Shown piece after piece: positions 1 to 64,000 of a DNA stretch of 64,000 nt (its first letter is position 1; each line of letters begins with the position of its first letter). Position numbers and translations under genes: made by a program. The notes under the pieces were generated by a model. The model was not told where the DNA came from and searched no databases. It saw only the letters and a list, made by a program, of their open reading frames with translations. Origin of the DNA: Myxococcales bacterium (GTDB lineage: Bacteria > Myxococcota_A > Polyangia > Haliangiales > Haliangiaceae); contig JADKKI010000028.1 of assembly GCA_016720595.1 (NCBI GenBank), forward strand, positions 62,001 through 126,000, given 5' to 3'.

Positions 1-810
1 GAGGCGGCGCTCAACCTCAAGATCGCGGTCTGGCGGTTCGACGCCCTCGGGATCGAGCCCGAGCTGGTGGCGCGTCTCGAGACGCTGTTCAGGATGGAGC
101 TGGCGCGGCTCTCGAAGGTCCCCCTCCCCACGCGGCGCGACATCGAGCGTGCGGTGACCGTCGACCAGCAGCAGTGCACCGGCGAGGAGAAGTGTCTCGC
201 CGCCGTGGGCAAGAAGCTCGGGGTCGACATCGTGGTCACCGGGACCGTCGGCGCGATGGGCTCGGCCTACGTGCTCAACATCAAGGCCGTGGACTCGGCC
301 ACCGCGAAGCAGGTCCAGCGCATCCAGAGCGATCCGCTCCGCGGCAGCCCGGACGAGCTGATCGAGGGCATGCGCGTCGCCGCGTACAAGTTGCTCGCCC
401 CCGAACAGCTCCACGGGTCGATCCAGGTCCAGACCGACATGGTCGGCGCCGAGGTCCGGCTCGATGACAAGGCGATCGGCAAGACGCCGCTGCCCAACCT
501 CGGCGTGATCGCGAAGCTCCCGCTCGGCAAGCACAAGCTGCGTGTCCAGGCGCCCGGCTACGACCCGTTCGACGACGAGGTCGACGTCCACTTCCAGAAG
601 GTCAGCCAGGTCGGCGTCCGCTTGCTCGTCAGCAAGGACGTGACCGGCACCGGCAAGGTCGCGACGATCATCCGCAAGCCGTTCTACACGCGCACCTGGT
701 TCATCGTCGCCGCAGGCGCGGCAGCGGTCAGCCTCGGCGCCCTGATCGGGTGGCAGATCGGCAAGGTCGATGTGGTGGACTGCGGTACGGGGAGCAACCC
801 CCAGTGCTGA
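1..810 (+). CDS. PEGA-domain protein with C-terminal membrane anchor (5' partial)
   Basis: The reading frame is open from the first base, so the N-terminus (probably a signal peptide) lies outside the window; the GTG at 67 is only the first start-like codon. The first half has the pattern common in secreted myxobacterial proteins, where a short conserved Cys pair (QCTGEEKC) precedes LGVDIVVTGTVG, a fold that usually senses or sorts named targets. It is followed by a PEGA domain (about 70 residues, GSIQVQTDMVGAEVRLDD and KLPLGKHKLRVQAPGY), thought to mediate surface-layer or peptide contacts. A hydrophobic segment (WFIVAAGAAAVSLGALIGW) near the C-terminus anchors it. The stop overlaps the start of a paralogous gene, so the two are probably one operon. 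Exact function unknown. Confidence 0.75.
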   Translation, partial: EAALNLKIAVWRFDALGIEPELVARLETLFRMELARLSKVPLPTRRDIERAVTVDQQQCTGEEKCLAAVGKKLGVDIVVTGTVGAMGSAYVLNIKAVDSATAKQVQRIQSDPLRGSPDELIEGMRVAAYKLLAPEQLHGSIQVQTDMVGAEVRLDDKAIGKTPLPNLGVIAKLPLGKHKLRVQAPGYDPFDDEVDVHFQKVSQVGVRLLVSKDVTGTGKVATIIRKPFYTRTWFIVAAGAAAVSLGALIGWQIGKVDVVDCGTGSNPQC

Positions 811-1679
811 ACCGCAGCGTCGTCGTGCTCGCGCTCCTCGCGAGCTCTGCCGCGTACGCGGATCGCGTCGTGGCGCTGGCGCCCCTGTCCACCCTCGGCA
901 CCGAGGACACCTCGGCGTCGACCAAGAAGCTCACCGGTCAGATCGAGGTCGCGCTCGCCGCACTCCCTGGGACCAAGGTCGTGACCACCGCACAGGTCGT
1001 CGCGGCGATCACCAAGGCCAAGAAGCCGGCGCTCAAGCTGTGTGAGCGCGACCCCGCGTGCCTGGCGGAGCTCGGGAAGCTGGTCGGTGCCACGGTCGTG
1101 ATCGACGGCGAGGTCGGCGGCCTCGGAGAGTCCAAGGTGGTCTATCTCGGAGCCACCGATGTGGCCAGCGGCAAGGAGATGCGCTCCACCACGCTGCAGG
1201 TCGGCGCTCAGGACGATGGCGGCGGCCCCAGCGGTGCCGCGGTCCGGCTGCTCGAGCCCGATCGCTATCGCGGCGTACTCCGCTTCGCGATCGATGCCGG
1301 CGGGGCGACGATCTACGTCAACGGCAGCAAGGTCGCCCTCGGACCCAAGAGCGAGATCGCACTTCCGGTGGGCACCCAGGCGGTCCGCGTCACGCACCCG
1401 GAGTACCGGGACTTCGTGAAGTTCATCGACGTCTCGTACGGCAAGACCACCGAGGTCGCCGTGGGGATGACCCAGTACCCGATCATCCAGCACGATCTCC
1501 AGGGCAAGCCGATCAACAGCGATCGGATCACCTACATCGATCCGCCGTGGTATCGGCGCCCGATCGCGGTCGGCGTCGGGGCCACCGTGCTGCTGGTCGC
1601 CACCGCGATCATCGTGGGCAACATCGTCCACACGTTCCCCAGCGGAGAGTGTCGGCGCGTCGGCGGCGGAGCGTGTTAG
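804..1679 (+). CDS. Secreted PEGA-like protein with C-terminal membrane segment
   Basis: The chosen GTG at 804 overlaps the upstream stop by 7 bp, follows a purine-rich GGGGAGC, and gives a clean signal peptide (NRSVVVLALLASSAAYA); an earlier in-frame GTG at 750 would put Arg-rich nonsense before it. The 291-residue product repeats the architecture of the upstream gene: a variable-name/TolB-like region with the Cys pair CERDPAC and LGKLVGATVVIDGEVGGLG, a PEGA-like beta domain (GGATIYVNGSKVALG, LPVGTQAVRVTHPEY), and one transmembrane helix near residues 255-280 followed by a short Cys-containing tail. The two genes look like a diverged tandem duplication. Envelope-located; function unknown. 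Confidence 0.75.
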   Translation: MLNRSVVVLALLASSAAYADRVVALAPLSTLGTEDTSASTKKLTGQIEVALAALPGTKVVTTAQVVAAITKAKKPALKLCERDPACLAELGKLVGATVVIDGEVGGLGESKVVYLGATDVASGKEMRSTTLQVGAQDDGGGPSGAAVRLLEPDRYRGVLRFAIDAGGATIYVNGSKVALGPKSEIALPVGTQAVRVTHPEYRDFVKFIDVSYGKTTEVAVGMTQYPIIQHDLQGKPINSDRITYIDPPWYRRPIAVGVGATVLLVATAIIVGNIVHTFPSGECRRVGGGAC

Positions 1680-1683
1680 CTGC

Positions 1684-2595
1684 TCAGCGAACGACGTTCC
1701 ACAGCTGGTTGATCTTCTTGTTCGCTCCACCGAAGTCCTGATCGCCGTACTTCTGGAGCACGTCCTTCAGGCCCTCGGTGAGCTGGGTCTGCGTGGCCTC
1801 GTCGACCTTCGCGCCCTTGACCCGGTTCTGCAGGCGCTGGACCTTGGCGCCGATGAAGCCGCGATTGACCTGGATCGCGTCGATGGTCTGGACCAGCTGG
1901 CTCGCGAGGATGAAGCCGCGGGTCCAGTCGCTCTCACCAAGTGCCTTGGTGACCTCGCCTTCGAGGTTTGACTGCGCTCCGAGATCGGCGTTCATGAGGC
2001 CCTTCTTCGCCATCGCGGCCTTCGCACGACCGACCAGCGCATCGACCTCCTTGCGCGAGTAATTGCCGCTCTTGGGGGGCGCGACCTGCTGGATGATCAT
2101 CGGCTGGCCGCCGGTGTTGCAGCCTTCCTTCCAGCGATCCGCGCTCGCGCCCTCGGCCGCGAGCACATCCCTCATCTTCTGGAACGCCTCTTTCTCTCGG
2201 ATGGCGACCTCGGCCTCGCGCTTGGCCACCGCAGCCTCGCGCGCCGCGATGCCACCTGCTGCGTCCAGCTTGCTCGACAGCGCCGACAGCTCGCTCGAGG
2301 TGTTGGACAGGTTGGTGTCCTGCTGCGCGATCTGGCTGTCGATGTCGGCCTTCTTCTTCTCGAGATCCTTGGTGTCGCCGCCGCTGGCCTCGGCCTTCTT
2401 GATCTCGTCGCCGAGCTGCGACGACTCGGTCTGCAGCTTCTGTTTCTGTGCGAGCAGCGCATCGCGCCTGGCGACCAGCTCCTGCTGCGCCTTGACGGCG
2501 GCAGGATCAGGTGCGGCCTGGGCTTCGCCCTTGCTCTTGCAGCTTGTGGTGCCCAAGACCAGGCACAGAAGAACCAGGATCCCCGCGGTCCGCAT
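1684..2595 (-). CDS. Coiled-coil lipoprotein of unknown function
   Basis: 303 residues. The N-terminus is a short hydrophobic signal ending in GTTSC, a plausible but loose lipobox. It is followed by about 110 residues of heptad-rich, Lys/Glu/Gln-rich sequence (DALLAQKQKLQTESSQLGD, LEKKKADIDSQIAQQDTNL) typical of a long coiled coil, and then by a helical C-terminal domain containing a single conserved-looking CNTGGQP. No enzyme motif is visible. The gene is convergent with the PEGA pair (4 bp between stops) and divergent from the glutathione transferase gene across only 28 bp. Probably a periplasmic structural or tethering lipoprotein; this is inference. Confidence 0.7.
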   Translation of the reverse strand: MRTAGILVLLCLVLGTTSCKSKGEAQAAPDPAAVKAQQELVARRDALLAQKQKLQTESSQLGDEIKKAEASGGDTKDLEKKKADIDSQIAQQDTNLSNTSSELSALSSKLDAAGGIAAREAAVAKREAEVAIREKEAFQKMRDVLAAEGASADRWKEGCNTGGQPMIIQQVAPPKSGNYSRKEVDALVGRAKAAMAKKGLMNADLGAQSNLEGEVTKALGESDWTRGFILASQLVQTIDAIQVNRGFIGAKVQRLQNRVKGAKVDEATQTQLTEGLKDVLQKYGDQDFGGANKKINQLWNVVR

Positions 2596-2623
2596 ACGCG
2601 CTATTTTACACTAGAGTTCGGTC
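2596..2623. promoter_or_regulatory. 28-bp divergent spacer with AT-rich core
   Basis: The only gap between two divergently transcribed genes. It holds TATTTTACACTAG, strikingly AT-rich for this DNA and resembling a -10 element on either strand. Any -35 elements would have to lie inside the opposing coding regions. No experimental support. Confidence 0.35.
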
Positions 2624-3235
2624 ATGCTGCTCTACCACGACCCCCGCGCCCCCAACCCACGTCGGGTTCGGGTGTTCCTGGCCGAGAAGGGTGTGGCCTA
2701 CGACACGATCGAGGTCCTGATCGCCGACAAGGCGCACCAGACCCCGGAGTTCCGCAAGAAGAACCCGATCGCTCTGCTCCCCGTCCTGGAGCTCGCGGAC
2801 GGGCGGGTGCTTCGCGAGTCGATGGCCATCTGCCGTTACATCGAGGAGACCCAGCCTGGGCCGAACCTGTTCGGCGAGGATCCGTGGGAGCGCGCCCAGA
2901 TCGAGATGTGGAACCGCCACGCGGAGCTCGAGTTGCTGTGGCCGATCTCCCAGGTGTTTCGCAACACCAGCAAGTTCTACGAGGGGCGGATCAAGCAGTG
3001 CCCCGATTTCGGCCAGCAGATGCGCGAACACGTCACCGAGCGGCTCGCGTGGCTCGAGGGCGAGCTCGGCAAGCGCTCGTTCATGGCCGGTGACCGCTAC
3101 ACCGTCGCCGACATCACCGCGCTGTGCGCGATCGACTTCGGCAAGCCCTCGCAGATCCGGCTCAGCGCCGAGCTGCACCCGAACCTCACCGCCTGGTACA
3201 GCCGCGTGGCCGAGCGGCCGAGCGCGAAGGCTTAG
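2624..3235 (+). CDS. Glutathione S-transferase family protein
   Basis: A 203-residue protein of normal GST length. The N-terminal thioredoxin-like domain starts MLLYHDPRAPNPRRVRVFLAEKG and contains the cis-Pro region NPIALLPVLEL and the glutathione gamma-Glu-binding ES pair in LRESMAICRYIEE. The all-helical C-terminal domain carries the hydrophobic capping motif FMAGDRYTVADITALCAIDF. The Cys/Tyr positions typical of well-studied classes are replaced by Pro-Asn at the N-terminus, so the substrate cannot be assigned. Likely a cytosolic detoxification or redox enzyme. It converges with the pyrophosphatase gene, the two overlapping by 4 bp at their stops. Confidence 0.9.
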   Translation: MLLYHDPRAPNPRRVRVFLAEKGVAYDTIEVLIADKAHQTPEFRKKNPIALLPVLELADGRVLRESMAICRYIEETQPGPNLFGEDPWERAQIEMWNRHAELELLWPISQVFRNTSKFYEGRIKQCPDFGQQMREHVTERLAWLEGELGKRSFMAGDRYTVADITALCAIDFGKPSQIRLSAELHPNLTAWYSRVAERPSAKA

Positions 3236-3768
3236 CGACCCTCGCCGCGATCGTACGCGTCGCGCGAGGCCTGGATCACCTTGAGCGCCTCGTCGCGCCC
3301 GTACATCGCTCCGACGTCGACCTGATCGCCCTTCCCCTCGAGGACCTTGTAGTCCCGGAAGAACCGATCGAGCTCGCGCACGATGTGCGGCGGGAGCTCC
3401 TCGACCGAGGTGTAATGGGCATACGCCGGATCGTCGATGCAGACGGCGACGATCTTGTCGTCGCCTCCGTGCTCGTCGACCATCCGCAGCCCGCCGAGTG
3501 GACGCGCGCGGACGATCGTCAGCGGCTCCACCGGCTCCTGCATGAGCACGAGGATGTCGAGCGGGTCACCATCGTCGGCGTGGGTGCGCGGGATGAAGCC
3601 GTAGTTCACCGGGTAGTGGACCGCGGAGTAGAGAACGCGATCGAGCCGCAGGAGGCCGGTGGGCTTGTCGACCTCGTACTTGAGGTGCGAGCCCCGCGGG
3701 ATCTCGACCACCGAGGGAACGAACGCCGCGATGTCGGACGGGACCTCGATGTCGTGGACGGGGTGCAC
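3232..3768 (-). CDS. ppa: Inorganic pyrophosphatase (family I)
   Basis: Hydrolyses pyrophosphate to phosphate in the cytosol, pulling biosynthetic reactions forward. The 178 residues match the soluble Mg-dependent family. EIPRGSHLKYEVDK carries the substrate-binding Glu/Lys pair, VHYPVNYGFIPRT the conserved Tyr, and DDGDPLDILVL is the signature metal-binding Asp cluster; further ligands lie in DDKIVAVCIDD, and KVLEGKGDQVDVG is the usual late Lys-rich loop. It lies 12 bp downstream of the RlmN-type gene, probably co-transcribed. Confidence 0.95.
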   Translation of the reverse strand: MHPVHDIEVPSDIAAFVPSVVEIPRGSHLKYEVDKPTGLLRLDRVLYSAVHYPVNYGFIPRTHADDGDPLDILVLMQEPVEPLTIVRARPLGGLRMVDEHGGDDKIVAVCIDDPAYAHYTSVEELPPHIVRELDRFFRDYKVLEGKGDQVDVGAMYGRDEALKVIQASRDAYDRGEGR

Positions 3769-3780
3769 CGCCGGACCGTA

Positions 3781-4809
3781 CTACACGCGGGCCGCGAGCT
3801 GGCCACACGCGGCGGCCACGTCCGAGCCACCCGAGTAGCGACGGTGGCTGGCCAGGCCGGCGGCACCGAGCACGTCGCGGAACGCCGGCATGCGGGTCGA
3901 GCGGGTGAACGGATCGTCGCCACCGATCGCGTTGTAGTCGAGCAGCGAGATCCGCGGCCGCCGCCCCGTGGCCGCGGTGAACGCCTGGCTGCGTGCCGCG
4001 AGTGCGCGGGCATCATCATCGCTGTCGTTGACGCCCCCGAGCAGCGTCACCGCCCACATCGGCGACAGGTTGGTGAGCCGCGCGTGATCGGCGGCGGCGG
4101 CGAGCACGTCCTCGAGATCGTGGCGCTCCGCGATCGGCATCACGCGCTTGCGATGGGCCGCGATCGCGCTCGAGATCGAGATCCCGAGCCGCACGTTCGG
4201 CGCCTCGGCCGCCAGCCGGCGGATCCCGTTCGGGAGGCCCGCGGTGCACACGGTGATCGCGCGCGCATCGATGCCGAGCGCGCACGGCTCGGCCATCACG
4301 GCGATCGCCTCGAGCACGTGATCGAGGTTCGCGAGCGGCTCCCCCATGCCCTGGAACACGGCGCCGTGGACGCGCCCGCGTGGCAGCCGCGCGCGGACGA
4401 TGCGGACCTGCTCGACGATCTCCCAGGTGGCGAGGTTGCGCTGAAGGCCGAGCCGGCCGGTGGCGCAGAACGCGCAGGCCAGCGCGCAGCCGACCTGCGA
4501 GCTGACGCACACCGTGAACCGATCCGGATGCTCGAGCGGGATCCGGACGCACTCGAACCGCGCGCCCGCGCTGTCGAGCGCGTACTTCACGAACGGATCG
4601 AGCTCGCTCGCGACCTCGTCCACGATCTCCAGCGTCGGCATGGAACCGGCGTCACGGATCGCCTCTGCCGCGGTGCGTCGGATCGCGCCATTCGCGGTCA
4701 CGGTCTCGCCGCGGTGGACCGCTGCGATCGCCTTGCGGGCCTCTGCCAGCGTCACGCCTGACACGCTCGCCACGAGCTGTGCGGGAGTCACGGCCTGGAG
4801 CGCGAGCAT
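3781..4809 (-). CDS. rlmN: RlmN-type radical SAM rRNA/tRNA methyltransferase
   Basis: A 342-residue radical SAM protein. The 4Fe-4S Cys cluster is C-x3-C-x2-C within SSQVGCALACAFCATGRLG, followed by FQGMGEPLANLDHV, and the C-terminal GSDVAAACGQLAARV holds the second catalytic Cys. These motifs define the RlmN/Cfr group, which methylate C2 of A2503 in 23S rRNA and A37 of some tRNAs. The N-terminal region (LDPFVKYALDSAGARFECVRIPLE) is somewhat divergent and short compared with the E. coli enzyme (about 384 residues), so a paralogue with altered target is possible. Starts with ATG; followed by ppa. Confidence 0.85.
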   Translation of the reverse strand: MLALQAVTPAQLVASVSGVTLAEARKAIAAVHRGETVTANGAIRRTAAEAIRDAGSMPTLEIVDEVASELDPFVKYALDSAGARFECVRIPLEHPDRFTVCVSSQVGCALACAFCATGRLGLQRNLATWEIVEQVRIVRARLPRGRVHGAVFQGMGEPLANLDHVLEAIAVMAEPCALGIDARAITVCTAGLPNGIRRLAAEAPNVRLGISISSAIAAHRKRVMPIAERHDLEDVLAAAADHARLTNLSPMWAVTLLGGVNDSDDDARALAARSQAFTAATGRRPRISLLDYNAIGGDDPFTRSTRMPAFRDVLGAAGLASHRRYSGGSDVAAACGQLAARV

Positions 4810-4883
4810 CGCTTCCTATACCGCGAGATGTAGGCGGAGAGATGTGGGCTTTGCCCCCGACCACTCTCACGGTACGCTGAGCT

Positions 4884-6305
4884 GTGGCGTACCCCGAGGT
4901 GATTCGCGTCTTTGCGACCTCCCAGGACCCCGACTTCGACGGTCCGTGGCAAGCCCGGAACCCCTCGAACTCGACCGGGTCTGCGGTGGTCATCGGCAAG
5001 GGCCTGCTGCTGACGGGCGCCCACGTCGTCGCGAACGCGACGTTCCTGCAGGTCCAGAAGCCGTCCCATCCGGACAAGGCGATCGCCCGGGTCCGGGCGG
5101 TCAGCCACGACTGCGACCTCGCCCTGCTCGAGGTCACCGAGCCACCAGACTTTCTCGCAGACATCGAGCCCGCCGAGCTCGGACCGATGCCCCGCCTCCG
5201 CGACGAGGTGGCCGTGGTCGGCTACCCCGTAGGTGGCGAGGAGATCTCGATCACCGAGGGCGTGGTGTCGCGCATCGAGGTCCAGCGCTACAGCCACTCG
5301 CAGCGTCACCTGCTGGCGGTCACCGTCGACGCGGCGATCAACGCCGGCAACAGCGGCGGCCCGGTGTTCGGCGCCGGCAAGGTGGTCGGCATCGCGTTCC
5401 AGAAGCTGACCGGCGTCGACAACATCGGCGAGATGGTGCCGCCGCCACTGATCCGGGCCTTCCTCGATGGTGTCGCCGCCGGGAAGCGCCCCGAGATCCC
5501 AGCGCTCGGGATCACCACCCAGAACCTCGAGAACCCGCTGCTCCGGCGGCACCTCGGCCTCAACCCGAGTGAGCGCGGCGTGGTGGTCCTCCACGTCGAC
5601 TACGCCGGCTCCGCTGATCAGATCCTGCAGCCGCGCGATGTGATCACCGCGATCGACGGCCTGCCGATCGCGAACAACGGGACGATCCAGTACATCGACC
5701 ACTACCGCACCCGCTACGACGTGGTGCTCGGCCACCGCTACATCGGCGATCGGATCGAGCTCGAGATCAAGCGCGCCGGCATCGCACGCACCGTCGAGCT
5801 CGAGCTCAAGCCGTGGCAGCCGCTGGTTCCGCGCTCGCGGTACGATCAGCCGCCCGCGTTCTTCGTGTACGGCGGGCTGGTGTTCCAGACGTTGACCCGG
5901 GACTACCTGACCACCTGGGACAAGTGGTGGAACAAGGCGCCCAAGGAGTTCCTCAACTACTACTACCTGGGGTTCCGCTCGCCCGAGCAGCACGAGATCG
6001 TCATCCTCACGCAGATCCTCGCCGACGAGATCAACGTCGGCTACGGCCACCTCTACAACGAGGCGGTCGCCAAGCTGAACGGCCACGTGCCGCGTGACAT
6101 GGAGGACTTCGTCGCGCGGCTCTCAGCAGCACGCGGCGTGGTCGAGATCGAGACGACGTCGGGTGGCATCATCATCCTCGACGCCGACGACGCGCGGAAG
6201 GCGACCCAGCGGATCCTCGCGCGCTATCACATCCCGCGCGACCGCACGGCGGGGCTGCCAGGTGCGGCGGGTGCGACCACGCCCCTGCGCGCCGCGCTGC
6301 CGTGA
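4884..6305 (+). CDS. Deg-like serine protease with PDZ domain, no signal peptide
   Basis: 473 residues starting at GTG. A trypsin-fold domain carries the full catalytic triad: His47 in LTGAHVV, Asp78 in HDCDLALLEV and Ser157 in NAGNSGGPVFG. A PDZ domain follows at about 195-315 (GVVVLHVDYAGSADQILQPR, DVITAIDGLPI), then a second PDZ-like or regulatory region (about 320-450). No signal peptide or membrane segment precedes the protease domain, unlike periplasmic DegP/DegQ. This length and double-PDZ layout resembles the plant/cyanobacterial-like Deg2/Deg9 group. Likely a protein-quality-control protease in the cytosol, unless exported by another route. It stands alone between oppositely oriented genes. 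Confidence 0.87.
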   Translation: MAYPEVIRVFATSQDPDFDGPWQARNPSNSTGSAVVIGKGLLLTGAHVVANATFLQVQKPSHPDKAIARVRAVSHDCDLALLEVTEPPDFLADIEPAELGPMPRLRDEVAVVGYPVGGEEISITEGVVSRIEVQRYSHSQRHLLAVTVDAAINAGNSGGPVFGAGKVVGIAFQKLTGVDNIGEMVPPPLIRAFLDGVAAGKRPEIPALGITTQNLENPLLRRHLGLNPSERGVVVLHVDYAGSADQILQPRDVITAIDGLPIANNGTIQYIDHYRTRYDVVLGHRYIGDRIELEIKRAGIARTVELELKPWQPLVPRSRYDQPPAFFVYGGLVFQTLTRDYLTTWDKWWNKAPKEFLNYYYLGFRSPEQHEIVILTQILADEINVGYGHLYNEAVAKLNGHVPRDMEDFVARLSAARGVVEIETTSGGIIILDADDARKATQRILARYHIPRDRTAGLPGAAGATTPLRAALP

Positions 6306-6312
6306 AGCCCGA

Positions 6313-6825
6313 TCAGGTCAGATCGACGAGCAGATCACCCGTGTCGACCGCCTGCCCCGCCACCTTGGTGATCGTGGAGACGGTGCCGCCGCGCTCGGCG
6401 ATCAGCTCGTTCTCCATCTTCATGGCCTCGAGCACGATCACGGCAGAGCCCGGCGCGACCTGATCGCCGACGGCGACGAGCACCTTGACCACCTTGCCGG
6501 CGATCGGCGCGCGGATCTGCTCCCCGCGGGCGGAGCTGCGCGTCCCAGCGGCGCTGGCGAGCCGGCGATGCAGCGCATCCTCCACCGTCAGGAGTGCCTC
6601 GCTGGCGCCGACCGACGCGGCGATGCCGGCGCGCCGGCGATCGAGATCCACCACGAACTGCTGGCCATCGATCAGCAGCGACCAGGTTCCCGGGCGAATC
6701 GCACGCGCATCGACCAGACGCTCGGCCCCATCGATGGTGATCCGGAACCGGCCATCGGGCAGCGGGCCATCGACGGAGACGGTGCGGTCCACGCCCTCGG
6801 CGGTGACGATCAAGTCGCGCTTCAC
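6313..6825 (-). CDS. Biotin/lipoyl attachment protein (biotin carboxyl carrier type)
   Basis: 170 residues. The C-terminal 75 residues form a biotinyl/lipoyl domain: IRAPIAGKVVKVLVAVGDQV, then the biotinylation site VLEAMKMENEL with the target Lys between two Met residues. The N-terminal half (RFRITIDGAERLVDARAI, GTWSLLIDGQQFVVDLDRR) resembles the region before the carrier domain in acyl-CoA/pyruvate carboxylase alpha subunits, so this may be the separate carrier of a propionyl- or acyl-CoA carboxylase. No carboxylase or biotin ligase gene is in view. Converges with the protease gene 7 bp away. Confidence 0.88.
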   Translation of the reverse strand: MKRDLIVTAEGVDRTVSVDGPLPDGRFRITIDGAERLVDARAIRPGTWSLLIDGQQFVVDLDRRRAGIAASVGASEALLTVEDALHRRLASAAGTRSSARGEQIRAPIAGKVVKVLVAVGDQVAPGSAVIVLEAMKMENELIAERGGTVSTITKVAGQAVDTGDLLVDLT

Positions 6826-6893
6826 GGGGGCCGTTTCATACCACGCCGGTGCGTTGCCACCGCTGGGGGAGGCGTGCTATCCGCGGAGAAACC

Positions 6894-8048
6894 GTGCCGT
6901 CTCTCCGACTGGTCGATGTGCTCCTGGAGCGGCGGATCCTGGTCTGCGTCGGCTCGGGTGGTGTCGGCAAGACCACCACGGCGGCCACCTTGGGGCTCGC
7001 CGCCGCCCGGCGCGGCAAGCGGACCCTGGTCCTGACGATCGACCCGGCGCGGCGACTCGCGAACTCGCTCGGGCTCGCGTCGCTGGGTCACGCGGTGCAG
7101 GAGGTCGACCGCGCCCTCGTCCGCAGGGGCGCTCCGAACGCGAACGGCGAGCTGCACGCGATGATGCTCGATCAGAAGCAGGCGTTCGACGAGGTCGTCG
7201 CGAAGCACGCGAAGGACCCGGCGGCCGTGCAACGGATCCTCGCGAACCCGGTGTACGCGCAGATCTCGGGCTCGCTCGCCGGCGCGCAGGAGTACGCCGC
7301 GATGGCGAAGCTGCACGACTTCGATCAGAGCGGCGTCTACGACCTGATCATTGTGGACACGCCGCCCACGGCCCACGCGCTCGATTTTCTCGATGCACCG
7401 CGGAAGCTCAGCGAGGCGATCGACTCGCCCGCGATCGATTGGTTTCGCAAGCTCCAGGGCGAGGGCGGCTCGCGATGGTCGCTGGTCGGCAAGAGCGGTG
7501 CGTTCGTCATCAAGCGCCTCGCGAAGTTCGTGGGCTCGAAGTTCATCGACGATCTCGGCGTGTTCTTCACGGAGTTCAACGACATCCTCGGCGGGTTCCG
7601 CCAACGCGCAGAGGAGACCTTCGCGCTGCTCCGCCAGCCCCGCGTCGGGTTCCTCCTGGTGGCGAGCCCCGAGCCGATGGCGGTGCGCGAGGCCCTCGCG
7701 TTCCACGAGCGCCTGAAGTCGGCCGGCATGCCGTTCGTCGGGTTCGTGGTCAACAAGGTCCACCCGACCCGGCCGATGGCGAAGCCAAGGACCGTCGAGC
7801 CCGCGCTCGCATCGCAGCCTTCGATCGTCGCCCTCGGCCTCTCGGGCACCACGCGGACGATGGCGGCCGAGGCCCTGATCGCTGCACACGCAGAGCTCGA
7901 GACCCTCGCGGCTGCCGACCAGGAAGCGGTGGCCAGGCTCCGCGCGGCGGGTGGCACGGAGGCGTCGTTCGTCGAGGTCCCGCTCCAGCGCGACGATGTC
8001 CATGACGTCGATCGCCTGGTCGCGCTCGAGCACTTCCTGCTCGCTTGA
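6894..8048 (+). CDS. ArsA/GET3-family ATPase
   Basis: The GTG at 6894 is preferred (GGAGA 7 bp upstream; the protein begins PSLRLVDVLLERRILVCVG); an earlier GTG at 6849 adds only basic low-complexity sequence. The 384-residue product has a deviant Walker A (GSGGVGKTTTAATLG), LTIDPARRLANSLGL, and the switch II motif VDTPPTAHALDFLDAP, as in anion-pump and tail-anchored-protein-targeting ATPases. There is only one nucleotide-binding domain, so it would work as a homodimer or with a partner elsewhere. No arsenic gene is nearby, so a membrane-protein targeting or uncharacterised role is more likely than arsenite export. Confidence 0.88.
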   Translation: MPSLRLVDVLLERRILVCVGSGGVGKTTTAATLGLAAARRGKRTLVLTIDPARRLANSLGLASLGHAVQEVDRALVRRGAPNANGELHAMMLDQKQAFDEVVAKHAKDPAAVQRILANPVYAQISGSLAGAQEYAAMAKLHDFDQSGVYDLIIVDTPPTAHALDFLDAPRKLSEAIDSPAIDWFRKLQGEGGSRWSLVGKSGAFVIKRLAKFVGSKFIDDLGVFFTEFNDILGGFRQRAEETFALLRQPRVGFLLVASPEPMAVREALAFHERLKSAGMPFVGFVVNKVHPTRPMAKPRTVEPALASQPSIVALGLSGTTRTMAAEALIAAHAELETLAAADQEAVARLRAAGGTEASFVEVPLQRDDVHDVDRLVALEHFLLA

Positions 8049-8126
8049 CGCACATCCACCGATAGTCGGCGCTTCGCCTGCGTGCGGAAAACCTGCACTT
8101 GCTGGACGGCCGCCAGTGGGGAGACA

Positions 8127-8762
8127 ATGCGTCGGATGTGGCGAGGATGCTTTGTGGTGACAGTGGGGCTGAGCATGGCGCTCGGCGGCTGCCGGATGGG
8201 CTTCGACGATCAGACGGCGGTCGCCATGGGGCGCGACTGCGGTGTGGTGAACCAGCTCGGATCGCTGGGTGCGCTGACGATGCCGAGCGTGAAGGTCATG
8301 GACGAGACGATCATGACGGGCAAGATCGTCCAGCTCAGCGGGACGATCGACAGCGAGCTCTCGGTACGCGTACAGCTGTGGGACGGCTACGGTGCGTTCG
8401 CCGGTGGGAAGGCGCATGCGGGCAGCTTCGTGCTCGAAGGCGCGGACACCTCGACCGCCACCTGTGGCGTCTGCGTCTACCTCAACCGACGCACCGGCTC
8501 GCAGAGCTCGAGCACCACGACGTTGATCGGCGTGACGGGCGAGGTCGTGATCGAGGCCCTTGGCGCGATCGGCTCCGACGTGGCGGTCGCGCTCGTGGGC
8601 GTCGAGCTCGCGGAGGTCGATCCGAGCGCGGAGGCGCTGATCGACGATGGCTGTCGCTCGTCGATCGATGACGCGCGGCTCGCCGGGACGTCGCGCTCGG
8701 AGACCGACGGGGTCTCTCGAGGCGGACACGGCGGCGACGGGGCGGGCAGCGGCAGCGACTAG
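8127..8762 (+). CDS. Small lipoprotein of unknown function
   Basis: The ATG at 8127 lies after GTGGGGAGA and gives a signal peptide ending ALGGC, a good lipobox; the in-frame codon at 8082 would bury it. The 211-residue mature protein is mostly beta-rich (VKVMDETIMTGKIVQLSGTI, LSVRVQLWDGYGAFAGG) with four further Cys residues, suggesting a disulphide-stabilised envelope fold, and has a Gly/Ser/Asp-rich tail. I recognise no family. It converges with the metalloprotease gene. Confidence 0.6.
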   Translation: MRRMWRGCFVVTVGLSMALGGCRMGFDDQTAVAMGRDCGVVNQLGSLGALTMPSVKVMDETIMTGKIVQLSGTIDSELSVRVQLWDGYGAFAGGKAHAGSFVLEGADTSTATCGVCVYLNRRTGSQSSSTTTLIGVTGEVVIEALGAIGSDVAVALVGVELAEVDPSAEALIDDGCRSSIDDARLAGTSRSETDGVSRGGHGGDGAGSGSD

Positions 8763-8823
8763 GCAACGGATCGAGGAGCGGCGATCGAACGACGGATGTT
8801 CGCCGGATCGAGCGCTGGCCCTG

Positions 8824-10152
8824 CTACTTCGCCGACTTCTTCGCGGGCTTCTTGATCGCCGGCTTGCCGATGGTCGTTGCGGTCCACGCCTCGGTGGCCA
8901 GCGCCTCCGCGGACCATGCCGGCGCACCGATCACCATCACGATCGAGGGCCCCCGACGATCGATCCAGGTCACCGTACCGTCGAGCGCCATCCAGCGTGT
9001 ACGCGTGCCGACGTGATCGATGGTCGCGCCGGTGACCGCGTGATCGAGCGCCTTCTCGGCGGCCTCGAACGCCTCGAGCGCATCGGCCTCGCTGTCCCAT
9101 TCGCTGCGTGACACGCCGACCGCGCGCTGAGGCCGCTTGTCCTCCGGCTTGACCAGCGTCATCTCGCGATCGCCGCCCCACCCGGCCGCCGCCTCGGTGG
9201 CCGTCGCCGCATCGACACCGTGCGAGCGGAGGAACAGCGAGAACCCGAGCTCGCCCCACACCGTGACGTGCGCCGAGCCGAACCCCCGCAGCGCCACCGG
9301 TGGCGTGATCTCGATCGGCACGGGCTCGTCGCCCGCCAGGTAGCGCTCGGGGTGGAGGATCTGCTCGGTGGAGCGCGGCGGCTTCGCGAACGCCGCGTCG
9401 ACCGCGGTCCAGGGTTGGCGGCGGCGCAGCGCTGCCACGAACGACAGGCCCGCGCGATACGGAAAGATCATCGCCTCTCGGATCGCCAGCGGGGCCTTGT
9501 CGAGACCATCGCCATTGCCCGGCACCGTCATCGCCTTCTCGATCGAGTCCGCGACCTCGGGGTTCGACCATGGCGGACTGTTGCCGGTGCGGGCGAGCAT
9601 CACCTCGATCATCAGCGCGATCCCGTCGCCCTCGACCAGGGCACGGCGCGCCGCCGCGGCATCGCCCTCGGAGGCGGGGAGCTCCTCGAACTTCTTGAGA
9701 TCGAAGTTCTGATCCTGGATGCCGTGATCGATCTCGTGCGCGAGCACCATCTCGGCCCATGCCGGATCGTCGCCTGCAGTCTTCGAGATCGTCAGCTTCT
9801 TGGTGTCGGGATCGTAGTAGCCGGCGATCTGCTCGGTGAGCAGATCGATCAGCAGTGCCTTGTAGTCCATCGAGAGCGGGATCATCCCCCAGCGCGCGAG
9901 CGAGAGCCCTTCGGCCGCGGTCTCGGTGGCCGTCTTGTCCTCGGCAGACATCACGAGCAGACGACGGCGCAGCTCGTCCTTGTCCACGACCTCGTTCGGG
10001 ATCGGCCGCTTCAGCGTGAGGCCGCGGATCTTCGCCACCTCGCGCGCGACCTTCTCGGTCTTGGCGAGCAACAGATCGAGGGAGCTCGGGTCCGCTGCAG
10101 CCACGCCGGCGAGAGCGACCGCGAGCACCACCGCACCGAGGACAGGTCGCAT
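8824..10152 (-). CDS. Secreted HExxH zinc metallopeptidase
   Basis: 442 residues with a typical signal peptide (LGAVVLAVALAGVAAA). The zinc site HEIDH lies at residues 139-143 in MVLAHEIDHGIQDQNF, and a likely third ligand Glu is in RRALVEGDGIALM about 35 residues later, the spacing of gluzincins. GYYDPDTKKLTI just before the site is typical of secreted bacterial peptidases of uncharacterised type. The C-terminal 200 residues are a predicted accessory domain ending in a Lys/Ala-rich tail. Exported; substrate unknown. Divergent from the NHL lipoprotein operon, whose start is 58 bp away. Confidence 0.75.
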   Translation of the reverse strand: MRPVLGAVVLAVALAGVAAADPSSLDLLLAKTEKVAREVAKIRGLTLKRPIPNEVVDKDELRRRLLVMSAEDKTATETAAEGLSLARWGMIPLSMDYKALLIDLLTEQIAGYYDPDTKKLTISKTAGDDPAWAEMVLAHEIDHGIQDQNFDLKKFEELPASEGDAAAARRALVEGDGIALMIEVMLARTGNSPPWSNPEVADSIEKAMTVPGNGDGLDKAPLAIREAMIFPYRAGLSFVAALRRRQPWTAVDAAFAKPPRSTEQILHPERYLAGDEPVPIEITPPVALRGFGSAHVTVWGELGFSLFLRSHGVDAATATEAAAGWGGDREMTLVKPEDKRPQRAVGVSRSEWDSEADALEAFEAAEKALDHAVTGATIDHVGTRTRWMALDGTVTWIDRRGPSIVMVIGAPAWSAEALATEAWTATTIGKPAIKKPAKKSAK

Positions 10153-10210
10153 CCACGACCATGGTAGCAGGGTTGGCGTCGCGACGCCGGTGATGGCAGG
10201 CTAGGTCCCG

Positions 10211-11389
10211 ATGCGGACAACCCTCGTGACCTCCGTCGCGCTCGCGGGAGGCTTGCTCGCCTCCGCCTGCGGCGACAATCTCCCCGGTCCTCACGCCTGC
10301 TCGGAGACCCCGGGTAACGCCTGCGTGTGGGCGGGCAAGAGTGGCGTGTTCGGCTTCAATGGCGATGGCCTCGACCGCCGAGACACCGAGCTGTACTGGA
10401 CGATGGACATGTCGTTCGCGGCCGACGGCACGGTGTGGTTCATCGACTGGAACAACCACCTGGTCCGACGCGTTCTCGCGGATCAGACCGTGGTCAGCGT
10501 GGTCGGTTGGACCGATCCGATCTTCCCGGGAGACGGCCTCAGCGGCATGGCGGAGAAGTCTGCCGAGGGCGCACCCGGAGGCGAGGTCAAGCTCAACCAC
10601 CCGACGGATCTCGTCCAGACGCCCGAGGGCAAGGTCCTCGTGATGGCGTGGCACAACCACAAGCTGCGCGAGATCGATCCCGCGACCGGTCGTGTGCGGA
10701 TCCTCGCCGGCGGTGGAGCCGGGTTCGCGGGCGATGGCATGCCGCTCGCGATGGCGGTGTTCAAGCAGCCAAAGGCGCTCAGCGCGGATGCCGAGGGCAA
10801 CCTGTACATCCTCGATCAGCAGAACTTTCGCGTGCGCAAGGTCGACAAGGCGACCGGCATGATCTCGACGATCGCCGGCAACGGCATGCAGGGCTTCGAA
10901 GGTGACAACGGTCCGGCGCTGGCCGCGAAGCTCAACTTCGAGGCGGGCTCGAACCCCGAGCCGTCCGGAGGGCTCGCGGTCGGTGGTGGCAAGATCTTCA
11001 TCTCGGACACGCTGTCGAACCGGATCCGCGTGATCGATACGACGACGATGATGATCGCCACGCTCGCAGGTACGGGTGTCGAAGGGGGAGCTGGCGACGG
11101 TGGCCCGGCACTGTCCGCGCAGCTCGCGCACCCGCGCGATCTCGAGCTCGGCCCGGATGGCGACCTGTACATCGCCGACACCGACAACAACCGGATCCGC
11201 GCGATCAACCTGACGACCAACACGATCCGCACCGTCGCCGGCTCCGGCGAGCTCGGGCTCGATGCCACCGACGATCTGCCCGCCACGTCGATGAAGCTCG
11301 CGCGGCCGTTCGGGATCGAGTTCGGTCCCGACGGCAACCTCTACATCTCCGACACGATCAACAGCCGCATCCTCGAGGTCTACCAGTGA
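10211..11389 (+). CDS. NHL-repeat lipoprotein 1
   Basis: 392 residues with lipobox LLASAC at the N-terminus, so probably membrane-tethered outside the cytoplasm. The rest consists of about six NHL/beta-propeller repeats, recognisable from the recurring pattern LNHPTDLVQTPEGKVLVMAWHN, KALSADAEGNLYILDQQN and ARPFGIEFGPDGNLYISDT, with the intervening AGGGAGFAGDGMPLA and GTGVEGGAGDGGPA turns. Such six-bladed propellers bind proteins or small ligands. It overlaps the next gene by 4 bp (GTGA), so the two propellers are made together. Confidence 0.85.
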   Translation: MRTTLVTSVALAGGLLASACGDNLPGPHACSETPGNACVWAGKSGVFGFNGDGLDRRDTELYWTMDMSFAADGTVWFIDWNNHLVRRVLADQTVVSVVGWTDPIFPGDGLSGMAEKSAEGAPGGEVKLNHPTDLVQTPEGKVLVMAWHNHKLREIDPATGRVRILAGGGAGFAGDGMPLAMAVFKQPKALSADAEGNLYILDQQNFRVRKVDKATGMISTIAGNGMQGFEGDNGPALAAKLNFEAGSNPEPSGGLAVGGGKIFISDTLSNRIRVIDTTTMMIATLAGTGVEGGAGDGGPALSAQLAHPRDLELGPDGDLYIADTDNNRIRAINLTTNTIRTVAGSGELGLDATDDLPATSMKLARPFGIEFGPDGNLYISDTINSRILEVYQ

Positions 11390-12636
11390 ACAAGCTCTGG
11401 ATCCCGCTCCTCGCAACGGCGGCGGCGTGTGGCGATGATGGTGGTGGGGCGCCCGCGTGCGACCCGGCCGAGCCGGGCACGATCTGCACGATCGCCGGTG
11501 ATGGCAAGAACGGCTACGACGGTGATGACGGCCCGGCCACCTCGGCGCGGATGTCGCTGCCGCAGGACACGCTGAAGGCCAAGGATGGCACCCTGTACAT
11601 CCTCGACTGGAACAACCATCGCGTGCGGAGCCTCCCGGGGGACGGGACCATCCGTCACGTCGCCGGGCGTGGCGAGCTCGGGGGCACGCTCGATGATCCG
11701 GCGAACGATGACCTCAACCACCCGACCGGCCTGCTCATGGACGCGAGCGGGACGAAGCTCGTGATCGCGGCGTGGCACAACAGCAAGCTCCGCACGATCG
11801 ATCTGACCACCAACCAGATCACCGATCAGTGTGGTGATGGGCGACGCGCGTACTTCGGCGACGGTGGTCCCGCGCTGACCGCGACCCTCGATCTGCCGGC
11901 GAGCCTGGCGCACGCGCCCAATGGCGACCTCGTCGTGATGGATCAGGCGAACCAGGTGATCCGGAAGATCGATGCGAGCGGGACGATCACGCGGATCGCG
12001 GGCAAGTGCGTGATCGATGCGATGCCGCCGACCGGCGGTGGGCCGTGTGCCACGGGTGTCGATCCGGTCGCCTGCCCCGGCGGCTCCGGCAAGTTCACCT
12101 GCGGGGCGATGGCCACCTGCGGCTCGCCGTGTACGCCGAGCTACGCGGGCGATGAAGGCCCGGCGCTCGAGCTGCGCATGGGCCAGCCGTTCGGCCAGTC
12201 CGCGGATCCCGCGGGCCGCTTGCTCTACGATCCGGCCGGGAACCTCTACTTCGCCGACACCGCGAACCAGGTGATCCGCAAGATCGACACCGCGGGTGTG
12301 GTCCACCGGATCGCAGGGACCGCGGGCATGGCTGGATACGCGGGCGACGGCGGACCGGCGACGGCCGCGAAGCTCTCGAACCCGGTCGATCTCGCGCTCG
12401 CCCCCGATGGCACGCTCTACTTCACGGATGTCTACAACCACTGCGTACGAGCGATCGCTCCGAGCGGGACGATCTCGACGGTGGTCGGCGTGTGCGGCGA
12501 GTCCGGGTACGACGGTGACGGCGGCGCGCCGGCGGCAGCGCACCTCAAGCGCCCCTACGGCATCGAGCTCGCCGATGGCGTGCTCTACGTCGCGGACACC
12601 GGCAACCACGTGATCCGCTCGGTCCGTCTGCCCTGA
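11386..12636 (+). CDS. NHL-repeat lipoprotein 2
   Basis: 416 residues starting at the GTG of a GTGA overlap with the previous stop. A short signal ends in AAACGDDGG, a plausible lipobox. The propeller repeats (LNHPTGLLMDASGTKLVIAA, SLAHAPNGDLVVMDQANQ, NPVDLALAPDGTLYFTDVYN) resemble those of the upstream protein. It differs by an inserted Cys-rich loop around residues 205-250 (CVIDAMPPTGGGPCATG, CPGGSGKFTCGAMATCGSPC) that could form disulphides. The twin propellers may be a binding pair; partner unknown. Confidence 0.85.
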   Translation: MNKLWIPLLATAAACGDDGGGAPACDPAEPGTICTIAGDGKNGYDGDDGPATSARMSLPQDTLKAKDGTLYILDWNNHRVRSLPGDGTIRHVAGRGELGGTLDDPANDDLNHPTGLLMDASGTKLVIAAWHNSKLRTIDLTTNQITDQCGDGRRAYFGDGGPALTATLDLPASLAHAPNGDLVVMDQANQVIRKIDASGTITRIAGKCVIDAMPPTGGGPCATGVDPVACPGGSGKFTCGAMATCGSPCTPSYAGDEGPALELRMGQPFGQSADPAGRLLYDPAGNLYFADTANQVIRKIDTAGVVHRIAGTAGMAGYAGDGGPATAAKLSNPVDLALAPDGTLYFTDVYNHCVRAIAPSGTISTVVGVCGESGYDGDGGAPAAAHLKRPYGIELADGVLYVADTGNHVIRSVRLP

Positions 12637-12638
12637 CC

Positions 12639-13094
12639 GTGCGCTGGCTCCACTTCGCGCTCGCCCCCGCCTTCGCACTCGGAGGCGTAGCGGCGTGCGG
12701 CGAGGACGCGACACCAGTGTTCGGCGCCGACTACGCGGCGACCTTCACCGAGGTCCGCAACTGCCGCTCGAGCTCCGATCACGACCTCCACCGGATCAAG
12801 GTCCTGGTCGATCCAGCGGCCCACGATCCGTACACGCTGAGGACCACGGCATTCCCCGTGGGCGCGATCGTCCTCAAGGAGGAGTTCGACTTCGGGGACA
12901 CCGCCTGCGCGGGCCCCGTGATCGAATGGACCGTGATGCAGAAGCTCGGCAGCGCCGAGGATCTCGGCTGGATCTGGCAGCGCGTCGCGGCGGACCGCAG
13001 CGTGACCACGGAGAACGATCCGCTGTGCATCACGTGCCACACGAGCTGCGGCATCGCACCGGACGGCTACGACGGCACGTGCGCGATGCCGTGA
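12639..13094 (+). CDS. Cytochrome P460-like lipoprotein (CxxCH haem motif)
   Basis: A 151-residue exported protein. GTG start 3 bp after the preceding stop; the signal ends GGVAAC (lipobox). The core has the P460-type pattern of a fold whose strands run RIKVLVDPAAHDPYTLRTTAFPVG and GAIVLKEEFDFG, and a single c-type haem site CITCHTSC near the C-terminus. P460 enzymes oxidise hydroxylamine or bind small molecules, but this assignment rests on pattern only, and the lysine cross-link residue cannot be confirmed. Third gene of the NHL operon, suggesting an envelope redox or sensing complex. Confidence 0.6.
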   Translation: MRWLHFALAPAFALGGVAACGEDATPVFGADYAATFTEVRNCRSSSDHDLHRIKVLVDPAAHDPYTLRTTAFPVGAIVLKEEFDFGDTACAGPVIEWTVMQKLGSAEDLGWIWQRVAADRSVTTENDPLCITCHTSCGIAPDGYDGTCAMP

Positions 13095-13467
13095 GCGCCT
13101 CCTGATCGCCGTGGCGAGCTTGCGTCCCGGCCAGCGTCCCTGTGACCGCGGTCAGTCGCCGTGCCCCAGAGCACCCAAGCACCCAAGTGACCCAAGCAGC
13201 GGACCTGCTTCACGCGGAAGATCAGGGGACGGTTTCAACTTGAGCAACTTGCGGTGCGCAAGTGCACGACGATGAACAGCCCACAGCTGATGCAGCAGAG
13301 TGGCCTCATGGCACCAGCTCTGTGGAATCGGCTCAGAGTGACCAGCTCCGTCTTGGGTCTCATGGCTTCTTGGGTGCTCCGAGGCATGCCCACGCAAGAA
13401 AGCTATCGGCATGCGCGCCGCGCTCGGCATCGGGGGCCGCTCCCTGATTCCGCGCACTTCCAGATCG
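13095..13467. other. 373-bp spacer with repeats, no clear gene
   Basis: I see no convincing gene. It holds three near-identical 8-9 bp direct repeats of the type GCACCCAA at 13171-13197, an 11-bp inverted repeat pairing 13169-13179 with 13369-13379, and the left arm of a 25-bp inverted repeat at 13225-13249. Codon usage is poor in all frames. It may be the remnant of a small mobile element or a degraded gene. Confidence 0.5.
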
Positions 13468-13494
13468 CTAGTTGCTCAAGTTGAAACCGTCCCC
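13225..13494. repeat. 25-bp perfect inverted repeat, arms 220 bp apart
   Basis: The 25 bases at 13225-13249 are exactly the reverse complement of 13470-13494. The right arm lies inside the last codons and stop of the barrel-thioredoxin gene (residues GDGFNLSN). Beyond the perfect core the two sides keep partial similarity: GCG one base further on and AAGTGC about 9 bases later, and GCGGACCT on the other flank at 13199-13206. This looks like an old inverted duplication of the gene's 3' end, or the ends of a small non-autonomous element. Confidence 0.8.
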
Positions 13495-14817
13495 GATCGC
13501 CTTGATGAGGTCCGCAGGCGGCCCGCTCCGCTCGAACCGGAGGGTCCCGTCCGGGCCGTAGACCTTGATGTGCGGCAACTCGAACGCGCCCGGGGCGAGG
13601 AACGCCTTCCATGCGGCGCTGTCCGGGTCGACGACCTCGAGCTTGCGGATCGCGATGCGGTCGGGGTACCGCCGCGCGAGGGCCGCGAGACGCTCGTCGA
13701 GCTCGCGGCAGGGAGCGCACCACGCGGCCCACAGGTCGAACACGGTGATCTTGCCCGCGACCGGGGTCACCGGGGTCGCGCTTCCCGCGGGGCCGACCAC
13801 GCGCTCGTCGAGGCCGCGATAGCTCGGGCGGCGCCGGAGATCGAACGAGGTGACGAGGCCCAGGGTCGCGACGACGCCGTAGTCGAGCTGGTTGCCGGTG
13901 ACGTGCGCGTACACCGGGACCTTGAGATCCGCGGTGAGCGCGAGCCGCTCGATCGGCCGCCACGCGACGGAGCCACCGATCAGGGCATCGACGCGTCCCT
14001 CGTTGCCTTCGCCGACCGGCACCTTGCCCTGCCACCGCTCCGCGGTCTCCGCGTGGACCTCCGCCGCCAGCCCCACGGTGAGCTCGCGCGCGAGGTTGGT
14101 CGAGCCCGTGACGCCTCCGGAGATCCGGCTGCCCGGGCGGTACCCCGCACTGCCCTCGTACACCGACAGGTACCCGACGCCCCACACCGCGACGGTCCCG
14201 GGCCCGAGCGCGTGTTGCGCCTCGAGCGCGACGAACGGCATCGCCGTGCCCGTGCCGAGCTGGATGTGCTCGTGCTCCTGACCGATGTTGCCGAGCGCGA
14301 AGGGATCCTCGGCGAGCGTCGACCCGAGCGGTAGCGTCGAGCCAAGACGAGCGTGCAGGTGGAGCCCACGGCGCGACAGGACACCATGGACGTGCAGCGA
14401 CGGATCTCCCACGCCGTGAACCGTCTCGTCGCGGGCGTGGATCCCTGCGAACGCCGGATCGCGCGCGGCGCCACTCGTCGGATCGAAGTAGCTGACCCCG
14501 ACGTCGACCACGCGATACGGCACGGCGATGCCGATCGCGAGCTGCGGCGTGATCGCGTACTCGGCGCCGAGCCGCGTCTCGACCAGCACCAGGTGCGAGT
14601 CGTAGCGGACGGGTCCCGTCGCGTCGTCGAGGATCTCGGAGCTCGAGATCGGGAGCAGGCCCGTGGTCAGGGTCAGCGTCAGCCGTCCCGGGAACAGCTC
14701 GCTCGAGGCGGACGCGCCCGCCGGCAAGCCCGGATTGCTGCACGTGGCCTGCCCGGCATGCACCACGCCGGGTGACGCGAGACAGGCGACGAACGCGATC
14801 GCAACAGCTCGGCTCAC
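13468..14817 (-). CDS. Outer-membrane-type beta-barrel fused to thioredoxin domain
   Basis: The GTG at 14817 gives a good signal peptide (SRAVAIAFVACLASPGVVHA); an ATG at 14868 would add 17 basic residues. About 300 residues follow with alternating amphipathic strands typical of an outer-membrane barrel (RLTLTLTTGLLPIS, LAIGIAVPYRVVDVGVSYF, LHARLGSTLPLGSTL, VAVWGVGYLSVYEG). The last 115 residues are a TlpA/thioredoxin domain with active site WAAWCAPCREL and the cis-Pro region FELPHIKVYGPDG. This fusion is not one I recognise; it could be a surface or periplasm-facing thiol oxidoreductase. The final codons form one arm of the inverted repeat. Confidence 0.75.
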   Translation of the reverse strand: MSRAVAIAFVACLASPGVVHAGQATCSNPGLPAGASASSELFPGRLTLTLTTGLLPISSSEILDDATGPVRYDSHLVLVETRLGAEYAITPQLAIGIAVPYRVVDVGVSYFDPTSGAARDPAFAGIHARDETVHGVGDPSLHVHGVLSRRGLHLHARLGSTLPLGSTLAEDPFALGNIGQEHEHIQLGTGTAMPFVALEAQHALGPGTVAVWGVGYLSVYEGSAGYRPGSRISGGVTGSTNLARELTVGLAAEVHAETAERWQGKVPVGEGNEGRVDALIGGSVAWRPIERLALTADLKVPVYAHVTGNQLDYGVVATLGLVTSFDLRRRPSYRGLDERVVGPAGSATPVTPVAGKITVFDLWAAWCAPCRELDERLAALARRYPDRIAIRKLEVVDPDSAAWKAFLAPGAFELPHIKVYGPDGTLRFERSGPPADLIKAIGDGFNLSN

Positions 14818-14905
14818 GCGCGCTCGTCGTACCACGCGGGCGTGAACCTGGCCAAACCACGCAGCCACGCGAGCCGACGCCTCCTCGATCGACTACGATG
14901 AGGCG

Positions 14906-16066
14906 ATGCTCCGGCTGACCGCCCTGGTCGCTTGCCTCGCCGGCTGTGACACGGTGTGGGACTTCGAGCGGCCGGGGTACTCCACGGACTCCGACCTCGG
15001 CCTGTTCCGGGTCGATCTCGCTCGCGACGCGACGCCGGACACCATCGTCCTCGACCGCCGCCGAACCCAACAGCGCGTGCACGTGATCCCGAGCGGGTAT
15101 GCCGCCGACTTCGGTGCGGGGCTCGTGACGATCGCGGTCGACTTCACGCCCCTCTCCGTGACCTCGATCCTGCTCGGGTACGATCGGCAGGCCTCGCTCC
15201 TCGTCGGCGGGGAGCGAGACGGCGCCGGCGCCCTGGCCGTGATCCCGCAGCACACCGCGGGCGTGTTCGACGCGCCGATCGATCTCGGCGTCCCCGATGC
15301 GACGGGCGCGATCACCTCGATCGAGACCACGGATCCGACGGCGCCCGACAGGTACGGCGAGATCATGCTGGTGTCCGCGGGCCGCGCGCTCGTCACCCAG
15401 AACTTCTCGCTCGACGAACCGACCCTCTCGATGGTGATGCTCGAAGGCGGCCTGTCGAAGACCGCCATGGTCCACACCACGGACGACCGGCTGTGGGTCG
15501 CCGATGACGACCACGTGACGTTCTACGCCACGGCCACGCTGGCCGGATCACCCCCGCAATCCTGGACGGCGACCCCCGCGAACCGGCGCGCGGTCTCGAC
15601 CAACGGCAACCTCGGGGTCGGAGGGCGCCTCCACGCGTTCTCGACGCGCTGCAGCGGCACCACCTGCACGCTGCGCTGGGATGCGGTGTCGCCGATCAAC
15701 GAGACGACTTCCAGCTTCGAGATCCCGATCTCGCACGCTGCGGTCTCGGGCGTCGTGATCTCCGAGGTCGAGGGCGCGCATACCGGCAGCGACGTGGTGG
15801 TGTTCGGGATCCAGGCAGATGGCGACGAGATCGCGACCGAGCTCCCCGATCTCGACTACGACGGCACCACGTTTCACGTGCGCGACAATCTCCGCCGCAA
15901 CCGGTTCCCGCGGCCTTGCCTCGGCACCGCTCAGCTCGCCGCGATCTCGACCGCACCCCTCGATGCCTCTCCTCGCGAGAGCATCTTGATGCTCGATACC
16001 GGCGGCCGCGGCTATGCGATCGATCCCGACGGTGCTTGCCTCGACCTCTCCCTCCAGCTGCCCTGA
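14906..16066 (+). CDS. Lipoprotein of unknown function (possible beta-propeller)
   Basis: 386 residues; ATG after GATGAGGCG, lipobox CLAGC at residues 10-14. The mature part has repeated strand-turn patterns (DATPDTIVLDRRRTQQRVHVI, HTTDDRLWVADDDHVTFYA, GSDVVVFGIQADGDEI), compatible with FG-GAP- or propeller-like folding, but no named family is clear. A few Cys pairs (CSGTTC) suggest disulphides. Divergent from the barrel-thioredoxin gene, sharing a short promoter region of under 90 bp. Confidence 0.6.
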   Translation: MLRLTALVACLAGCDTVWDFERPGYSTDSDLGLFRVDLARDATPDTIVLDRRRTQQRVHVIPSGYAADFGAGLVTIAVDFTPLSVTSILLGYDRQASLLVGGERDGAGALAVIPQHTAGVFDAPIDLGVPDATGAITSIETTDPTAPDRYGEIMLVSAGRALVTQNFSLDEPTLSMVMLEGGLSKTAMVHTTDDRLWVADDDHVTFYATATLAGSPPQSWTATPANRRAVSTNGNLGVGGRLHAFSTRCSGTTCTLRWDAVSPINETTSSFEIPISHAAVSGVVISEVEGAHTGSDVVVFGIQADGDEIATELPDLDYDGTTFHVRDNLRRNRFPRPCLGTAQLAAISTAPLDASPRESILMLDTGGRGYAIDPDGACLDLSLQLP

Positions 16067-16105
16067 CGTCCGGACGTCCCGTCGAATCGTCGCGGCTGGC
16101 AAGCG

Positions 16106-19100
16106 GTGCTAGGGTCCGCCCGGCATCCCGTGTGGCACCAGCTGGAGACCGCGTTACGGAGCGATCACGTCGTCGTGCTCGGCGCGACCGCGGGCTGGAC
16201 CGCGTGGCTGGCCGCACAGCTCTCCGCGCGCGAGCCGATGGTCGTGGTGGTCACGCCCGACGACGCCGCCGCCCGGCAGCTCGCGCTCGACCTCGCGTTC
16301 TACCGCACCGCCCCGCACGATCCCGCGAGCGCCCTCGACGAGCTCGCGGTGCTGCCCGCGATCGATGTCTCGCCGTACGCCGATCTGTCGCCCGACCGGA
16401 CCGGGATCGTCGAGCGCGTCGCCACGCTCTACCGGATCGCCGTGCCCGCACTCCGGCCACGCCTCGTGATCACCTCGGCCGAGGCGCTCGTCCGCAAGAC
16501 CGTCGCCCCCGCGGAGCTCGCCGCGCGCGGACGGACCGTGACCAAGGGCGAGACGATCGATCGCGACGAGCTCGCCGCCCTCCTCATCGCGGGCGGCTGG
16601 ACACGCACGCCAGTGGTCGACGAGCCCGGCACGTTCGCGGTGCGTGGCGGCGTGCTCGACGTGTTCGCGCCGCTCGCCCCGCACCCGGTGCGGATCGAGC
16701 TATTCGGCGACGAGGTCGATTCGCTGCGCTGGTTCGATGCGGAGTCCCAGCGCACCCTGCGCCCGATCGATCTCGTGCACCTGCACCCGGTGCGAGAGAC
16801 GATCAACACCGGCACGCGCGACGTGCGCCAGCGGCTGCGCGACTACGCCGACGAGATCGCGTTCCCCACCAAGGCCACGCGCAAGCTGATCGAGCAGCTC
16901 GAGACCGGCGGGGTGTTCGTGGGGATCGAAGGGCTGACCCCGGCGTTCCACGACGAGCTGGTCGCGCCGGCCGCGTACTTCCCGCCCGAGGCGCGCTGGC
17001 TCGTGATCGATCCCGATGCGTGCCGCCGCACCATCACCGAAGCGTGGACCGACGCCGAGGCACGCTTCCCGCTCCGCCGCGCCGCCGACGGCTCCAAGGA
17101 CCGCGCGCTGTCATATCCGCCAGAGGCGCATCTCCTCCCTGCCGAGACGGCAGGCCCGTTCACGGCGCCACGGCGCATCGAGCTCCCGATCCTCGAGCTC
17201 CACGATCAGCCGGGCACCAAGGTGCGCGTCGAGGTCGACGATCTGCACGTGCTCGTCCAGCGGCTCGAGCACGCGCGCACGTTCGGCGACACCGAGCACA
17301 TCGCACCGCTGGTCGCCGCGATCCAGGGCTGGACGCGGGATGGCATGCGCGTGGTGATCGCATGTGACTCGCAGAGCCGCATCGATCGCCTCGAGGGCGT
17401 GCTGGGTGCGCGCGGCGTGCTCCGCGACGGCGTGACCCTGGTCTCGGGTGCGCCGGCACATGGCTTCGCCTCGGTCCGCGACGGGATCGCGGTGGTCACC
17501 GCCGCCGACGTGTTCGGGCAGCGCACCCACCACGGCAAGGCGCAGAAGCGCGCGAAGGATGCGCTGCTCGGCGCGGTCAGCGACTTCTCCCAGCTCGCAC
17601 CGGGAGACTTCCTCGTCCACCAGCGCCACGGCGTGGGCAAGTATCACGGCCTCGAGAAGCTCGCGGTCGCCGGCGCGACGGACGTCGAGACCCTCAAGCT
17701 CGAGTACGACGGCGGAACGCTGTACCTCCCGGTGTACCGGCTCGGCGAGGTGCAGCGCTACGTGGGCGCCGAAGGCCGCGCCCCGCGGCTCGACAAGCTC
17801 GGCGGTCAGACCTGGGAGATCACGACCAGCAAGGTCAAGCGCCACATCCGCGCGCTCGCCGAGGAGCTGCTGCAGCTGTACGCCCAGCGCACCTCGCTCC
17901 CTGGCCATCCGTTCCCGCCGGCCGACGACAGCTTCCGCGAGCTCGAGGCCACGTTCCCGTTCGACGAGACGCCGGATCAGGCCGCGGCGATCGATGCCGT
18001 GCTCGCCGACATGGAGGCTCCGCGCGCGATGGATCGCCTGGTGTGCGGCGACGTCGGGTACGGCAAGACCGAGGTCGCCCTGCGCGCGATCTTCCGCGCC
18101 GTCCAGGGCGGCAAGCAGGCCTGCATCCTCGCGCCCACCACGGTGCTCGTCGAGCAGCACTTCCGCACGATGACCGAGCGGTTCGCCGGGTTCCCCGTGA
18201 ACCTCGGCAAGCTGTCGCGGTTCCAGACCAAGGGCGAGCAGATCGAGACCGTGAAGAAGCTCGCCGACGGCGGCCTCGACGTGGTGGTCGGCACGCACCG
18301 CGCACTCTCGGCCGACGTCCGCTGGAAGGATCTGGGCCTGCTCGTGATCGACGAGGAGCAGCGGTTCGGCGTGGCCCACAAGGAGCGGATCAAGAAGACC
18401 AAGACCCAGGTCGACGTCCTCACGCTGACCGCCACGCCGATCCCGCGGACGCTCCACCTCGCGATGGCGAACCTGCGTGATCTCTCGATCATCGCCACGC
18501 CGCCGGCGGATCGACGTGCAGTGCGCACGTTCGTCTCGCGAGTCGATGACACCACGATCCGCGAGGCGGTGGAGCGCGAGCTCGCCCGCGGCGGCCAGGT
18601 GTTCTTCATCACGCCGACGATCGGGCAGATGGGCCAGAAGGCTCCCGATCACCGCCTGCCGAACGACGATCGCCCCGCGCCGAGGCGAACCAAGCCGCGC
18701 GACGACGACCACACGATCATCGAGTGGGCCGCGTACCTCCAGAGCCTGGTCCCTGCGGCACGGATCGGCATCGGCCACGGTGGCCTCTCCGCCGAGCAGC
18801 TGGAGAAGGTCATGGTGCAGTTCGTCGCCGGCGAGCTCGACATCCTGGTCGCCACGACGATCGTCGAGAGCGGCCTCGACATTCCCCGCGCCAACACGAT
18901 GTTCGTCGCACGCGCGGATGCGTTCGGCCTCGCCCAGCTCTACCAGCTGCGGGGCCGGATCGGGCGCAGCAAGGATCGCGCGTACTGCTACCTCCTGGTA
19001 CCCGAGCCCGAGCACATCACCGAGGAGGCGCGGCGCCGGCTCGAGACCTTGCAGCGGTTCACCGAGCTCGGCGCGGGCTTCCAGATCGCGTCGCAGGATC

Positions 19101-19651
19101 TCGAGATCCGTGGCGGTGGTGAGCTGCTGGGCGCCAAGCAATCCGGATCGATCGCGGCGGTCGGGTTCGATCAGTACGTCCGCATGCTGGATGCTGCGGT
19201 CGCCGAGCTCGGGGGCAAGCCGATCCACTCCGAGATCGATCCCGAGCTCTCGATCGAGACCCCCGGCTTCATCCCCGACGACTACGTCCCCGATCCCGGT
19301 CAGCGGCTCGAGCTGTACAAGCGACTGTCCGCGATCGAGACCGACGATGACCTCCAGGGCGTGATGACCGAGATCGCGGACCGCTACGGCCCCACCCCGG
19401 GCGAGGTGATCCTCCTCGGTGAGCTGATGGGCGTGAAGGCGATCGCGCGGGGCGCCGGCGTGCTCGCCCTCGAGATCTCGTCGAGCCGCGTGGCGATCGC
19501 CTTGCCGGACTCGACCCCGGTCGCCCGGCTCGTGCTCCAGGCAGGGTGGCGCAAGCTGCCGGATGGCCGGTTCTCGATCGTGCCTCCGTCACCTGGCGGG
19601 GCTGCCGGCGCGAGGCGGGCCTTGTTGGACGCGCTGGCTCGTGCTACGTGA
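16106..19651 (+). CDS. mfd: Transcription-repair coupling factor Mfd
   Basis: 1181 residues, the usual Mfd length. It displaces RNA polymerase stalled at DNA lesions and recruits UvrA. In order: a UvrB-like N-terminal module; the RNA-polymerase-interacting CarD-like domain (DFLVHQRHGVGKYHGLEKL); superfamily 2 helicase with Walker A CGDVGYGKTEVALRA and IDEEQRFGV; helicase C domain (ESGLDIPRANTMFV, LRGRIGRSKDRAYCYLL); and the C-terminal TRCF domain. There is an extra charged segment of roughly 35 residues between FFITPTIGQM and IIEWAAYLQSL. Start uncertain: GTG at 16106 or 16130, both without a strong ribosome site. Confidence 0.96.
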   Translation: MLGSARHPVWHQLETALRSDHVVVLGATAGWTAWLAAQLSAREPMVVVVTPDDAAARQLALDLAFYRTAPHDPASALDELAVLPAIDVSPYADLSPDRTGIVERVATLYRIAVPALRPRLVITSAEALVRKTVAPAELAARGRTVTKGETIDRDELAALLIAGGWTRTPVVDEPGTFAVRGGVLDVFAPLAPHPVRIELFGDEVDSLRWFDAESQRTLRPIDLVHLHPVRETINTGTRDVRQRLRDYADEIAFPTKATRKLIEQLETGGVFVGIEGLTPAFHDELVAPAAYFPPEARWLVIDPDACRRTITEAWTDAEARFPLRRAADGSKDRALSYPPEAHLLPAETAGPFTAPRRIELPILELHDQPGTKVRVEVDDLHVLVQRLEHARTFGDTEHIAPLVAAIQGWTRDGMRVVIACDSQSRIDRLEGVLGARGVLRDGVTLVSGAPAHGFASVRDGIAVVTAADVFGQRTHHGKAQKRAKDALLGAVSDFSQLAPGDFLVHQRHGVGKYHGLEKLAVAGATDVETLKLEYDGGTLYLPVYRLGEVQRYVGAEGRAPRLDKLGGQTWEITTSKVKRHIRALAEELLQLYAQRTSLPGHPFPPADDSFRELEATFPFDETPDQAAAIDAVLADMEAPRAMDRLVCGDVGYGKTEVALRAIFRAVQGGKQACILAPTTVLVEQHFRTMTERFAGFPVNLGKLSRFQTKGEQIETVKKLADGGLDVVVGTHRALSADVRWKDLGLLVIDEEQRFGVAHKERIKKTKTQVDVLTLTATPIPRTLHLAMANLRDLSIIATPPADRRAVRTFVSRVDDTTIREAVERELARGGQVFFITPTIGQMGQKAPDHRLPNDDRPAPRRTKPRDDDHTIIEWAAYLQSLVPAARIGIGHGGLSAEQLEKVMVQFVAGELDILVATTIVESGLDIPRANTMFVARADAFGLAQLYQLRGRIGRSKDRAYCYLLVPEPEHITEEARRRLETLQRFTELGAGFQIASQDLEIRGGGELLGAKQSGSIAAVGFDQYVRMLDAAVAELGGKPIHSEIDPELSIETPGFIPDDYVPDPGQRLELYKRLSAIETDDDLQGVMTEIADRYGPTPGEVILLGELMGVKAIARGAGVLALEISSSRVAIALPDSTPVARLVLQAGWRKLPDGRFSIVPPSPGGAAGARRALLDALARAT

Positions 19652-19661
19652 ACTTGTTGTG

Positions 19662-20726
19662 ATGATTCGGTTTCCCACCGTCGCCCTCCTCACGTGCGCG
19701 CTGCTCTGCAGCTGCCAGAAGAAGTCCGACGGCACCAGCGGCTCGCAGCCCGCCAAGGGCCAATCGACCGCCGGTGGTGGCACCTCGCCGCCGCAGAGCG
19801 CCGAGGAGCTGAAGGCCGCCCTCGCGAAGATCGATGACGTCACGATCACGCTCGGCGAGTTCCAGGAGCGGATCAACCGCCAGTCGCCCTACATCCGCGC
19901 CCGGTACACCTCTCTCGAGCAGAAGAAGGAGTTCCTCGATTCGCTCGTGCGGTTCGAGGTGCTCGCGAAGGAAGCCTACCGCCGCGGCCTCGACAAGGAT
20001 CCCGAGGTCGTCCGCACGATGAAGCAGGTGATGATCCAGAAGCTGATGCGGGACGAGTTCGACGCCAAGGTCACGGCGGAGACGGTCCCGGACGCCGAGA
20101 TGAAGGCGTACTACGACGCGAACCTCGCCGAGTACGTCAAGCCCGAGGAGGTCCGAGCCTCGGCGATCATCGTCAAGAACCGTGCGCAGGCCGATCGCGT
20201 CGCGCTCGAGGCCAAGGGCGATGCGGGGAAGACCAACAAGGGCTTCCGCGACCTGGTGATGAAGTACTCCGCCGACGAGGACACCAAGCTCCGCGGCGGT
20301 GACCTGCGCTACTTCGATTCCGCGACCAAGGATCTGCCCGCGCCGGTGGTGAAGGGCGCGTTCGCCTTGATCAACACGGGTGATGTCTCGGGCGTGCTCG
20401 ACGCCGGCAACGGCTCGTTCTACGTGCTGAAGCAGACGGGACGGCGCAAGTCGCTGACCAAGTCGTTCGATGACGCGAAGGCAGCGATCCGCAACAAGCT
20501 GTTCCGCGAGAACCGGCTCAAGGCGCAGAAGGACTTCGTCGACAAGCTCCGCACGACCTCCAAGGTCGAGATCAACGAGGCCAACCTCGCCAAGGTCCGG
20601 ATCGATACCTCGATGACCCAGGATGATGGCCACGGCCACGACCTGACCCCGCCGTCGATGGGAGGGGCCACCACCCCGCCCCCGCCCCCGCTCGCGCCCA
20701 CAGACAACCCACTGCCCTCCCCGTGA
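19662..20726 (+). CDS. Parvulin-type peptidyl-prolyl isomerase lipoprotein
   Basis: ATG at 19662, 10 bp after the mfd stop, giving the lipoprotein signal IRFPTVALLTCALLCSC; the ORF runs further upstream but only inside mfd. The 354-residue protein has a SurA-like N-terminal helical domain (ITLGEFQERINRQSPYIRAR, FLDSLVRFEVLAKEAYRRG) and a parvulin domain (VRASAIIVKNRAQADRV, LVMKYSADEDTKLRGGDLRYF, VSGVLDAGNGSFYVLKQTG). The tail is His/Pro-rich. Lipid-anchored, periplasm-facing foldase for envelope proteins. Likely one operon with the next gene, its 4-bp overlap being GTGA. Confidence 0.9.
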   Translation: MIRFPTVALLTCALLCSCQKKSDGTSGSQPAKGQSTAGGGTSPPQSAEELKAALAKIDDVTITLGEFQERINRQSPYIRARYTSLEQKKEFLDSLVRFEVLAKEAYRRGLDKDPEVVRTMKQVMIQKLMRDEFDAKVTAETVPDAEMKAYYDANLAEYVKPEEVRASAIIVKNRAQADRVALEAKGDAGKTNKGFRDLVMKYSADEDTKLRGGDLRYFDSATKDLPAPVVKGAFALINTGDVSGVLDAGNGSFYVLKQTGRRKSLTKSFDDAKAAIRNKLFRENRLKAQKDFVDKLRTTSKVEINEANLAKVRIDTSMTQDDGHGHDLTPPSMGGATTPPPPPLAPTDNPLPSP

Positions 20727-21784
20727 GTCACATGTTCGTGCGCAAGCTCAAGGTCCTCGCGTTGATCATCGCCCCGGTGCTCGGGCTGCGCGTCGCGGCT
20801 GCTGCGCCCGACGATAAGGCCGACAAGCCCGACAAGGTCGAGAAGAAGCCGACCTCTCCCAACGCGGGCAAGAAGATCGTGTTCGAGCGTGTGGTCGCGG
20901 TGATCAACGACTCGATCATCCTGCGCAGCGAGCTCGAGGCACGCATGGTGCCCGTGATCGGCGAGGCCCAGCAGATCGCCGATCAGAAGGAGCGCGAGCG
21001 CCGGATCGACAAGCTGCGCGGCCAGGTGCTCGACGAGATGGTCAACGAGGAGCTGATCGTCCAGGCCGCCGATGCCGCCAAGATCGAGGTCGAATCGAGC
21101 GAGGTCCAGGCTGCGCTCGACGAGATCAAGTCGAGCAACAACCTCGATGACGCCGCGCTCGCCCAGGTGCTCGCGGCCCAGGGGTACACCCTCGGCAACT
21201 ACAAGACTGACCTGCGCCGGCAGCTGCTCCGTCTGCGCGCGGTCAACCAGCTGGTCGCCCCCAAGGTCTCGGTGACCGACGAGGACATCAAGGCCCGGTA
21301 CGACGAGATGGCGCGGCGCAGCGCCTCGGTCAGCGCGGTCAAGCTGTCCCACATGCTGTTCAAGCTCCCGGAGCACCCCACCGAGCAGCAGCTCGCCGAG
21401 GCCAAGGCCAAGGCCGCCAATGCGATCACCCGCGTCAAGGGTGGCGAGGAGTTCGCGAAGGTCGCGGGCGACGTGTCCGAGGATGTCGGGACCAAGGCCA
21501 CCGGTGGCGAGCTGGGCTGGTTCCAGCGCAACTCGCTGGCCAACCCGGAGTGGGAGCCGATCGTGTTCGCGATGGAGAAGGGCGACGTCCGCGGCCCCGT
21601 CACGGGCCCCCAGGGGATGCACGTGTTCTTCGTCAGCGAGGTCAAGAAGTCCGATCTGAAGCCGTTCCCCGAGATGAAGGAACAGCTCAGCCGGGAGCTC
21701 CGCCGCCACGAGATGGACAAGCAGACTCAGACCTGGATCGACGAGCTGCGCAAGAAGGCGTACATCGACATCAAGCTGCAGTGA
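20723..21784 (+). CDS. SurA-like periplasmic chaperone / peptidyl-prolyl isomerase
   Basis: 353 residues from a GTG overlapping the previous stop; an ATG at 20732 is an alternative. After a signal peptide and a Lys/Asp-rich linker, the SurA N-terminal domain starts at VVAVINDSIILRSELEARM and includes LRGQVLDEMVNEELIVQAA. One parvulin domain follows (KLSHMLFKLPEHPTEQQL, GGEFAKVAGDVSEDVGTKA, GELGWFQRNSL, GPVTGPQGMHVFFVSEV). SurA escorts outer-membrane barrels; E. coli SurA has two parvulin domains, this one has one. Placement after mfd and a lipoprotein homologue suggests joint expression. Confidence 0.92.
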   Translation: MSHMFVRKLKVLALIIAPVLGLRVAAAAPDDKADKPDKVEKKPTSPNAGKKIVFERVVAVINDSIILRSELEARMVPVIGEAQQIADQKERERRIDKLRGQVLDEMVNEELIVQAADAAKIEVESSEVQAALDEIKSSNNLDDAALAQVLAAQGYTLGNYKTDLRRQLLRLRAVNQLVAPKVSVTDEDIKARYDEMARRSASVSAVKLSHMLFKLPEHPTEQQLAEAKAKAANAITRVKGGEEFAKVAGDVSEDVGTKATGGELGWFQRNSLANPEWEPIVFAMEKGDVRGPVTGPQGMHVFFVSEVKKSDLKPFPEMKEQLSRELRRHEMDKQTQTWIDELRKKAYIDIKLQ

Positions 21785-21921
21785 GAAGCTTCGGCCGCCA
21801 CCACTTCAGGTAGGTGCGAAACGCCGATCGGGGATCCATCCTTCCCAGGTGGACGCGCTTCCCCTCTCGACCACCCCGATGAGCCACAGGCCTTGGGGTA
21901 CAATGGTCCCGAGGGATCATC

Positions 21922-22239
21922 GTGGCCGACAATCGCCGTTCATCTACCCGTCATGCCGTCTCCGTCGTCGGCAAGCTGGTGCTCGAGGGTGCGCCGGTCG
22001 ATTGCACGATCGTGAACCTCTCGCTCGGCGGAGCGCTGATCGCCCAGACCCTGCGGCATCCGATGGGCGCGCGCTGCACGGTGGCGTTCAAGCTGCCCAC
22101 CATGGACGAGCTGATCGAGGTGGGCGCGGTGGTGCGCTGGTCGGACGAGACCAGCGTCGGGATCCAGTTCGATGGCTTGCGCGCACGTGACGTATGGGCG
22201 TTGAACGAGTACTTCAAGCAGCTGCTCGGCGGCTCGTAG
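21922..22239 (+). CDS. PilZ-domain protein (cyclic-di-GMP receptor candidate)
   Basis: 105 residues, essentially only a PilZ domain. GTG start at 21922. The N-terminal NRRSSTRHAV supplies the arginine motif (RxxxR-like) and NLSLGGALI the (D/N)xSxxG motif that together bind cyclic di-GMP; WSDETSVGIQFDGL matches the C-terminal strand. Probably a small signalling adaptor controlling motility or envelope functions, target unknown. The next gene starts inside its last 46 bp. Confidence 0.9.
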   Translation: MADNRRSSTRHAVSVVGKLVLEGAPVDCTIVNLSLGGALIAQTLRHPMGARCTVAFKLPTMDELIEVGAVVRWSDETSVGIQFDGLRARDVWALNEYFKQLLGGS

Positions 22240-23477
22240 CCGCAGGGCTCGCGATCGGCCTCGCATCAGGCTCCGCGCATGCGGCGCCGAAGCCGGGAGA
22301 ACACGTCCCCACGCCAACGGCGGGCGAGCGCGCCGCGGTGCCCAAGGCGCCCCGAGCGCCCAAGACCCGCGAGCGCGTGGCGGTGCTCGATCTCGGTCCG
22401 GCCGATGGCGGTGCGATCCGGCAGCGCCTCGCGGGGGCCGTCCTCGGTGCGGGCCTCACGGTGGTCAGTGGCGATGGGGTCGAGGAGGCGCTCGCGGGTG
22501 AGGCTGCCGACAAGGATGCCGTGCAGCTCGCCGCCGCGATCACCCTCGCGCAGCGCGCGTTCGGCGAGCTCGACTGCAAGGCCGCCACCGCCGCCGCGAC
22601 CACCGCGATCGGGATCGGATCCGCACGCCAGGCCGCACAGCTCGCCGTGCCCGAGCTGGCACGCGCGTGGACGTATGTCCTGCTGTGCGCGGATCGCGCG
22701 AGTGACTTCGATGGCGCCGTGCGCGCCGCGACCTACCTGCGCACGCTCGGCGGCAGCGGCGATGTCCCTGCCGATGTGTGGGCGAAGTACCCGGCGATCG
22801 ATGCGCTGCTCGATCACGACCTGTATCCGCTCGAGATCACCACCGACGCCCCGGGCGCCGAGGTGTGGATCGACTTCGAGCGCAAGGGTGTGTCGCCACT
22901 CAAGACGTTCGTGGCCTCGGGCGAGCACGTGATCGCCGCCGCCAGCGGGACCCGGCGCGGCTGGGCCGCGGGGAAGGCCGTGAAGACGCAGACCACGCTG
23001 GCGATCCCGCTGACGGAGCAGGCCGCCGCGAACCACGCCCTCGCCGCCCGCGTCGCCGGCTGGAGCGGTGCGGTCCCAGATCCTACCGAGCTCGGGATCG
23101 TGTTCGACGAGGTCAACGTCCGGGTCGCCCTGATCCGCCACGGCGAGAGCGTCGAGGCCTGGGGCCGGATCGGCCGTAGCGAACCACCGCGCCGCCTCGG
23201 TGGAGACGATGGGCTCGGAACGCTGACCGAGGCCGATCGGCTCGCCGCGCTGATCGTCGATCGCGTTCAGATCTGGAACGACCATGCGCCCGATCCGGAT
23301 CAGCCCCTGCTCGTCGAGGATCCCAAGACCCGCGCCGCCCGCAGGGGTAAGGCCGACGAACCGACGCGCTGGTGGGTGTACGGCGCGTTGATCGGCGCCG
23401 CCGCAGTGGGTCTGGGCGTCATGTACGCCAACGATCACGCCGACAACACCCAGCGCATCGAGCTGCACTACCCGTGA
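22194..23477 (+). CDS. Secreted PEGA-like protein with C-terminal membrane anchor
   Basis: 427 residues from an ATG that lies within the end of the PilZ gene in another frame. The signal-like stretch (RRLVAAGLAIGLASGSAHA) ends near residue 30. A TolB/variable-name-type region follows (VAVLDLGPADGGAIRQRL, LGAGLTVVSGDGVEEALAG), then tetratricopeptide-like helices with a Cys pair, and a PEGA-like domain at about 215-260 (LEITTDAPGAEVWIDFERKG, FVASGEHVIAAASGTRRGW). One membrane helix near the C-terminus (WWVYGALIGAAAVGLGVMY) places the bulk outside the cytoplasm. Function unknown; the next gene's start overlaps its stop. Confidence 0.72.
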   Translation: MGVERVLQAAARRLVAAGLAIGLASGSAHAAPKPGEHVPTPTAGERAAVPKAPRAPKTRERVAVLDLGPADGGAIRQRLAGAVLGAGLTVVSGDGVEEALAGEAADKDAVQLAAAITLAQRAFGELDCKAATAAATTAIGIGSARQAAQLAVPELARAWTYVLLCADRASDFDGAVRAATYLRTLGGSGDVPADVWAKYPAIDALLDHDLYPLEITTDAPGAEVWIDFERKGVSPLKTFVASGEHVIAAASGTRRGWAAGKAVKTQTTLAIPLTEQAAANHALAARVAGWSGAVPDPTELGIVFDEVNVRVALIRHGESVEAWGRIGRSEPPRRLGGDDGLGTLTEADRLAALIVDRVQIWNDHAPDPDQPLLVEDPKTRAARRGKADEPTRWWVYGALIGAAAVGLGVMYANDHADNTQRIELHYP

Positions 23478-24481
23478 GGAGCAAGGTCGCGATCGTCGTG
23501 GCGCTCCTCGTGGCGCTGCTCGCCTGGCTGCGCCCCGCCGAGGCCGCTCCCCAGCTGGTGGAGGCCGCGAGCCGAGGCCGGGTGACGGTCTACGCCGAGC
23601 CCGGACTCGAGAGCACCGCCCAGCAGCTCGCCGAGGGTGCGGAGGCCGCGCTGACCCGGATCAGCGCCGACCTGATCGATCTGCCGGTCCCCCGGGCGAT
23701 CGAGGTCCGCCTCGTTCGTGACTCGAAGGACCTCGCAGAAGTCGCACCGAACGGGCGCGGTGCACCCGCATGGGCGATCGGCGTGGCGTATCCCGATCTG
23801 GGGATCATCAGCGTGGCCATGCGGCGCGGTGCGCAGGCGGCCGACGCGATGAGCACGCTGCGGCACGAGCTCGGTCACATCGCGCTCGGCGTGGCCCTCG
23901 GCGAGCAGGCGCCGCACTGGCTGCACGAGGGCTTCGCCTATCAGCACTCCGGCGAGTGGTCGTGGGAGCGCACCGAGACGCTCGCCGGCATGGCGTGGTT
24001 CGGCGGCATCGTCCCGCTCGACGAGCTCGATCGCTCGTTCCCTGCGGCGGAGCTGCCGGCGCATCGCGCGTATGCAGAGAGCTATGACTTCGTCGGCTTC
24101 CTGTCGCGCCGCGGCCGGTACGATGACAAGGCCGACGATGGTGATCGCTGGCCGTTCAAGAAGTTCCTCACCGAGATCGGCCACACCGGCAACCTCGACG
24201 TCGCCGCGAAGGCCGCGTTCGGCAAGCCGCTCCGCGAGCTGTTCGAGGAGTGGCGCAGCGATCTGACGACGCGCTACATGCTCCTGCCGATCGGCCTCCT
24301 CGGCCTCCTCGTCTGGATCGTGTGCGCGATCTTGCTCGCGCTCGCGTTCTGGCGGCGTCGCCGGCAGAACCGCCGGCGCCTCGATCAGTGGGAGGCCGCC
24401 GAGCGCGCCGAGGACGCGGCGATCGCGGCCCAGGTCGAGGCGCTGACCACCCCGCCGCCGCCGCCGCACTACGTCAACTGA
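23474..24481 (+). CDS. Membrane-anchored peptidase MA-like metallopeptidase
   Basis: The GTG at 23474 overlaps the previous stop (GTGA) and starts a clean signal peptide (VAIVVALLVALLAWL); the frame extends further upstream without coding character. The 335-residue protein has HELGH at 131-135 in STLRHELGHIALG and HEGFAYQ at 151-157 supplying the third Glu ligand, the peptidase MA pattern. A transmembrane helix (LLPIGLLGLLVWIVCAILLA) at about 270-292 is followed by a basic, then Ala/Glu-rich cytosolic tail. Probably a cell-envelope protease acting with the PEGA-like partner. Confidence 0.85.
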   Translation: MRSKVAIVVALLVALLAWLRPAEAAPQLVEAASRGRVTVYAEPGLESTAQQLAEGAEAALTRISADLIDLPVPRAIEVRLVRDSKDLAEVAPNGRGAPAWAIGVAYPDLGIISVAMRRGAQAADAMSTLRHELGHIALGVALGEQAPHWLHEGFAYQHSGEWSWERTETLAGMAWFGGIVPLDELDRSFPAAELPAHRAYAESYDFVGFLSRRGRYDDKADDGDRWPFKKFLTEIGHTGNLDVAAKAAFGKPLRELFEEWRSDLTTRYMLLPIGLLGLLVWIVCAILLALAFWRRRRQNRRRLDQWEAAERAEDAAIAAQVEALTTPPPPPHYVN

Positions 24482-24666
24482 CGCGACCGCTCCTCGCCCA
24501 GCAGCAGCTCGAGCTCGCGCCGGGACGCTCGCAGCAGCGCGATCGCTGCGAGCAGGGCCGAGCTCGGCCCGCGGATCGGCGGCCCCGGCGGTGGAGGCCG
24601 AGGCGGCGCGCCCCCCGCAGCAGCGACGGGCCACGGCCGCGCGGGCAGCGCATCGGATCGCACCAT
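24469..24666 (-). CDS. Possible small Pro-rich protein, translationally coupled
   Basis: A 65-residue frame whose ATG shares one base with the stop of the frameshifted gene upstream (TGATG), the coupling style seen elsewhere here. The sequence is Pro-rich first (PPRPPPPGPPIRGP), then helical (LLRASRRELELLLGEERSR). It overlaps the 3' end of the convergent peptidase gene by 13 bp. No family recognised; a chance frame is possible. Confidence 0.35.
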   Translation of the reverse strand: MVRSDALPARPWPVAAAGGAPPRPPPPGPPIRGPSSALLAAIALLRASRRELELLLGEERSRQLT

Positions 24667-24901
24667 CAGCCAACCTTCCGTTGCAGCGCGAGGATCTCCT
24701 GTTCGCACCGCTCGACGCGATCTCGCACGCTGGTCTGGTTGAGGCGACCATGCACACGGTCGCGGTCCGCAGCTCGCTCTCGGTCATTCGATGCGCCAGC
24801 GTTCCGATGTCCTCGTGGACGCGGTCGAGCCGGGCGTTGGTCTGCCCGATCTGGTCGCGGATCTCGATCAGCACCTGGATCGTCAGGTCGTCGTTCGCCA
24901 T
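24666..24901 (-). pseudogene. Small helical protein gene interrupted by a frameshift
   Basis: The ATG at 24901 begins a coding-like sequence (ANDDLTIQVLIEIRDQIGQT, LDRVHEDIGTLAHRMTESE) of a small coiled-coil protein type common in myxobacteria. After about residue 49 the frame fails, reading nonsense through the neighbouring peptidase gene. Shifting to the other frame near 24745-24760 restores a matching continuation (RLNQTSVRDRVERCEQEILA) and a stop at 24668-24666. The total length is not a multiple of three. Either a real frameshift mutation or a one-base sequence error. Function of the intact protein unknown. Confidence 0.65.
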
Positions 24902-25142
24902 CGCCACATCTCCAGTGTAGTTGGGTTCGAACGGCGGAGCAGCAGCATTCATGCCGTGCGCAACTCACGAGTGGTCGAGCACTCCGCGTCCAGGCAACCT
25001 GCCCGATGGCGCGGCGTTTGGCCCCGTCGGGTCGAATCGCCTCGCTCGTCCCCAGCGCAACCACACGCAATTGCACGACGCGCCGGGTACGCCGGGTGCA
25101 CTCGCCCCCCTCGCCAATCACGGCACTTTTCAGGAGCAGTCG

Positions 25143-25418
25143 ATGCGCAACATGATCCGTGCAGCCCTCGTCATCGGAACCCTCGCCACCCCGATGCTCG
25201 CTGCCGCCGACGCCCCGAAGGCGAAGGCTCCCGCCACCGAGAAGAAGGAGGCGCCGGCCGCCGACAAGAAGACCACCGAGCCGGCGACCGACAAGAAGAC
25301 CGCGGAGCCCACGACCGACAAGAAGGACGTCAAGGCGCCCACCACCGACAAGAAGCCGGCGACCAAGAAGCCGAAGAAGACCGCGACGGCCGTGAAGAAG
25401 GACGCGCCGAGCAAGTAG
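25143..25418 (+). CDS. Secreted Lys/Thr/Pro-rich repeat protein
   Basis: ATG at 25143 preceded by CAGGAG (6 bp spacing), giving a short signal peptide (IRAALVIGTLATPMLAAA) and a mature chain of about 68 residues composed mainly of Lys, Ala, Pro, Thr and Asp in loose repeats (TDKKTAEPTTDKK, APTTDKKPATKKPKK). Low complexity; probably an extended, positively charged envelope polypeptide. It resembles the Lys/Asp/Pro repeat tails of the PP2C phosphatase and kinase further along. Convergent with the H1-like gene, 12 bp apart. Confidence 0.6.
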   Translation: MRNMIRAALVIGTLATPMLAAADAPKAKAPATEKKEAPAADKKTTEPATDKKTAEPTTDKKDVKAPTTDKKPATKKPKKTATAVKKDAPSK

Positions 25419-25430
25419 CTACGCGACGAC

Positions 25431-26093
25431 TCAGGCCCAGCTGCCGAGCTGGGCGCGCGCCTGTTCGACGGACATCGACGCGGCCGCAGCGCCGACCTCG
25501 TCCGGAACCCAGTCGGGGAACGGCGTCACGAGGTTGCGATGCTCGCCGGTGGGCATGTGCTCCTGCTGGATGCTGGCCACCCGGTCGGCGGCCAGCCTGC
25601 CCTCGCGCGCGAGGCGGACCAGCGCCGGCCACAGCCGCCGATGGACGAATGTCACCTTGCCGTCGATCAGCTTGAAGCAGCGCACGTCGACGTCATCGTC
25701 GATCTCCGACAGCGCATCGAAGATCACCTGGCCCCTGGGATGGGACCACCAGCTGCCGACGATCGGCTCGCCCGCGATCGCCTCAGCGACGCTCGGCACC
25801 GGCCCCTTCGCCGACGCGAGGACCACGCCATGCTCCGCGACGAACGCGAGCCACTTCGAGCCGGCGGCCTTGCGCGGGACCTTCGAGGCTGCGCGCCTGG
25901 AGGCAGGCTTCGCTCGCGGCTTCGCGGCTGACTTCGCCGCGGCCCTGGTCTTGGCAGGTTTCGCACGCCGCTTGGCCGCGCCCCTTGTGGGCGTTGGGCG
26001 CGGCTTGGCCGCGGGCTTCACTCGCCGCTTGGCCACTGGCTTCCGCGCCACCTTGGTGGCGGCGCGCTTGATCTTGGTTGGCTGCTTGGTCAC
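25431..26093 (-). CDS. Histone H1-like tail fused to a conserved domain
   Basis: 220 residues. The first 75 are Lys/Arg/Ala/Pro-rich (TKVARKPVAKRRVKPAAK, AAKRRAKPAKTRAAAK), as in bacterial H1-like and HU-tail proteins that bind DNA or RNA non-specifically. The remainder is a compact domain with recognisable WLAFVAEHGVVLASAKGPVP, GEPIVGSWWSHPRGQVIF and GKVTFVHRRLWPALVRLA. This second part recurs in many bacteria but I know no function for it. Its ATG overlaps the 3' end of the large regulator gene (ATGA, 26090-26093), so both are translated together. Confidence 0.7.
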   Translation of the reverse strand: MTKQPTKIKRAATKVARKPVAKRRVKPAAKPRPTPTRGAAKRRAKPAKTRAAAKSAAKPRAKPASRRAASKVPRKAAGSKWLAFVAEHGVVLASAKGPVPSVAEAIAGEPIVGSWWSHPRGQVIFDALSEIDDDVDVRCFKLIDGKVTFVHRRLWPALVRLAREGRLAADRVASIQQEHMPTGEHRNLVTPFPDWVPDEVGAAAASMSVEQARAQLGSWA

Positions 26094-29000
26094 CGGGGGA
26101 TGACGAATAGGAAATCACGAGGCGGGACGAAACGGTAGCCGTCTTCGGTCACGCGGATGATCTCCGAGCCATCCTCGCCCAGCAGGCGCCGGATTCGCAT
26201 GATGTTCGTGAACAGCGCCGCATCGTGGCGCAGCGGGTGGTACTCGACGTTCCACACGGCCTGGACGATCGCTTCCTTCGAGAACACCTTGCCGGGGGCG
26301 GAGGCGAACAGGAACAGGAGGCGCTTGAGCAGGCTGCGGCGGCGGAGATCCGCCAGCTCCGCGCCGTGCCGCCAGATCACCTCACGCACACCATCGACGG
26401 CCAGCGCGCGGGCCGGGAGGCGCAGGATCTCCGGGTTCGCGTCGGACACGTCGCTGGGCACGCCCTCGGCGTCGATCACCCGGAACGGACGCTGCGCGGT
26501 CAGGCCGAGATCGGTGAGCAGGCGCGCCGCGCCCTCGATCGCGGTGGCGGCCATCGTGGCGGCGCTTGGCGCCGAAGGGTCGGCGACCGCCTCGTGGCCC
26601 GAGATCGCATCGAGCGCCGCGTGCGCGACCAGGCGCTCGACCGGTAGCCCGGCGGTCATCGCGAGCTCCGCGGCATCGCGCGCGTAGGACACGGCGGAGG
26701 GTGCATCGTCATCGTCGCGCGCGAGCGCGGACAGCGCGAGCAGCGCGTGGACGCGGGCACGGACCAGACCGGCGGCGGCGGCCTCGCGAGCGGCCCGGGT
26801 GGCGGCCGCGCGGGCGTTGCCGCGATCACCGCGCGCGAGCTCGAGGCGGGCGACGATCACGAGCGCGGAGGCGAGCTCGATCGTCCGATGCGCGCGCTCG
26901 GCGAGCACCGCGGTGTCGCGCGCGAGCTCGAGCGCCATGCCCACGTCACCGGTCGCGAGTGCGACCTCAGCTCCGGCGAGCCGGCGATCCAGCTCGTCGC
27001 GCGCCTCGGCACCGGCGTTCTGCGCGAGCTCCACCGCACCCGCGCGCTGGCCGCTATGGGCGCGCGCCGTGGCGAGGAGGACGGCGACCGTTGCGGCCGA
27101 GGCAGCGTCGAGCGCCGGCGAGCCGTGCAGCTCCTCGAGGCGCGGGAGCGCGGCCTCGAGACGTAGCTCGAGGAGATCGATCGCGGCGATCACGGCGCTG
27201 CCACGCGCGGCGAGGTGCCCCAGCTCGCGACGCACACTCGACGCGAGGGCCGCGCTCGCGAGCTCGGCGGCGAGCGCCGGCTGGCCACGCACGATCTCGA
27301 GCTCGGCGAGATCGAGCTCGGCGCGCAAGGCACCGAGCTCATCGCCACGCTCGCGCCGGGCGCGCACCACATCGTTCAGCAGGGCGGCGGCCAGCGTGCT
27401 GTCGCCGCGGCGACGCGCCACCAGCGCGCGAGCGGCGAGCACCTCGTCGGCGACGGTGACGGCATCGAGATCTCGCGCGACCGCATCGGCGGCATCGAGC
27501 GCCGTGGCGGCTTCGACGAGGCGGCCTTCGCGGGCGAGCCCGACGGCGCGGCGGGCATCGACGATCGCGGAGAGCTCACTCGCCTCGAGACAGACCGGGA
27601 CGCTCTTGCAGGCGCCGTGGGCGCGCGCGAGCGCACTCCGCATCGCCGCGACCCGCCCCTGGTACTCGTCGAGACGCGCCGTCGCGAGGTGGACGCGCGC
27701 GCGGGCCAGCGGATCGGCCCCGGCGAAGTCGCCGGCGGCGGCGAGCTGGGCGGCGGCCACGTCGGGCTTGCCCGCGAGCAGCTCGAGCTCGGTCAGGAGC
27801 GACACCGCGCGAGCGCGCTCGCTCGGATCGGCGGCGCCAAGCAGCCCGGTGAGGGCGCGGCGCGCGGCCGTGACGTCTCCGGACGCGAGGGTCAGCTCGG
27901 CGTGGACGTGCGGGGACACCGCCCCCGGGGCCGCGCTCGCGCGCTCGAACGCCTCGGTGTAGCGACCGCCGCGGATCGCGATCTCGATCCGCAGCGCCGC
28001 GAGAGCACGCGCACGCTCGGGATCGAGCGGTGCACGAACGAGCTCGGCGGCCCCGGTCTCGGCGACGCCGCCGTGGTTGGCGGCGCGGCGGCGCGGACGA
28101 TCGCCCAGCGCGTCGAGCAGCGATTCGAACTCGCCAGCCCCACCGCTGCGCGCGGCGAGCTCGCGATCGGCGAGCAGCGTGTCGGCGGCGCGGTCGCGAT
28201 CGCCGGCGGCGATCCAGTGCCACACGACCTCGCGGACCCGCGTGATCTGATCCATCGCGCCGAACGCGCCATCATCGCCGGCCTGCCACGCGAGGCGCGG
28301 ACCGGTGGACACGGCCGCCGTGCTCGCCACCAGCTCGGCGGCGGCGCTCGACAGCCGGATCCGCTCGTCCTGCTGCATCTGCGCGAGCACATCGACGCGG
28401 ACCACCTCGTGGACGACGATGCGGCCGTCACCGGCACCATCGGCGAGCTGGCGCGCGACGAGGCTGGCGAGCGCAGCCTCGATGTCCACGCCGGGCGCGA
28501 GGGCGGCGATCGCCGCGGGCGCAACGGGGGCGCGAAGGATCGCGAGCGCTTCGAGCGCGGCGCGCGCGGGTGGCTCGAGGGTGGTGAGATCCCAGGCGCC
28601 TGCACCGAACCGAGCGCGCGCGAACTCGCGCCGCAGCCCGAGTGGCAGACCGCGGGTCCGCGCGTATGCGGCATCGAAGCCGGCGGTCTCGCCGTAGGTC
28701 TCCTCGAGGCTCCCCCACAGGCTGCCCGCCGCGTCCATGTCGAGGCCTTGCAGCTCGACCTCGGCGATCTGCGCGCCGACCGCAGCCGCGAGCGGATCGC
28801 GACCGACGACGATCACGCGCCCGAGCGCGGTGGGGCCGAGCAGGAGCGGGCCGAGGAGGCTGGTGGCCTCGTCGGTGCGGAGGTGCTGGATGTCGTCGAT
28901 GATCAGCACGCGCGACTGGGCCGCGAGCGTCTGGTTCAAGGTCCCGGGGACACAGCGGAGCGCACGCTCGGCGCGGGCGCGAAGCGCGCTGGCGCGGTCG

Positions 29001-29218
29001 CCGGGGTGACACTCGATGAGGGTGCATGGCGCGCCGAGCCCGGGCGCCAGCTCGCCGACCAGACGCGTCTTGCCCGAGCCGAGGGCGCCGTGGAGCGAGA
29101 CCAGCGAGACCAGCGCCAGGTGCTGCTTCAGCTCGGCCAGCTCCAGCTGCCGGCCGACGAACGGCACGGGGCCGATAGGGGTCATGGGATTGGTGAGCTT
29201 GTTGGGTCGGCGGCGCAC
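26090..29218 (-). CDS. Large ATPase transcription regulator with OmpR-type winged helix
   Basis: 1042 residues. The N-terminal P-loop ATPase (FVGRQLELAEL, Walker A GALGSGKTRLVGEL, Walker B VLIIDDIQHL) is of the STAND/AAA type seen in MalT and LAL regulators. The middle 600 residues are Ala/Leu-rich helical repeats (probably TPR). The last 100 residues form a trans_reg_C winged helix (LLFLFASAPGKVFSKEAIVQ, IMRIRRLLGEDGSEIIRV, EDGYRFVP). The predicted mode is ligand-gated ATP-driven oligomerisation that exposes the DNA-binding domain. GTG start at 29218; an ATG at 29185 is possible. Target genes unknown. Confidence 0.82.
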   Translation of the reverse strand: MRRRPNKLTNPMTPIGPVPFVGRQLELAELKQHLALVSLVSLHGALGSGKTRLVGELAPGLGAPCTLIECHPGDRASALRARAERALRCVPGTLNQTLAAQSRVLIIDDIQHLRTDEATSLLGPLLLGPTALGRVIVVGRDPLAAAVGAQIAEVELQGLDMDAAGSLWGSLEETYGETAGFDAAYARTRGLPLGLRREFARARFGAGAWDLTTLEPPARAALEALAILRAPVAPAAIAALAPGVDIEAALASLVARQLADGAGDGRIVVHEVVRVDVLAQMQQDERIRLSSAAAELVASTAAVSTGPRLAWQAGDDGAFGAMDQITRVREVVWHWIAAGDRDRAADTLLADRELAARSGGAGEFESLLDALGDRPRRRAANHGGVAETGAAELVRAPLDPERARALAALRIEIAIRGGRYTEAFERASAAPGAVSPHVHAELTLASGDVTAARRALTGLLGAADPSERARAVSLLTELELLAGKPDVAAAQLAAAGDFAGADPLARARVHLATARLDEYQGRVAAMRSALARAHGACKSVPVCLEASELSAIVDARRAVGLAREGRLVEAATALDAADAVARDLDAVTVADEVLAARALVARRRGDSTLAAALLNDVVRARRERGDELGALRAELDLAELEIVRGQPALAAELASAALASSVRRELGHLAARGSAVIAAIDLLELRLEAALPRLEELHGSPALDAASAATVAVLLATARAHSGQRAGAVELAQNAGAEARDELDRRLAGAEVALATGDVGMALELARDTAVLAERAHRTIELASALVIVARLELARGDRGNARAAATRAAREAAAAGLVRARVHALLALSALARDDDDAPSAVSYARDAAELAMTAGLPVERLVAHAALDAISGHEAVADPSAPSAATMAATAIEGAARLLTDLGLTAQRPFRVIDAEGVPSDVSDANPEILRLPARALAVDGVREVIWRHGAELADLRRRSLLKRLLFLFASAPGKVFSKEAIVQAVWNVEYHPLRHDAALFTNIMRIRRLLGEDGSEIIRVTEDGYRFVPPRDFLFVIPR

Positions 29219-29409
29219 GGCACTCGCTCGATCAGCAAGGGGTGCGCCACTGTGGTTCTCGAAGGATCCGCGCCCAGAGCGCTGGCAACCCAGCGAAAGG
29301 ACGTGAGGAGTGTAGTCCAGCTAGCGCGAGAAACATGCGCTTGATGCGCTGTCACTGCAACGCGCACGTCTCGCTGAGGGAGGGAAGCGGGGCCTGGTCC
29401 CCCAACGGG

Positions 29410-30879
29410 TCAGCGATCTACAGACAGTGTCAGCAGGGACGCGAGGGAGGTTTCCCAGTCCACCGCGTCGTCGCGCCGCTGGCGGAGCAGGCGCTCGATC
29501 CCGGGGTAGGCCGCGATCGCGTCATCGATCACCGGGTCCCGGCCGTGCTGATACGCGCCGAGTGTCACGAGATCTCGGTGCTCCTCGTAGATCGCGAGGC
29601 GGGTGCGAACGCGGGCGGCGGCGTCCGCGTGCTGGGGATCGATCACCCGGTGCATCAGGCGCGAGTTGCTCGAGATCACGTCGATGGGTGGAAACTGGCC
29701 GCGGGCCGCGAGCCGGCGATCGAGGATGATGTGACCATCGACCAGGCCCCGCACCTCGTCCGCGATCGGCTCGTCCAGATCGTTGCCCGCGACGAGCACG
29801 GTGTAGAGGGCGGTGATCACCCCTGCCGGCGTGGCGCCGGTGCGCTCGATCAACCGCGGTAGCAGTGCGAACACGCTCGGCGGATAGCCGTGGCGCGCCG
29901 GCGGCTCGCCGGCCGACAACCCGACCTCGCGCTGCGCACGGGCCACCCGGGTCAAGGAATCGCAGAGCAGCAGCACCGAGGCGCCGCGCCGCTCGCGGAA
30001 CCACTCGGCGATCGCGGTGGCCACATGGATCGCCCGAAGCCGCACCAGCGCTGGTGCGTCGCTGGTGGCGCACACCACCACCGTCCGCGCGCGTGCCGGC
30101 GCCAGCTCGTCGCCGAGCAGCTCGGCGAGCTCGCGACCGCGCTCGCCCACCTGGCACAGCACGATCACGTCGGCCGCGGCGCCTCGCGCGATCTGCCCGA
30201 GCAACGTCGACTTGCCGACCCCGGCGGCCGCGAACAGCCCGATGCGCTGGCCGCGCCCGAGCGTCAGCATCGTATCGAGCGCACGCACGCCGGTCGGCAA
30301 CGGCGCCGTGATCGGCGGCCGGGACAGCGCGTCGGGGGCCGGACGATCGACCGCCCAGACCTCTCTCGTGAGCGGCGGTCCGCCATCGATGGGCGCGCCG
30401 AGCCCATCGAGCACGCGCCCGAGGAGCTCGTCCCCGCACTGGATCGACAGCGGCTCGCCGGTCCGCCACACAGAGCTCGCCGCTGCGATGCCGGCGAGAT
30501 CGCCGAGCGGCAACAGCACCGCTTGCTCACCCCGGAAGCCCACCACCTCCGCGGCCAGCGGCGCGCGCCCGCGGCGATCGACCTTCAGCACCTCACCGAG
30601 CGCGACGCCCGGGACGGTCGCGCGGATCACCAGGCCCACCACCTCGTCGACGGTGCCCGAGGCCGGACCGCTGGGAGCCGGCGACGAGCTCACCCCGCTG
30701 TCGGTGGCGCGCGCCGCGCGGCGCTCGGCATCGATCCGCGCGTCCCGCACCAGCTGCGCGGCGAGCTCGGAGGCATCGCGCTTGAGCCGCTCCGCCTCAC
30801 CCCGCGCCTCCTCGACGATCTTGTCGGCGAGGGTCCGGGCATCGTGCTCGTCCCCGCCGATCACGCGCCCCGCCTTCAT
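29410..30879 (-). CDS. Type III secretion/flagellar-type ATPase (SctN/FliI family) with N-terminal extension
   Basis: 489 residues. Residues about 80-489 are a rotary-type export ATPase: PLGDLAGI, Walker A AAAGVGKSTLLGQ at 217-230, CQVGERGRELAELLG, LLLCDSLTRVARAQREVG, the PPARHGYPPSVFALLPRL signature, and the DGHIILDRRLAARGQFPPID motif. These power unfolding of secreted proteins. The first 60 residues are a separate charged helix (LADKIVEEARGEAERLKRD, AAQLVRDARIDAERRAAR) like the N-terminus of the stator SctL/FliH, unusual on an ATPase. No other recognisable secretion gene is in view. It ends a leftward run of genes. Confidence 0.88.
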   Translation of the reverse strand: MKAGRVIGGDEHDARTLADKIVEEARGEAERLKRDASELAAQLVRDARIDAERRAARATDSGVSSSPAPSGPASGTVDEVVGLVIRATVPGVALGEVLKVDRRGRAPLAAEVVGFRGEQAVLLPLGDLAGIAAASSVWRTGEPLSIQCGDELLGRVLDGLGAPIDGGPPLTREVWAVDRPAPDALSRPPITAPLPTGVRALDTMLTLGRGQRIGLFAAAGVGKSTLLGQIARGAAADVIVLCQVGERGRELAELLGDELAPARARTVVVCATSDAPALVRLRAIHVATAIAEWFRERRGASVLLLCDSLTRVARAQREVGLSAGEPPARHGYPPSVFALLPRLIERTGATPAGVITALYTVLVAGNDLDEPIADEVRGLVDGHIILDRRLAARGQFPPIDVISSNSRLMHRVIDPQHADAAARVRTRLAIYEEHRDLVTLGAYQHGRDPVIDDAIAAYPGIERLLRQRRDDAVDWETSLASLLTLSVDR

Positions 30880-30922
30880 CGCCTCTCAGGCTAACACGCC
30901 ACGCCGCACGGCACGCACCGCC

Positions 30923-31843
30923 TCAGGGCTGCAGCAACACGTTGGGATTCGCGCCGATCTGATTGGTGGTGAGGGAGACGTGGACGATCGTGGTGGTCTT
31001 GTTGACCCGCACGATGGTCCCGGTCCCACCGGAGAGCGGGTTCGAGGTCTCCCCGCGCAACACCGTCACGCGCCAGCCCTTCGCGATGCCGAGCTCGGAG
31101 CCGCCACCGACGGTGATATCGAGGCCACCGTTGTTGACGTCGACCTTGAGCACACGCGCCGACACGGGCTTCGCGACCACGACTGGCGGAACCGGCACGG
31201 GAGGCGTGGCCACGACCGGTGGGGTTGGTGGAGTGGGACCGACGCAGCCCTTCCAGTCCACGGGGGCGCCGGGCGGGCACTTGTTCCCACACACCGGATC
31301 GTTGCGATCGAACACCTCGCAGGTCGAGGGCGGCGGCGGCACATCAGGGAGCTTCGGCGGATCCGGGATGTTGAGCGCGAGGACCCCGGGCCCCGTGTTC
31401 ACGACCTCCTCGTGAAACTCGGCGGTCAGCCGGTACTGCCCGGCATCGCCACGCCGTGGTGCGTAGATGCGGACGAAGTACTTCCCCTTGGCCTTGTCGA
31501 TCGACGCGGACTTGATCCGGCCCTTGCCATTCGCGACCGCATTCTTGACGGGCACGTTCCACTGATCGAACACGTCGAACGCAACGCGCAGCCCCGGGCG
31601 CGGCGTGGTGTACGTCATCTGGAGATCGAGGCGACCCTTCTTCCCCTCGGGGAGATCGATCTGCTTCCAGTCCACGCGATCGCCGCCGGGATACGTCACG
31701 ACGCCCCGGACCTTGGCCTCGTTCTCGGCGAACACCATCGGGAGCGCACCTTTGACCCTCCCGTCGGGACCAGTCGAGCGATCCTGAGGAACGTTGTTGG
31801 CGCACGCAGACGCGATCAAACAAACGAGCGGCCACTTGCTCAT
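30923..31843 (-). CDS. Pro-rich lipoprotein with carbohydrate-binding-like domain
   Basis: ATG at 31843 gives lipobox IASAC; the longer frame upstream is antisense to neighbouring genes. The 306-residue protein has a beta-rich domain (KKGRLDLQMTYTTPRPGLRV, AGQYRLTAEFHEEVV) resembling pre-peptidase or carbohydrate-binding folds, a Pro/Val-rich linker with a Cys-rich patch (CEVFDRNDPVCGNKCPPG), and a C-terminal strand domain (GWRVTVLRGETSNPLSGG, HVSLTTNQIG). Proline-rich linkers can span periplasm or peptidoglycan. Fits an envelope component of the same operon as the export ATPase, by position only. Confidence 0.65.
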   Translation of the reverse strand: MSKWPLVCLIASACANNVPQDRSTGPDGRVKGALPMVFAENEAKVRGVVTYPGGDRVDWKQIDLPEGKKGRLDLQMTYTTPRPGLRVAFDVFDQWNVPVKNAVANGKGRIKSASIDKAKGKYFVRIYAPRRGDAGQYRLTAEFHEEVVNTGPGVLALNIPDPPKLPDVPPPPSTCEVFDRNDPVCGNKCPPGAPVDWKGCVGPTPPTPPVVATPPVPVPPVVVAKPVSARVLKVDVNNGGLDITVGGGSELGIAKGWRVTVLRGETSNPLSGGTGTIVRVNKTTTIVHVSLTTNQIGANPNVLLQP

Positions 31844-31881
31844 CTCCAGATGGTGAGCGACCGGCCGAGGCCGTGCAACAC

Positions 31882-32598
31882 CTACCGTGGGGGGGCGATC
31901 ACCGTGGCCCAGGCGGCGGTCGGCGAGGCCCGGTGCGCAGTTAGCTCGATCGCGAGCGCCAGGCCCTCCGGATGGGAGAACCGCAGCACGAGGCCGCGGG
32001 CGAGGATCGGCTCGAGGTGCGGAGCCACCGTGCGCACGCCGATCACGAACGGCTCGCCCTGGGCGCGTGCCACGGCCGCTCGCCGCGGCCCGAGCTCGCC
32101 ATGGCGGGGCGCACGCGCGATCCGCGCGATCACCGGAACGAGCGAGGCGCCGAGCGCCGCGGCATGCTCGCCGAGCGCGAACGCCAGCTGATCGCGCCCG
32201 ACCTCGGCCAGCCATCCGCGCAGCGCCGGCACCGACATCCGCAGGACGTCGGCGGGGACCCGGGGCCGGGCGAGCGTGGCCTCGATCGGCGGGAGCGGGA
32301 CGAGCTGGGCGCACGCTCGACGGACCAGCCAGACATCGAGCTCGGACAGCGGCCCTTCGGCGAGGGCCACCCGCGCGCGGTCCGGAAGCTCGGCGAGTGC
32401 CACCTCGATCCAGCTCGGATCGATGCCGCGGAGCCCGGGTGGAACCGGCGCGCGCGCTGCGGCGATGGCGGCCGCGCGCTGCGCTTGATCCTGGGCGAGG
32501 CCTGCGCGCGCGGCCTCTCCGAGCACGCCGCCGATCCGCCCGAGCACGGCGCGGTTTCCGCACGCCGCCGCCAGGGCCTGCCCGATCGCGTCGATCAC
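31882..32598 (-). CDS. Hypothetical protein in export-ATPase operon
   Basis: 238 residues from a GTG. Mostly Ala/Leu/Arg helices (QAQRAAAIAAARAPVPPGLR, SWIEVALAELPDRARVALA, WLAEVGRDQLAFALGEH, GPRRAAVARAQGEPF). No signal peptide, membrane helix or catalytic motif. The position, between the CoA ligase and a lipoprotein upstream of the ATPase, and the helical, DQLAFAL-containing part faintly recall cytoplasmic ring or stator accessory proteins of type III systems (SctK/FliG-like), but I cannot confirm this. Confidence 0.55.
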   Translation of the reverse strand: MIDAIGQALAAACGNRAVLGRIGGVLGEAARAGLAQDQAQRAAAIAAARAPVPPGLRGIDPSWIEVALAELPDRARVALAEGPLSELDVWLVRRACAQLVPLPPIEATLARPRVPADVLRMSVPALRGWLAEVGRDQLAFALGEHAAALGASLVPVIARIARAPRHGELGPRRAAVARAQGEPFVIGVRTVAPHLEPILARGLVLRFSHPEGLALAIELTAHRASPTAAWATVIAPPR

Positions 32599-32631
32599 GG
32601 CGAGCTCACCACAGGCTCGGGCGCGCCCGGG

Positions 32632-34221
32632 TCACGACTTGTCGTGGCCGGTCTCGGCGCGGCGCCGCCGCTGCTTCGGCGTGCGCAGCTTGTAGCGGAG
32701 CAGCTTGCCGCCGGGACCGCGCGGCAGCGCATCGACGAACTCGATCCACCGCGGGTACTTGTACGGGGCGAGCACGTTCTTCACGAAGTCGCGGAGCTCG
32801 GCCTCGAGCTTGGGCCCGCCCTCCTGGCCGACGTTGGTGACCACGAACGCGAACGGCTTGATCAGCCCCTCGTCATCGTCGGCGCCGACGACCGCAGCCT
32901 CCCACACCGCCTCGTGTGAGGTCAGCGCGCGCTCGACCTCGCCGGGCGAGACCCACTTGCCGCCGACCTTGAACAGATCGTCGACGCGACCGCAGTGGTG
33001 GTAGTAGCCCTCGCGATCGACCATGAACCGGTCACGCGTGGTGAACCAGCCGTCGGAGCGGAGGTCGACCTCGCCCGTGTTGGCGCCGCCCCAGTATCCG
33101 GTGAACAACGATCCGCACTGCAGCTCGAGCGTCCCGATCTCGTCGGGGCCCACGGGATCACGATCCTCGTCGACCAGCCGGACCTGGACACCCGCGAGCG
33201 GCTTGCCGCACACGCCCGGGCGCGCACCCGGATCGTTGCTCTTGCCGGCGAGCGCGAACTGAAAGATCTCGGTGAGGCCGTACCCGACGACGACCTCGGT
33301 GCCGAGGACCGTGCGGATCCGGGGGATCAGCCGTTCGGGCATGCCCTCGGCGCCCGCGACCGCATGGCGGAGCTTGGCGAGGGGCCGGGTCACCTGGTTC
33401 TTCTCCGCGTCGTACGACAGCTGCGCGTACACCGACGGGGTGGCGAACAGGACCGTGGGCTTGTAGGTGTCGAGCGCCTTGAACAGCGAGGCGGAGTGCG
33501 GCTGCCCCGGGAACAGCAGCGACTCGGTCGGCACCGCGAGCGGCAGGAGCAGCCCGGCGCCGAGGCCATAGGCCGTGGACAGGCGCGCGACCGAGAGGAT
33601 CCGGTCCGCGGAGGTCAGCTCGAGGAGATCGCGCGCGAACGAATCGTAGGCCGCGGCGATCGTGCGCTGGCAGTGGGGGACCGCGCGCAGCTCGCCCGGG
33701 CCCGAGCCCGCCGAGTACAGCAGCAGGCTGACGTCATCGACGCCCATCGGGATGCTCGGCTGCGCCGTGGCCCCATCGATCAGCTTCTGGAAGTCGAGGC
33801 TGCTCGGGAGCTTCGCCGCGACGCAGATCACCTCGCGCAGGTTGGGTGTCTCGGAGCGGACCGCATCGACCACCGACTCGTGGTCGTCGTCGACGATCGC
33901 GATCACCGCGCCCGCATGGACCACGTACTCCTGGAGGTCATCCGGGGTCGACAGCTCGCTGACCGGCACGGCCACCGCGCCGGCGTGGATCACGGCGAGG
34001 ATCGCGGCGGCGGCCTCGAGCGTGTCGCGCATCAAGATCAGCACGCGCTCGCCGCGCTGCAGCTTCAACGTGCGGAGGGCCCCCGACAGCTTCCCGACCG
34101 TGGTCGACAGCTCGTCGAACGTCCACATCCGATCGGCCTCGCGAAGTGCGGGCTTGTGCCCCGCTCCGCGTGCCAGCGCGCCATCCAGTAGCCACGCGGA
34201 CAGGTTCCCGACCCCAGTCAT
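32632..34221 (-). CDS. Benzoate-CoA-ligase-like adenylate-forming enzyme with degraded P-loop
   Basis: ATG at 34221; 529 residues of acyl-CoA synthetase fold. Conserved features: YGLTEIFQFALAG (A5 region), DGWFTTRDRFMVDREGYYHH, the hinge GRVDDLFKVGGKWVSPGEVE and the catalytic lysine in PRGPGGKLLRYKL. The family's phosphate loop (S-S-G-T/S-T-G-x-P-K) is replaced by YSAGSGPGELRAVPHC, which lacks the expected Thr/Lys, so ATP binding may be weak or different. It could be a ligase with reduced activity or an adapted adenylating protein. First gene of the leftward run towards the ATPase; divergent from rsmD. Confidence 0.8.
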   Translation of the reverse strand: MTGVGNLSAWLLDGALARGAGHKPALREADRMWTFDELSTTVGKLSGALRTLKLQRGERVLILMRDTLEAAAAILAVIHAGAVAVPVSELSTPDDLQEYVVHAGAVIAIVDDDHESVVDAVRSETPNLREVICVAAKLPSSLDFQKLIDGATAQPSIPMGVDDVSLLLYSAGSGPGELRAVPHCQRTIAAAYDSFARDLLELTSADRILSVARLSTAYGLGAGLLLPLAVPTESLLFPGQPHSASLFKALDTYKPTVLFATPSVYAQLSYDAEKNQVTRPLAKLRHAVAGAEGMPERLIPRIRTVLGTEVVVGYGLTEIFQFALAGKSNDPGARPGVCGKPLAGVQVRLVDEDRDPVGPDEIGTLELQCGSLFTGYWGGANTGEVDLRSDGWFTTRDRFMVDREGYYHHCGRVDDLFKVGGKWVSPGEVERALTSHEAVWEAAVVGADDDEGLIKPFAFVVTNVGQEGGPKLEAELRDFVKNVLAPYKYPRWIEFVDALPRGPGGKLLRYKLRTPKQRRRRAETGHDKS

Positions 34222-34287
34222 GCACGCAAATTGTAAGGGACTCCCGCCGCGACCACAAAAACAAACTCCCTCGGGTAGATTCGGGCG

Positions 34288-34829
34288 GTGCGGATCGTTG
34301 GTGGTAGCCACGGCGGAAGGGTCCTCAGGGCCCCTCCAGGCCGGGACACGCGTCCTACCAGCGAAAAGGTGCGGGAGGCGCTGTTCAATATCCTCGGCTC
34401 GGTGGAGGGCGACCACGTCCTCGACCTGTTCGCCGGCTCGGGGGGCCTCGGGATCGAGGCGCTGTCCCGGGGGGCGGCCCACGTGACCTTCGTGGATGGC
34501 GGGAAGGCCGCGCTGACGGCGGTTCGCGAGAATCTCCGCGAGCTCGGCCTGGGTGGCCGCGCCACGGTGGTCGCCGGCGACGCGGTCGCCCAGGCCGCGC
34601 GGCTGGTGCCCACCACCCCGTGGCGGATCGTGTTCATCGATCCACCCTATGCCTCCGAGCTCGCGTCGCGTGCGGTCCTCGCCTTGCCACTCGCCCACCT
34701 CTCCCCCGAGGCCGTGATCGTCATCGAGCACGATCGCCGCAACGCGCCCCCCGACGCGCTGGGATCTCTGCTACGAACGGACCAGCGCCGCTACGGCGAC
34801 ACCATGATCTCGTTCTTCGAGGTGCCCCG

Positions 34830-34833
<4 letters not shown>
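34288..34833 (+). CDS. rsmD: 16S rRNA (guanine966-N2)-methyltransferase RsmD
   Basis: 181 residues, the usual length. GTG start at 34288. Motifs: RIVGGSHGGRVLRAPPG and RPTSEKVREALFNILG at the N-terminus, SAM-binding LDLFAGSGGLGIEALSRGA, VDGGKAALTAV, and the catalytic FIDPPYASE. Methylates G966 of 16S rRNA during ribosome assembly. The rsmD-coaD pairing is conserved in many bacteria; its stop overlaps the coaD start (ATGA). Confidence 0.93.
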
Positions 34834-35324
<491 letters not shown>

Positions 35325-35327
35325 GCC

Positions 35328-36540
35328 ATGCCGACCCCGATCAAGCTCGCGTCTCGCCTCGATCCCATCAAGCCGTCGATCACCCTCGCCGTGACCGCGA
35401 AGGCGGCCAAGCTCAAGGCCGACGGCGTCGACATCGTGAGCTTCGGCGCCGGCGAACCGGACTTCGACACGCCGGACCACATCAAGGCCGCGGCCCGTAC
35501 AGCCCTCGAGAAGCCCGGCTCCGGCAAGTACACCGAGGTCGGTGGCACGCTCGCGCTCCGCAAGGCGATCGCCGCGGAGCTCTCGGCCCGTGCACAAGAC
35601 CACGATCGAGCCCGACCAGGTCCTGGTGTCGAGCGGCGCGAAGCACTCGCTCTACAACCTGTTCATGGCGCTGATCGATCCCGGTGACGAGGTGCTGATC
35701 CCCGCGCCGTACTGGGTCAGCTACCCCGACATGGTGATGCTCGCCGGTGGCCGGCCCGTGATCCTCGAGACCAAGGCCGAGGATGACTTCGCGGTCACCG
35801 CCGCCCAGGTCGCGGCCGCGTGCTCGCCGCGCACGCGCGCGATCGTGCTCAATAACCCATCGAACCCGACGGGCGCCGTGTACACGCGCGCGCAGATCGA
35901 GGCGCTCGCGAAGGTCGTGGTCGAGAAGGACCTCCTCGTGATCTCCGACGACATCTACCGCCAGCTCGTGTACGGAGATGCCGAGTACGTCTCGATCGCC
36001 GCGGTCTCGCCCGAGGTCGCGAAGCGCACGATCCTCGTCGACGGCGTGTCGAAGACCTATGCGATGACCGGCTGGCGCATCGGCTACACCGCCGGCCCGC
36101 TGCCGCTGATCAAGGCGATGGCGAAGATCCAGGGGCAGTCGACCTCGAACCCGACCAACCTGGCGCAGACCGCCACCCTCGCCGCACTCACCGGCCCCCA
36201 GGACTGCGTGGCCACGATGCGCAAGGCGTTCGACGAGCGTCGCCTCGAGATGGTGAAGCTCCTGCGTGCGATCCCGAACGTCAAGTGCCGCGAGCCCAAG
36301 GGCGCGTTCTACGCGTTCCCCGATGTCTCGTTCTACGTCGGCAAGAAGTCCCCCGAAGGCTCGATCCTCGACGACGATGTGCAGCTCTGCGACTGGCTCG
36401 TCGAGGTCGGCAAGGTCGCTGTCGTCCCGGGCTCGGGCTTCGGTGCGCCCGGCTTCGTGCGCCTGTCCTACGCCTGCTCGATGGAGAACATCCGCGACGG
36501 CGTGGGGCGGCTCGCGAAGGCGCTCGGCACGCTCCGCTGA
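35328..36540 (+). pseudogene. Aspartate aminotransferase (class I/II), split by a +1 frameshift
   Basis: The ATG at 35328 begins a normal aminotransferase N-terminus (IKLASRLDPIKPSITLAVT, VDIVSFGAGEPDFDTP) but the frame leaves the family after KAIAAELSA. The frame used from about 35590 continues it (VHKTTIEPDQVLVSSGAKHS through the PLP lysine in VDGVSKTYAMTGWRIGY and the Arg in APGFVRLSYACS). Removing one C from the CCC run at 35587-35589 joins both parts into one protein of about 403 residues, the normal AspC length. As given it cannot make a full enzyme; a sequencing or assembly error is a serious alternative. It follows coaD by 3 bp. Confidence 0.85.
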
Positions 36541-36654
36541 CGCTGCCAAAGCTAGGCGGGTGCGACCTGCGACGCGTACCGTTCGTGACGGTGGCTGACA
36601 GGCTGTGACCAGCCCGCCGTTGGCCAGCCGCGTGCGTCTTGCGACAACGGAGGC

Positions 36655-38670
36655 ATGAAGCTCGGCAAGGCGCTGTTCGCGATCGCGGTGGGTGTGGGCA
36701 CGGTCCTCGGAGCGCAGGTGATCGGCGCCCCCAGGGTGTGGGCCCAGAGTGCGACGACCGGCGCGATCCAGGGCGTGGTCAAGGACCAGGCGACGGGTGA
36801 TCCGCTCGCCGGGGTCACCGTGGTCGTGACCTCGCCGGCGCTGCAGGGGACCCAGACCGCGATCACCGACGAGCACGGCGCCTATCACCTCAAAGAGCTG
36901 CCACCCGGCACGTACCTCGTGACGTTCTTCTATCTCGACCTGACGATCGAGCGCCGGAACATCGTCGTCGGCGTCAACAAGACGACCCCGGTGTTCCAGA
37001 AGCTCGATGGCGGCAAGGGTGGTGGCGAGGTGATCTCGATCCGCGGAACCGCCCCGATCATCGATCCCACGTCGACGAGCCAGGGCATCACGATCGATCG
37101 CAACTACATCCGGAACATCCCGACCCCGGGGCGCACGTTCACCGGGGTCCAGCGCGTGGGGACGCAGCCGTTGCCACCGCCGCCGCCGCCCTCCCCCGCC
37201 CCTGCGATGGGGGTGGCCGCCGGTCAGCAAGCCGACGGCACCGGTGAGATCGCACACAACACAGAGGCCTACGCCCGCCTCGACGACACCCCGTTCTACC
37301 GGGTCAGCGCCCAGCCGCTCTCGACGTTCTCGATCGACGTCGACACCGCGTCGTATGCGAACGCGCGGAGGTTCGTGCGCGAAGGCACGCTCCCGCCGAA
37401 GGACGCGGTCCGCGTCGAGGAGATGATCAACTACTTCCACTACGACTATCCGCAGCCGACCGGGGCGGCGCCGTTCTCGATCACCAGCGAGGTGGGGCCG
37501 AGCCCGTGGAACCCGGCGTTCAAGCTCGTGCGGATCGGCCTCGCCTCTCGCGCGATCGCCGATGCCGAGATCCCTGCGCGCAACCTGGTCTTCCTCCTCG
37601 ATATCTCGGGCTCGATGGATCAGGAGAACAAGCTGCCGCTCCTGGTCCAGGCGATGGGCCTGCTCGTCGATCGACTGCGGCCGCAGGACCGGATCGCGAT
37701 CGTGGTCTACGCGAGCGGCACCGGCGTGGTCCTGGCCTCGACGCCGGGTTCGAAGAAGCTCGAGATCAAGAACGCTCTGACCACGCTGCGCGCCGGCGGC
37801 TCGACGAACGGCGGCGCCGGGATCCAGCTGGCCTACGCGCAAGCGCGCCAGCACTTCGGCAAGCGGGGGATCAACCGAGTGATCCTGTGCACGGACGGCG
37901 ACTTCAACGTGGGCACCACGAGCGAGGGCGAGCTGACGCGCTTGATCGAGGACCAGCGCAAGCACGACGTGTTCCTGACCGTCCTCGGGTTCGGGATGGG
38001 CAACCTCAAGGACTCGACGATGGAGCAGCTGGCCGACAAGGGGAACGGCAACTACGGCTACATCGACACGCTCGAGGAGGCGCGCAAGGTGCTGGTCAAG
38101 GAGGCGGGGGCCACCCTGATGACGGTCGCGAAGGACGTCAAGATCCAGGTCGAGCTCAACCCCGCGAACGTCGCCGGCTACCGCTTGATCGGCTACGAGG
38201 ATCGGCGGCTCGCGAACGAGGACTTCAACGATGACAAGAAGGACGCTGGCGAGATCGGCGCCGGTCACACGGTCACCGCGCTCTACGAGGTGGTGCCCGC
38301 GGGCGTCCCGGTCCCGAGCGGCAAGGTCGACGCGCTGAAGTACCAGACGCCGAGCACGCCGAACGGCCTCGCGGCGAGCGAGCTGATGACGATCAAGGTC
38401 CGGTACAAGCCGCCCACCGGCGACAGCTCGCAGCTGCTCTCGCAGGTGATCAAGAACGCGAGCCCCCCGCTCGACAAGACCTCGATCGACTTTCGCTGGG
38501 CGACCGCGGTCGCGGGCTACGGGATGATGCTGCGCGATTCGCCGATGCACGGCGCCTTGACGTGGGCGATGGTCCGCGGCCTCGCATCGAGTGCGGTCGG
38601 CGCCGATCCGGACGGGTATCGCAAGGAGCTGCTCGAGCTCGTCGAGCGCGCGAGCAAGCTGCCTCGGTGA
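36655..38670 (+). CDS. Secreted vWA-domain protein with CarboxypepD-reg and TonB-plug-like N-terminus
   Basis: 671 residues with a signal peptide. Residues about 35-110 are a CarboxypepD-regulatory beta domain (GAIQGVVKDQATGDPLAG, AITDEHGAYHLKELPPG). The next 60 resemble the start of a TonB-dependent receptor plug (GGEVISIRGTAPIIDPTSTS). After a Pro-rich linker comes a von Willebrand A domain with the metal-ion site DISGSMDQ and FAAxxG-like turns, plus a C-terminal YfbK/DUF3520-type region (ADKGNGNYGYIDTLEEARK, VDFRWATAVAGYGMMLRDS-like). Probably extracellular or periplasmic, protein-binding. A TonB-plug start without a barrel suggests recombination of a receptor gene. Confidence 0.85.
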   Translation: MKLGKALFAIAVGVGTVLGAQVIGAPRVWAQSATTGAIQGVVKDQATGDPLAGVTVVVTSPALQGTQTAITDEHGAYHLKELPPGTYLVTFFYLDLTIERRNIVVGVNKTTPVFQKLDGGKGGGEVISIRGTAPIIDPTSTSQGITIDRNYIRNIPTPGRTFTGVQRVGTQPLPPPPPPSPAPAMGVAAGQQADGTGEIAHNTEAYARLDDTPFYRVSAQPLSTFSIDVDTASYANARRFVREGTLPPKDAVRVEEMINYFHYDYPQPTGAAPFSITSEVGPSPWNPAFKLVRIGLASRAIADAEIPARNLVFLLDISGSMDQENKLPLLVQAMGLLVDRLRPQDRIAIVVYASGTGVVLASTPGSKKLEIKNALTTLRAGGSTNGGAGIQLAYAQARQHFGKRGINRVILCTDGDFNVGTTSEGELTRLIEDQRKHDVFLTVLGFGMGNLKDSTMEQLADKGNGNYGYIDTLEEARKVLVKEAGATLMTVAKDVKIQVELNPANVAGYRLIGYEDRRLANEDFNDDKKDAGEIGAGHTVTALYEVVPAGVPVPSGKVDALKYQTPSTPNGLAASELMTIKVRYKPPTGDSSQLLSQVIKNASPPLDKTSIDFRWATAVAGYGMMLRDSPMHGALTWAMVRGLASSAVGADPDGYRKELLELVERASKLPR

Positions 38671-38688
38671 GCGTTCGCCTCGCGCGAG

Positions 38689-39954
38689 CTAAGGTTGCCC
38701 GGCGATCGTGATCGCTTGCGACGGGGTCAACGGGTCACGAAACCACACCACCCACTCGCGCGGCTTCCCGATCACGCGCTGCTTGACGAAGAACGGCCCC
38801 GCCGTGTCCGCCTTGGTCACGGTGATGTCCGACATCGGATCCGCGAACCGGATCCACACGGCGAACGTCGTCGTGACCGCACCATGCAGCGTCACGGTCG
38901 AGGCCACGTTCACCGGCGCAGCCTCGCTCCCGTAGATCCCCTCCTCGCCCGGATTGATGAAGTCCGAGTTGAACTGGAGGGCCGGCGCGGCTGTCCCCAC
39001 CAGCCGTGCGCGTCCGAGCAGGCCACTCTGGACGCAACTGCCCAGACCGTGCCCGAGGAACATCTCCGTCCGCCCGGTGTAGTTGAAGCTTCCGATCGAG
39101 GCGACGTTGTGCGACTGGATGAAGTCGAGGACGAAGGCGTAGAGGTTCGGGGTCGGCTGCCTCACGCGCGATACCAGCGCGTTTGCCCAGCCAAACGCGA
39201 CGCCCTGCGTTCCGTAGTCGAGGCACACCGCCTGGTTGCCTGAGAGGTCGGTCCCCGCGGGGATCGCTGCGGGCTGACCGTTCTCGCCCAACAACGTCTC
39301 GCCGCCCGGCAGGTCGGCCAGGGTGAAGAAGCTGGTCGGGAAGTAGCTCGTCGTACCCAGCCCCTGGCAGTCGATCGAGGAGGTCGCGATCGGCGTCGTG
39401 CTGCCGGCGCCGTTATCTGACATCGAGTCCGATCGCACGATCCGTCCGTCGGGGAATACGGTGAACATCGACGAGCCCAGCGGGTGGCGCGTCAACGCGG
39501 CGCCGCCGGTGTCCGTGCCGACGAGGTCGGTCCGCCAGTTCACCGTGACCTTGACCACCGCCGGGCCCTCGAGCGGGGACAGGAAGATCGACGTGTTCAC
39601 GACCGCCATGCCGCCGCTGCGGATCGTGTGTGCGGGGAACAGCGCCATCCCGGCCTGGTTCTCCGCGTAGCAGTTCGCGGTCTGATCGGACCCCAGGTGC
39701 TCGGTGCCGTCGATCAGCAGGTGGTCCGGAAAGTGGAAGGTGCTCGCCCCATCCGCGAAGTGGAGCGTGAAGAACGGTCCCGAGACCGTCCCGCCCATGC
39801 CGAGGCCCGTGCCCGTCGGGGTGAACGTCACCATCGGCATGTCGAACATCGTGCCGTCGCTCGGAGCGTCGTCCCCTTGCTCGGGGGCGTCGCGCTGCGA
39901 GAAGCCGGGCTTGCCGAAGCAACCGGCGAGCGCCAGCACGAGCACGAGCCTCAT
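38689..39954 (-). CDS. Large lipoprotein of unknown function
   Basis: ATG at 39954 overlaps the stop of the DHH gene (39951-39954) and gives lipobox LALAGC. The 421-residue product is beta-rich with repeated hydrophobic strands (PTGTGLGMGGTVSGPFFTL, ASTFHFPDHLLIDG, IGSFNYTGRTEMFLGHGLG, STVTLHGAVTTTFAVWIRF). No family is recognised and no catalytic motif visible. Exported and lipid-anchored; co-transcribed with the phosphoesterase. Confidence 0.65.
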   Translation of the reverse strand: MRLVLVLALAGCFGKPGFSQRDAPEQGDDAPSDGTMFDMPMVTFTPTGTGLGMGGTVSGPFFTLHFADGASTFHFPDHLLIDGTEHLGSDQTANCYAENQAGMALFPAHTIRSGGMAVVNTSIFLSPLEGPAVVKVTVNWRTDLVGTDTGGAALTRHPLGSSMFTVFPDGRIVRSDSMSDNGAGSTTPIATSSIDCQGLGTTSYFPTSFFTLADLPGGETLLGENGQPAAIPAGTDLSGNQAVCLDYGTQGVAFGWANALVSRVRQPTPNLYAFVLDFIQSHNVASIGSFNYTGRTEMFLGHGLGSCVQSGLLGRARLVGTAAPALQFNSDFINPGEEGIYGSEAAPVNVASTVTLHGAVTTTFAVWIRFADPMSDITVTKADTAGPFFVKQRVIGKPREWVVWFRDPLTPSQAITIAGQP

Positions 39955-40913
39955 GCCGTGAGCTCCTTCACGATCGCCGCGAGCGTGGCCTGCGCACGCG
40001 GGAGCTCGTCGCCCCGCAGGGTCACGCCACCGACCACCGCGTGCCCACCACCGCCGAACCGCGCGCACAACGCACCGATATCGTGCTCGCGCGGATGTTC
40101 GGTCCACGGGTTCACGCCGACGGAGATCTTGATGCTCGTGGCGGTCCGCGTGCCCGTGACGGCGTACTGGGAGCGCGGGAACAGCAGGTAGCCGAGGAAG
40201 CCCGGGCTGCGCGCGCCGATCTCGGCGAACCGATCGAACACGATGACATCGCCGGCCCATACGCCGAGGCGCTGGATCGCCGTGATCTCGTCGGCGCGCT
40301 CCGCCTCGACGGCGGCGAGCTGTGGCGCGACATCGGCGCGCTGTGCGACCTCCGCGAGCGAGCTGCGCGACAGCCACTCGACGTAGCGCGCCGTGTCGAT
40401 CGGCGAGCGACCGTGGGCCAGCCACGCCGCCAGCCGCTGCGCCGGCAGCTCGAGGGCGACGGCCTCGGCGGCCGAGCCGAACTGGGCCGCATCGATCGTG
40501 TCTGCCCACTCGACCGCGTCGAGCAGGTGAGGTGGTGCCCTCCAGCCCCAGCCCTTCTCGAGCGCGCGAGAGATCAACCCCGCGCACGAGGGCGCCGTGG
40601 GGTCGAAGAACCAGGTCGCGAGGTGGCGCTCGTCGAACACGTCGCGCAGCACGGGCGGCTGGAACGCGGTCGGATGGTGATCGAACCACCAGGTCATCCG
40701 GGGATCGGCGCAGAACCGGAAGTCGACGCAGGCGTGATCATCGGCATCGAGCGGGAGCCCGTCGAACGGGTCGCCGTCCTTGTGGACCATCCCCACGGGC
40801 CGGACCTCGACGTCCTTCGCGATCACATCGCGATAGAACGCCGTGAACAACGCCGCCGAGGTCGTGCCATCGAAGCAGGCGTCGTGGAAGAAGATCTTCA
40901 GGATCCGGGCCAC
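39951..40913 (-). CDS. DHH-family phosphoesterase
   Basis: 320 residues. I choose the GTG at 40913 because homologous proteins begin directly at the first catalytic strand ([19 protein letters not shown]); an ATG at 40964 would add 17 residues. The DHH domain shows FHDACFDG, metal ligands in [10 protein letters not shown] and [11 protein letters not shown], and the DHHA1 domain has [11 protein letters not shown]. This family comprises nanoRNases/pAp phosphatases, cyclic-dinucleotide phosphodiesterases and short-chain exopolyphosphatases; the substrate cannot be chosen from sequence alone. Cytosolic. Confidence 0.85.
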
Positions 40914-40990
40914 GAGCGGAAACCGATCATACCCCGAGTGGAGGCGTTGCGCGGGCAGCGCCATGTCGGGGCAGGTGATACCTTCCGTCC

Positions 40991-41440
40991 ATGGATCTGA
41001 AGATCTATCTGTGGCTGAAGGCCGGCCACCTGATCTCGCTCTTCCTCTGGGTGGGCGGACTGTTCGCGATCTACTGGATGTTGCGCCTGCACGCGCACGC
41101 CCCGAAGGACACCCACGAGAAGCTGACGCTCATGGAGCGGTCGATCGCGCTCGCCACCGACATCGCGTCGGCGGTCGCCATCGGCACCGGGCTCGGCATG
41201 ATCTTCGGCGCGCCGGGCGGCAACATGCTGACGCAGCCGGGTGCCGGCTGGCTGCACATCAAGCTCACGCTCGTGGTGCTCGGCATCCTGCCCGTCCACG
41301 GCATGCTGCGCGCACGGATCAAGAAGTTCGGGATGGGGCAGATCACGCCCGTGCCGCAGTGGCTGTGGAGCCTGTTCCTCGCCTCGATCACCGTGATCGT
41401 GATCCTCGTGGTGCGCGGTCCGCTGATGTTCGCGAAGTAG
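40991..41440 (+). CDS. CopD/HemJ-like integral membrane protein
   Basis: 149 residues with four membrane segments, starting [20 protein letters not shown]. It has His12 in that first helix and [18 protein letters not shown] later, matching the positions of the essential His and Lys of HemJ protoporphyrinogen oxidase and its CopD relatives. HemJ itself is usually 140-150 residues, so this could be a diverged HemJ. No other haem gene is near, so CopD-family of unknown function is the safe call. Confidence 0.7.
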
Positions 41441-41448
41441 CGGCGCAC

Positions 41449-42645
41449 GTGCGGACGCTGCTCCACGTCGATCTCGACGCGTTCTATGCAGCGGTCGAGC
41501 AGCGTGATGATCCGGCCCTCCGCGGCAAGCCCGTCCTCGTCGGCGGCTCCGCCCGGCGCGGCGTGGTGGCGTCCTGCTCCTACGAAGCCCGCGCGTTCGG
41601 GATCCGCTCGGCGATGCCGATGGCCGAGGCGATGCGACGCTGCCCCAAGGCGGTCGTGGTCCACCACCACATGGATCGGTACGTCGACGCCTCCCGCGGG
41701 TTCTTCCAGATCCTCGGCGACTACTCGCCCGACATCGAGGGCCTGTCGCTCGACGAGGCGTTCCTCGACGTCACCGGCAGCGAACGCCTGCTCGGGGACG
41801 GCCCCACGATCGGTCGCGCGATCAAGCAGCGGGTCCGCACCGAGCTCCAGCTGGTGGCCTCGGTCGGCGTCGCCCCGATCAAGCTCGCCGCGAAGATCGC
41901 CTCGGACATCGATAAGCCCGACGGCCTGCGGGTGGTCACGCCCGAAGGTCTGCTCGCGTTCCTCCACCCGCTCCCGGTGACCCGGCTGTGGGGCGTGGGC
42001 GAGGCCACGCGGGAGGCGCTCGCGAGCATGGGCCTCTCCACGATCGGCGAGGTCGCGCGCTATCCCGAGGCGGCGCTGATCGGCCGGCTCGGCGCGATCA
42101 CCGGCCGGCACCTCGCGGCGCTCGCGCGCGGCCAGGACTCGCGCGAGGTGATGCCCGAGAGCGATCCAGTCTCGGTCGGTCACCGCGAGACGTTCGACGA
42201 CGATCTCGATGACAAGGGGGAGCTCGCCGTGGTCCTCCTCGATCAGGCGGACCGCGTGGCGAGCCGGCTGCGCGGGAACCACCTGCGTGCGCGCACCGTG
42301 GTGCTGACGATCAAGTACGACGACTTCCGCGAGATCTCCCGCCGCACCACGCTCGACGCCCCGACCAGCGACGGTGACGTGCTCGGGCGCTCCGCGATCG
42401 AGCTGCTCGCCAAGGTCCCGATCGAGGCGCGACGCGGTGCACGCGTACGGCTCTGCGGTGTGACCGCGACGCAGCTCGAGCCGCGGGACGCCCCGCGGCA
42501 GCTCGGCTTCGACGAGGCCACGCGCGCGAAGGGCGAGCGCCTGGGCGATACGATCGACAAGCTCGCGCACAAGTTCGGCAAGGCGACGATCCGCCGGGCC
42601 GTGCACCTGGCGGGGGACGACGACCAGGACGACGGCGACGCGTAA
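41449..42645 (+). CDS. dinB: DNA polymerase IV (DinB), translesion polymerase
   Basis: GTG at 41449; 398 residues. Y-family palm motif [17 protein letters not shown] with the first metal-binding Asp, [20 protein letters not shown] (fingers), [12 protein letters not shown] (second acidic pair), and the thumb/little-finger region ([34 protein letters not shown]). Synthesises across DNA lesions, error-prone. The C-terminus lacks an obvious beta-clamp-binding QxxL[F] motif except perhaps RQLGFD, so clamp binding is uncertain. Confidence 0.94.
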
Positions 42646-42718
42646 CCTGCCGGAACCTGCCACGATCGTTTCGGTTCCCAAACCGGGAAGCTGGCGTGTC
42701 ATAGGAGCAAGGTCCCCG

Positions 42719-44380
42719 ATGCTCCGCCCCTTCCCCTGCCTGTTCACCGTCGCCGCCGCCGCGCTCGCGAGCACCGCGCACGCGGATCCGACCCCGCCCC
42801 CGGCCGTCGCCACCTACGCGATCGTGGTCGGCTCCAATGCCGGAGGTCCCGGGCAGACAGAGCTGCGGTTCGCCGAGGATGACGCGCGCCGCGTGGCGAG
42901 CCTGCTCGGCGAGCTCGGCGGCTACTCCGCCGATGCCATCGACGTGATCGTGCATCCCACGCCGGACCTCGTCCGCGAGCGGCTCGCGCGGCTCTCGACC
43001 CGCGTCAGTGCCGATCTCGCCAACGGGCGGCAGGCCCGCGTGCTGTTCTATTACTCGGGCCACGCCCGCGCGAACGCGCTCGATCTGGGCGATCAGGAGC
43101 TGCCGCTCGTCGAGCTCCGGACCCGCCTGTTCTCCGTCCCCGCAGCGCTCACCGTGGTGGTCCTCGATGCGTGCCAGAGCGGCGCGTTCTCACGGATCAA
43201 GGGCGCCGCCCCCGCCGCGGACTTCTCGTACAACTCGCGGAACCAGCTCGATGCCACCGGCATCGCGGTCCTGGCCTCGTCGAGCGGCAGCGAGCTCTCG
43301 CAGGAGAGCGTCGAGCTGCGCTCGAGCTACTTCACGCATCACCTCCTGGTCGGCATGCGCGGTGCGGGCGATGCGAACCGCGACGGCGCGGTCTCGATCG
43401 ACGAGGCCTATCGCTACGCGTATCACCAGACGCTCCTCGCCACCGCGGAGACCGCGGTCGGCGGCCAGCACGTCAGCCTGGAGGTCGATCTCAAGGGCCA
43501 CGGTGAGATCCCGATGTCGTTCCCGCGCGCGGCGACCGCCTCGATCGAGCTCCCGGCCACCCTCGAGGGCAAGACGCTCGTCGAGGACCGGCGCGCCCAC
43601 GCGGTGGTCGCAGAGACCTACAAGGCCAAGGGCGCTCCGGTTCGGATCGCCGTCGCCCCAGGTGACTACCAGGTGCTCGTGCGCAGCGGCACGCGGCTGC
43701 TCCGGTGCCAGCTCACGGCCGGCCCCGGCGGCTCCACGGTCGATCCGTCTCGCTGTACGAGTGAGGCGATCACCGCCACCACGGCGAAGGGAGGCCGCGC
43801 GCCGTTCGTGCCGCAGCAGCTGATCGAGCTCGCGATGTTCGTCGGGCCAGAGCGGTCCGACGGCTACACCGAAACCCTCGAGAACTTCGGCTATGGCAAA
43901 CCGGGCCTTCCCGTGAGCCGTGGCCTGGCCGCCACCTACCTCCGCCAGCGCTCGTCGCGGCTGTGGCTCGGTGGGTCCGCGAGCTACGAGCAATCGCCGG
44001 AGTGGAGGCGCACGGACAGTGATACCAGCCTGGCAACGGACTGGTCGACGATCCGCGCGATGGCAGTCGTCCGCGGCGTGCAGATGGCCAGCGATCACGG
44101 CTTCTCGTCGCATGTCGGCGTCTACGGCCAGCTCGGTGGCGGCCTCGCCTTGGGGCGCTCCCACTTCAAGGACGCCGACGATATGTGGTCGACCAACACC
44201 GACTTCGGCATTGCCGTCGCCGCGAGCGCCGGCCTCTTGATCCGCAGCACGGTGATCGATCGATTGATCGGCACGTTCGGCTACGAGTTCGCGTACACGC
44301 CCTCGATCACCAACGACATTGGCGATCGCCACGCCAGTGGTGGCCACCGTCTCACCCTCGCCTTCGGCGTCACCTTCTGA
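42719..44380 (+). CDS. Secreted caspase-fold protein with EF-hand and barrel-like C-terminus
   Basis: 553 residues: signal peptide to about 22, then a caspase/metacaspase-type peptidase domain with catalytic His115 (LFYYSGHARANA) and Cys152 (VVLDACQSGAFSR). A textbook EF-hand calcium loop, residues 218-229 (DANRDGAVSIDE), follows within the domain. After a PEGA-like beta stretch, the final 190 residues look like an outer-membrane barrel (ATYLRQRSSRLWLGGSAS, SSHVGVYGQLGGGLALG) and the protein ends in Phe. Calcium-stimulated cleavage of surface proteins is a reasonable guess. Next genes encode a Cys-rich protein, a sigma factor and an anti-sigma. Confidence 0.82.
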   Translation: MLRPFPCLFTVAAAALASTAHADPTPPPAVATYAIVVGSNAGGPGQTELRFAEDDARRVASLLGELGGYSADAIDVIVHPTPDLVRERLARLSTRVSADLANGRQARVLFYYSGHARANALDLGDQELPLVELRTRLFSVPAALTVVVLDACQSGAFSRIKGAAPAADFSYNSRNQLDATGIAVLASSSGSELSQESVELRSSYFTHHLLVGMRGAGDANRDGAVSIDEAYRYAYHQTLLATAETAVGGQHVSLEVDLKGHGEIPMSFPRAATASIELPATLEGKTLVEDRRAHAVVAETYKAKGAPVRIAVAPGDYQVLVRSGTRLLRCQLTAGPGGSTVDPSRCTSEAITATTAKGGRAPFVPQQLIELAMFVGPERSDGYTETLENFGYGKPGLPVSRGLAATYLRQRSSRLWLGGSASYEQSPEWRRTDSDTSLATDWSTIRAMAVVRGVQMASDHGFSSHVGVYGQLGGGLALGRSHFKDADDMWSTNTDFGIAVAASAGLLIRSTVIDRLIGTFGYEFAYTPSITNDIGDRHASGGHRLTLAFGVTF

Positions 44381-44387
44381 GGCCCCC

Positions 44388-45473
44388 ATGCGCGCTCCCC
44401 TGACCTTCATCTTGCTCGTCGCCGCAGCGTCGCAACTCGGCGCCACCGACTGTGGACAGATCACCCGCGACCAAGGCTTCGACCTGTGGTGCGGTGACGT
44501 GCTGTGCACCTGGAAGCTCGAGCGCGGCGAGATCAAGCGCGTGGGCACCTGGAACGAGCACGACTCCGGGGTCGAGATGGTCGGCGAGGACGTGGCGTTC
44601 GAGCAACTCACGCCCGTGACGAGCGGTGACACGACCTGCATCCGGTTCGAGCTCGTCGCGAACGTCGCGGACGACGCCGAGGTCCGGCTCAACGTCGATG
44701 TGTTCGGCGATGGCTCGGTCGAGTTCAGCGAGCGGCTCCCGACCTCGCGGTGGAAGCCGCTGTCCTTCCTGATCCCGATCCGCGCCCCCTACGAGGGCGT
44801 GCGGTTCGAGCTGACCAAGCGCGGTGCCGGCAAGGCCGTGCTCGCGCAGCTCCAGGCCGAGACCGCGCCCAACGAGTGCGAGGGCTTCACGGTGATCGAG
44901 CCGGGTCCCGCGCCGCTCGGTGGTGCGTGCACGGCAAACGATCAGTGCGCGAGCAAGCTGTGCCGGACGGTCGTCGATCCCGAAGCGTGGCTCGGGGTCG
45001 CGCAGCGCTGCGTCGGTTGCGATCCGAGCCTCGGCGCGTTGGCGTGCGCCGGAGGGCAGGTCTGTGGGTTCGGCACACCCGCCTCGCACGTGCTCCATCT
45101 CCCCGTGACCTGCGTGGCGCCGGGGAGCCGTCTGCTCGGCGAGCAGTGCCTCGACGACCCGCAGTGCGCGACCGGCGTGTGCAACGCGTCTGTGTGCTCG
45201 ACCTGCGAGGCCTCCCAGCCGTGCGTCGGCGAGAGCTGCGGCCAGGCCTACGCGAACGGTCCGTTCGTGTGCAGCCCGAACCAGGGCCAGCGCGCGGCCG
45301 GGCAGCCCTGCGCGACCCACGCCGATTGCACGAGCGGCCGCTGCGGCGGTGCGGTGCACGAGCAGTGCGCCAGCGGGCGTGAGTGCTCGAGCCCGGAGCA
45401 ATGCCCCGTCGACGATGGCCTCGCGCCGGGCACCTGTGACACGGTCGGCATCGAGGGTGGACGCTGCGAGTGA
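44388..45473 (+). CDS. Cys-rich secreted protein
   Basis: ATG at 44388 gives a signal peptide (RAPLTFILLVAAASQLGA); earlier in-frame codons are inside the previous gene. The 361-residue product has an N-terminal beta domain of about 170 residues (CTWKLERGEIKRVGTW, AEVRLNVDVFGDG) and then a region with about 24 cysteines in repeated short loops (GGACTANDQCASKLC, GEQCLDDPQCATGVCN, GQPCATHADCTSGRCG). These resemble disulphide-rich stalk domains found in myxobacterial surface proteins. Role unknown; probably structural, in the same operon as the caspase. Confidence 0.75.
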   Translation: MRAPLTFILLVAAASQLGATDCGQITRDQGFDLWCGDVLCTWKLERGEIKRVGTWNEHDSGVEMVGEDVAFEQLTPVTSGDTTCIRFELVANVADDAEVRLNVDVFGDGSVEFSERLPTSRWKPLSFLIPIRAPYEGVRFELTKRGAGKAVLAQLQAETAPNECEGFTVIEPGPAPLGGACTANDQCASKLCRTVVDPEAWLGVAQRCVGCDPSLGALACAGGQVCGFGTPASHVLHLPVTCVAPGSRLLGEQCLDDPQCATGVCNASVCSTCEASQPCVGESCGQAYANGPFVCSPNQGQRAAGQPCATHADCTSGRCGGAVHEQCASGRECSSPEQCPVDDGLAPGTCDTVGIEGGRCE

Positions 45474-45948
45474 TCCCCAGTCGGCCTACCGTGCGTACGG
45501 GCCTGCGCTCGTCCGGAAGGCCGAACGCATCCTCCGCAGTCGCGAGGATGCGACCGATGTCGTGCACGCCCTGTTCGTCGATCTGATCCCCAAGTGGACC
45601 CGTGACGTGGACCTCCCCTACCTCTATCGCGCGATCACCAACCGGTGCCTCAACGTCGTTCGCGACCGAGGCACGCGGGCTCGCCTGCTCGAGAGAGAGC
45701 AGACCGCGGCGGCGCCGATCGCGCGCGTGACTCTCGAAGATCAGGTCGTCGGCGTCGGCCTGATCGGAGCGCTGGCCGAGCGTCTCGACGAAGGCCACCT
45801 CGAGGTCCTGGTGTGCCGGTTCGTCGATGACATGACGCAAGAGGAGATCGCGGAGCACCTGCGCCTGTCCCGCAAGACGATCGGCAAGCGCCTCGATCGC
45901 ATCCGCGACGAGGTGATCAAGCTGCGCGGCGAGGAGGCTGCCTCGTGA
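45457..45948 (+). CDS. ECF-type RNA polymerase sigma factor
   Basis: 163 residues starting at the GTG 17 bp before the previous stop. It has region 2-like sequence (AERILRSREDATDVVHALFVD, YLYRAITNRCLNVVRDRG) and region 4 with a helix-turn-helix (VCRFVDDMTQEEIAEHLRL, SRKTIGKRLDRIRDEV). Directs RNA polymerase to target promoters, probably including those of this operon. The stop overlaps the anti-sigma start (GTGA). No promoter recognisable upstream of the caspase gene could be matched to it. Confidence 0.85.
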   Translation: MDAASDPQSAYRAYGPALVRKAERILRSREDATDVVHALFVDLIPKWTRDVDLPYLYRAITNRCLNVVRDRGTRARLLEREQTAAAPIARVTLEDQVVGVGLIGALAERLDEGHLEVLVCRFVDDMTQEEIAEHLRLSRKTIGKRLDRIRDEVIKLRGEEAAS

Positions 45949-46583
45949 GCGCGCTCCCATGCATCGGCGAGCCGATCTCGTGGCTCAAGCTCGAGCGGTT
46001 CGCGAGTGGCAGCGACGATCGCGCGATCTCCACCCACGTGGCCGCGTGCCCCGCGTGTCGCCACTGTCTCGACGAGATCCGTGGCGACCTGGTGGCGTTG
46101 CCTCCGCTGGCCGTGCCCGAGGCCCCCGCGCGGCGGCGCACGTGGCGGGCGTGGCTGGTCCCCGCGCTGGCGCTCGGGGCTGCCGCGATGATCGCGCTCG
46201 TGATCTGGCGTGACCGCGCGCCCGAGGGAGTGCCCGAGGACACCGTGTACGTCAAAGGCATCGGTGAGGTGGTCCTCGGCGTGGTCCGCGAGCGCGGCGG
46301 GGTGATCCGCGAGGACGTGCACTCGTTCGCTGCCGGCGATCGGTGGAAGCTCGTCGTGACCTGTCCGCCGCAGGGCGCGGCGAGCGTCGTGGTCTCGGTG
46401 ACCGAGGCCGGCGCGCCGACCAGCGATCATCCGCTTCCGCCCGCGACCCTCGCGTGCGGCAACCGCGTGGTGATCCCCGGTGCGTTCACGCTGACCGGAA
46501 CCCGCCCGAACCGGGTGTGCGCGAAGGTCACGAGCCCGGGCGGCGATGCCGGTACGGCGTGCGTGACGATCACGGCCGAGTAG
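45945..46583 (+). CDS. Membrane-bound zinc-finger anti-sigma factor
   Basis: 212 residues, GTG start overlapping the sigma factor by 4 bp. Cytosolic N-terminus with the ZAS metal site H-x3-C-x2-C (STHVAACPACRHC), then one transmembrane helix (LVPALALGAAAMIALVIW) and a periplasmic domain with four Cys (VVTCPPQGAASVV, KVTSPGGDAGTACV). Holds the sigma factor until an envelope signal releases it. The operon arrangement suggests that surface damage or calcium/protease state controls caspase and Cys-rich protein expression. Confidence 0.85.
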   Translation: MSALPCIGEPISWLKLERFASGSDDRAISTHVAACPACRHCLDEIRGDLVALPPLAVPEAPARRRTWRAWLVPALALGAAAMIALVIWRDRAPEGVPEDTVYVKGIGEVVLGVVRERGGVIREDVHSFAAGDRWKLVVTCPPQGAASVVVSVTEAGAPTSDHPLPPATLACGNRVVIPGAFTLTGTRPNRVCAKVTSPGGDAGTACVTITAE

Positions 46584-46601
46584 CCGCGACGTCGCGGCTC
46601 G

Positions 46602-47144
46602 CTACGGGAGCGCGACGCGCCAGGTCTTGGCCGTCGCCGCGGGGCCGACCCCGATGCACGTGTACGGGCCCTTCTGCCACTCGACCGCGCGGTCGTCGCC
46701 GTCCTCGCGCTCGGAGTGCTCGGGCGCGATCCCGCGGGCGCGCTGCAGGAGATAGGTCACGCGCTCGCCGCCGATGTCGAGCCCGATCACGGCCGCGCCG
46801 CGGTTGAAGATCTCGATCCTCCGCGCGCCCGTGACCTTCGCGGCAGCGCCGGGCAGTGGCGGATCCTTGCCGACCACGCCGATCGCCCACGCGCGCAGCT
46901 CGCCCGCGGACGGTGCCGTCAGATCCCAGGTCGGCGCCGGGTCCTGATGCGCGGCGATCGCCTCGGTCATCAGCACGTTGTGGCGCGCCGGGAACGTCAT
47001 GTAGATCGCGACCACCGTGCCGGTCAGGATCGTCAGGGTGAACAGCAGCGACACCGACACCCGGCGGTGCGGCGGGCGCGGCGGGGTGACGAGCGGCGCG
47101 TCACCTTCGACAGGCCCTACAGCTTCAGCTTCGACCAGGCTCAT
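46602..47144 (-). CDS. Single-pass membrane protein of unknown function
   Basis: 180 residues: a cytosolic Pro/Glu-rich N-terminus, one membrane helix (SLLFTLTILTGTVVAIYM), then a short extracytoplasmic beta-rich domain (RRIEIFNRGAAVIGLDI, RVTYLLQRARGIAPEHS, GPYTCIGVGPAATAK). The ATG shares one base with the stop of the upstream gene (TGATG), so it is co-translated. Converges with the anti-sigma gene. No family recognised. Confidence 0.6.
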   Translation of the reverse strand: MSLVEAEAVGPVEGDAPLVTPPRPPHRRVSVSLLFTLTILTGTVVAIYMTFPARHNVLMTEAIAAHQDPAPTWDLTAPSAGELRAWAIGVVGKDPPLPGAAAKVTGARRIEIFNRGAAVIGLDIGGERVTYLLQRARGIAPEHSEREDGDDRAVEWQKGPYTCIGVGPAATAKTWRVALP

Positions 47145-47467
47145 CAGGACTTCTTTGGCGGGAACGTGGGCGGGGTACCGAATCGCCGCACGAACTCGTC
47201 TCGTAACTTCGCATGGAACGTGCCGAGGTCAGTAGCCTCCTCGATCTCGATCAGATGGCGGCAGACCAGGTCCGGCCCCGGGTGCAGGGCCCCGAGGGCG
47301 AGCGCTGCCGCCCGAACGTCGGGCGCGTGTGCGTAATGGACCATGGCGCTCTTGCCACGCGGGTACTCGCACAGGCCGCTGCCGAGCCGGAGCTGCAAGA
47401 TCCCCGGCTCCCCCGGCGCGTGCTCGCCTGCGGACGCCAGCGGGTACCAGGGGCAGAACCGCACCAC
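47144..47467 (-). CDS. Small conserved hypothetical protein
   Basis: 107 residues. It shows [20 protein letters not shown], then a helical part with [21 protein letters not shown] and an [12 protein letters not shown] end. It faintly recalls short GIY-YIG-like or nucleotide-handling proteins (PGILQLRLG start) but no catalytic set is complete. Coupled by TGATG to the membrane protein gene downstream. Diverges from the DNA methyltransferase, 22 bp apart. Confidence 0.45.
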
Positions 47468-47489
47468 GAGAGTGTACTGTCGCCGCCGG

Positions 47490-48431
47490 ATGGAGATCGA
47501 GCCGACACCGCACCGAGTCCCACCGCGCCTCGAGCGCCTGGAGTTCGGGCGTGCCGACCGGGTCCCGGACCGGATCGTCTGCGGCGACGCCGTCGAGGAG
47601 GCGAGCCGGATCGAAGAGGGCGCCCTCGACGCGATCTACATCGATCCGCCGTTCGGGACGGGCATCGTCCGCCAGGGCCGTGGGCTTCGGTATGCCGACC
47701 GCGCGGATGACCCGGAGGCGTTCGTCACCTGGCTCACCCCGCTCCTCGAGCACAGCCGCCGGGCGCTCGCATCGCACGGCTCGCTGTTCGTGCACCTCGA
47801 CTACCGCGCCGTCCACTACGTGAAGGTCGCCCTCGACCGCGTGTTCGGACGCGAGCAGTTCGTCAACGAGATCGTGTGGTGCTACGCGGTCGGCGGCAAG
47901 AGCCGTCGCGGCTTCGGCCGCAAGCACGACACGATCCTCTGGTACGCCCGCGGTCTGGACTGGGCGTTCTATCCCGATGCCGTGCGGGTCCCACGCCGCG
48001 GCGGCTCGCACATGCGCGTCGTCCTCGACGGTGGCGCACCGGTCCAGGAGAAGACCGACCGCAAGACCGGGCGCGTCTATCGCTATCCGGTCGCCGACGG
48101 GAAGGTCCCCGAGGACTGGTGGATCGACGTCGAGACGCTCAACCACTCGGACCGGGAGCGGACCGGGTGGCCTTCGCAGAAGCCGGAGCGCCTCGTCGAG
48201 CGGATCCTCAAGGCCGTGACCGTGCCCGGCAACCACGTCGCGGACTGGTTCGCGGGGTCTGGGACCACCGCGGCCGTCGCCCAGCGGCTCGGTCGCCGGT
48301 TCGTGACGGTCGACCGCGAGCCACAGGCGATCGACGTCTGCGTCGCCCGCCTCGCCGAGCAGGGCCGTGCTCTGGCCCAGGACGGCACTCCCCCCCCACC
48401 GATCGTCGTCGCGCGTGACGTCCATGCATAG
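47490..48431 (+). CDS. Orphan DNA adenine/cytosine-N4 methyltransferase
   Basis: ATG at 47490; 313 residues. The catalytic motif IV DPPF ([10 protein letters not shown]) precedes the SAM motif I ([15 protein letters not shown]), the beta-class order, and the target-recognition segment lies between ([37 protein letters not shown]). Such enzymes methylate N6-adenine or N4-cytosine at a specific site. No restriction endonuclease is adjacent, so it probably acts as a solitary regulatory or modification enzyme. The upstream gap holds little but a weak promoter. Confidence 0.88.
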
Positions 48432-48516
48432 TCGACGGCTTTGCAAGCATTTGGGTTCCAGCGCTTGCGGCGCAGGCCATGCGCGAGGGACAATCCGTTT
48501 GGTTCAAGGCACCTGA

Positions 48517-49839
48517 ATGACTACGGATCCGCAAGACGAGGCCTCCCGTGTGACGCTCGAGGCTTGGCTCGTCACCGATGTCGGCATGGTGCGCGAGCAC
48601 AACGAGGACTCGGCGTACATGGAGGCCACGAAGGGCTTCTTCATCGTCGCTGACGGCATGGGCGGCCACGCCGCGGGCGAGGTCGCCTCCGCGATGGCGG
48701 TCGACACCGTCCGCCAGACCCTCGAAGGTGCACGTGTCGAGATCGAGGCCTTCAAGAAGGCGCCGACCGACGCCGGGCGGCGCGGCATCGTGCAGCTCCT
48801 GCAGAACGCGGTGCTCGGTGCGCATCAGGCGGTCTACCAGCGCGGTCAGGCCGAGGCTGACAAGGCCGGCATGGGCACCACGCTCGACGTCGTGCTGGTC
48901 GCCGGCCCCGAGGCGTTCGTCGCCCACGTCGGCGATAGCCGCACGTACCTGATCCGCGACGGCAAGCCCTCGCAGATCACGACCGATCACACCGTGGCCG
49001 AGGTCCTCGTGATCGAGGGCAAGCTGACGATCGAGGAGGCCCAAGTCTCCCCGCTCCGCACGATCCTCGTCAACGCGATCGGCGTCTCGGCGGATGTCGG
49101 CGTCGAGATGGCGCACGTCACGCTGCGCCGCGGCGATCGGCTGCTGCTGTGCTCGGACGGCATGCACGACTACTTCCCTGCGGAAGACGAGATCGCGCAG
49201 CGCCTCAGCGCCGAGGTCGTCGGCAAGGCGCTCGAGGAGATGGTCGAGCTCGCCAAGACGCGTGGCGGCCACGACAACATCACCGGTGTCGCCGTGCAGG
49301 TGATCGAGGTGACCGAGGGCATCCCGTCGAACATGGAAGGCGAGTCGACACAGCCCGTCGAGCTCCCGGGCAACCCGTTCGCCGCCGACGAGCCCACCGA
49401 GACCGCGTTCGCCCCCGTGCCTGGCCTCCCGCCGCGGATGGTCGCGTCGGTGACGCCGCAGACGATGCGCCAGACTCAGCCGATGCGCGTGGTCGGCGAG
49501 GACATGCCCGACGGGCGCGCCGATACGATCCCGCCGCCGAAGGCGAAGGCCGAGGCGAAGAGTGAGGCCAAGGCCGACGCCAAGCCCAAGGCCACGCCCG
49601 ACGACAAGGCAGACGACAAGGCCAAGCCCGACGACAAGGCCAAGCCCGACGGCAAGGCCGACGACAAGGCAGCCGCGAAGGCCGACGACAAGACCGATGC
49701 GAAGGCCGACGACAAGGCAGACGCGAAGGCCGACGACAAGGCCGAGACCACGGACGGCGCGCCGTCCGAGCTGGCGGGCGCCGACACGGGTCGCGTCACG
49801 CTCCCTGTCGATCTCTCCAAGGACAAGGGCGCAGGCTGA
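48517..49839 (+). CDS. PP2C-family protein Ser/Thr phosphatase with repetitive tail
   Basis: 440 residues. Residues 1-260 are a complete PP2C domain: [29 protein letters not shown] with the metal-binding Asp, [33 protein letters not shown] and [13 protein letters not shown]. It removes phosphate from Ser/Thr residues, presumably reversing the kinases encoded here. The last 110 residues are a flexible Pro then Lys/Asp/Ala-rich tail (repeats like [12 protein letters not shown]), unusual for this family. Its stop overlaps the CTG start of the next gene. Confidence 0.92.
49540..49752 (+). repeat. Imperfect Lys-Ala-Asp codon repeats in PP2C tail
   Basis: Encodes irregular repeats of KADDK and KPDDKA types, largely from GACAAGGC and GCGAAGGC units. 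Slippage-prone; length may differ between strains. Confidence 0.7.
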
Positions 49840-50957
49840 GCGCGCTCGTCGTCCCTTCGGACCTCGAGGATGCGATCTACGCGGCGACCCGCGCGGCCGT
49901 CGGTGCGGCCCGCCTCGCGACCGGCGCACTGATCCGCGCGATCCAGGATCGCTCCGAGCGCTACACCACGGATCGCGCCAACCTGGCGGCGCCCACCGAT
50001 CGAACCGCTGATCTCGCCGCGCGCGCCGCCTTCTTCACGATCGCCGATGCGATCAAGATCGCGGTCCCATGGCGCGAGCTGGCTCGGCGCGACGCCCTGC
50101 CCGCGGCGCGACCGCTTCGCGTGATCGATCTCGGCGCGGGGTGCGGCGCGATGAGCCTCGGCCTGGTGGCGACCACGACGATCCCGCTCGTGATCACGGC
50201 GATCGATCGAGACGCCGCCGCGCTCCAGATCGCCGCGGCCAGCGTGCGCGACCTCGCCGCGCGGCGCGGGCTCGCCACCACGATCACCACCCGGGTCGAC
50301 GATGCGAATGGCGCGCGCCTCGCGGAGGCGGATCTCGTGGTGATGGGGACCTTGCTGAACGAGCTCGCCGAGCCGGCGCGGATCGCCCTCGTCGAGCGCG
50401 CGCTCGCGGCGGTGGGCCCCGACGGCGCGGTGATCCTGATCGAGCCGGCGCTCCGCGAGACCTCGCGCTCGCTGCATGCGGTGCGCGACGCGATCCTGAC
50501 GCGCGGCAAGGGCTTCGTGTTCGCACCGTGTACGCGGCGCAGCGCACCCTGCCCGGCCCTCGCGGATCCCACGGACTGGTGTCACGACGATCGCGCGGTC
50601 ACGCTGCCGCCGCGGACCGCCGAGCTCGCGCGCCTCACGCACCTGCGAGACGGCGGCCTCAAGTTCAGCTACCTGGTGCTTCGCCATGACTCGCGCGGCC
50701 TCGCGGACGAGCCGAACGCCTGGCGTGTGGTGGGCGATCTGTGGGCGCAGAAGGGCAAGGTCGAGGTCCCGGCGTGCAGCGAGGCCGGCCGGGTCCCGCT
50801 GCGCCTCCTCCGCCGCCATCGCAGCGCCGCGAATCGCGAGGTCGAGCGCGCCGAGCGCGGTGACGTGATCGTCGTCGATGCGCCCGCCACCGCCGAGCGC
50901 GTCGAGATCGAGGCCGCGACCACGGTGGTGCGGCGCGATCCGGCCAAGCCGATCTAA
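49836..50957 (+). CDS. Rsm22-type methyltransferase, apparent CTG start
   Basis: The recognised SAM domain ([16 protein letters not shown]) begins at about residue 95, but the usual start codons occur only at the GTG 50121. Upstream, the frame is open and coding-like ([38 protein letters not shown]), as expected of the N-terminal domain of Rsm22. A CTG at 49836 overlaps the phosphatase stop (CTGA) and follows AAGGG by 6 bp. The Fe-S-type Cys cluster [17 protein letters not shown] and the [10 protein letters not shown] end match Rsm22. Likely methylates small-subunit rRNA or assists its assembly; 373 residues. Confidence 0.8.
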
Positions 50958-50973
50958 GCGCGGCCCTCGGCGC

Positions 50974-52025
50974 TCAGAGCCGACCGATCACGCCGACGGC
51001 GGGCACGAACATCGTATGCACGACGTTCGGCTCGGGATTGAACACGTGCTCGACCCCGACCTCGGCGACCACCGCGACGTGCCGGTTGAACGCGATCTCC
51101 ACGCCGGCGGCCGCGCGCGACGAGACGCGTGCACCACTGGCGACGAAGATCGGCAGCCCCGCGACGAGGATCGGCCGCACCCGCCCGGTGAGGAGCGCCA
51201 CGGTCACACCGGCATAGCCGCCGGAGACCGGGCCGAGTAGCGCCGCTGCCTGCAGCTGGATCCGGCTCGCGACATCGAACGCCACGCCGACGAGGACCGC
51301 CCCGCCCTTGTTCTGCGGATCGACGTGCGCGATCGCCAGCAGCCCGAGCTTGCTCGGTGGCCGCTCGGGCTCCACGACGGTACGAATGCCCGTGGGCCCG
51401 GTCGTGACCGTCGCGCCACCGGGATCCGCCTTCACGGCGACGGGCTCGGCCTCGAGGGTGAGCGCGACCGTGCGGTGTCCACCGGCCGCGACGGTCGAGG
51501 TCTGCTCGGAGGGCTTCCACCCGGGCTTGCGTGCACGCACCGTGAACGATCCGGGAGTCACGCGCGTGCGCGCGAGCTTGGCGGGCGCGAGCCACTCGCC
51601 GGTCCCCAGCTGGACCTCCGCATCCGCGGGCGTGACCGTGACTTCGACGACGCCAACGTCGACGTCGAGGCCGGCGAGGACCTTGACGACCTCGACCTTC
51701 TTCGCCGGCTCGACGTCGGGCGAATCGAGGTAGCCCTGATACGCGTTCGCGGCCTCGGCCTTGCGGTCGAGCTTCACCAGGGTCGTGCCGATGTTGAGCA
51801 AGATCTTCGCGCTCGGGAACCGCACGTAGGCGGTCTGGAACACGGACAGCGCACCGAGGTAGTCCTTCGCGGCGAACAGCTTGAGGCCCGACGACAGCAG
51901 CGCCTTGGCGTCGCCCTTGTCACCACCGCTGCCTGGCTTGTCGGGCGCGGGCTGCGCGTGGAGCTGCGTCGCGAGCGACGCGAGACCGAGGGTGAGACCG
52001 AGCGCGAGGGCTGGGACGGTGCGCA

Positions 52026-52026
<1 letters not shown>
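50974..52026 (-). CDS. Secreted TPR/PEGA-domain protein
   Basis: 350 residues with a signal peptide (ALALGLTLGLASLATQLHA). A tetratricopeptide pair (LSSGLKLFAAKDYLGALSVFQ, ILLNIGTTLVKLDRKAEAA) is followed by a PEGA domain (VEVTVTPADAEVQLGTG, VTPGSFTVRARKPGWKPSE), and then a C-terminal domain of about 140 residues with alternating strands like an outer-membrane barrel. Its ATG shares a base with the upstream kinase stop (TGATG), so the kinase and this protein are coupled; it may be a kinase substrate or envelope partner. Confidence 0.8.
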
Positions 52027-53612
<1,586 letters not shown>

Positions 53613-53751
53613 CGATGGATCATCCGGGGTGAACCCCCATCTGTCAAACCGAAGTTCGCCGACACCGGGCTGTTACACCTACCTACCTACCTACCTCCGG
53701 CTGCATGTGCGGGTTTGACAACCGCGTCGTCGGCGTCCGATCCTGTCGTCG
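53613..53751. promoter_or_regulatory. Divergent promoter region with paired GGTTTGACA motifs
   Basis: Spacer between the kinase and the MYXO-CTERM gene. GGTTTGACA lies at 53712-53720 on the plus strand and its exact reverse complement at 53642-53650, so each gene has a TTGACA-like -35 element pointing towards it. A weak -10 (GATCCT) follows on the plus strand at 53739-53744. Both motifs flank the ACCT microsatellite. Confidence 0.4.
53677..53696. repeat. ACCT x 5 microsatellite in divergent promoter region
   Basis: Five perfect ACCT units in a row. Tetranucleotide tracts in promoters change length by slippage and can switch gene expression. Confidence 0.8.
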
Positions 53752-55620
53752 ATGCGCTTCCCCTGGTTCGCCGCTCTCGCGGTCCTCGCCGCGTGCCAGG
53801 TCAACGACCCGTCGCTGTCCACCACCGAGCAGGACCTCACCGGCGTGATCTTCTCGCCCCCGAGTCCGCAGGATGTGGGGAGCGTGCAGGTCGGGAGTAG
53901 CTCGGCACCGTTCGGGATCCAGATCAACCCGAGTGGGCTCTACGAGGTCTCGTACACGATCAACTCGATCACGGGCTGCTCGGACTTCTCGATCGACGCG
54001 CCGGGCCTCCCCGCCGAGATCCACAAGACGTGCATCAGCACCTGCGTCGGCTGCGTGCCCGCGTTCGCCCCACCGGTGTGCGACCTGTGGGAGATCGTCG
54101 GCTACGACTTCTCGACCACGTTCCGTCCGGCCACACCCAATGCGTCGAGCTGTGCGATCCAGATCGACGTCACCGGCCTCGGCCTCAAGACGTACACGAT
54201 CAGCGGCACCGGCACGCTCCCGCCGATCGACATCGACGTCAACCCGGTCTCGGTCGCGTTCGGCGACGTGCGACGAAACACGGCGAGTAGCCCGGCGACG
54301 ATCAACGTGCGCAATGCGGGCGGTCAGGCGATCTCGGTCACCGGGACCACGCTGTCGACGGGCTACGCGATCACCTCGGGCCCGACCGGTGCGTTCTCGG
54401 TGGCGGTCGGCGCCACGCAGCAGATCGGCATCACCTGCAACCCGACAGTGACCGGATCTCTGCCCGGAACGTTCCGGGTCAGCAGCAACGACCCTGCGAC
54501 GCCGGTGTCGACGGTCGCGCTGTCGTGCAACGGCATCGACTCAGCCCTCGACGTCACGCCGAGCCCGGCTGCTGTGCCGACGACGCGCGTCGGCGAACCC
54601 GCGCAGCGCACGGTGCAGCTGTCGAACACGGGCACTGCACCGATGACGATCCAGAGCGCGACGCTCGTCGGCACCGGGCTGACCGCCACCGGCCTGCCCG
54701 CCGCGAACTCGATGATCGCCGCGGGGGCATCGGTGACGGCCACGATCACGTTCGCCGCCGGCGCACCGGGCGACGTCGCGGGGATGCTGACCGTGACCTA
54801 CGACGGCGGCCAGGTCCGCTCGATCCCGATCTCCGCGAAGGCGCTCGCGACCTCGATGTCCCTCTCGCCCGATGGCGAGATCGATCTCGGCCCGGTGTGC
54901 GTCGGGCAGAGCACCGCGCGTGACGTGGCGGTCTCGGCGAACGCCGAGGGCGGCTTCAAGCTGGTGTCAGTGTCCACGCTGGCTGCGCCGTTCTCGGTGG
55001 TGGCGCCGCCGCTCCCTGCCGTGCTGCTCGGCTCGGGTGCGAACACCAAGACGCTCGCGATCTCGATCGCACCGACCGCGGTCGGCCCGGCGACCAGCTC
55101 GCTGACCGTGACCACCGACATCCCCGGCGGCATGCCGCGCACGCTCGAGCTCAAGGCAGAGGGACTGACCGCGGGCGTGTCGGCCACCCCTGCCGAGCTC
55201 GACCTCGGCCCGACCGCGGTCAACAGCACGACGATCGGTCAGGAGGTCGAGCTCACCAACTGTTCGTCGACGGCCGCGGTGCTCTCGAATCCGCGGCTCG
55301 AGGGCACCGATGCGGGCGACTTCGCGATCGTCCAGCAGCCGAGCTTGATGGTTGCCGCGAACGGCAGCGCGAAGTGGCTGATCGTCGCGCAGCCCCACTC
55401 GGTGGGTAGCAAGTCGGCGATGTTCTCCGTCGATCACGACGGCGGGACGGCGACGGTGCTGCTCAACGCCGATGGCACCGGGGATCCGGTCGGGACCGAC
55501 CCGGGCACCACCGATGTCAGCAGCTACTACACCTGCTCGAGCGGAGGCTCGTCGGGGAGCTGGCCGGTCGTTCTCGTGCTCGGCCTGCTGTTCATCGTGC
55601 CGCGCCGTCGGCGCGCCTGA
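53752..55620 (+). CDS. Choice-of-anchor/ASPM-type repeat lipoprotein with MYXO-CTERM-like signal
   Basis: 622 residues with lipobox LAAC near residue 15. Four or five immunoglobulin-like choice-of-anchor D domains follow (VAFGDVRRNTASSPATINVR, TFRVSSNDPATPVSTVAL, EIDLGPVCVGQSTARDVAV, ELDLGPTAVNSTTIGQEVEL). The C-terminus is Cys-Ser-Ser, a Gly/Ser linker, a hydrophobic stretch (WPVVLVLGLLFIV) and PRRRR, the pattern of MYXO-CTERM signals that myxosortase processes at the Cys. So both ends carry an anchoring signal. Likely a cell-surface adhesive or structural protein. Confidence 0.85.
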   Translation: MRFPWFAALAVLAACQVNDPSLSTTEQDLTGVIFSPPSPQDVGSVQVGSSSAPFGIQINPSGLYEVSYTINSITGCSDFSIDAPGLPAEIHKTCISTCVGCVPAFAPPVCDLWEIVGYDFSTTFRPATPNASSCAIQIDVTGLGLKTYTISGTGTLPPIDIDVNPVSVAFGDVRRNTASSPATINVRNAGGQAISVTGTTLSTGYAITSGPTGAFSVAVGATQQIGITCNPTVTGSLPGTFRVSSNDPATPVSTVALSCNGIDSALDVTPSPAAVPTTRVGEPAQRTVQLSNTGTAPMTIQSATLVGTGLTATGLPAANSMIAAGASVTATITFAAGAPGDVAGMLTVTYDGGQVRSIPISAKALATSMSLSPDGEIDLGPVCVGQSTARDVAVSANAEGGFKLVSVSTLAAPFSVVAPPLPAVLLGSGANTKTLAISIAPTAVGPATSSLTVTTDIPGGMPRTLELKAEGLTAGVSATPAELDLGPTAVNSTTIGQEVELTNCSSTAAVLSNPRLEGTDAGDFAIVQQPSLMVAANGSAKWLIVAQPHSVGSKSAMFSVDHDGGTATVLLNADGTGDPVGTDPGTTDVSSYYTCSSGGSSGSWPVVLVLGLLFIVPRRRRA

Positions 55621-55623
55621 ACG

Positions 55624-58600
55624 TTAGCGAGGCTGCTTCGCCACGAGCAGGCCGCCGACCAGCGTCCATCCAGCGTTCTCGGCCAGCGCCGCGATCTTTG
55701 CGGGTCCTCGGCGCTCGAGATGCACGTCCCACAGGCTGGCGTGCTGGTCCTTCGAGATCACGAGCAGGCGGTCACCGGCTTCGTTGAAGGAGACCCCCGT
55801 GATCGCCTCGTGATGTTCGTGAAAGCTACCGAGCTGGCGCCCCGTGGCGGTGTCCCACAGCCGGACTGCCCCACCGTCGTCGCCGGTCGCGAAGCGGCCT
55901 CCATCTGCACTGAACGCGTACGCATCGCTGACGCCAGCGACCGAGGCCAACATCAGCTGCCGAGGCGTGTCCCACAGGTGCACGACGTGGTTCTCATTCC
56001 TCGTGAGGAGGAAGCGGCCGCTCTGGTCGAAGCTCGCACTGGAGATCGGTGCCGAGTCCTCGAACCGCGAGAGCTCCCGCCCGGTCGCGACCTCGTACAC
56101 GATCGCCAGCCGGCTCTCGGTCCCCGTGACGACGAACGTCCTTCCCGTCGGATCGAACCGAGGCTGGTATTCCTGGCGAGGGCCGACGACTTCGACGGTG
56201 AGGAGCGGCACGCCGGTCGCGACCTGCCACAGCTTGACGTGACGGCCGCTGCCGACCGCGATCCGTTGGCCGTCCGAGCTGATGTCGCCATTCGGCATGG
56301 TCCGCTGCTTGGGAAGCTTGAGCTCGAGGACCGTGCTGCCAGCGGTGGCATCGAACACCCGGACGACATCCTCCAGCTTGTCCCCCACCTGGGCCAGGTC
56401 GAGCACGTAGCGCCCGTCGCCCGAGAGCGTCGAGCTCCAACCTCCCGCGAGCTGCACGGCCGCTGCACCCGTCGAGAGATCCAGCACGCGCGGATGATCC
56501 CCTTCGTGTAGCAGGATCCTCCGTCCATCGCGGCTGACCTCGAGACGCTCGGGGAGCCCCGCTCCGAGCTCGAGATGCCCCACCGCGGCTCCCGAATCCT
56601 GCCGACGGATCGTCGTTCCAGCAGGGGTCGACTCGATCCATCGGCCGCCTGCGACGAACGCCGCGGCGACGGCTGGCACGTGCGTGACCCGATGGCCGAC
56701 CGGCATCCTCCACTCGTGTACGTGTTGTCCCGTCTCCCCGGCCGTCGCGATCCGTGATCCCGTGCGGTCGACCGCTACGAGCTCGGTCGAGCCCGCCACG
56801 ATCGATTGGCGAAGGTCGAGGGACGGGAGCTCCCAGATATCGACCTGCGGGTCGTCTCCAGCCCCGACCAGCACGCCACCTGGTGCAAACACCAGATGAC
56901 TCACGGCCGCCTTCGACTCGGCCAATCTCTCGCCGTCGCGATTCCACAACCGAACCGTCTGGCCGTCGGCGGTCGCGATCAGGTCACCGCTGTCTGTCGC
57001 CGCGATCGCGACGTTCGTTGGTGCAACAAGGACGCGGAGGACACTGGCGGTGTCGATCTGCCAGAGCTCGTCATCGACCACGATCCGATCGGGACCGGCA
57101 AAGGCCAGGACATGCTGAGCCGGGCCGTGTCCACGCAACGGCCTGCCCGATCGCAGGGTCGCGACCTCGGTGAACCGAGTCGTCTCCCACAGCCGCACGC
57201 TGCCATCGACGCCGCACGCTGCCACCAGGCGACCGTCCGGGCTGTACGCGACCTCGACGATGCGCTGCGCTCCCATGTCGAGCGTGGCGACGACGGCTCC
57301 ACTGGCGGCGTCGAACACCGGCGCGCCGTGGATCCCGCCATCCTGGGTGAGCGCGACGAGCTGCTTGCCGGTCGGTGCGAACCAGAGGCGGGTCGATGAC
57401 AGGCTCTCGTCGTCGACGCGCCACTGCCTCGTCCCGTGCTGGATGTCCCACATCTCGAGCCAGTGTTCACCTCCGATAGCGGCATGCTCGACCGCGGGAT
57501 CGAGCTGCGCCGAGCTGAACTCCCTGTCCAGCGCAGTGGAGCTCGTACGCCGGCCATCTCGCCACGTCGACAGCCTGCCAGTGGTCTCGACGAGCACCAG
57601 CTGGCCGTCGGCGGCGAACCCCAGGGTCTCGACCTCGGCGGAGGAGCAGCCAGGATCCGTGCCGCAGGGTGTGGTCAGCTGTGGTGGTGCGATCGTGGAG
57701 CCCGCCAGATCGAGATCTCGGGTCGCGACGGCGAGCAGGTAGCGAAGCGCCGGGGTGTCACGACCGCGGCGGTACGCCTCGCTCGCATAGACGAGACCTC
57801 GCTCTCGATCGCCACCGAGGATCTCGGTCCGCGCTTGTTCCTCGAGTGCCGTCGTCAGGCTCGATTCGGCAGCCACGCGCTGCGCTTGTTCGGAGGCCCG
57901 TGAACGCGTGATGTTCACGACCGCCACGACCGCGCCGGCGGTGAGCGCGACGAACGCGACCAGGCTGACCACCACCGCCGCCCGGTGCCTGCGGATCCAG
58001 CGCGCCATCAGGTCCCGCAGGCGGTAGTCACGGGCCGCGATCAGCTTGCCGGTCTGGAACCGCCGCAGCTCCTCGGCCATCTCCTTGGCACTCGGATAGC
58101 GTGTGGCCATCGGCCCCATCGCACGCTCGACGATCGCCCGCAGATCCGCGGGCACGTCGGGCGCGAGCTCGGAGAGCGGGGTCGGCGGCTTGAGGCGCAC
58201 GAGCTCGACCAGGAGATCGGGCGTGTCGCCGGCATGCTGGTCGTAGTATGGCGCCACCCCGGCGAGCACGTTGTAGAGGATCGATCCAAGCGCGTAGACG
58301 TCGGCCCGCGCGTCCAGCTCGTCTCCGCTCGCTTGCTCGGGCGACATGAACCCGGGCGTGCCGAGCACAGCGCCGGCGCTCGTCAGGTGCGGCGACGAGG
58401 GCACCAGGCTTGGAGACAGCTGCCCCCTCTCGTCGCTCGCTTGATCGATCTCCTTCGCGAGGCCCCAATCGATGACGACGGTCTCGCCGAACGCCCCGAC
58501 GAGCACGTTGCCCGGCTTGAGGTCTCGATGGATGATCCTGCGCGAGTGCGCGTACGCGAGCGCCTCGGTCACGGCGACTACGTGGGGTAACAGCGCGACC

Positions 58601-59103
58601 CGCTCGGACATCGTCGTCGTGTTCTCGATCGACGCGGCGAGCGTTCCTCCATCGACGAGACGCATCGTGTAGAACGCCGAGCCATCCGGCCACACACCCG
58701 CTTCGTAGATCGGAATGATCGCCGGGTGCTGGAGCCTCGCCGTGATCATCGCTTCGCGCTCGAACCGTGCCCGCAGATCCGGATCGAGCACCTCCTTGAT
58801 CGCCACCTCGCGGCCGAGCCTTCGATCGTTCGCACGCGTGATTCGCCCCATCCCGCCGGACGCGATCTCGCGCTGAGCGTCGAAGACGATGGGATCGACG
58901 ACGGGGAGCACGATCGCGTCCGGATCTTCGAACGCATCATCAGGAAGCCGCGCGACCCACCGCCAGTCCTCCCGGCCCTCGGTTGTCAACGCGCGGCACG
59001 CATCGCACTCGGCGAGGTGGCGGCGATACTGGGTCTCCTCGAGGCCCGTCAGCGTGCGTTGATCGCGCGCTGCCATGGCGAGCATGACGTCATCGCAATC
59101 CAC
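55624..59103 (-). CDS. Zinc-finger/Ser-Thr kinase/WD40 fusion protein
   Basis: 1159 residues from a GTG start. N-terminus carries the anti-sigma-type ZAS metal motif H29-x3-C33-x2-C36 (YRRHLAECDACRAL). Kinase domain about 75-355: GGMGRI, AIKEV (Lys103), HRDLKPGN at 192-199, DWG (212-214) in place of DFG, and GTPGFMSPEQ. A transmembrane helix near 380 (AVVVSLVAFVALTAGAVVAVV) leads to an extracytoplasmic WD40 propeller of about 14 blades (SPDGRLVAACGVDGSVRLWE, FSADGGRFATGDDGGAVRLWD). It lies 59 bp downstream of a sigma-like gene. It probably ties outside protein binding to kinase and sigma control. Confidence 0.9.
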   Translation of the reverse strand: MDCDDVMLAMAARDQRTLTGLEETQYRRHLAECDACRALTTEGREDWRWVARLPDDAFEDPDAIVLPVVDPIVFDAQREIASGGMGRITRANDRRLGREVAIKEVLDPDLRARFEREAMITARLQHPAIIPIYEAGVWPDGSAFYTMRLVDGGTLAASIENTTTMSERVALLPHVVAVTEALAYAHSRRIIHRDLKPGNVLVGAFGETVVIDWGLAKEIDQASDERGQLSPSLVPSSPHLTSAGAVLGTPGFMSPEQASGDELDARADVYALGSILYNVLAGVAPYYDQHAGDTPDLLVELVRLKPPTPLSELAPDVPADLRAIVERAMGPMATRYPSAKEMAEELRRFQTGKLIAARDYRLRDLMARWIRRHRAAVVVSLVAFVALTAGAVVAVVNITRSRASEQAQRVAAESSLTTALEEQARTEILGGDRERGLVYASEAYRRGRDTPALRYLLAVATRDLDLAGSTIAPPQLTTPCGTDPGCSSAEVETLGFAADGQLVLVETTGRLSTWRDGRRTSSTALDREFSSAQLDPAVEHAAIGGEHWLEMWDIQHGTRQWRVDDESLSSTRLWFAPTGKQLVALTQDGGIHGAPVFDAASGAVVATLDMGAQRIVEVAYSPDGRLVAACGVDGSVRLWETTRFTEVATLRSGRPLRGHGPAQHVLAFAGPDRIVVDDELWQIDTASVLRVLVAPTNVAIAATDSGDLIATADGQTVRLWNRDGERLAESKAAVSHLVFAPGGVLVGAGDDPQVDIWELPSLDLRQSIVAGSTELVAVDRTGSRIATAGETGQHVHEWRMPVGHRVTHVPAVAAAFVAGGRWIESTPAGTTIRRQDSGAAVGHLELGAGLPERLEVSRDGRRILLHEGDHPRVLDLSTGAAAVQLAGGWSSTLSGDGRYVLDLAQVGDKLEDVVRVFDATAGSTVLELKLPKQRTMPNGDISSDGQRIAVGSGRHVKLWQVATGVPLLTVEVVGPRQEYQPRFDPTGRTFVVTGTESRLAIVYEVATGRELSRFEDSAPISSASFDQSGRFLLTRNENHVVHLWDTPRQLMLASVAGVSDAYAFSADGGRFATGDDGGAVRLWDTATGRQLGSFHEHHEAITGVSFNEAGDRLLVISKDQHASLWDVHLERRGPAKIAALAENAGWTLVGGLLVAKQPR

Positions 59104-59162
59104 GACCTACGATGTCCTGGTCCGGGGCTGGCGGCAAGCCTGAGCGCCTCGATCGGGTGCGT

Positions 59163-59873
59163 CTAGACGGCCTCGCCACCAAAGCCTCGGGCACGCAACA
59201 ACTCCTCGATGTAACGGACGGTCAGCTCCACCTCGCGCAGCGTGCGCCCGACGCGCTTCGCGGTCTCGGCATAGGTGGAACCGTCGAGCACCGAGGACAG
59301 GACGGTCAGGTACTCCTCGCCCCGAGCGATGACACGACGGACGTGAACGCGCGGGACGCCCCAGTCGAGGGCGAGGCTCGAGATCGCATCGTCGCCGTGG
59401 GCTCGATGTTCCGTTGCTGCGCGATCGACCAGCTCGCGGACGAACGCGCTGACCTCGGCGCGCTTCTGCAGGAGCGAGCTCGGGTCGGCCGCGACGTGCT
59501 CGCCCGACGTGTAACTCGCGAGCGAGATCCAGCGCGGCGCGCGGTTGGCATTCCCTCGCTCGAACTCGGGGTGCTCGCGCATGTAGTCGATCGCGGACCT
59601 CCGCACGAGAACGCGCAGCCAGGCAGAGAGCACCGGGGGCGGCTCGAGCGCGCAGAGCTTGCGAACCGCCGCGTAGTTCTTGGCGTGGAGTCGTGCGAGC
59701 ACCCGGGTCACGATCTCTCGCGGCGTGTCCTCGCGATCCCGCAGCCGACCGATCGGTTGTCGCTTCGAGATTGCGGCCAGCTCGGGCTCGAGCTCGAGCA
59801 CCAGCGCCTGCCACGCGACATCGCCCGTGGCCGCGACGGCCCGACACAGCTCCCACAACCGGGTGTCGTCCAC
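59163..59873 (-). CDS. Divergent ECF-type RNA polymerase sigma factor
   Basis: 236 residues, GTG start. The N-terminal half matches sigma region 2 in pattern (LRDREDTPREIVTRVLARLHA, LSAWLRVLVRRSAIDYMRE), and the C-terminal half matches a region-4 helix-turn-helix (YLTVLSSVLDGSTYAETAKR, VGRTLREVELTVRYIEEL). Similarity is weaker than in the 45.5-kb sigma gene. Being next to the ZAS-carrying kinase, it is the likely client held by that zinc finger. Regulon unknown. Confidence 0.7.
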   Translation of the reverse strand: MDDTRLWELCRAVAATGDVAWQALVLELEPELAAISKRQPIGRLRDREDTPREIVTRVLARLHAKNYAAVRKLCALEPPPVLSAWLRVLVRRSAIDYMREHPEFERGNANRAPRWISLASYTSGEHVAADPSSLLQKRAEVSAFVRELVDRAATEHRAHGDDAISSLALDWGVPRVHVRRVIARGEEYLTVLSSVLDGSTYAETAKRVGRTLREVELTVRYIEELLRARGFGGEAV

Positions 59874-59921
59874 CGTCGGCGAGTGTACCGGCGATCGGAG
59901 CGAGTGAGGAACTGACGAAGT

Positions 59922-60710
59922 TCAGATCCTGGGAGCCGGTGCGTTGTTCTGCCGCACCTTCGCGTCTGCTTCTTCTTGGCGCTGGTTCTCGTTCTCCTCG
60001 AAGTTGCGGTCCTCCACCTGAAGCGTGCAGAGCCCGAGGTCGCAGTAGCCTTCCAGGTAGGTCTCCCCGGCGCGCCACTTCACCTTGCCCGACCAGACCT
60101 CCTTGGGAGCTCCGTACTTCGCGACCAACGCGTTGTACAGCTTGGAGCCGCTGGGCTTGTCTCCGCTTGCGAGCTCGTCCATCGCCATCGTGTAGACGAT
60201 TCGAGAGATCTTGGAAGGCGTGGACTTGGTCCCATAGGTATGGACGTTGACGAGCGCGTACCTCGCCGGGTCCGGCTTCTCCGAGCCCTGACTTACTTCC
60301 TGGTGTTGCTGCATCAACACGCCGTCGAGATACGTGGCGACGGACTTGGCTTCCATGAAGCACCCGCGTGGGGCCTTGTCGCCGTAGCGCTTCTCCCCGA
60401 TGTTGGCAGCCACGCCCGTGCACCGACGATCCAGAAACTTCACACACTCGGCCCCGTTGTAGAAGCCGGCGTCCTTCGCGCACACGAAGCCGGGTTGCAC
60501 GATCGGCATGCCGATCTTGAACTCGAGGATCGCGAGCTTGTCATGCGGGTCGCCGCCCGATTCACCAGCTGACGGCGCGCTCGAATCGGCGCTCGAGCTC
60601 TCGGACGATACCGGGCTGGTCCCAGCGGGCTTCCCGTTGACGTTCACGAGGCCGCAACCCGCCAGGATGCTCGAGACAAGTGCGATGGATCGAAAGGACT
60701 GTGGTGTCAT
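59922..60710 (-). CDS. Lipoprotein of unknown function
   Basis: 262 residues, ATG start, lipobox ILAGC at about residue 15. A Ser-rich low-complexity linker follows and then a folded domain with about eight Cys (QPGFVCAKDAGFYNGAEC, DRRCTGVAANIGEKRYGD, GYCDLGLCTLQV), suggesting disulphides, and a Glu/Gln-rich C-terminal helix (NFEENENQRQEEADAK). No family recognised. Same strand as the sigma gene but 48 bp upstream with a separate start region, so co-expression is possible. Confidence 0.6.
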   Translation of the reverse strand: MTPQSFRSIALVSSILAGCGLVNVNGKPAGTSPVSSESSSADSSAPSAGESGGDPHDKLAILEFKIGMPIVQPGFVCAKDAGFYNGAECVKFLDRRCTGVAANIGEKRYGDKAPRGCFMEAKSVATYLDGVLMQQHQEVSQGSEKPDPARYALVNVHTYGTKSTPSKISRIVYTMAMDELASGDKPSGSKLYNALVAKYGAPKEVWSGKVKWRAGETYLEGYCDLGLCTLQVEDRNFEENENQRQEEADAKVRQNNAPAPRI

Positions 60711-60913
60711 CTTGGCCTACTTTCTGAAAGCTGGTTTCGGGATGGTCGTGGCGCGAGGCCCTCGCGAGGATCGATCACTTCACGGTACCGCAACTACCCA
60801 GCCGGGTGGTCGAGGCCCCCCCAAGCTCTGAACGATCCGTGGGCCTACTGCTCCAGGTCGGCAGGTGCGGGCGAGCACCCACAATATTTGTTTCGGCCGG
60901 CGGCGCCTGACCC

Positions 60914-61593
60914 TCAGATCGCGCGGATCGCAGGGCCGACGTGGCCGTCGCCGTCCGCGAGCATCACCCACAGCTCGGTCGGGACGGCCTTCAGCCACGG
61001 CGTCTGGCCGAGCCCGTTGTTCAGCATGAGCTCGCCGTCACTGCCCCCGAGCCCCGTGATCAGCGCGAGCTTGGCCTGCGGCTGCGCGGGATCGGGCTTG
61101 CTCAGGTAGACCAGCGCGACGGTGCCATCGAGCTTCGCCTTGGTGGGCTTGATCGCGAGCCGCACGACGGGGCCTGCGGGCGAGCACAGGCCCTCGGGCT
61201 CCTGCTTGGCCGAGACCAGCGTCACGCCGTCCCACGCGGGGAGCTCGGTGGCCGGGTCGGCCGAGATCGTGACGTCGGTGAGCAGGCGCTTGCCGGAGGT
61301 CACCTGGATCCGCGCGGACGCCGCGAGATCGGCTCGAGGGCGGAGGTAGTTGCCGGTCTTGTCGACGGCGACCTCCTTGCCCGCGCAGATCTTGTCCTTG
61401 GCGCACTTCGCGCTCACGACCTTCACCTTGACCGCGCCCTTGACGTTCCACAGCACGATCCACGGCCGGTGACCGGGCGCCGCGCCGCTGGCGGGCTGGA
61501 ACACGTGGGCAGCGGGATCCGGAGAGATGCTGCACGCCTCGGTGGGGGTCGCGAGGACAGCAGCAACAGCACGGCGAGGAGGGCGGCTCTCAA
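60914..61593 (-). pseudogene. Secreted hypothetical protein gene split by frameshift
   Basis: The main frame (about 196 residues, 61504-60914) encodes beta-rich sequence (PWIVLWNVKGAVKVKVVS, DKTGNYLRPRADLAAS, LPAWDGVTLVSAKQEPEG, GTVALVYLSKPDP, DGELMLNNGLGQTPWLKA) but lacks a signal peptide. A signal peptide frame (TTG at 61593, LRAALLAVLLLLSS) lies just upstream one base out of phase. One missing base in or near the C5 run at about 61543-61547 (G5 on the plus strand) would join them as SSATPTEACSISPDP. Either a genuine mutation or a homopolymer sequence error. Function unknown. Confidence 0.55.
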
Positions 61594-61632
61594 GGTCCCG
61601 TGGTTATAGCGCGGCCGACGTACACTCGCCGC

Positions 61633-62376
61633 ATGTTGTGGCGTACGGGCGAGCAGATCCTGGTGAAGCGGAACGGAACGTTCGTGCTGATCGCGCCGAG
61701 TGGCGAGATCGCCGCATCGTTCACCTCGCGATCGGACAGCTACGAGGATGACCTCTGGGAATGGACCCACCAGGTGGTCGGAGATCAGCTCGTCGCGAGG
61801 ACCACGATCCAGCACGGCGGGGACGACGAGCGGCTGTACAAGCAGGAGATCGCGGTGGACGGCCTCCGCGCCGTCGATGATGCGGCCACCCGCCAGTTTG
61901 CCGACGCGGCACTCGCCGCGGCCGATGCGGCTCGGGACGCGCAGCAGCAGGCAGACGAGCGTGCCGGTGAGGCGCGGGTCGCGGCGATCCCCGGCGGCCT
62001 CGACGACCTCGGACTCGGCGAGGAGCTCACCCGGGCGCAGCGCGCCCTGTGCCAGCGGATCCGTGGGGGCGAGGACGCGCGCGCCGCGGCGCTGTTGCGG
62101 ACGCTCGTGAAGCTCGCGCGGGTGCGGCCGAGTGCGGCGGCGATCGGCGCGTACGCGCGCGGTTGTCTATGCGCGTGCTACCAGAACGCGCGCGAGCTCC
62201 CGGCGACCGCGGAGCCCGCGACGCCGAACCCCGAGCTCGCGCGAGAGATCGAGGCACACGCGAAGGAGCTGGACGAGGAGGCCGAGGGGCAGATGGCGGT
62301 GGACGCCAACCAGAACGCCGCCGCGATGTGGAGCGCGGCTGCGGCGCTGCGGGTCGCCGCGAGGATGCTGGAGTGA
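61633..62376 (+). CDS. Hypothetical helical protein
   Basis: ATG at 61633 (after CACTCGCCGC); 247 residues. A short strand-rich start (QILVKRNGTFVLIAPSGEI, AASFTSRSDSYEDDLWEW) leads into Ala/Glu/Arg-rich helices (FADAALAAADAARDAQQQ, AKELDEEAEGQMAVDANQ). No signal peptide or catalytic motif. It may be a small envelope-stress or regulatory protein; I recognise no family. Convergent with the zinc-ribbon gene, 55 bp apart. Confidence 0.6.
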   Translation: MLWRTGEQILVKRNGTFVLIAPSGEIAASFTSRSDSYEDDLWEWTHQVVGDQLVARTTIQHGGDDERLYKQEIAVDGLRAVDDAATRQFADAALAAADAARDAQQQADERAGEARVAAIPGGLDDLGLGEELTRAQRALCQRIRGGEDARAAALLRTLVKLARVRPSAAAIGAYARGCLCACYQNARELPATAEPATPNPELAREIEAHAKELDEEAEGQMAVDANQNAAAMWSAAAALRVAARMLE

Positions 62377-62431
62377 GTGGGCGCCGCTCCGACGGACAAC
62401 GCCTCGGGCGAGAGCTGGTCTGTCGGTCAGC

Positions 62432-62995
62432 TCACACGCTCTCCGTCAGCGCCAGCAACCGACCACAGCTCGGACATTCGCACATCTCGTTGTCGAGCAT
62501 CCCGGGCGTTGCTTCCCACGAATGCTCACAACAGCCGCACTCGTACCACTGGTCGAGCAGCCTCGCGCAGCGTCCCCGAATGCGAGATGGCACGAGGAAC
62601 TCCAGATTCATCGTCGCGACGGCGCGGCGAAACACCTCACGAGCGCCGCCGATGCCTTCGACCAGGTCCTCGTAGAAGCCCTCATCACCGGCCCACGCTG
62701 GGATCGCGGTGAGCTCCAGCGAGCTCGACGAGCTGGTGCGCCAGAGTCGAGACGGCCGCGGATCGGCAACGGTGAACAGCAGCGACGAGTACGCGAATGG
62801 GTACACCGAAAACGCGTCGTCCCCGATGAAGTACATCGTCTCGTCGATGCGCCTGGCGATCGCATACACCAGATACTCCCCACCGCGAGTGAGGGCCGAA
62901 TGGCGGCCTTCCAGACCCAAGCCGCGCCGTACGGACTCGGTGAGGGCTTCGGCCGGGACGTCGGAGATCGAGATGGCAGTTGCCGTTACCAGCAT
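62432..62995 (-). CDS. Zinc-ribbon protein of unknown function
   Basis: 187 residues starting with ATG at 62995. The first 130 residues form a mixed alpha/beta domain (VYAIARRIDETMYFIGDDAF, YSSLLFTVADPRPSRLW, FYEDLVEGIGGAREVFRRA). The end has two Cys pairs, CGCC and CECPSC, arranged as a zinc ribbon. Possibly a nucleic-acid or protein contact module; no recognised family. Confidence 0.6.
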   Translation of the reverse strand: MLVTATAISISDVPAEALTESVRRGLGLEGRHSALTRGGEYLVYAIARRIDETMYFIGDDAFSVYPFAYSSLLFTVADPRPSRLWRTSSSSSLELTAIPAWAGDEGFYEDLVEGIGGAREVFRRAVATMNLEFLVPSRIRGRCARLLDQWYECGCCEHSWEATPGMLDNEMCECPSCGRLLALTESV

Positions 62996-63067
62996 CGAAT
63001 CCTGTCTACGTTGCCGAAGCTCGAGTGTAGCGCGCCCTCCCCCGCTTCACGGGTGCGATCGCGCGGC

Positions 63068-63168
63068 AGCGTGGATCAGCGAAGGTGGCGGCGCTCGAGG
63101 CGCGCACGCGCGGCGCCTCCGGACCTGAGCGCGCGACGCTCGCAGACGATCCGGATCGAGCAGGCTTG
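63068..63168. repeat. Direct repeat, copy A
   Basis: Shares CGTGGATCAGCGAA, GGCGCCTCCGGACCTGAGCG and CCGGATCGAG with copy B at about 63763-63895, in the same order. The similarity is imperfect; copy B has about 40 extra bases in the middle. Copy A ends just where the DUF4265 gene stops. Confidence 0.6.
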
Positions 63169-63636
63169 TCAGTCTCGGCGTTCAGGAGACGTTGGGACCG
63201 AATCTCGCAAGATCGGCTCCTCGAAGCCGGCGACCTCATGCTCCCTGAGATGAAACAGGTATCTCCGCACGCTGGCGAGACTAGTACTCCCCGGAACATT
63301 GACCGCGAGTATCGCGATGCCCTCGAAGGCCTCGGTGGAGCAGCCAAGGTTCCGGAGTTCGGTGCGCACCTCGTCGACACGTGTCGGATCATGGAGGATC
63401 ACTCTCACGAGGGAGTTCGACGACCGCGCCACGACGCCATCGAACATGAAGGCGCCGCCCGACTCGACCACGCGTACCGTGTCCCCAAGCGTCGCCTGTC
63501 TCGCGAAGAACGGAATGTTATCCACGACAAAGTGTGCTGGCACCTCGGTACTCGACGCCCACACGTCCTCGACCGCGAATGGTGGGTAGCCATCCTCATC
63601 TTGCTCGAGCTGAAAGGTGATCTTGATCGCCGTCAT
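63169..63636 (-). CDS. DUF4265-domain protein
   Basis: 155 residues, using the ATG at 63636 (TAIKITFQLEQDEDGYPPF start, as family members do) rather than an earlier start at 63699. Pattern of the domain: WASSTEVPAHFVVDNIPFFAR, LGDTVRVVESGGAFMFDGVV, SSNSLVRVILHDP and LRNLGCSTEAFEGIAILAV. Function of the family is unknown; it is frequent in multicopy in myxobacteria. Bracketed by direct repeats. Confidence 0.8.
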   Translation of the reverse strand: MTAIKITFQLEQDEDGYPPFAVEDVWASSTEVPAHFVVDNIPFFARQATLGDTVRVVESGGAFMFDGVVARSSNSLVRVILHDPTRVDEVRTELRNLGCSTEAFEGIAILAVNVPGSTSLASVRRYLFHLREHEVAGFEEPILRDSVPTSPERRD

Positions 63637-64000
63637 TCCGCCTTGATTCCGTTGGGGGCTGGCCCGCCACCATTGCACGCGTAGCAGATCACTTGCCATC
63701 TTGCGGATTGGCGTCTCCCCCGTTCTGCCTCGCTACCCGATGGCGGACCTCGTGTTCCCTCTTCGTGGATCAGCGAAAGACGCCAGGCTCGCGCAGCTCG
63801 CACGCTATTCGATACCTGACCCTCGGACTTCGGCGCACGCGTGGCGCCTCCGGACCTGAGCGCGGCTCTCGCAGAAGCTCCGGATCGAGGAGGCTTTCGT
63901 ACATGTGCTTCGTCGCTGAGTCCCAAAGGTGCTCGCGCCAAGGCTGGCAGCAACTCGCGGCACGACATGTCGGGCTGGCCCGCGCAGGCTCTAGGGGAGC
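63637..64000. other. 364-bp stretch without a clear gene, contains repeat copy B
   Basis: No coding frame with normal codon usage. The repeat at about 63763-63895 matches copy A at 63068-63168 in three blocks. Copy A sits at the 3' end of the DUF4265 gene, so copy B may mark the 3' end of another member beyond the window edge. Confidence 0.5.

What the first reader, a model, noticed from the sequence alone, without database searches (positions are those of the whole stretch)
55624..59873. Sigma factor plus kinase that carries its own anti-sigma zinc finger and an outside WD40 sensor
The 1159-residue protein has H-x3-C-x2-C at residues 29-36 before a Ser/Thr kinase domain, a transmembrane helix and about 14 WD40 blades, and lies 59 bp after a divergent sigma factor gene. 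In known anti-sigma factors this zinc motif grips the sigma factor. A single protein could therefore bind an outside ligand, phosphorylate, and hold or release its sigma. The kinase has DWG instead of DFG.
Basis: partly seen in the sequence, partly recalled or inferred. Interest (0 to 1): 0.72.

Follow-up and report, generated by a model that had tools for sequence, protein, structure and literature searches.

The report
Kinase with built-in anti-sigma domain
A soil bacterium of the myxobacterial kind makes a membrane protein that joins a zinc domain of the kind that holds gene switches back, a protein kinase and a sensor in one chain, beside the gene for the switch it probably holds; many relatives keep the pairing, and whether the zinc domain really grips the switch can now be tested.

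Summary
A 236-residue sigma factor (59163-59873, -) is followed 59 bp later on the same strand by a 1159-residue protein: C3...H29-x3-C33-x2-C36, Ser/Thr kinase (76-327), one transmembrane helix, WD40 repeats. By fold the sigma is of ECF type, although no family model calls it. The zinc domain is an anti-sigma (ZAS/class I) domain by profile: the six best of eight PDB hits include RslA, DdvA, RsiW and ChrR. The pairing recurs: of 45 related sigma loci, 22 have a zinc-finger kinase within 2.5 kb, 8 a finger ORF without kinase, 7 a kinase without finger, 8 none. Finger distances follow the sigma more closely than kinase-domain distances do (0.76 against 0.63). A second sigma family, Sig-70_gmx1, shows it in 16 of 30 loci. 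Against: 8 of 26 listed finger-type kinases had no sigma neighbour, and a tethered structure model did not dock the parts (pTM 0.46). DWG is ordinary here. Best reading: a membrane anti-sigma factor with a kinase inserted between grip and sensor; binding, zinc and activity are untested.

The parts
59163..59873 (-). ECF-fold sigma factor gene, 236 aa (sigma2 about 1-110, sigma4 probably about 131-236)
59724..59726 (-). Codon of T50 of the sigma factor, in or beside the core-binding acidic motif of sigma2.2; candidate phosphosite or helix cap
   Evidence: T 60, S 60, gap 1 of 121 sequences; register against DxxD ambiguous
55624..59103 (-). Zinc-finger Ser/Thr kinase with transmembrane helix and WD40 repeats, 1159 aa
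   Evidence: ORF; Pfam; motifs
58990..59103 (-). Anti-sigma (ZAS/class I) zinc domain, residues 1-38: C3, H29, C33, C36
   Evidence: profile matches to RslA, DdvA, RsiW, ChrR; the corresponding domain of the relative L035 passes the zf-HC2 cut-off, 32.5 over 22.2 bits
58930..58971 (-). Candidate fourth helix after the finger, residues 45-58 (EDWRWVARLPDDAF), the part that binds sigma2 in known class I anti-sigma factors
   Evidence: similar W-R-W segment in L028, L136, L137 and in part L103, L138; role of helix 4 from PMC7406223 (passages)
58123..58878 (-). Ser/Thr kinase domain, residues 76-327
   Evidence: PF00069 E 1.2e-32; catalytic motifs
57913..57981 (-). Predicted transmembrane helix, about residues 375-397, preceded by RWIRRHR
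   Evidence: hydropathy; orientation inferred from positive charges before it
55654..57726 (-). WD40 repeat region, about residues 460-1150, inferred periplasmic
   Evidence: Pfam WD40 and beta-propeller families; exact limits and side of membrane inferred

Best explanation
The protein is a membrane anti-sigma factor into which a Ser/Thr kinase has been inserted between the sigma-gripping zinc domain and the transmembrane sensor. At rest the N-terminal ZAS domain (zinc held by C3, H29, C33, C36; perhaps with the following W-R-W helix) sequesters the neighbouring ECF sigma factor at the inner membrane. A signal at the periplasmic WD40 propellers changes the kinase state; phosphorylation in cis (ZAS domain or its linker to the kinase) or of the bound sigma weakens the grip and frees the sigma. 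Shown here: fold of the sigma (sigma2 clearly), profile identity of the finger, intact kinase motifs, recurrent pairing, and co-variation of finger and sigma. Inferred: zinc binding, inhibition, topology, and the link from kinase activity to release.
For: Finger = anti-sigma domain: PDB profile search, six best of eight hits at E <= 10 are RslA (3hug, name recalled) 2.4e-6, DdvA 2.1e-5, RsiW 6.9e-5, a CHAT-domain protein 2.7e-4, ChrR twice 5e-4 (46 rows, 44 from kinases and 2 from kinase-less partners); with 11 close kinases only, RslA, DdvA, RsiW and ChrR twice lead at 0.0011-0.0078. NCBIfam anti-sigma models hit the fingers of L174, L186, L035 below cut-off, and do not hit the finger-less kinases L101 and L082. 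Three-helix fold with H275, C279, C282 across helices 2 and 3 of the modelled L103 chain, the place named for class I domains in PMC7406223 (passage). Neighbourhood: 22 of 45 sigma loci with a zinc-finger kinase and 8 of 45 with a finger ORF without kinase within 2.5 kb; 20 control stretches around finger-less kinases hold no finger ORF by the same pattern (0 of 20) and a sigma in 0, or 1 counting a weak partial hit, of 20. L083, L084 and L088 show two fingers and, by eye, a transmembrane stretch but no kinase; L083 has PEGA and zf-HC2 over cut-off, L088 TPR and zf-HC2 below cut-off, the cut stretch of L084 given to Pfam had no significant family. Second sigma family: 16 of 30 Sig-70_gmx1 loci. 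Co-variation: sigma-finger 0.76 against sigma-kinase domain 0.63 in 21 pairs, partial 0.58 against 0.24, 0 of 2000 permutations; in 12 close pairs 0.81 against 0.64. The same window holds a kinase-less ECF sigma overlapping a finger-motif protein, 45349-46583.
Against: The tethered sigma-finger model gave pTM 0.46, no better than the window sigma alone at 0.49: no docking. Of 26 listed finger-type kinase matches, 8 lacked an adjacent sigma; one of these (L141) lacks the motif too, one (L136) is cut about 0.7 kb upstream by the contig end, one (L145) has a sigma about 3 kb away; six neighbouring proteins of such loci matched no sigma model. 7 of 45 sigma loci have a kinase without finger, so in these the finger is dispensable. 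In G001 the sigma lies beside a finger-less kinase while the finger kinase is on another contig (L001, L136). In gmx1 only 16 of 30 loci show the pair and the co-variation is weak: 0.23, 49 of 2000 permutations. Helix 4 is not recognisable in many relatives. No measurement of binding, zinc or kinase activity was found.
Confidence: 0.6

Rival explanations
1. The finger is a docking handle, not an inhibitor: it holds the sigma to the kinase so that it can be phosphorylated and activated, as in ECF43 pairs, for example at T/S50 in sigma2.2 or the serines of the sigma2-sigma4 linker.
For: Residue 50 is T in 60, S in 60 and a gap in 1 of 121 sequences; S117 is S in 120 and S123 in 121 of 121. In EcfK/PknS, T51 in sigma2.2 and T106 in the linker are among five phosphorylated residues and matter for activation (PMC13147305, passages). 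7 of 45 relatives pair with a kinase that has no finger.
Against: Finger ORFs without kinase in 8 of 45 loci make sense only if the finger does something without a kinase; three of these are short ORFs on the opposite strand and were not studied further. T/S50 is also the first residue of a helix in the model, so S/T may be a helix cap; several sigma relatives that pair with finger kinases have D, A or V there. An acidic D-x-E-D stands just before it.
Confidence: 0.22
2. The finger acts on another sigma or other partner in trans, and adjacency reflects shared ancestry of the operon only.
For: Finger kinases without an adjacent sigma exist (L137, L138, L139, L142, L144).
Against: Two sigma families that do not match each other's models, both gene orders and both orientations keep the neighbourhood, and in the window's family the finger follows the sigma better than the kinase domain of the same protein does.
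Confidence: 0.1
3. The zinc motif is a remnant or a general redox or structural knob of the kinase with no sigma partner.
For: The window protein misses the curated anti-sigma cut-off and zf-HC2 is not among the Pfam families shown.
Against: A first ligand at the expected place (C at -23 to -27, or x-H-P) in 47 of 51; the profile finds anti-sigma factors rather than other zinc proteins in the PDB; finger-free control kinases have a sigma nearby in 0, or 1 counting a weak partial hit, of 20.
Confidence: 0.06

Closest known systems
Class I anti-sigma factors (ZAS/ASDI: RsiW, ChrR, RslA, DdvA, RsrA)
   Same: N-terminal short helical domain with C/H...H-x3-C-x2-C, gene beside an ECF sigma, often a transmembrane helix and an outside domain; profile match
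   Different: A full Ser/Thr kinase domain lies between the ZAS domain and the membrane; the passages and part 1 of section 6 of PMC7406223 that I read name no such fusion
ECF43 sigma/kinase pairs (EcfP/PknT, EcfK/PknS)
   Same: ECF sigma gene beside a transmembrane Ser/Thr kinase gene; PknS too has about 81 residues of predicted helices before the kinase (PMC13147305, passage)
   Different: [quoted passage not shown] here a ZAS domain is present and a D-x-E-D stretch is kept
STPK-linked ECF59, 61, 62, 217, 283 (Planctomycetes, Actinobacteria)
   Same: proposed kinase control from gene neighbourhood, acidic motif kept (PMC8999054, passages)
   Different: Whether their kinases carry ZAS domains was not tested here; the 2021 classification paper is not held
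Membrane kinases with WD40 or TPR arrays (Planctomycetota, Myxococcota)
   Same: kinase inside, repeats mostly predicted in the periplasm, single-spanning (PMC11032199, passages)
   Different: The word zinc does not occur in that paper; in the passages read an ECF domain is mentioned only as combined with WD40 in other proteins

Membership tests
Class I anti-sigma domain (ZAS/ASDI) | H-x3-C-x2-C across helices 2 and 3 of a three-helix bundle | tested here: met
   Motif at 29-36; model of the related L103 chain has helices 251-260, 266-278, 280-287 with H275, C279, C282 (block pLDDT 77-86). Prediction, not a solved structure
Class I anti-sigma domain (ZAS/ASDI) | Sequence relation to known anti-sigma domains | tested here: met
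   PDB profile searches; zf-HC2 over cut-off in the L035 relative
Class I anti-sigma domain (ZAS/ASDI) | Window protein passes a curated zinc-finger or anti-sigma model by itself | tested here: inconclusive
   zf-HC2 not among the 25 of 43 Pfam families shown; NF052368 11.6 bits, cut-off 50; zf-HC2 passes in L035, sub-threshold in L002, L044, L140, not listed for L030
Class I anti-sigma domain (ZAS/ASDI) | Helix 4 after a flexible linker, binding sigma2 | tested here: inconclusive
   W-R-W segment in the window clade; low pLDDT in the model there
Class I anti-sigma domain (ZAS/ASDI) | Encoded beside an ECF sigma gene | tested here: met
   22 of 45 related loci as kinase, 8 of 45 as finger ORF without kinase
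Class I anti-sigma domain (ZAS/ASDI) | Binds and inhibits its sigma | not testable with these tools
   No complex prediction offered; tethered chain inconclusive, pTM 0.46
ECF sigma factor | sigma2 domain | tested here: met
   [not shown]
ECF sigma factor | sigma4 domain after a linker, nothing else | tested here: inconclusive
   236 aa; alignments to whole sigmaE chains span 2-200 and 4-235 but at rmsd near 19, so the two halves are not in the same relative place
ECF sigma factor | Passes TIGR02937 sigma70-ECF | tested here: inconclusive
   13.6 bits, cut-off 42.9: diverged beyond the model
ECF43 (kinase-activated sigma) | Neighbouring Ser/Thr kinase gene | tested here: met
ECF43 (kinase-activated sigma) | No anti-sigma partner | tested here: not met
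   ZAS-type domain in the kinase
ECF43 (kinase-activated sigma) | Acidic DxxD of sigma2.2 replaced by hydroxyl residues | tested here: inconclusive
   D46-x-E48-D49 kept, T/S50 next; register ambiguous
Sig-70_gmx1 (TIGR03001) | Curated model match | tested here: not met
   Window sigma has no TIGR03001 match at E <= 1; L140 sigma does, 201 over 154.6 bits

The most novel reading that the evidence does not exclude
A one-protein writer and holder: the kinase that carries the anti-sigma domain phosphorylates the sigma it holds at the T/S50 beside the core-binding motif (and/or S117/S123), so the same act that breaks the ZAS grip also arms the sigma for RNA polymerase. It would be a general myxobacterial signalling class used by at least two sigma families; one genome alone has 15 Sig-70_gmx1 matches, 12 over the cut-off.
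Probability: 0.2. Interest if true: 0.82.

Novelty: new variant of a known kind. Interest (0 to 1): 0.62.

Why it matters
A review lists several ECF groups that sit beside Ser/Thr kinases yet keep the acidic motif, and says their mechanism needs characterisation (PMC8999054, passages). An anti-sigma domain inside the kinase gives a concrete, testable answer for one set of such pairs, and a natural series (finger plus kinase, finger alone, kinase alone beside related sigmas) to test it with. It also warns annotators: where a source gives the relatives a name it is protein kinase, TPR protein, Bud32 or hypothetical protein, and zf-HC2 is absent from the precomputed domain lists as far as they are shown (some are cut).

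Tried and rejected
Structure of a sigma/N-terminus complex: no multi-chain tool. I used the one locus I noticed in the window's family where sigma stop and kinase start lie in one frame (L103) and read the stop as a residue; pTM 0.46 against 0.49 for the window sigma alone, so no support for docking; Foldseek of that model lists sigma chains first. Alignments A5, A7, A8 and A10 put the finger rows on the sigma and were discarded; A9, with 6 sigma and 12 finger rows besides the tethered chain, was the one used, so that alignment is thin (19 rows).

Phylum-wide sigma search found 10 of 377 genomes, but only 7 candidates per genome were scored, so it is not a measure of spread. Pfam on the window sigma: nothing at E <= 1. 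PDB by sequence for the sigma: nothing at E <= 10; for the finger as a single sequence: two chance hits.

The idea that DWG marks a special kinase: rejected, 20 of 20 control kinases have it; these were picked for similarity to a profile whose rows are mostly DWG, and other kinases in the loci have DFG. The finger's absence in those 20 is by selection (profile matches starting at position 43 or later); only the lack of sigma neighbours and of finger ORFs is informative, and some of these stretches are short (3.4-11 kb). Likewise H29, C33, C36 are invariant in A2 and A4 because rows were picked by that motif; the first ligand was not part of that choice.

The idea that T/S50 proves a phosphoswitch: kept only as a lead, because a helix cap explains it equally well.

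Literature: searches found no paper describing an anti-sigma zinc domain fused to a Ser/Thr kinase; the library lacks most subscription papers, including the 2021 ECF reclassification and the 2012 Planctomycetes survey, so priority is not established.


Full report
What is there. The window is from a high-G+C bacterium (67-73% G+C) whose nearest named relatives are Kofleriaceae assemblies (names). At 59873-59163 (-) lies a 236-residue ORF and at 59103-55624 (-) a 1159-residue ORF, both GTG starts, 59 bp apart, same strand, sigma first. The large protein has C3, H29-x3-C33-x2-C36, a kinase domain at 76-327 with VAIK, HRDLKP and DWG, a hydrophobic stretch around 375-397 after RWIRRHR, and a WD40 region to near the end. 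That the repeats lie in the periplasm is inferred from one helix and the charges before it, as is usual for such kinases (PMC11032199, passages).

The N-terminus of the kinase is an anti-sigma zinc domain. I aligned 46 finger segments (44 from kinases, 2 from kinase-less partners) and searched 177,635 PDB sequences: eight hits at E <= 10, the first six being RslA (3hug, labelled only 'probable conserved membrane protein'; the name RslA is recalled), DdvA, RsiW, a CHAT-domain protein and ChrR twice, E 2.4e-6 to 5.2e-4. With 11 close kinases only, the first five are RslA, DdvA, RsiW and ChrR twice at 0.0011-0.0078. Rows were chosen by H-x3-C-x2-C, so those three positions are conserved by choice. 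The upstream ligand was not: a C stands 23-27 residues before the H in 34 of 51 fingers, the start reads x-H-P-[STP] in 13, and 4 fit neither rule (L093, L185, L192, L180). One relative's finger passes the Pfam zf-HC2 cut-off (L035, 32.5 against 22.2 bits); those of L002, L044 and L140 are sub-threshold and L030 has none listed. NCBIfam anti-sigma models touch the fingers of L174, L186 and L035 below cut-off and do not touch two finger-less kinases, L101 and L082.

The pairing recurs. From I took every listed sigma place, 45 loci besides the window (two of them, L036 and L105, may be halves of one gene on two contigs). An automatic tally within 2.5 kb gives a zinc-finger kinase in 22 of 45, a finger ORF without kinase in 8 of 45 (five on the sigma's strand, three short ones on the other), a kinase without finger in 7 of 45 (one of these, L102, also has a finger ORF 2.1 kb off), none in 8 of 45. 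Of the last 8, two are cut by a contig end (L036, L104), one is a fragment (L032), one has a kinase cut by a contig end (L090), L030 has a finger kinase about 1.7 kb upstream, and L089, L093 and L099 have a finger kinase tail-to-tail with the sigma, gene ends about 0.5-0.6 kb apart, whose finger lies further than 2.5 kb off. Gene order and direction vary: sigma then kinase, kinase then sigma (L080), or opposite strands. These loci were found by sigma alone, so the finger was not selected for.

From the kinase side the picture is less clean. In one search (35 genomes; the list is cut) 26 of the listed matches to the finger-kinase profile reach into the finger (start at position 26 or lower). 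18 of these 26 have a sigma gene as neighbour (three of them tail-to-tail, one a Sig-70_gmx1); for 8 I found none adjacent in the stretches fetched: L136 (contig starts about 0.7 kb upstream), L137, L138, L139, L142, L144, L145 (a sigma about 3 kb away) and L141, which lacks the motif. A scan of six neighbouring proteins of L136-L139, L142 and L144 with NCBIfam met no sigma model; the L145 sigma itself meets none either, so a diverged sigma could be missed. The profile was built partly from the paired loci, which favours them. As control, the 20 best matches starting at position 43 or later, kinases of the same DWG type without finger, have a sigma nearby in 0 of 20, or 1 of 20 if one weak partial hit in L148 is counted, and a finger ORF by the pattern in 0 of 20, in 185 kb.

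A second sigma family has the same partner. L140, reached from a finger kinase, has upstream a sigma that matches TIGR03001 Sig-70_gmx1 at 201 bits, cut-off 154.6, overlapping the kinase gene by 4 bp. In 95 genomes of the phylum TIGR03001 was found in 10 at E <= 1e-20, in 9 over the cut-off (15 matches in G002, 12 over the cut-off). Of the 30 loci returned, with at most about 1.5 kb on either side, 16 have a kinase with the finger ahead of it; 4 more show a finger-like motif in some other ORF (L173, L183, L187, L194), not checked further; 10 show neither.

The finger, not just the operon, follows the sigma. For 21 pairs (the window and 20 of the 22 loci; L098 and L105, with partial sigma, left out) the pairwise distances of sigma and finger correlate at 0.76, sigma and kinase domain at 0.63; given the kinase domain the finger keeps 0.58, given the finger the kinase domain keeps 0.24; 0 of 2000 permutations reach 0.76. 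In 12 close pairs the values are 0.81, 0.64, 0.67 and 0.15. In 16 gmx1 pairs the finger gives only 0.23 (49 of 2000 permutations) and the kinase domain -0.01. Permutation ignores relatedness, and a 41-residue segment is a blunt gauge. For comparison, 0.82 is reported for ECF and class I anti-sigma pairs against 0.5-0.6 for unrelated pairs (PMC7406223, part 1 of section 6).

A natural domain-swap series speaks to mechanism. Beside related sigmas stand (i) finger-kinase proteins with WD40 or other ends, some with two fingers (L033, L035, L039, L098, L105); (ii) finger proteins without kinase: L083 with PEGA and zf-HC2 over cut-off, L088 with TPR and zf-HC2 below cut-off, L084 with no significant Pfam family in the cut stretch scanned, all three with two finger motifs and, by eye, a membrane helix; (iii) kinases without finger, some with several membrane helices by eye (L038, L081, L082). 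The finger is therefore kept where there is no kinase, which fits an anti-sigma role, and the kinase is kept where there is no finger, which fits direct phosphorylation in those cases. The same window carries a plain case like (ii): an ECF sigma at 45349-45948 (TIGR02937, 58.9 over 42.9 bits) overlapping by 4 bp a 212-residue protein with a finger motif and, by eye, a membrane helix, whose anti-sigma model matches are weak (E 0.13-0.2).

What would let the sigma go. The kinase motifs are intact, so activity is likely. In known cases an anti-sigma factor is phosphorylated to release its sigma (by PknB, PMC8999054, passage), or the sigma itself is phosphorylated (EcfK by PknS, T51 and T106 among five sites, PMC13147305, passages). 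Here sigma residue 50 is T in 60 and S in 60 of 121 sequences (the window and all 120 listed), with P51 in 119, S117 in 120 and S123 in 121. Residue 50 starts a helix in the model, so this may be a helix cap; whether it aligns with the first Asp of the core-binding DxxD or lies just after D46-x-E48-D49 is ambiguous. I treat it as a lead only.

What failed. A single-chain tether of sigma and finger from L103, where the two genes are in frame across one stop codon, gave a well-formed three-helix finger but pTM 0.46, so it does not support docking; the alignment was thin (19 rows).

Verdict. I put the full mechanism at 0.6. It is a new variant: both modules are known; their fusion was not found described in the papers searched, with the caveat that key subscription papers are not held.

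Noticed in passing
window 45349-46583 (+): An ordinary ECF sigma gene (TIGR02937 over cut-off) overlapping by 4 bp a kinase-less protein with a finger motif and, by eye, a membrane helix; two ORFs downstream of a caspase-domain protein at 42719-44380 (PF00656).
   Followed up: partly
L140 4823-8448 and L166-L195: Sig-70_gmx1 (TIGR03001) sigmas, 15 matches in genome G002; 16 of 30 fetched loci have a zinc-finger kinase beside them; sources name relatives of the L140 kinase TPR protein, protein kinase or Bud32.
   Followed up: partly
L033, L035, L039, L098, L105: Kinases with two anti-sigma-type fingers in tandem before the kinase domain; the kinase-less partners L083, L084, L088 also have two.
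   Followed up: partly
L042, L044, L087, L089, L091-L094, L097, L099, L142, L144, L145: A group of zinc-finger kinases whose first zinc ligand looks like His (MxHP...) instead of Cys.
   Followed up: partly
L145 3079-3309 (-) (same place as in L096), L095, L100: Short ORFs (76 aa in L145) that hold only the finger, on the strand opposite a sigma gene, with no kinase next to them; the kinase seems lost while the finger stays.
   Followed up: no
L038, L081, L082, L101, L102: Related sigma genes beside kinases without finger; L038, L081 and L082 look multi-helix in the membrane before the kinase domain.
   Followed up: no
window 59724-59726: Sigma residue 50 is T or S in equal numbers (60/60 of 121) and is followed by Pro: phosphosite or helix cap.
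   Followed up: partly
L103 2331-2339: Sigma stop TGA and kinase ATG lie in one reading frame with three bases between them, so a read-through would fuse sigma and kinase.
   Followed up: partly
PMC13147305 (PknS of an ECF43 pair): Its first 81 residues are predicted as three to four helices before the kinase, with no function given in the passages read; they might be a zinc-less anti-sigma-like domain.
   Followed up: no
window 52026-53612 (-) and 48517-49839 (+): A second Ser/Thr kinase without finger and with a PAD/KP repeat tail, and a PP2C-type phosphatase, both within 11 kb of the pair.
   Followed up: no
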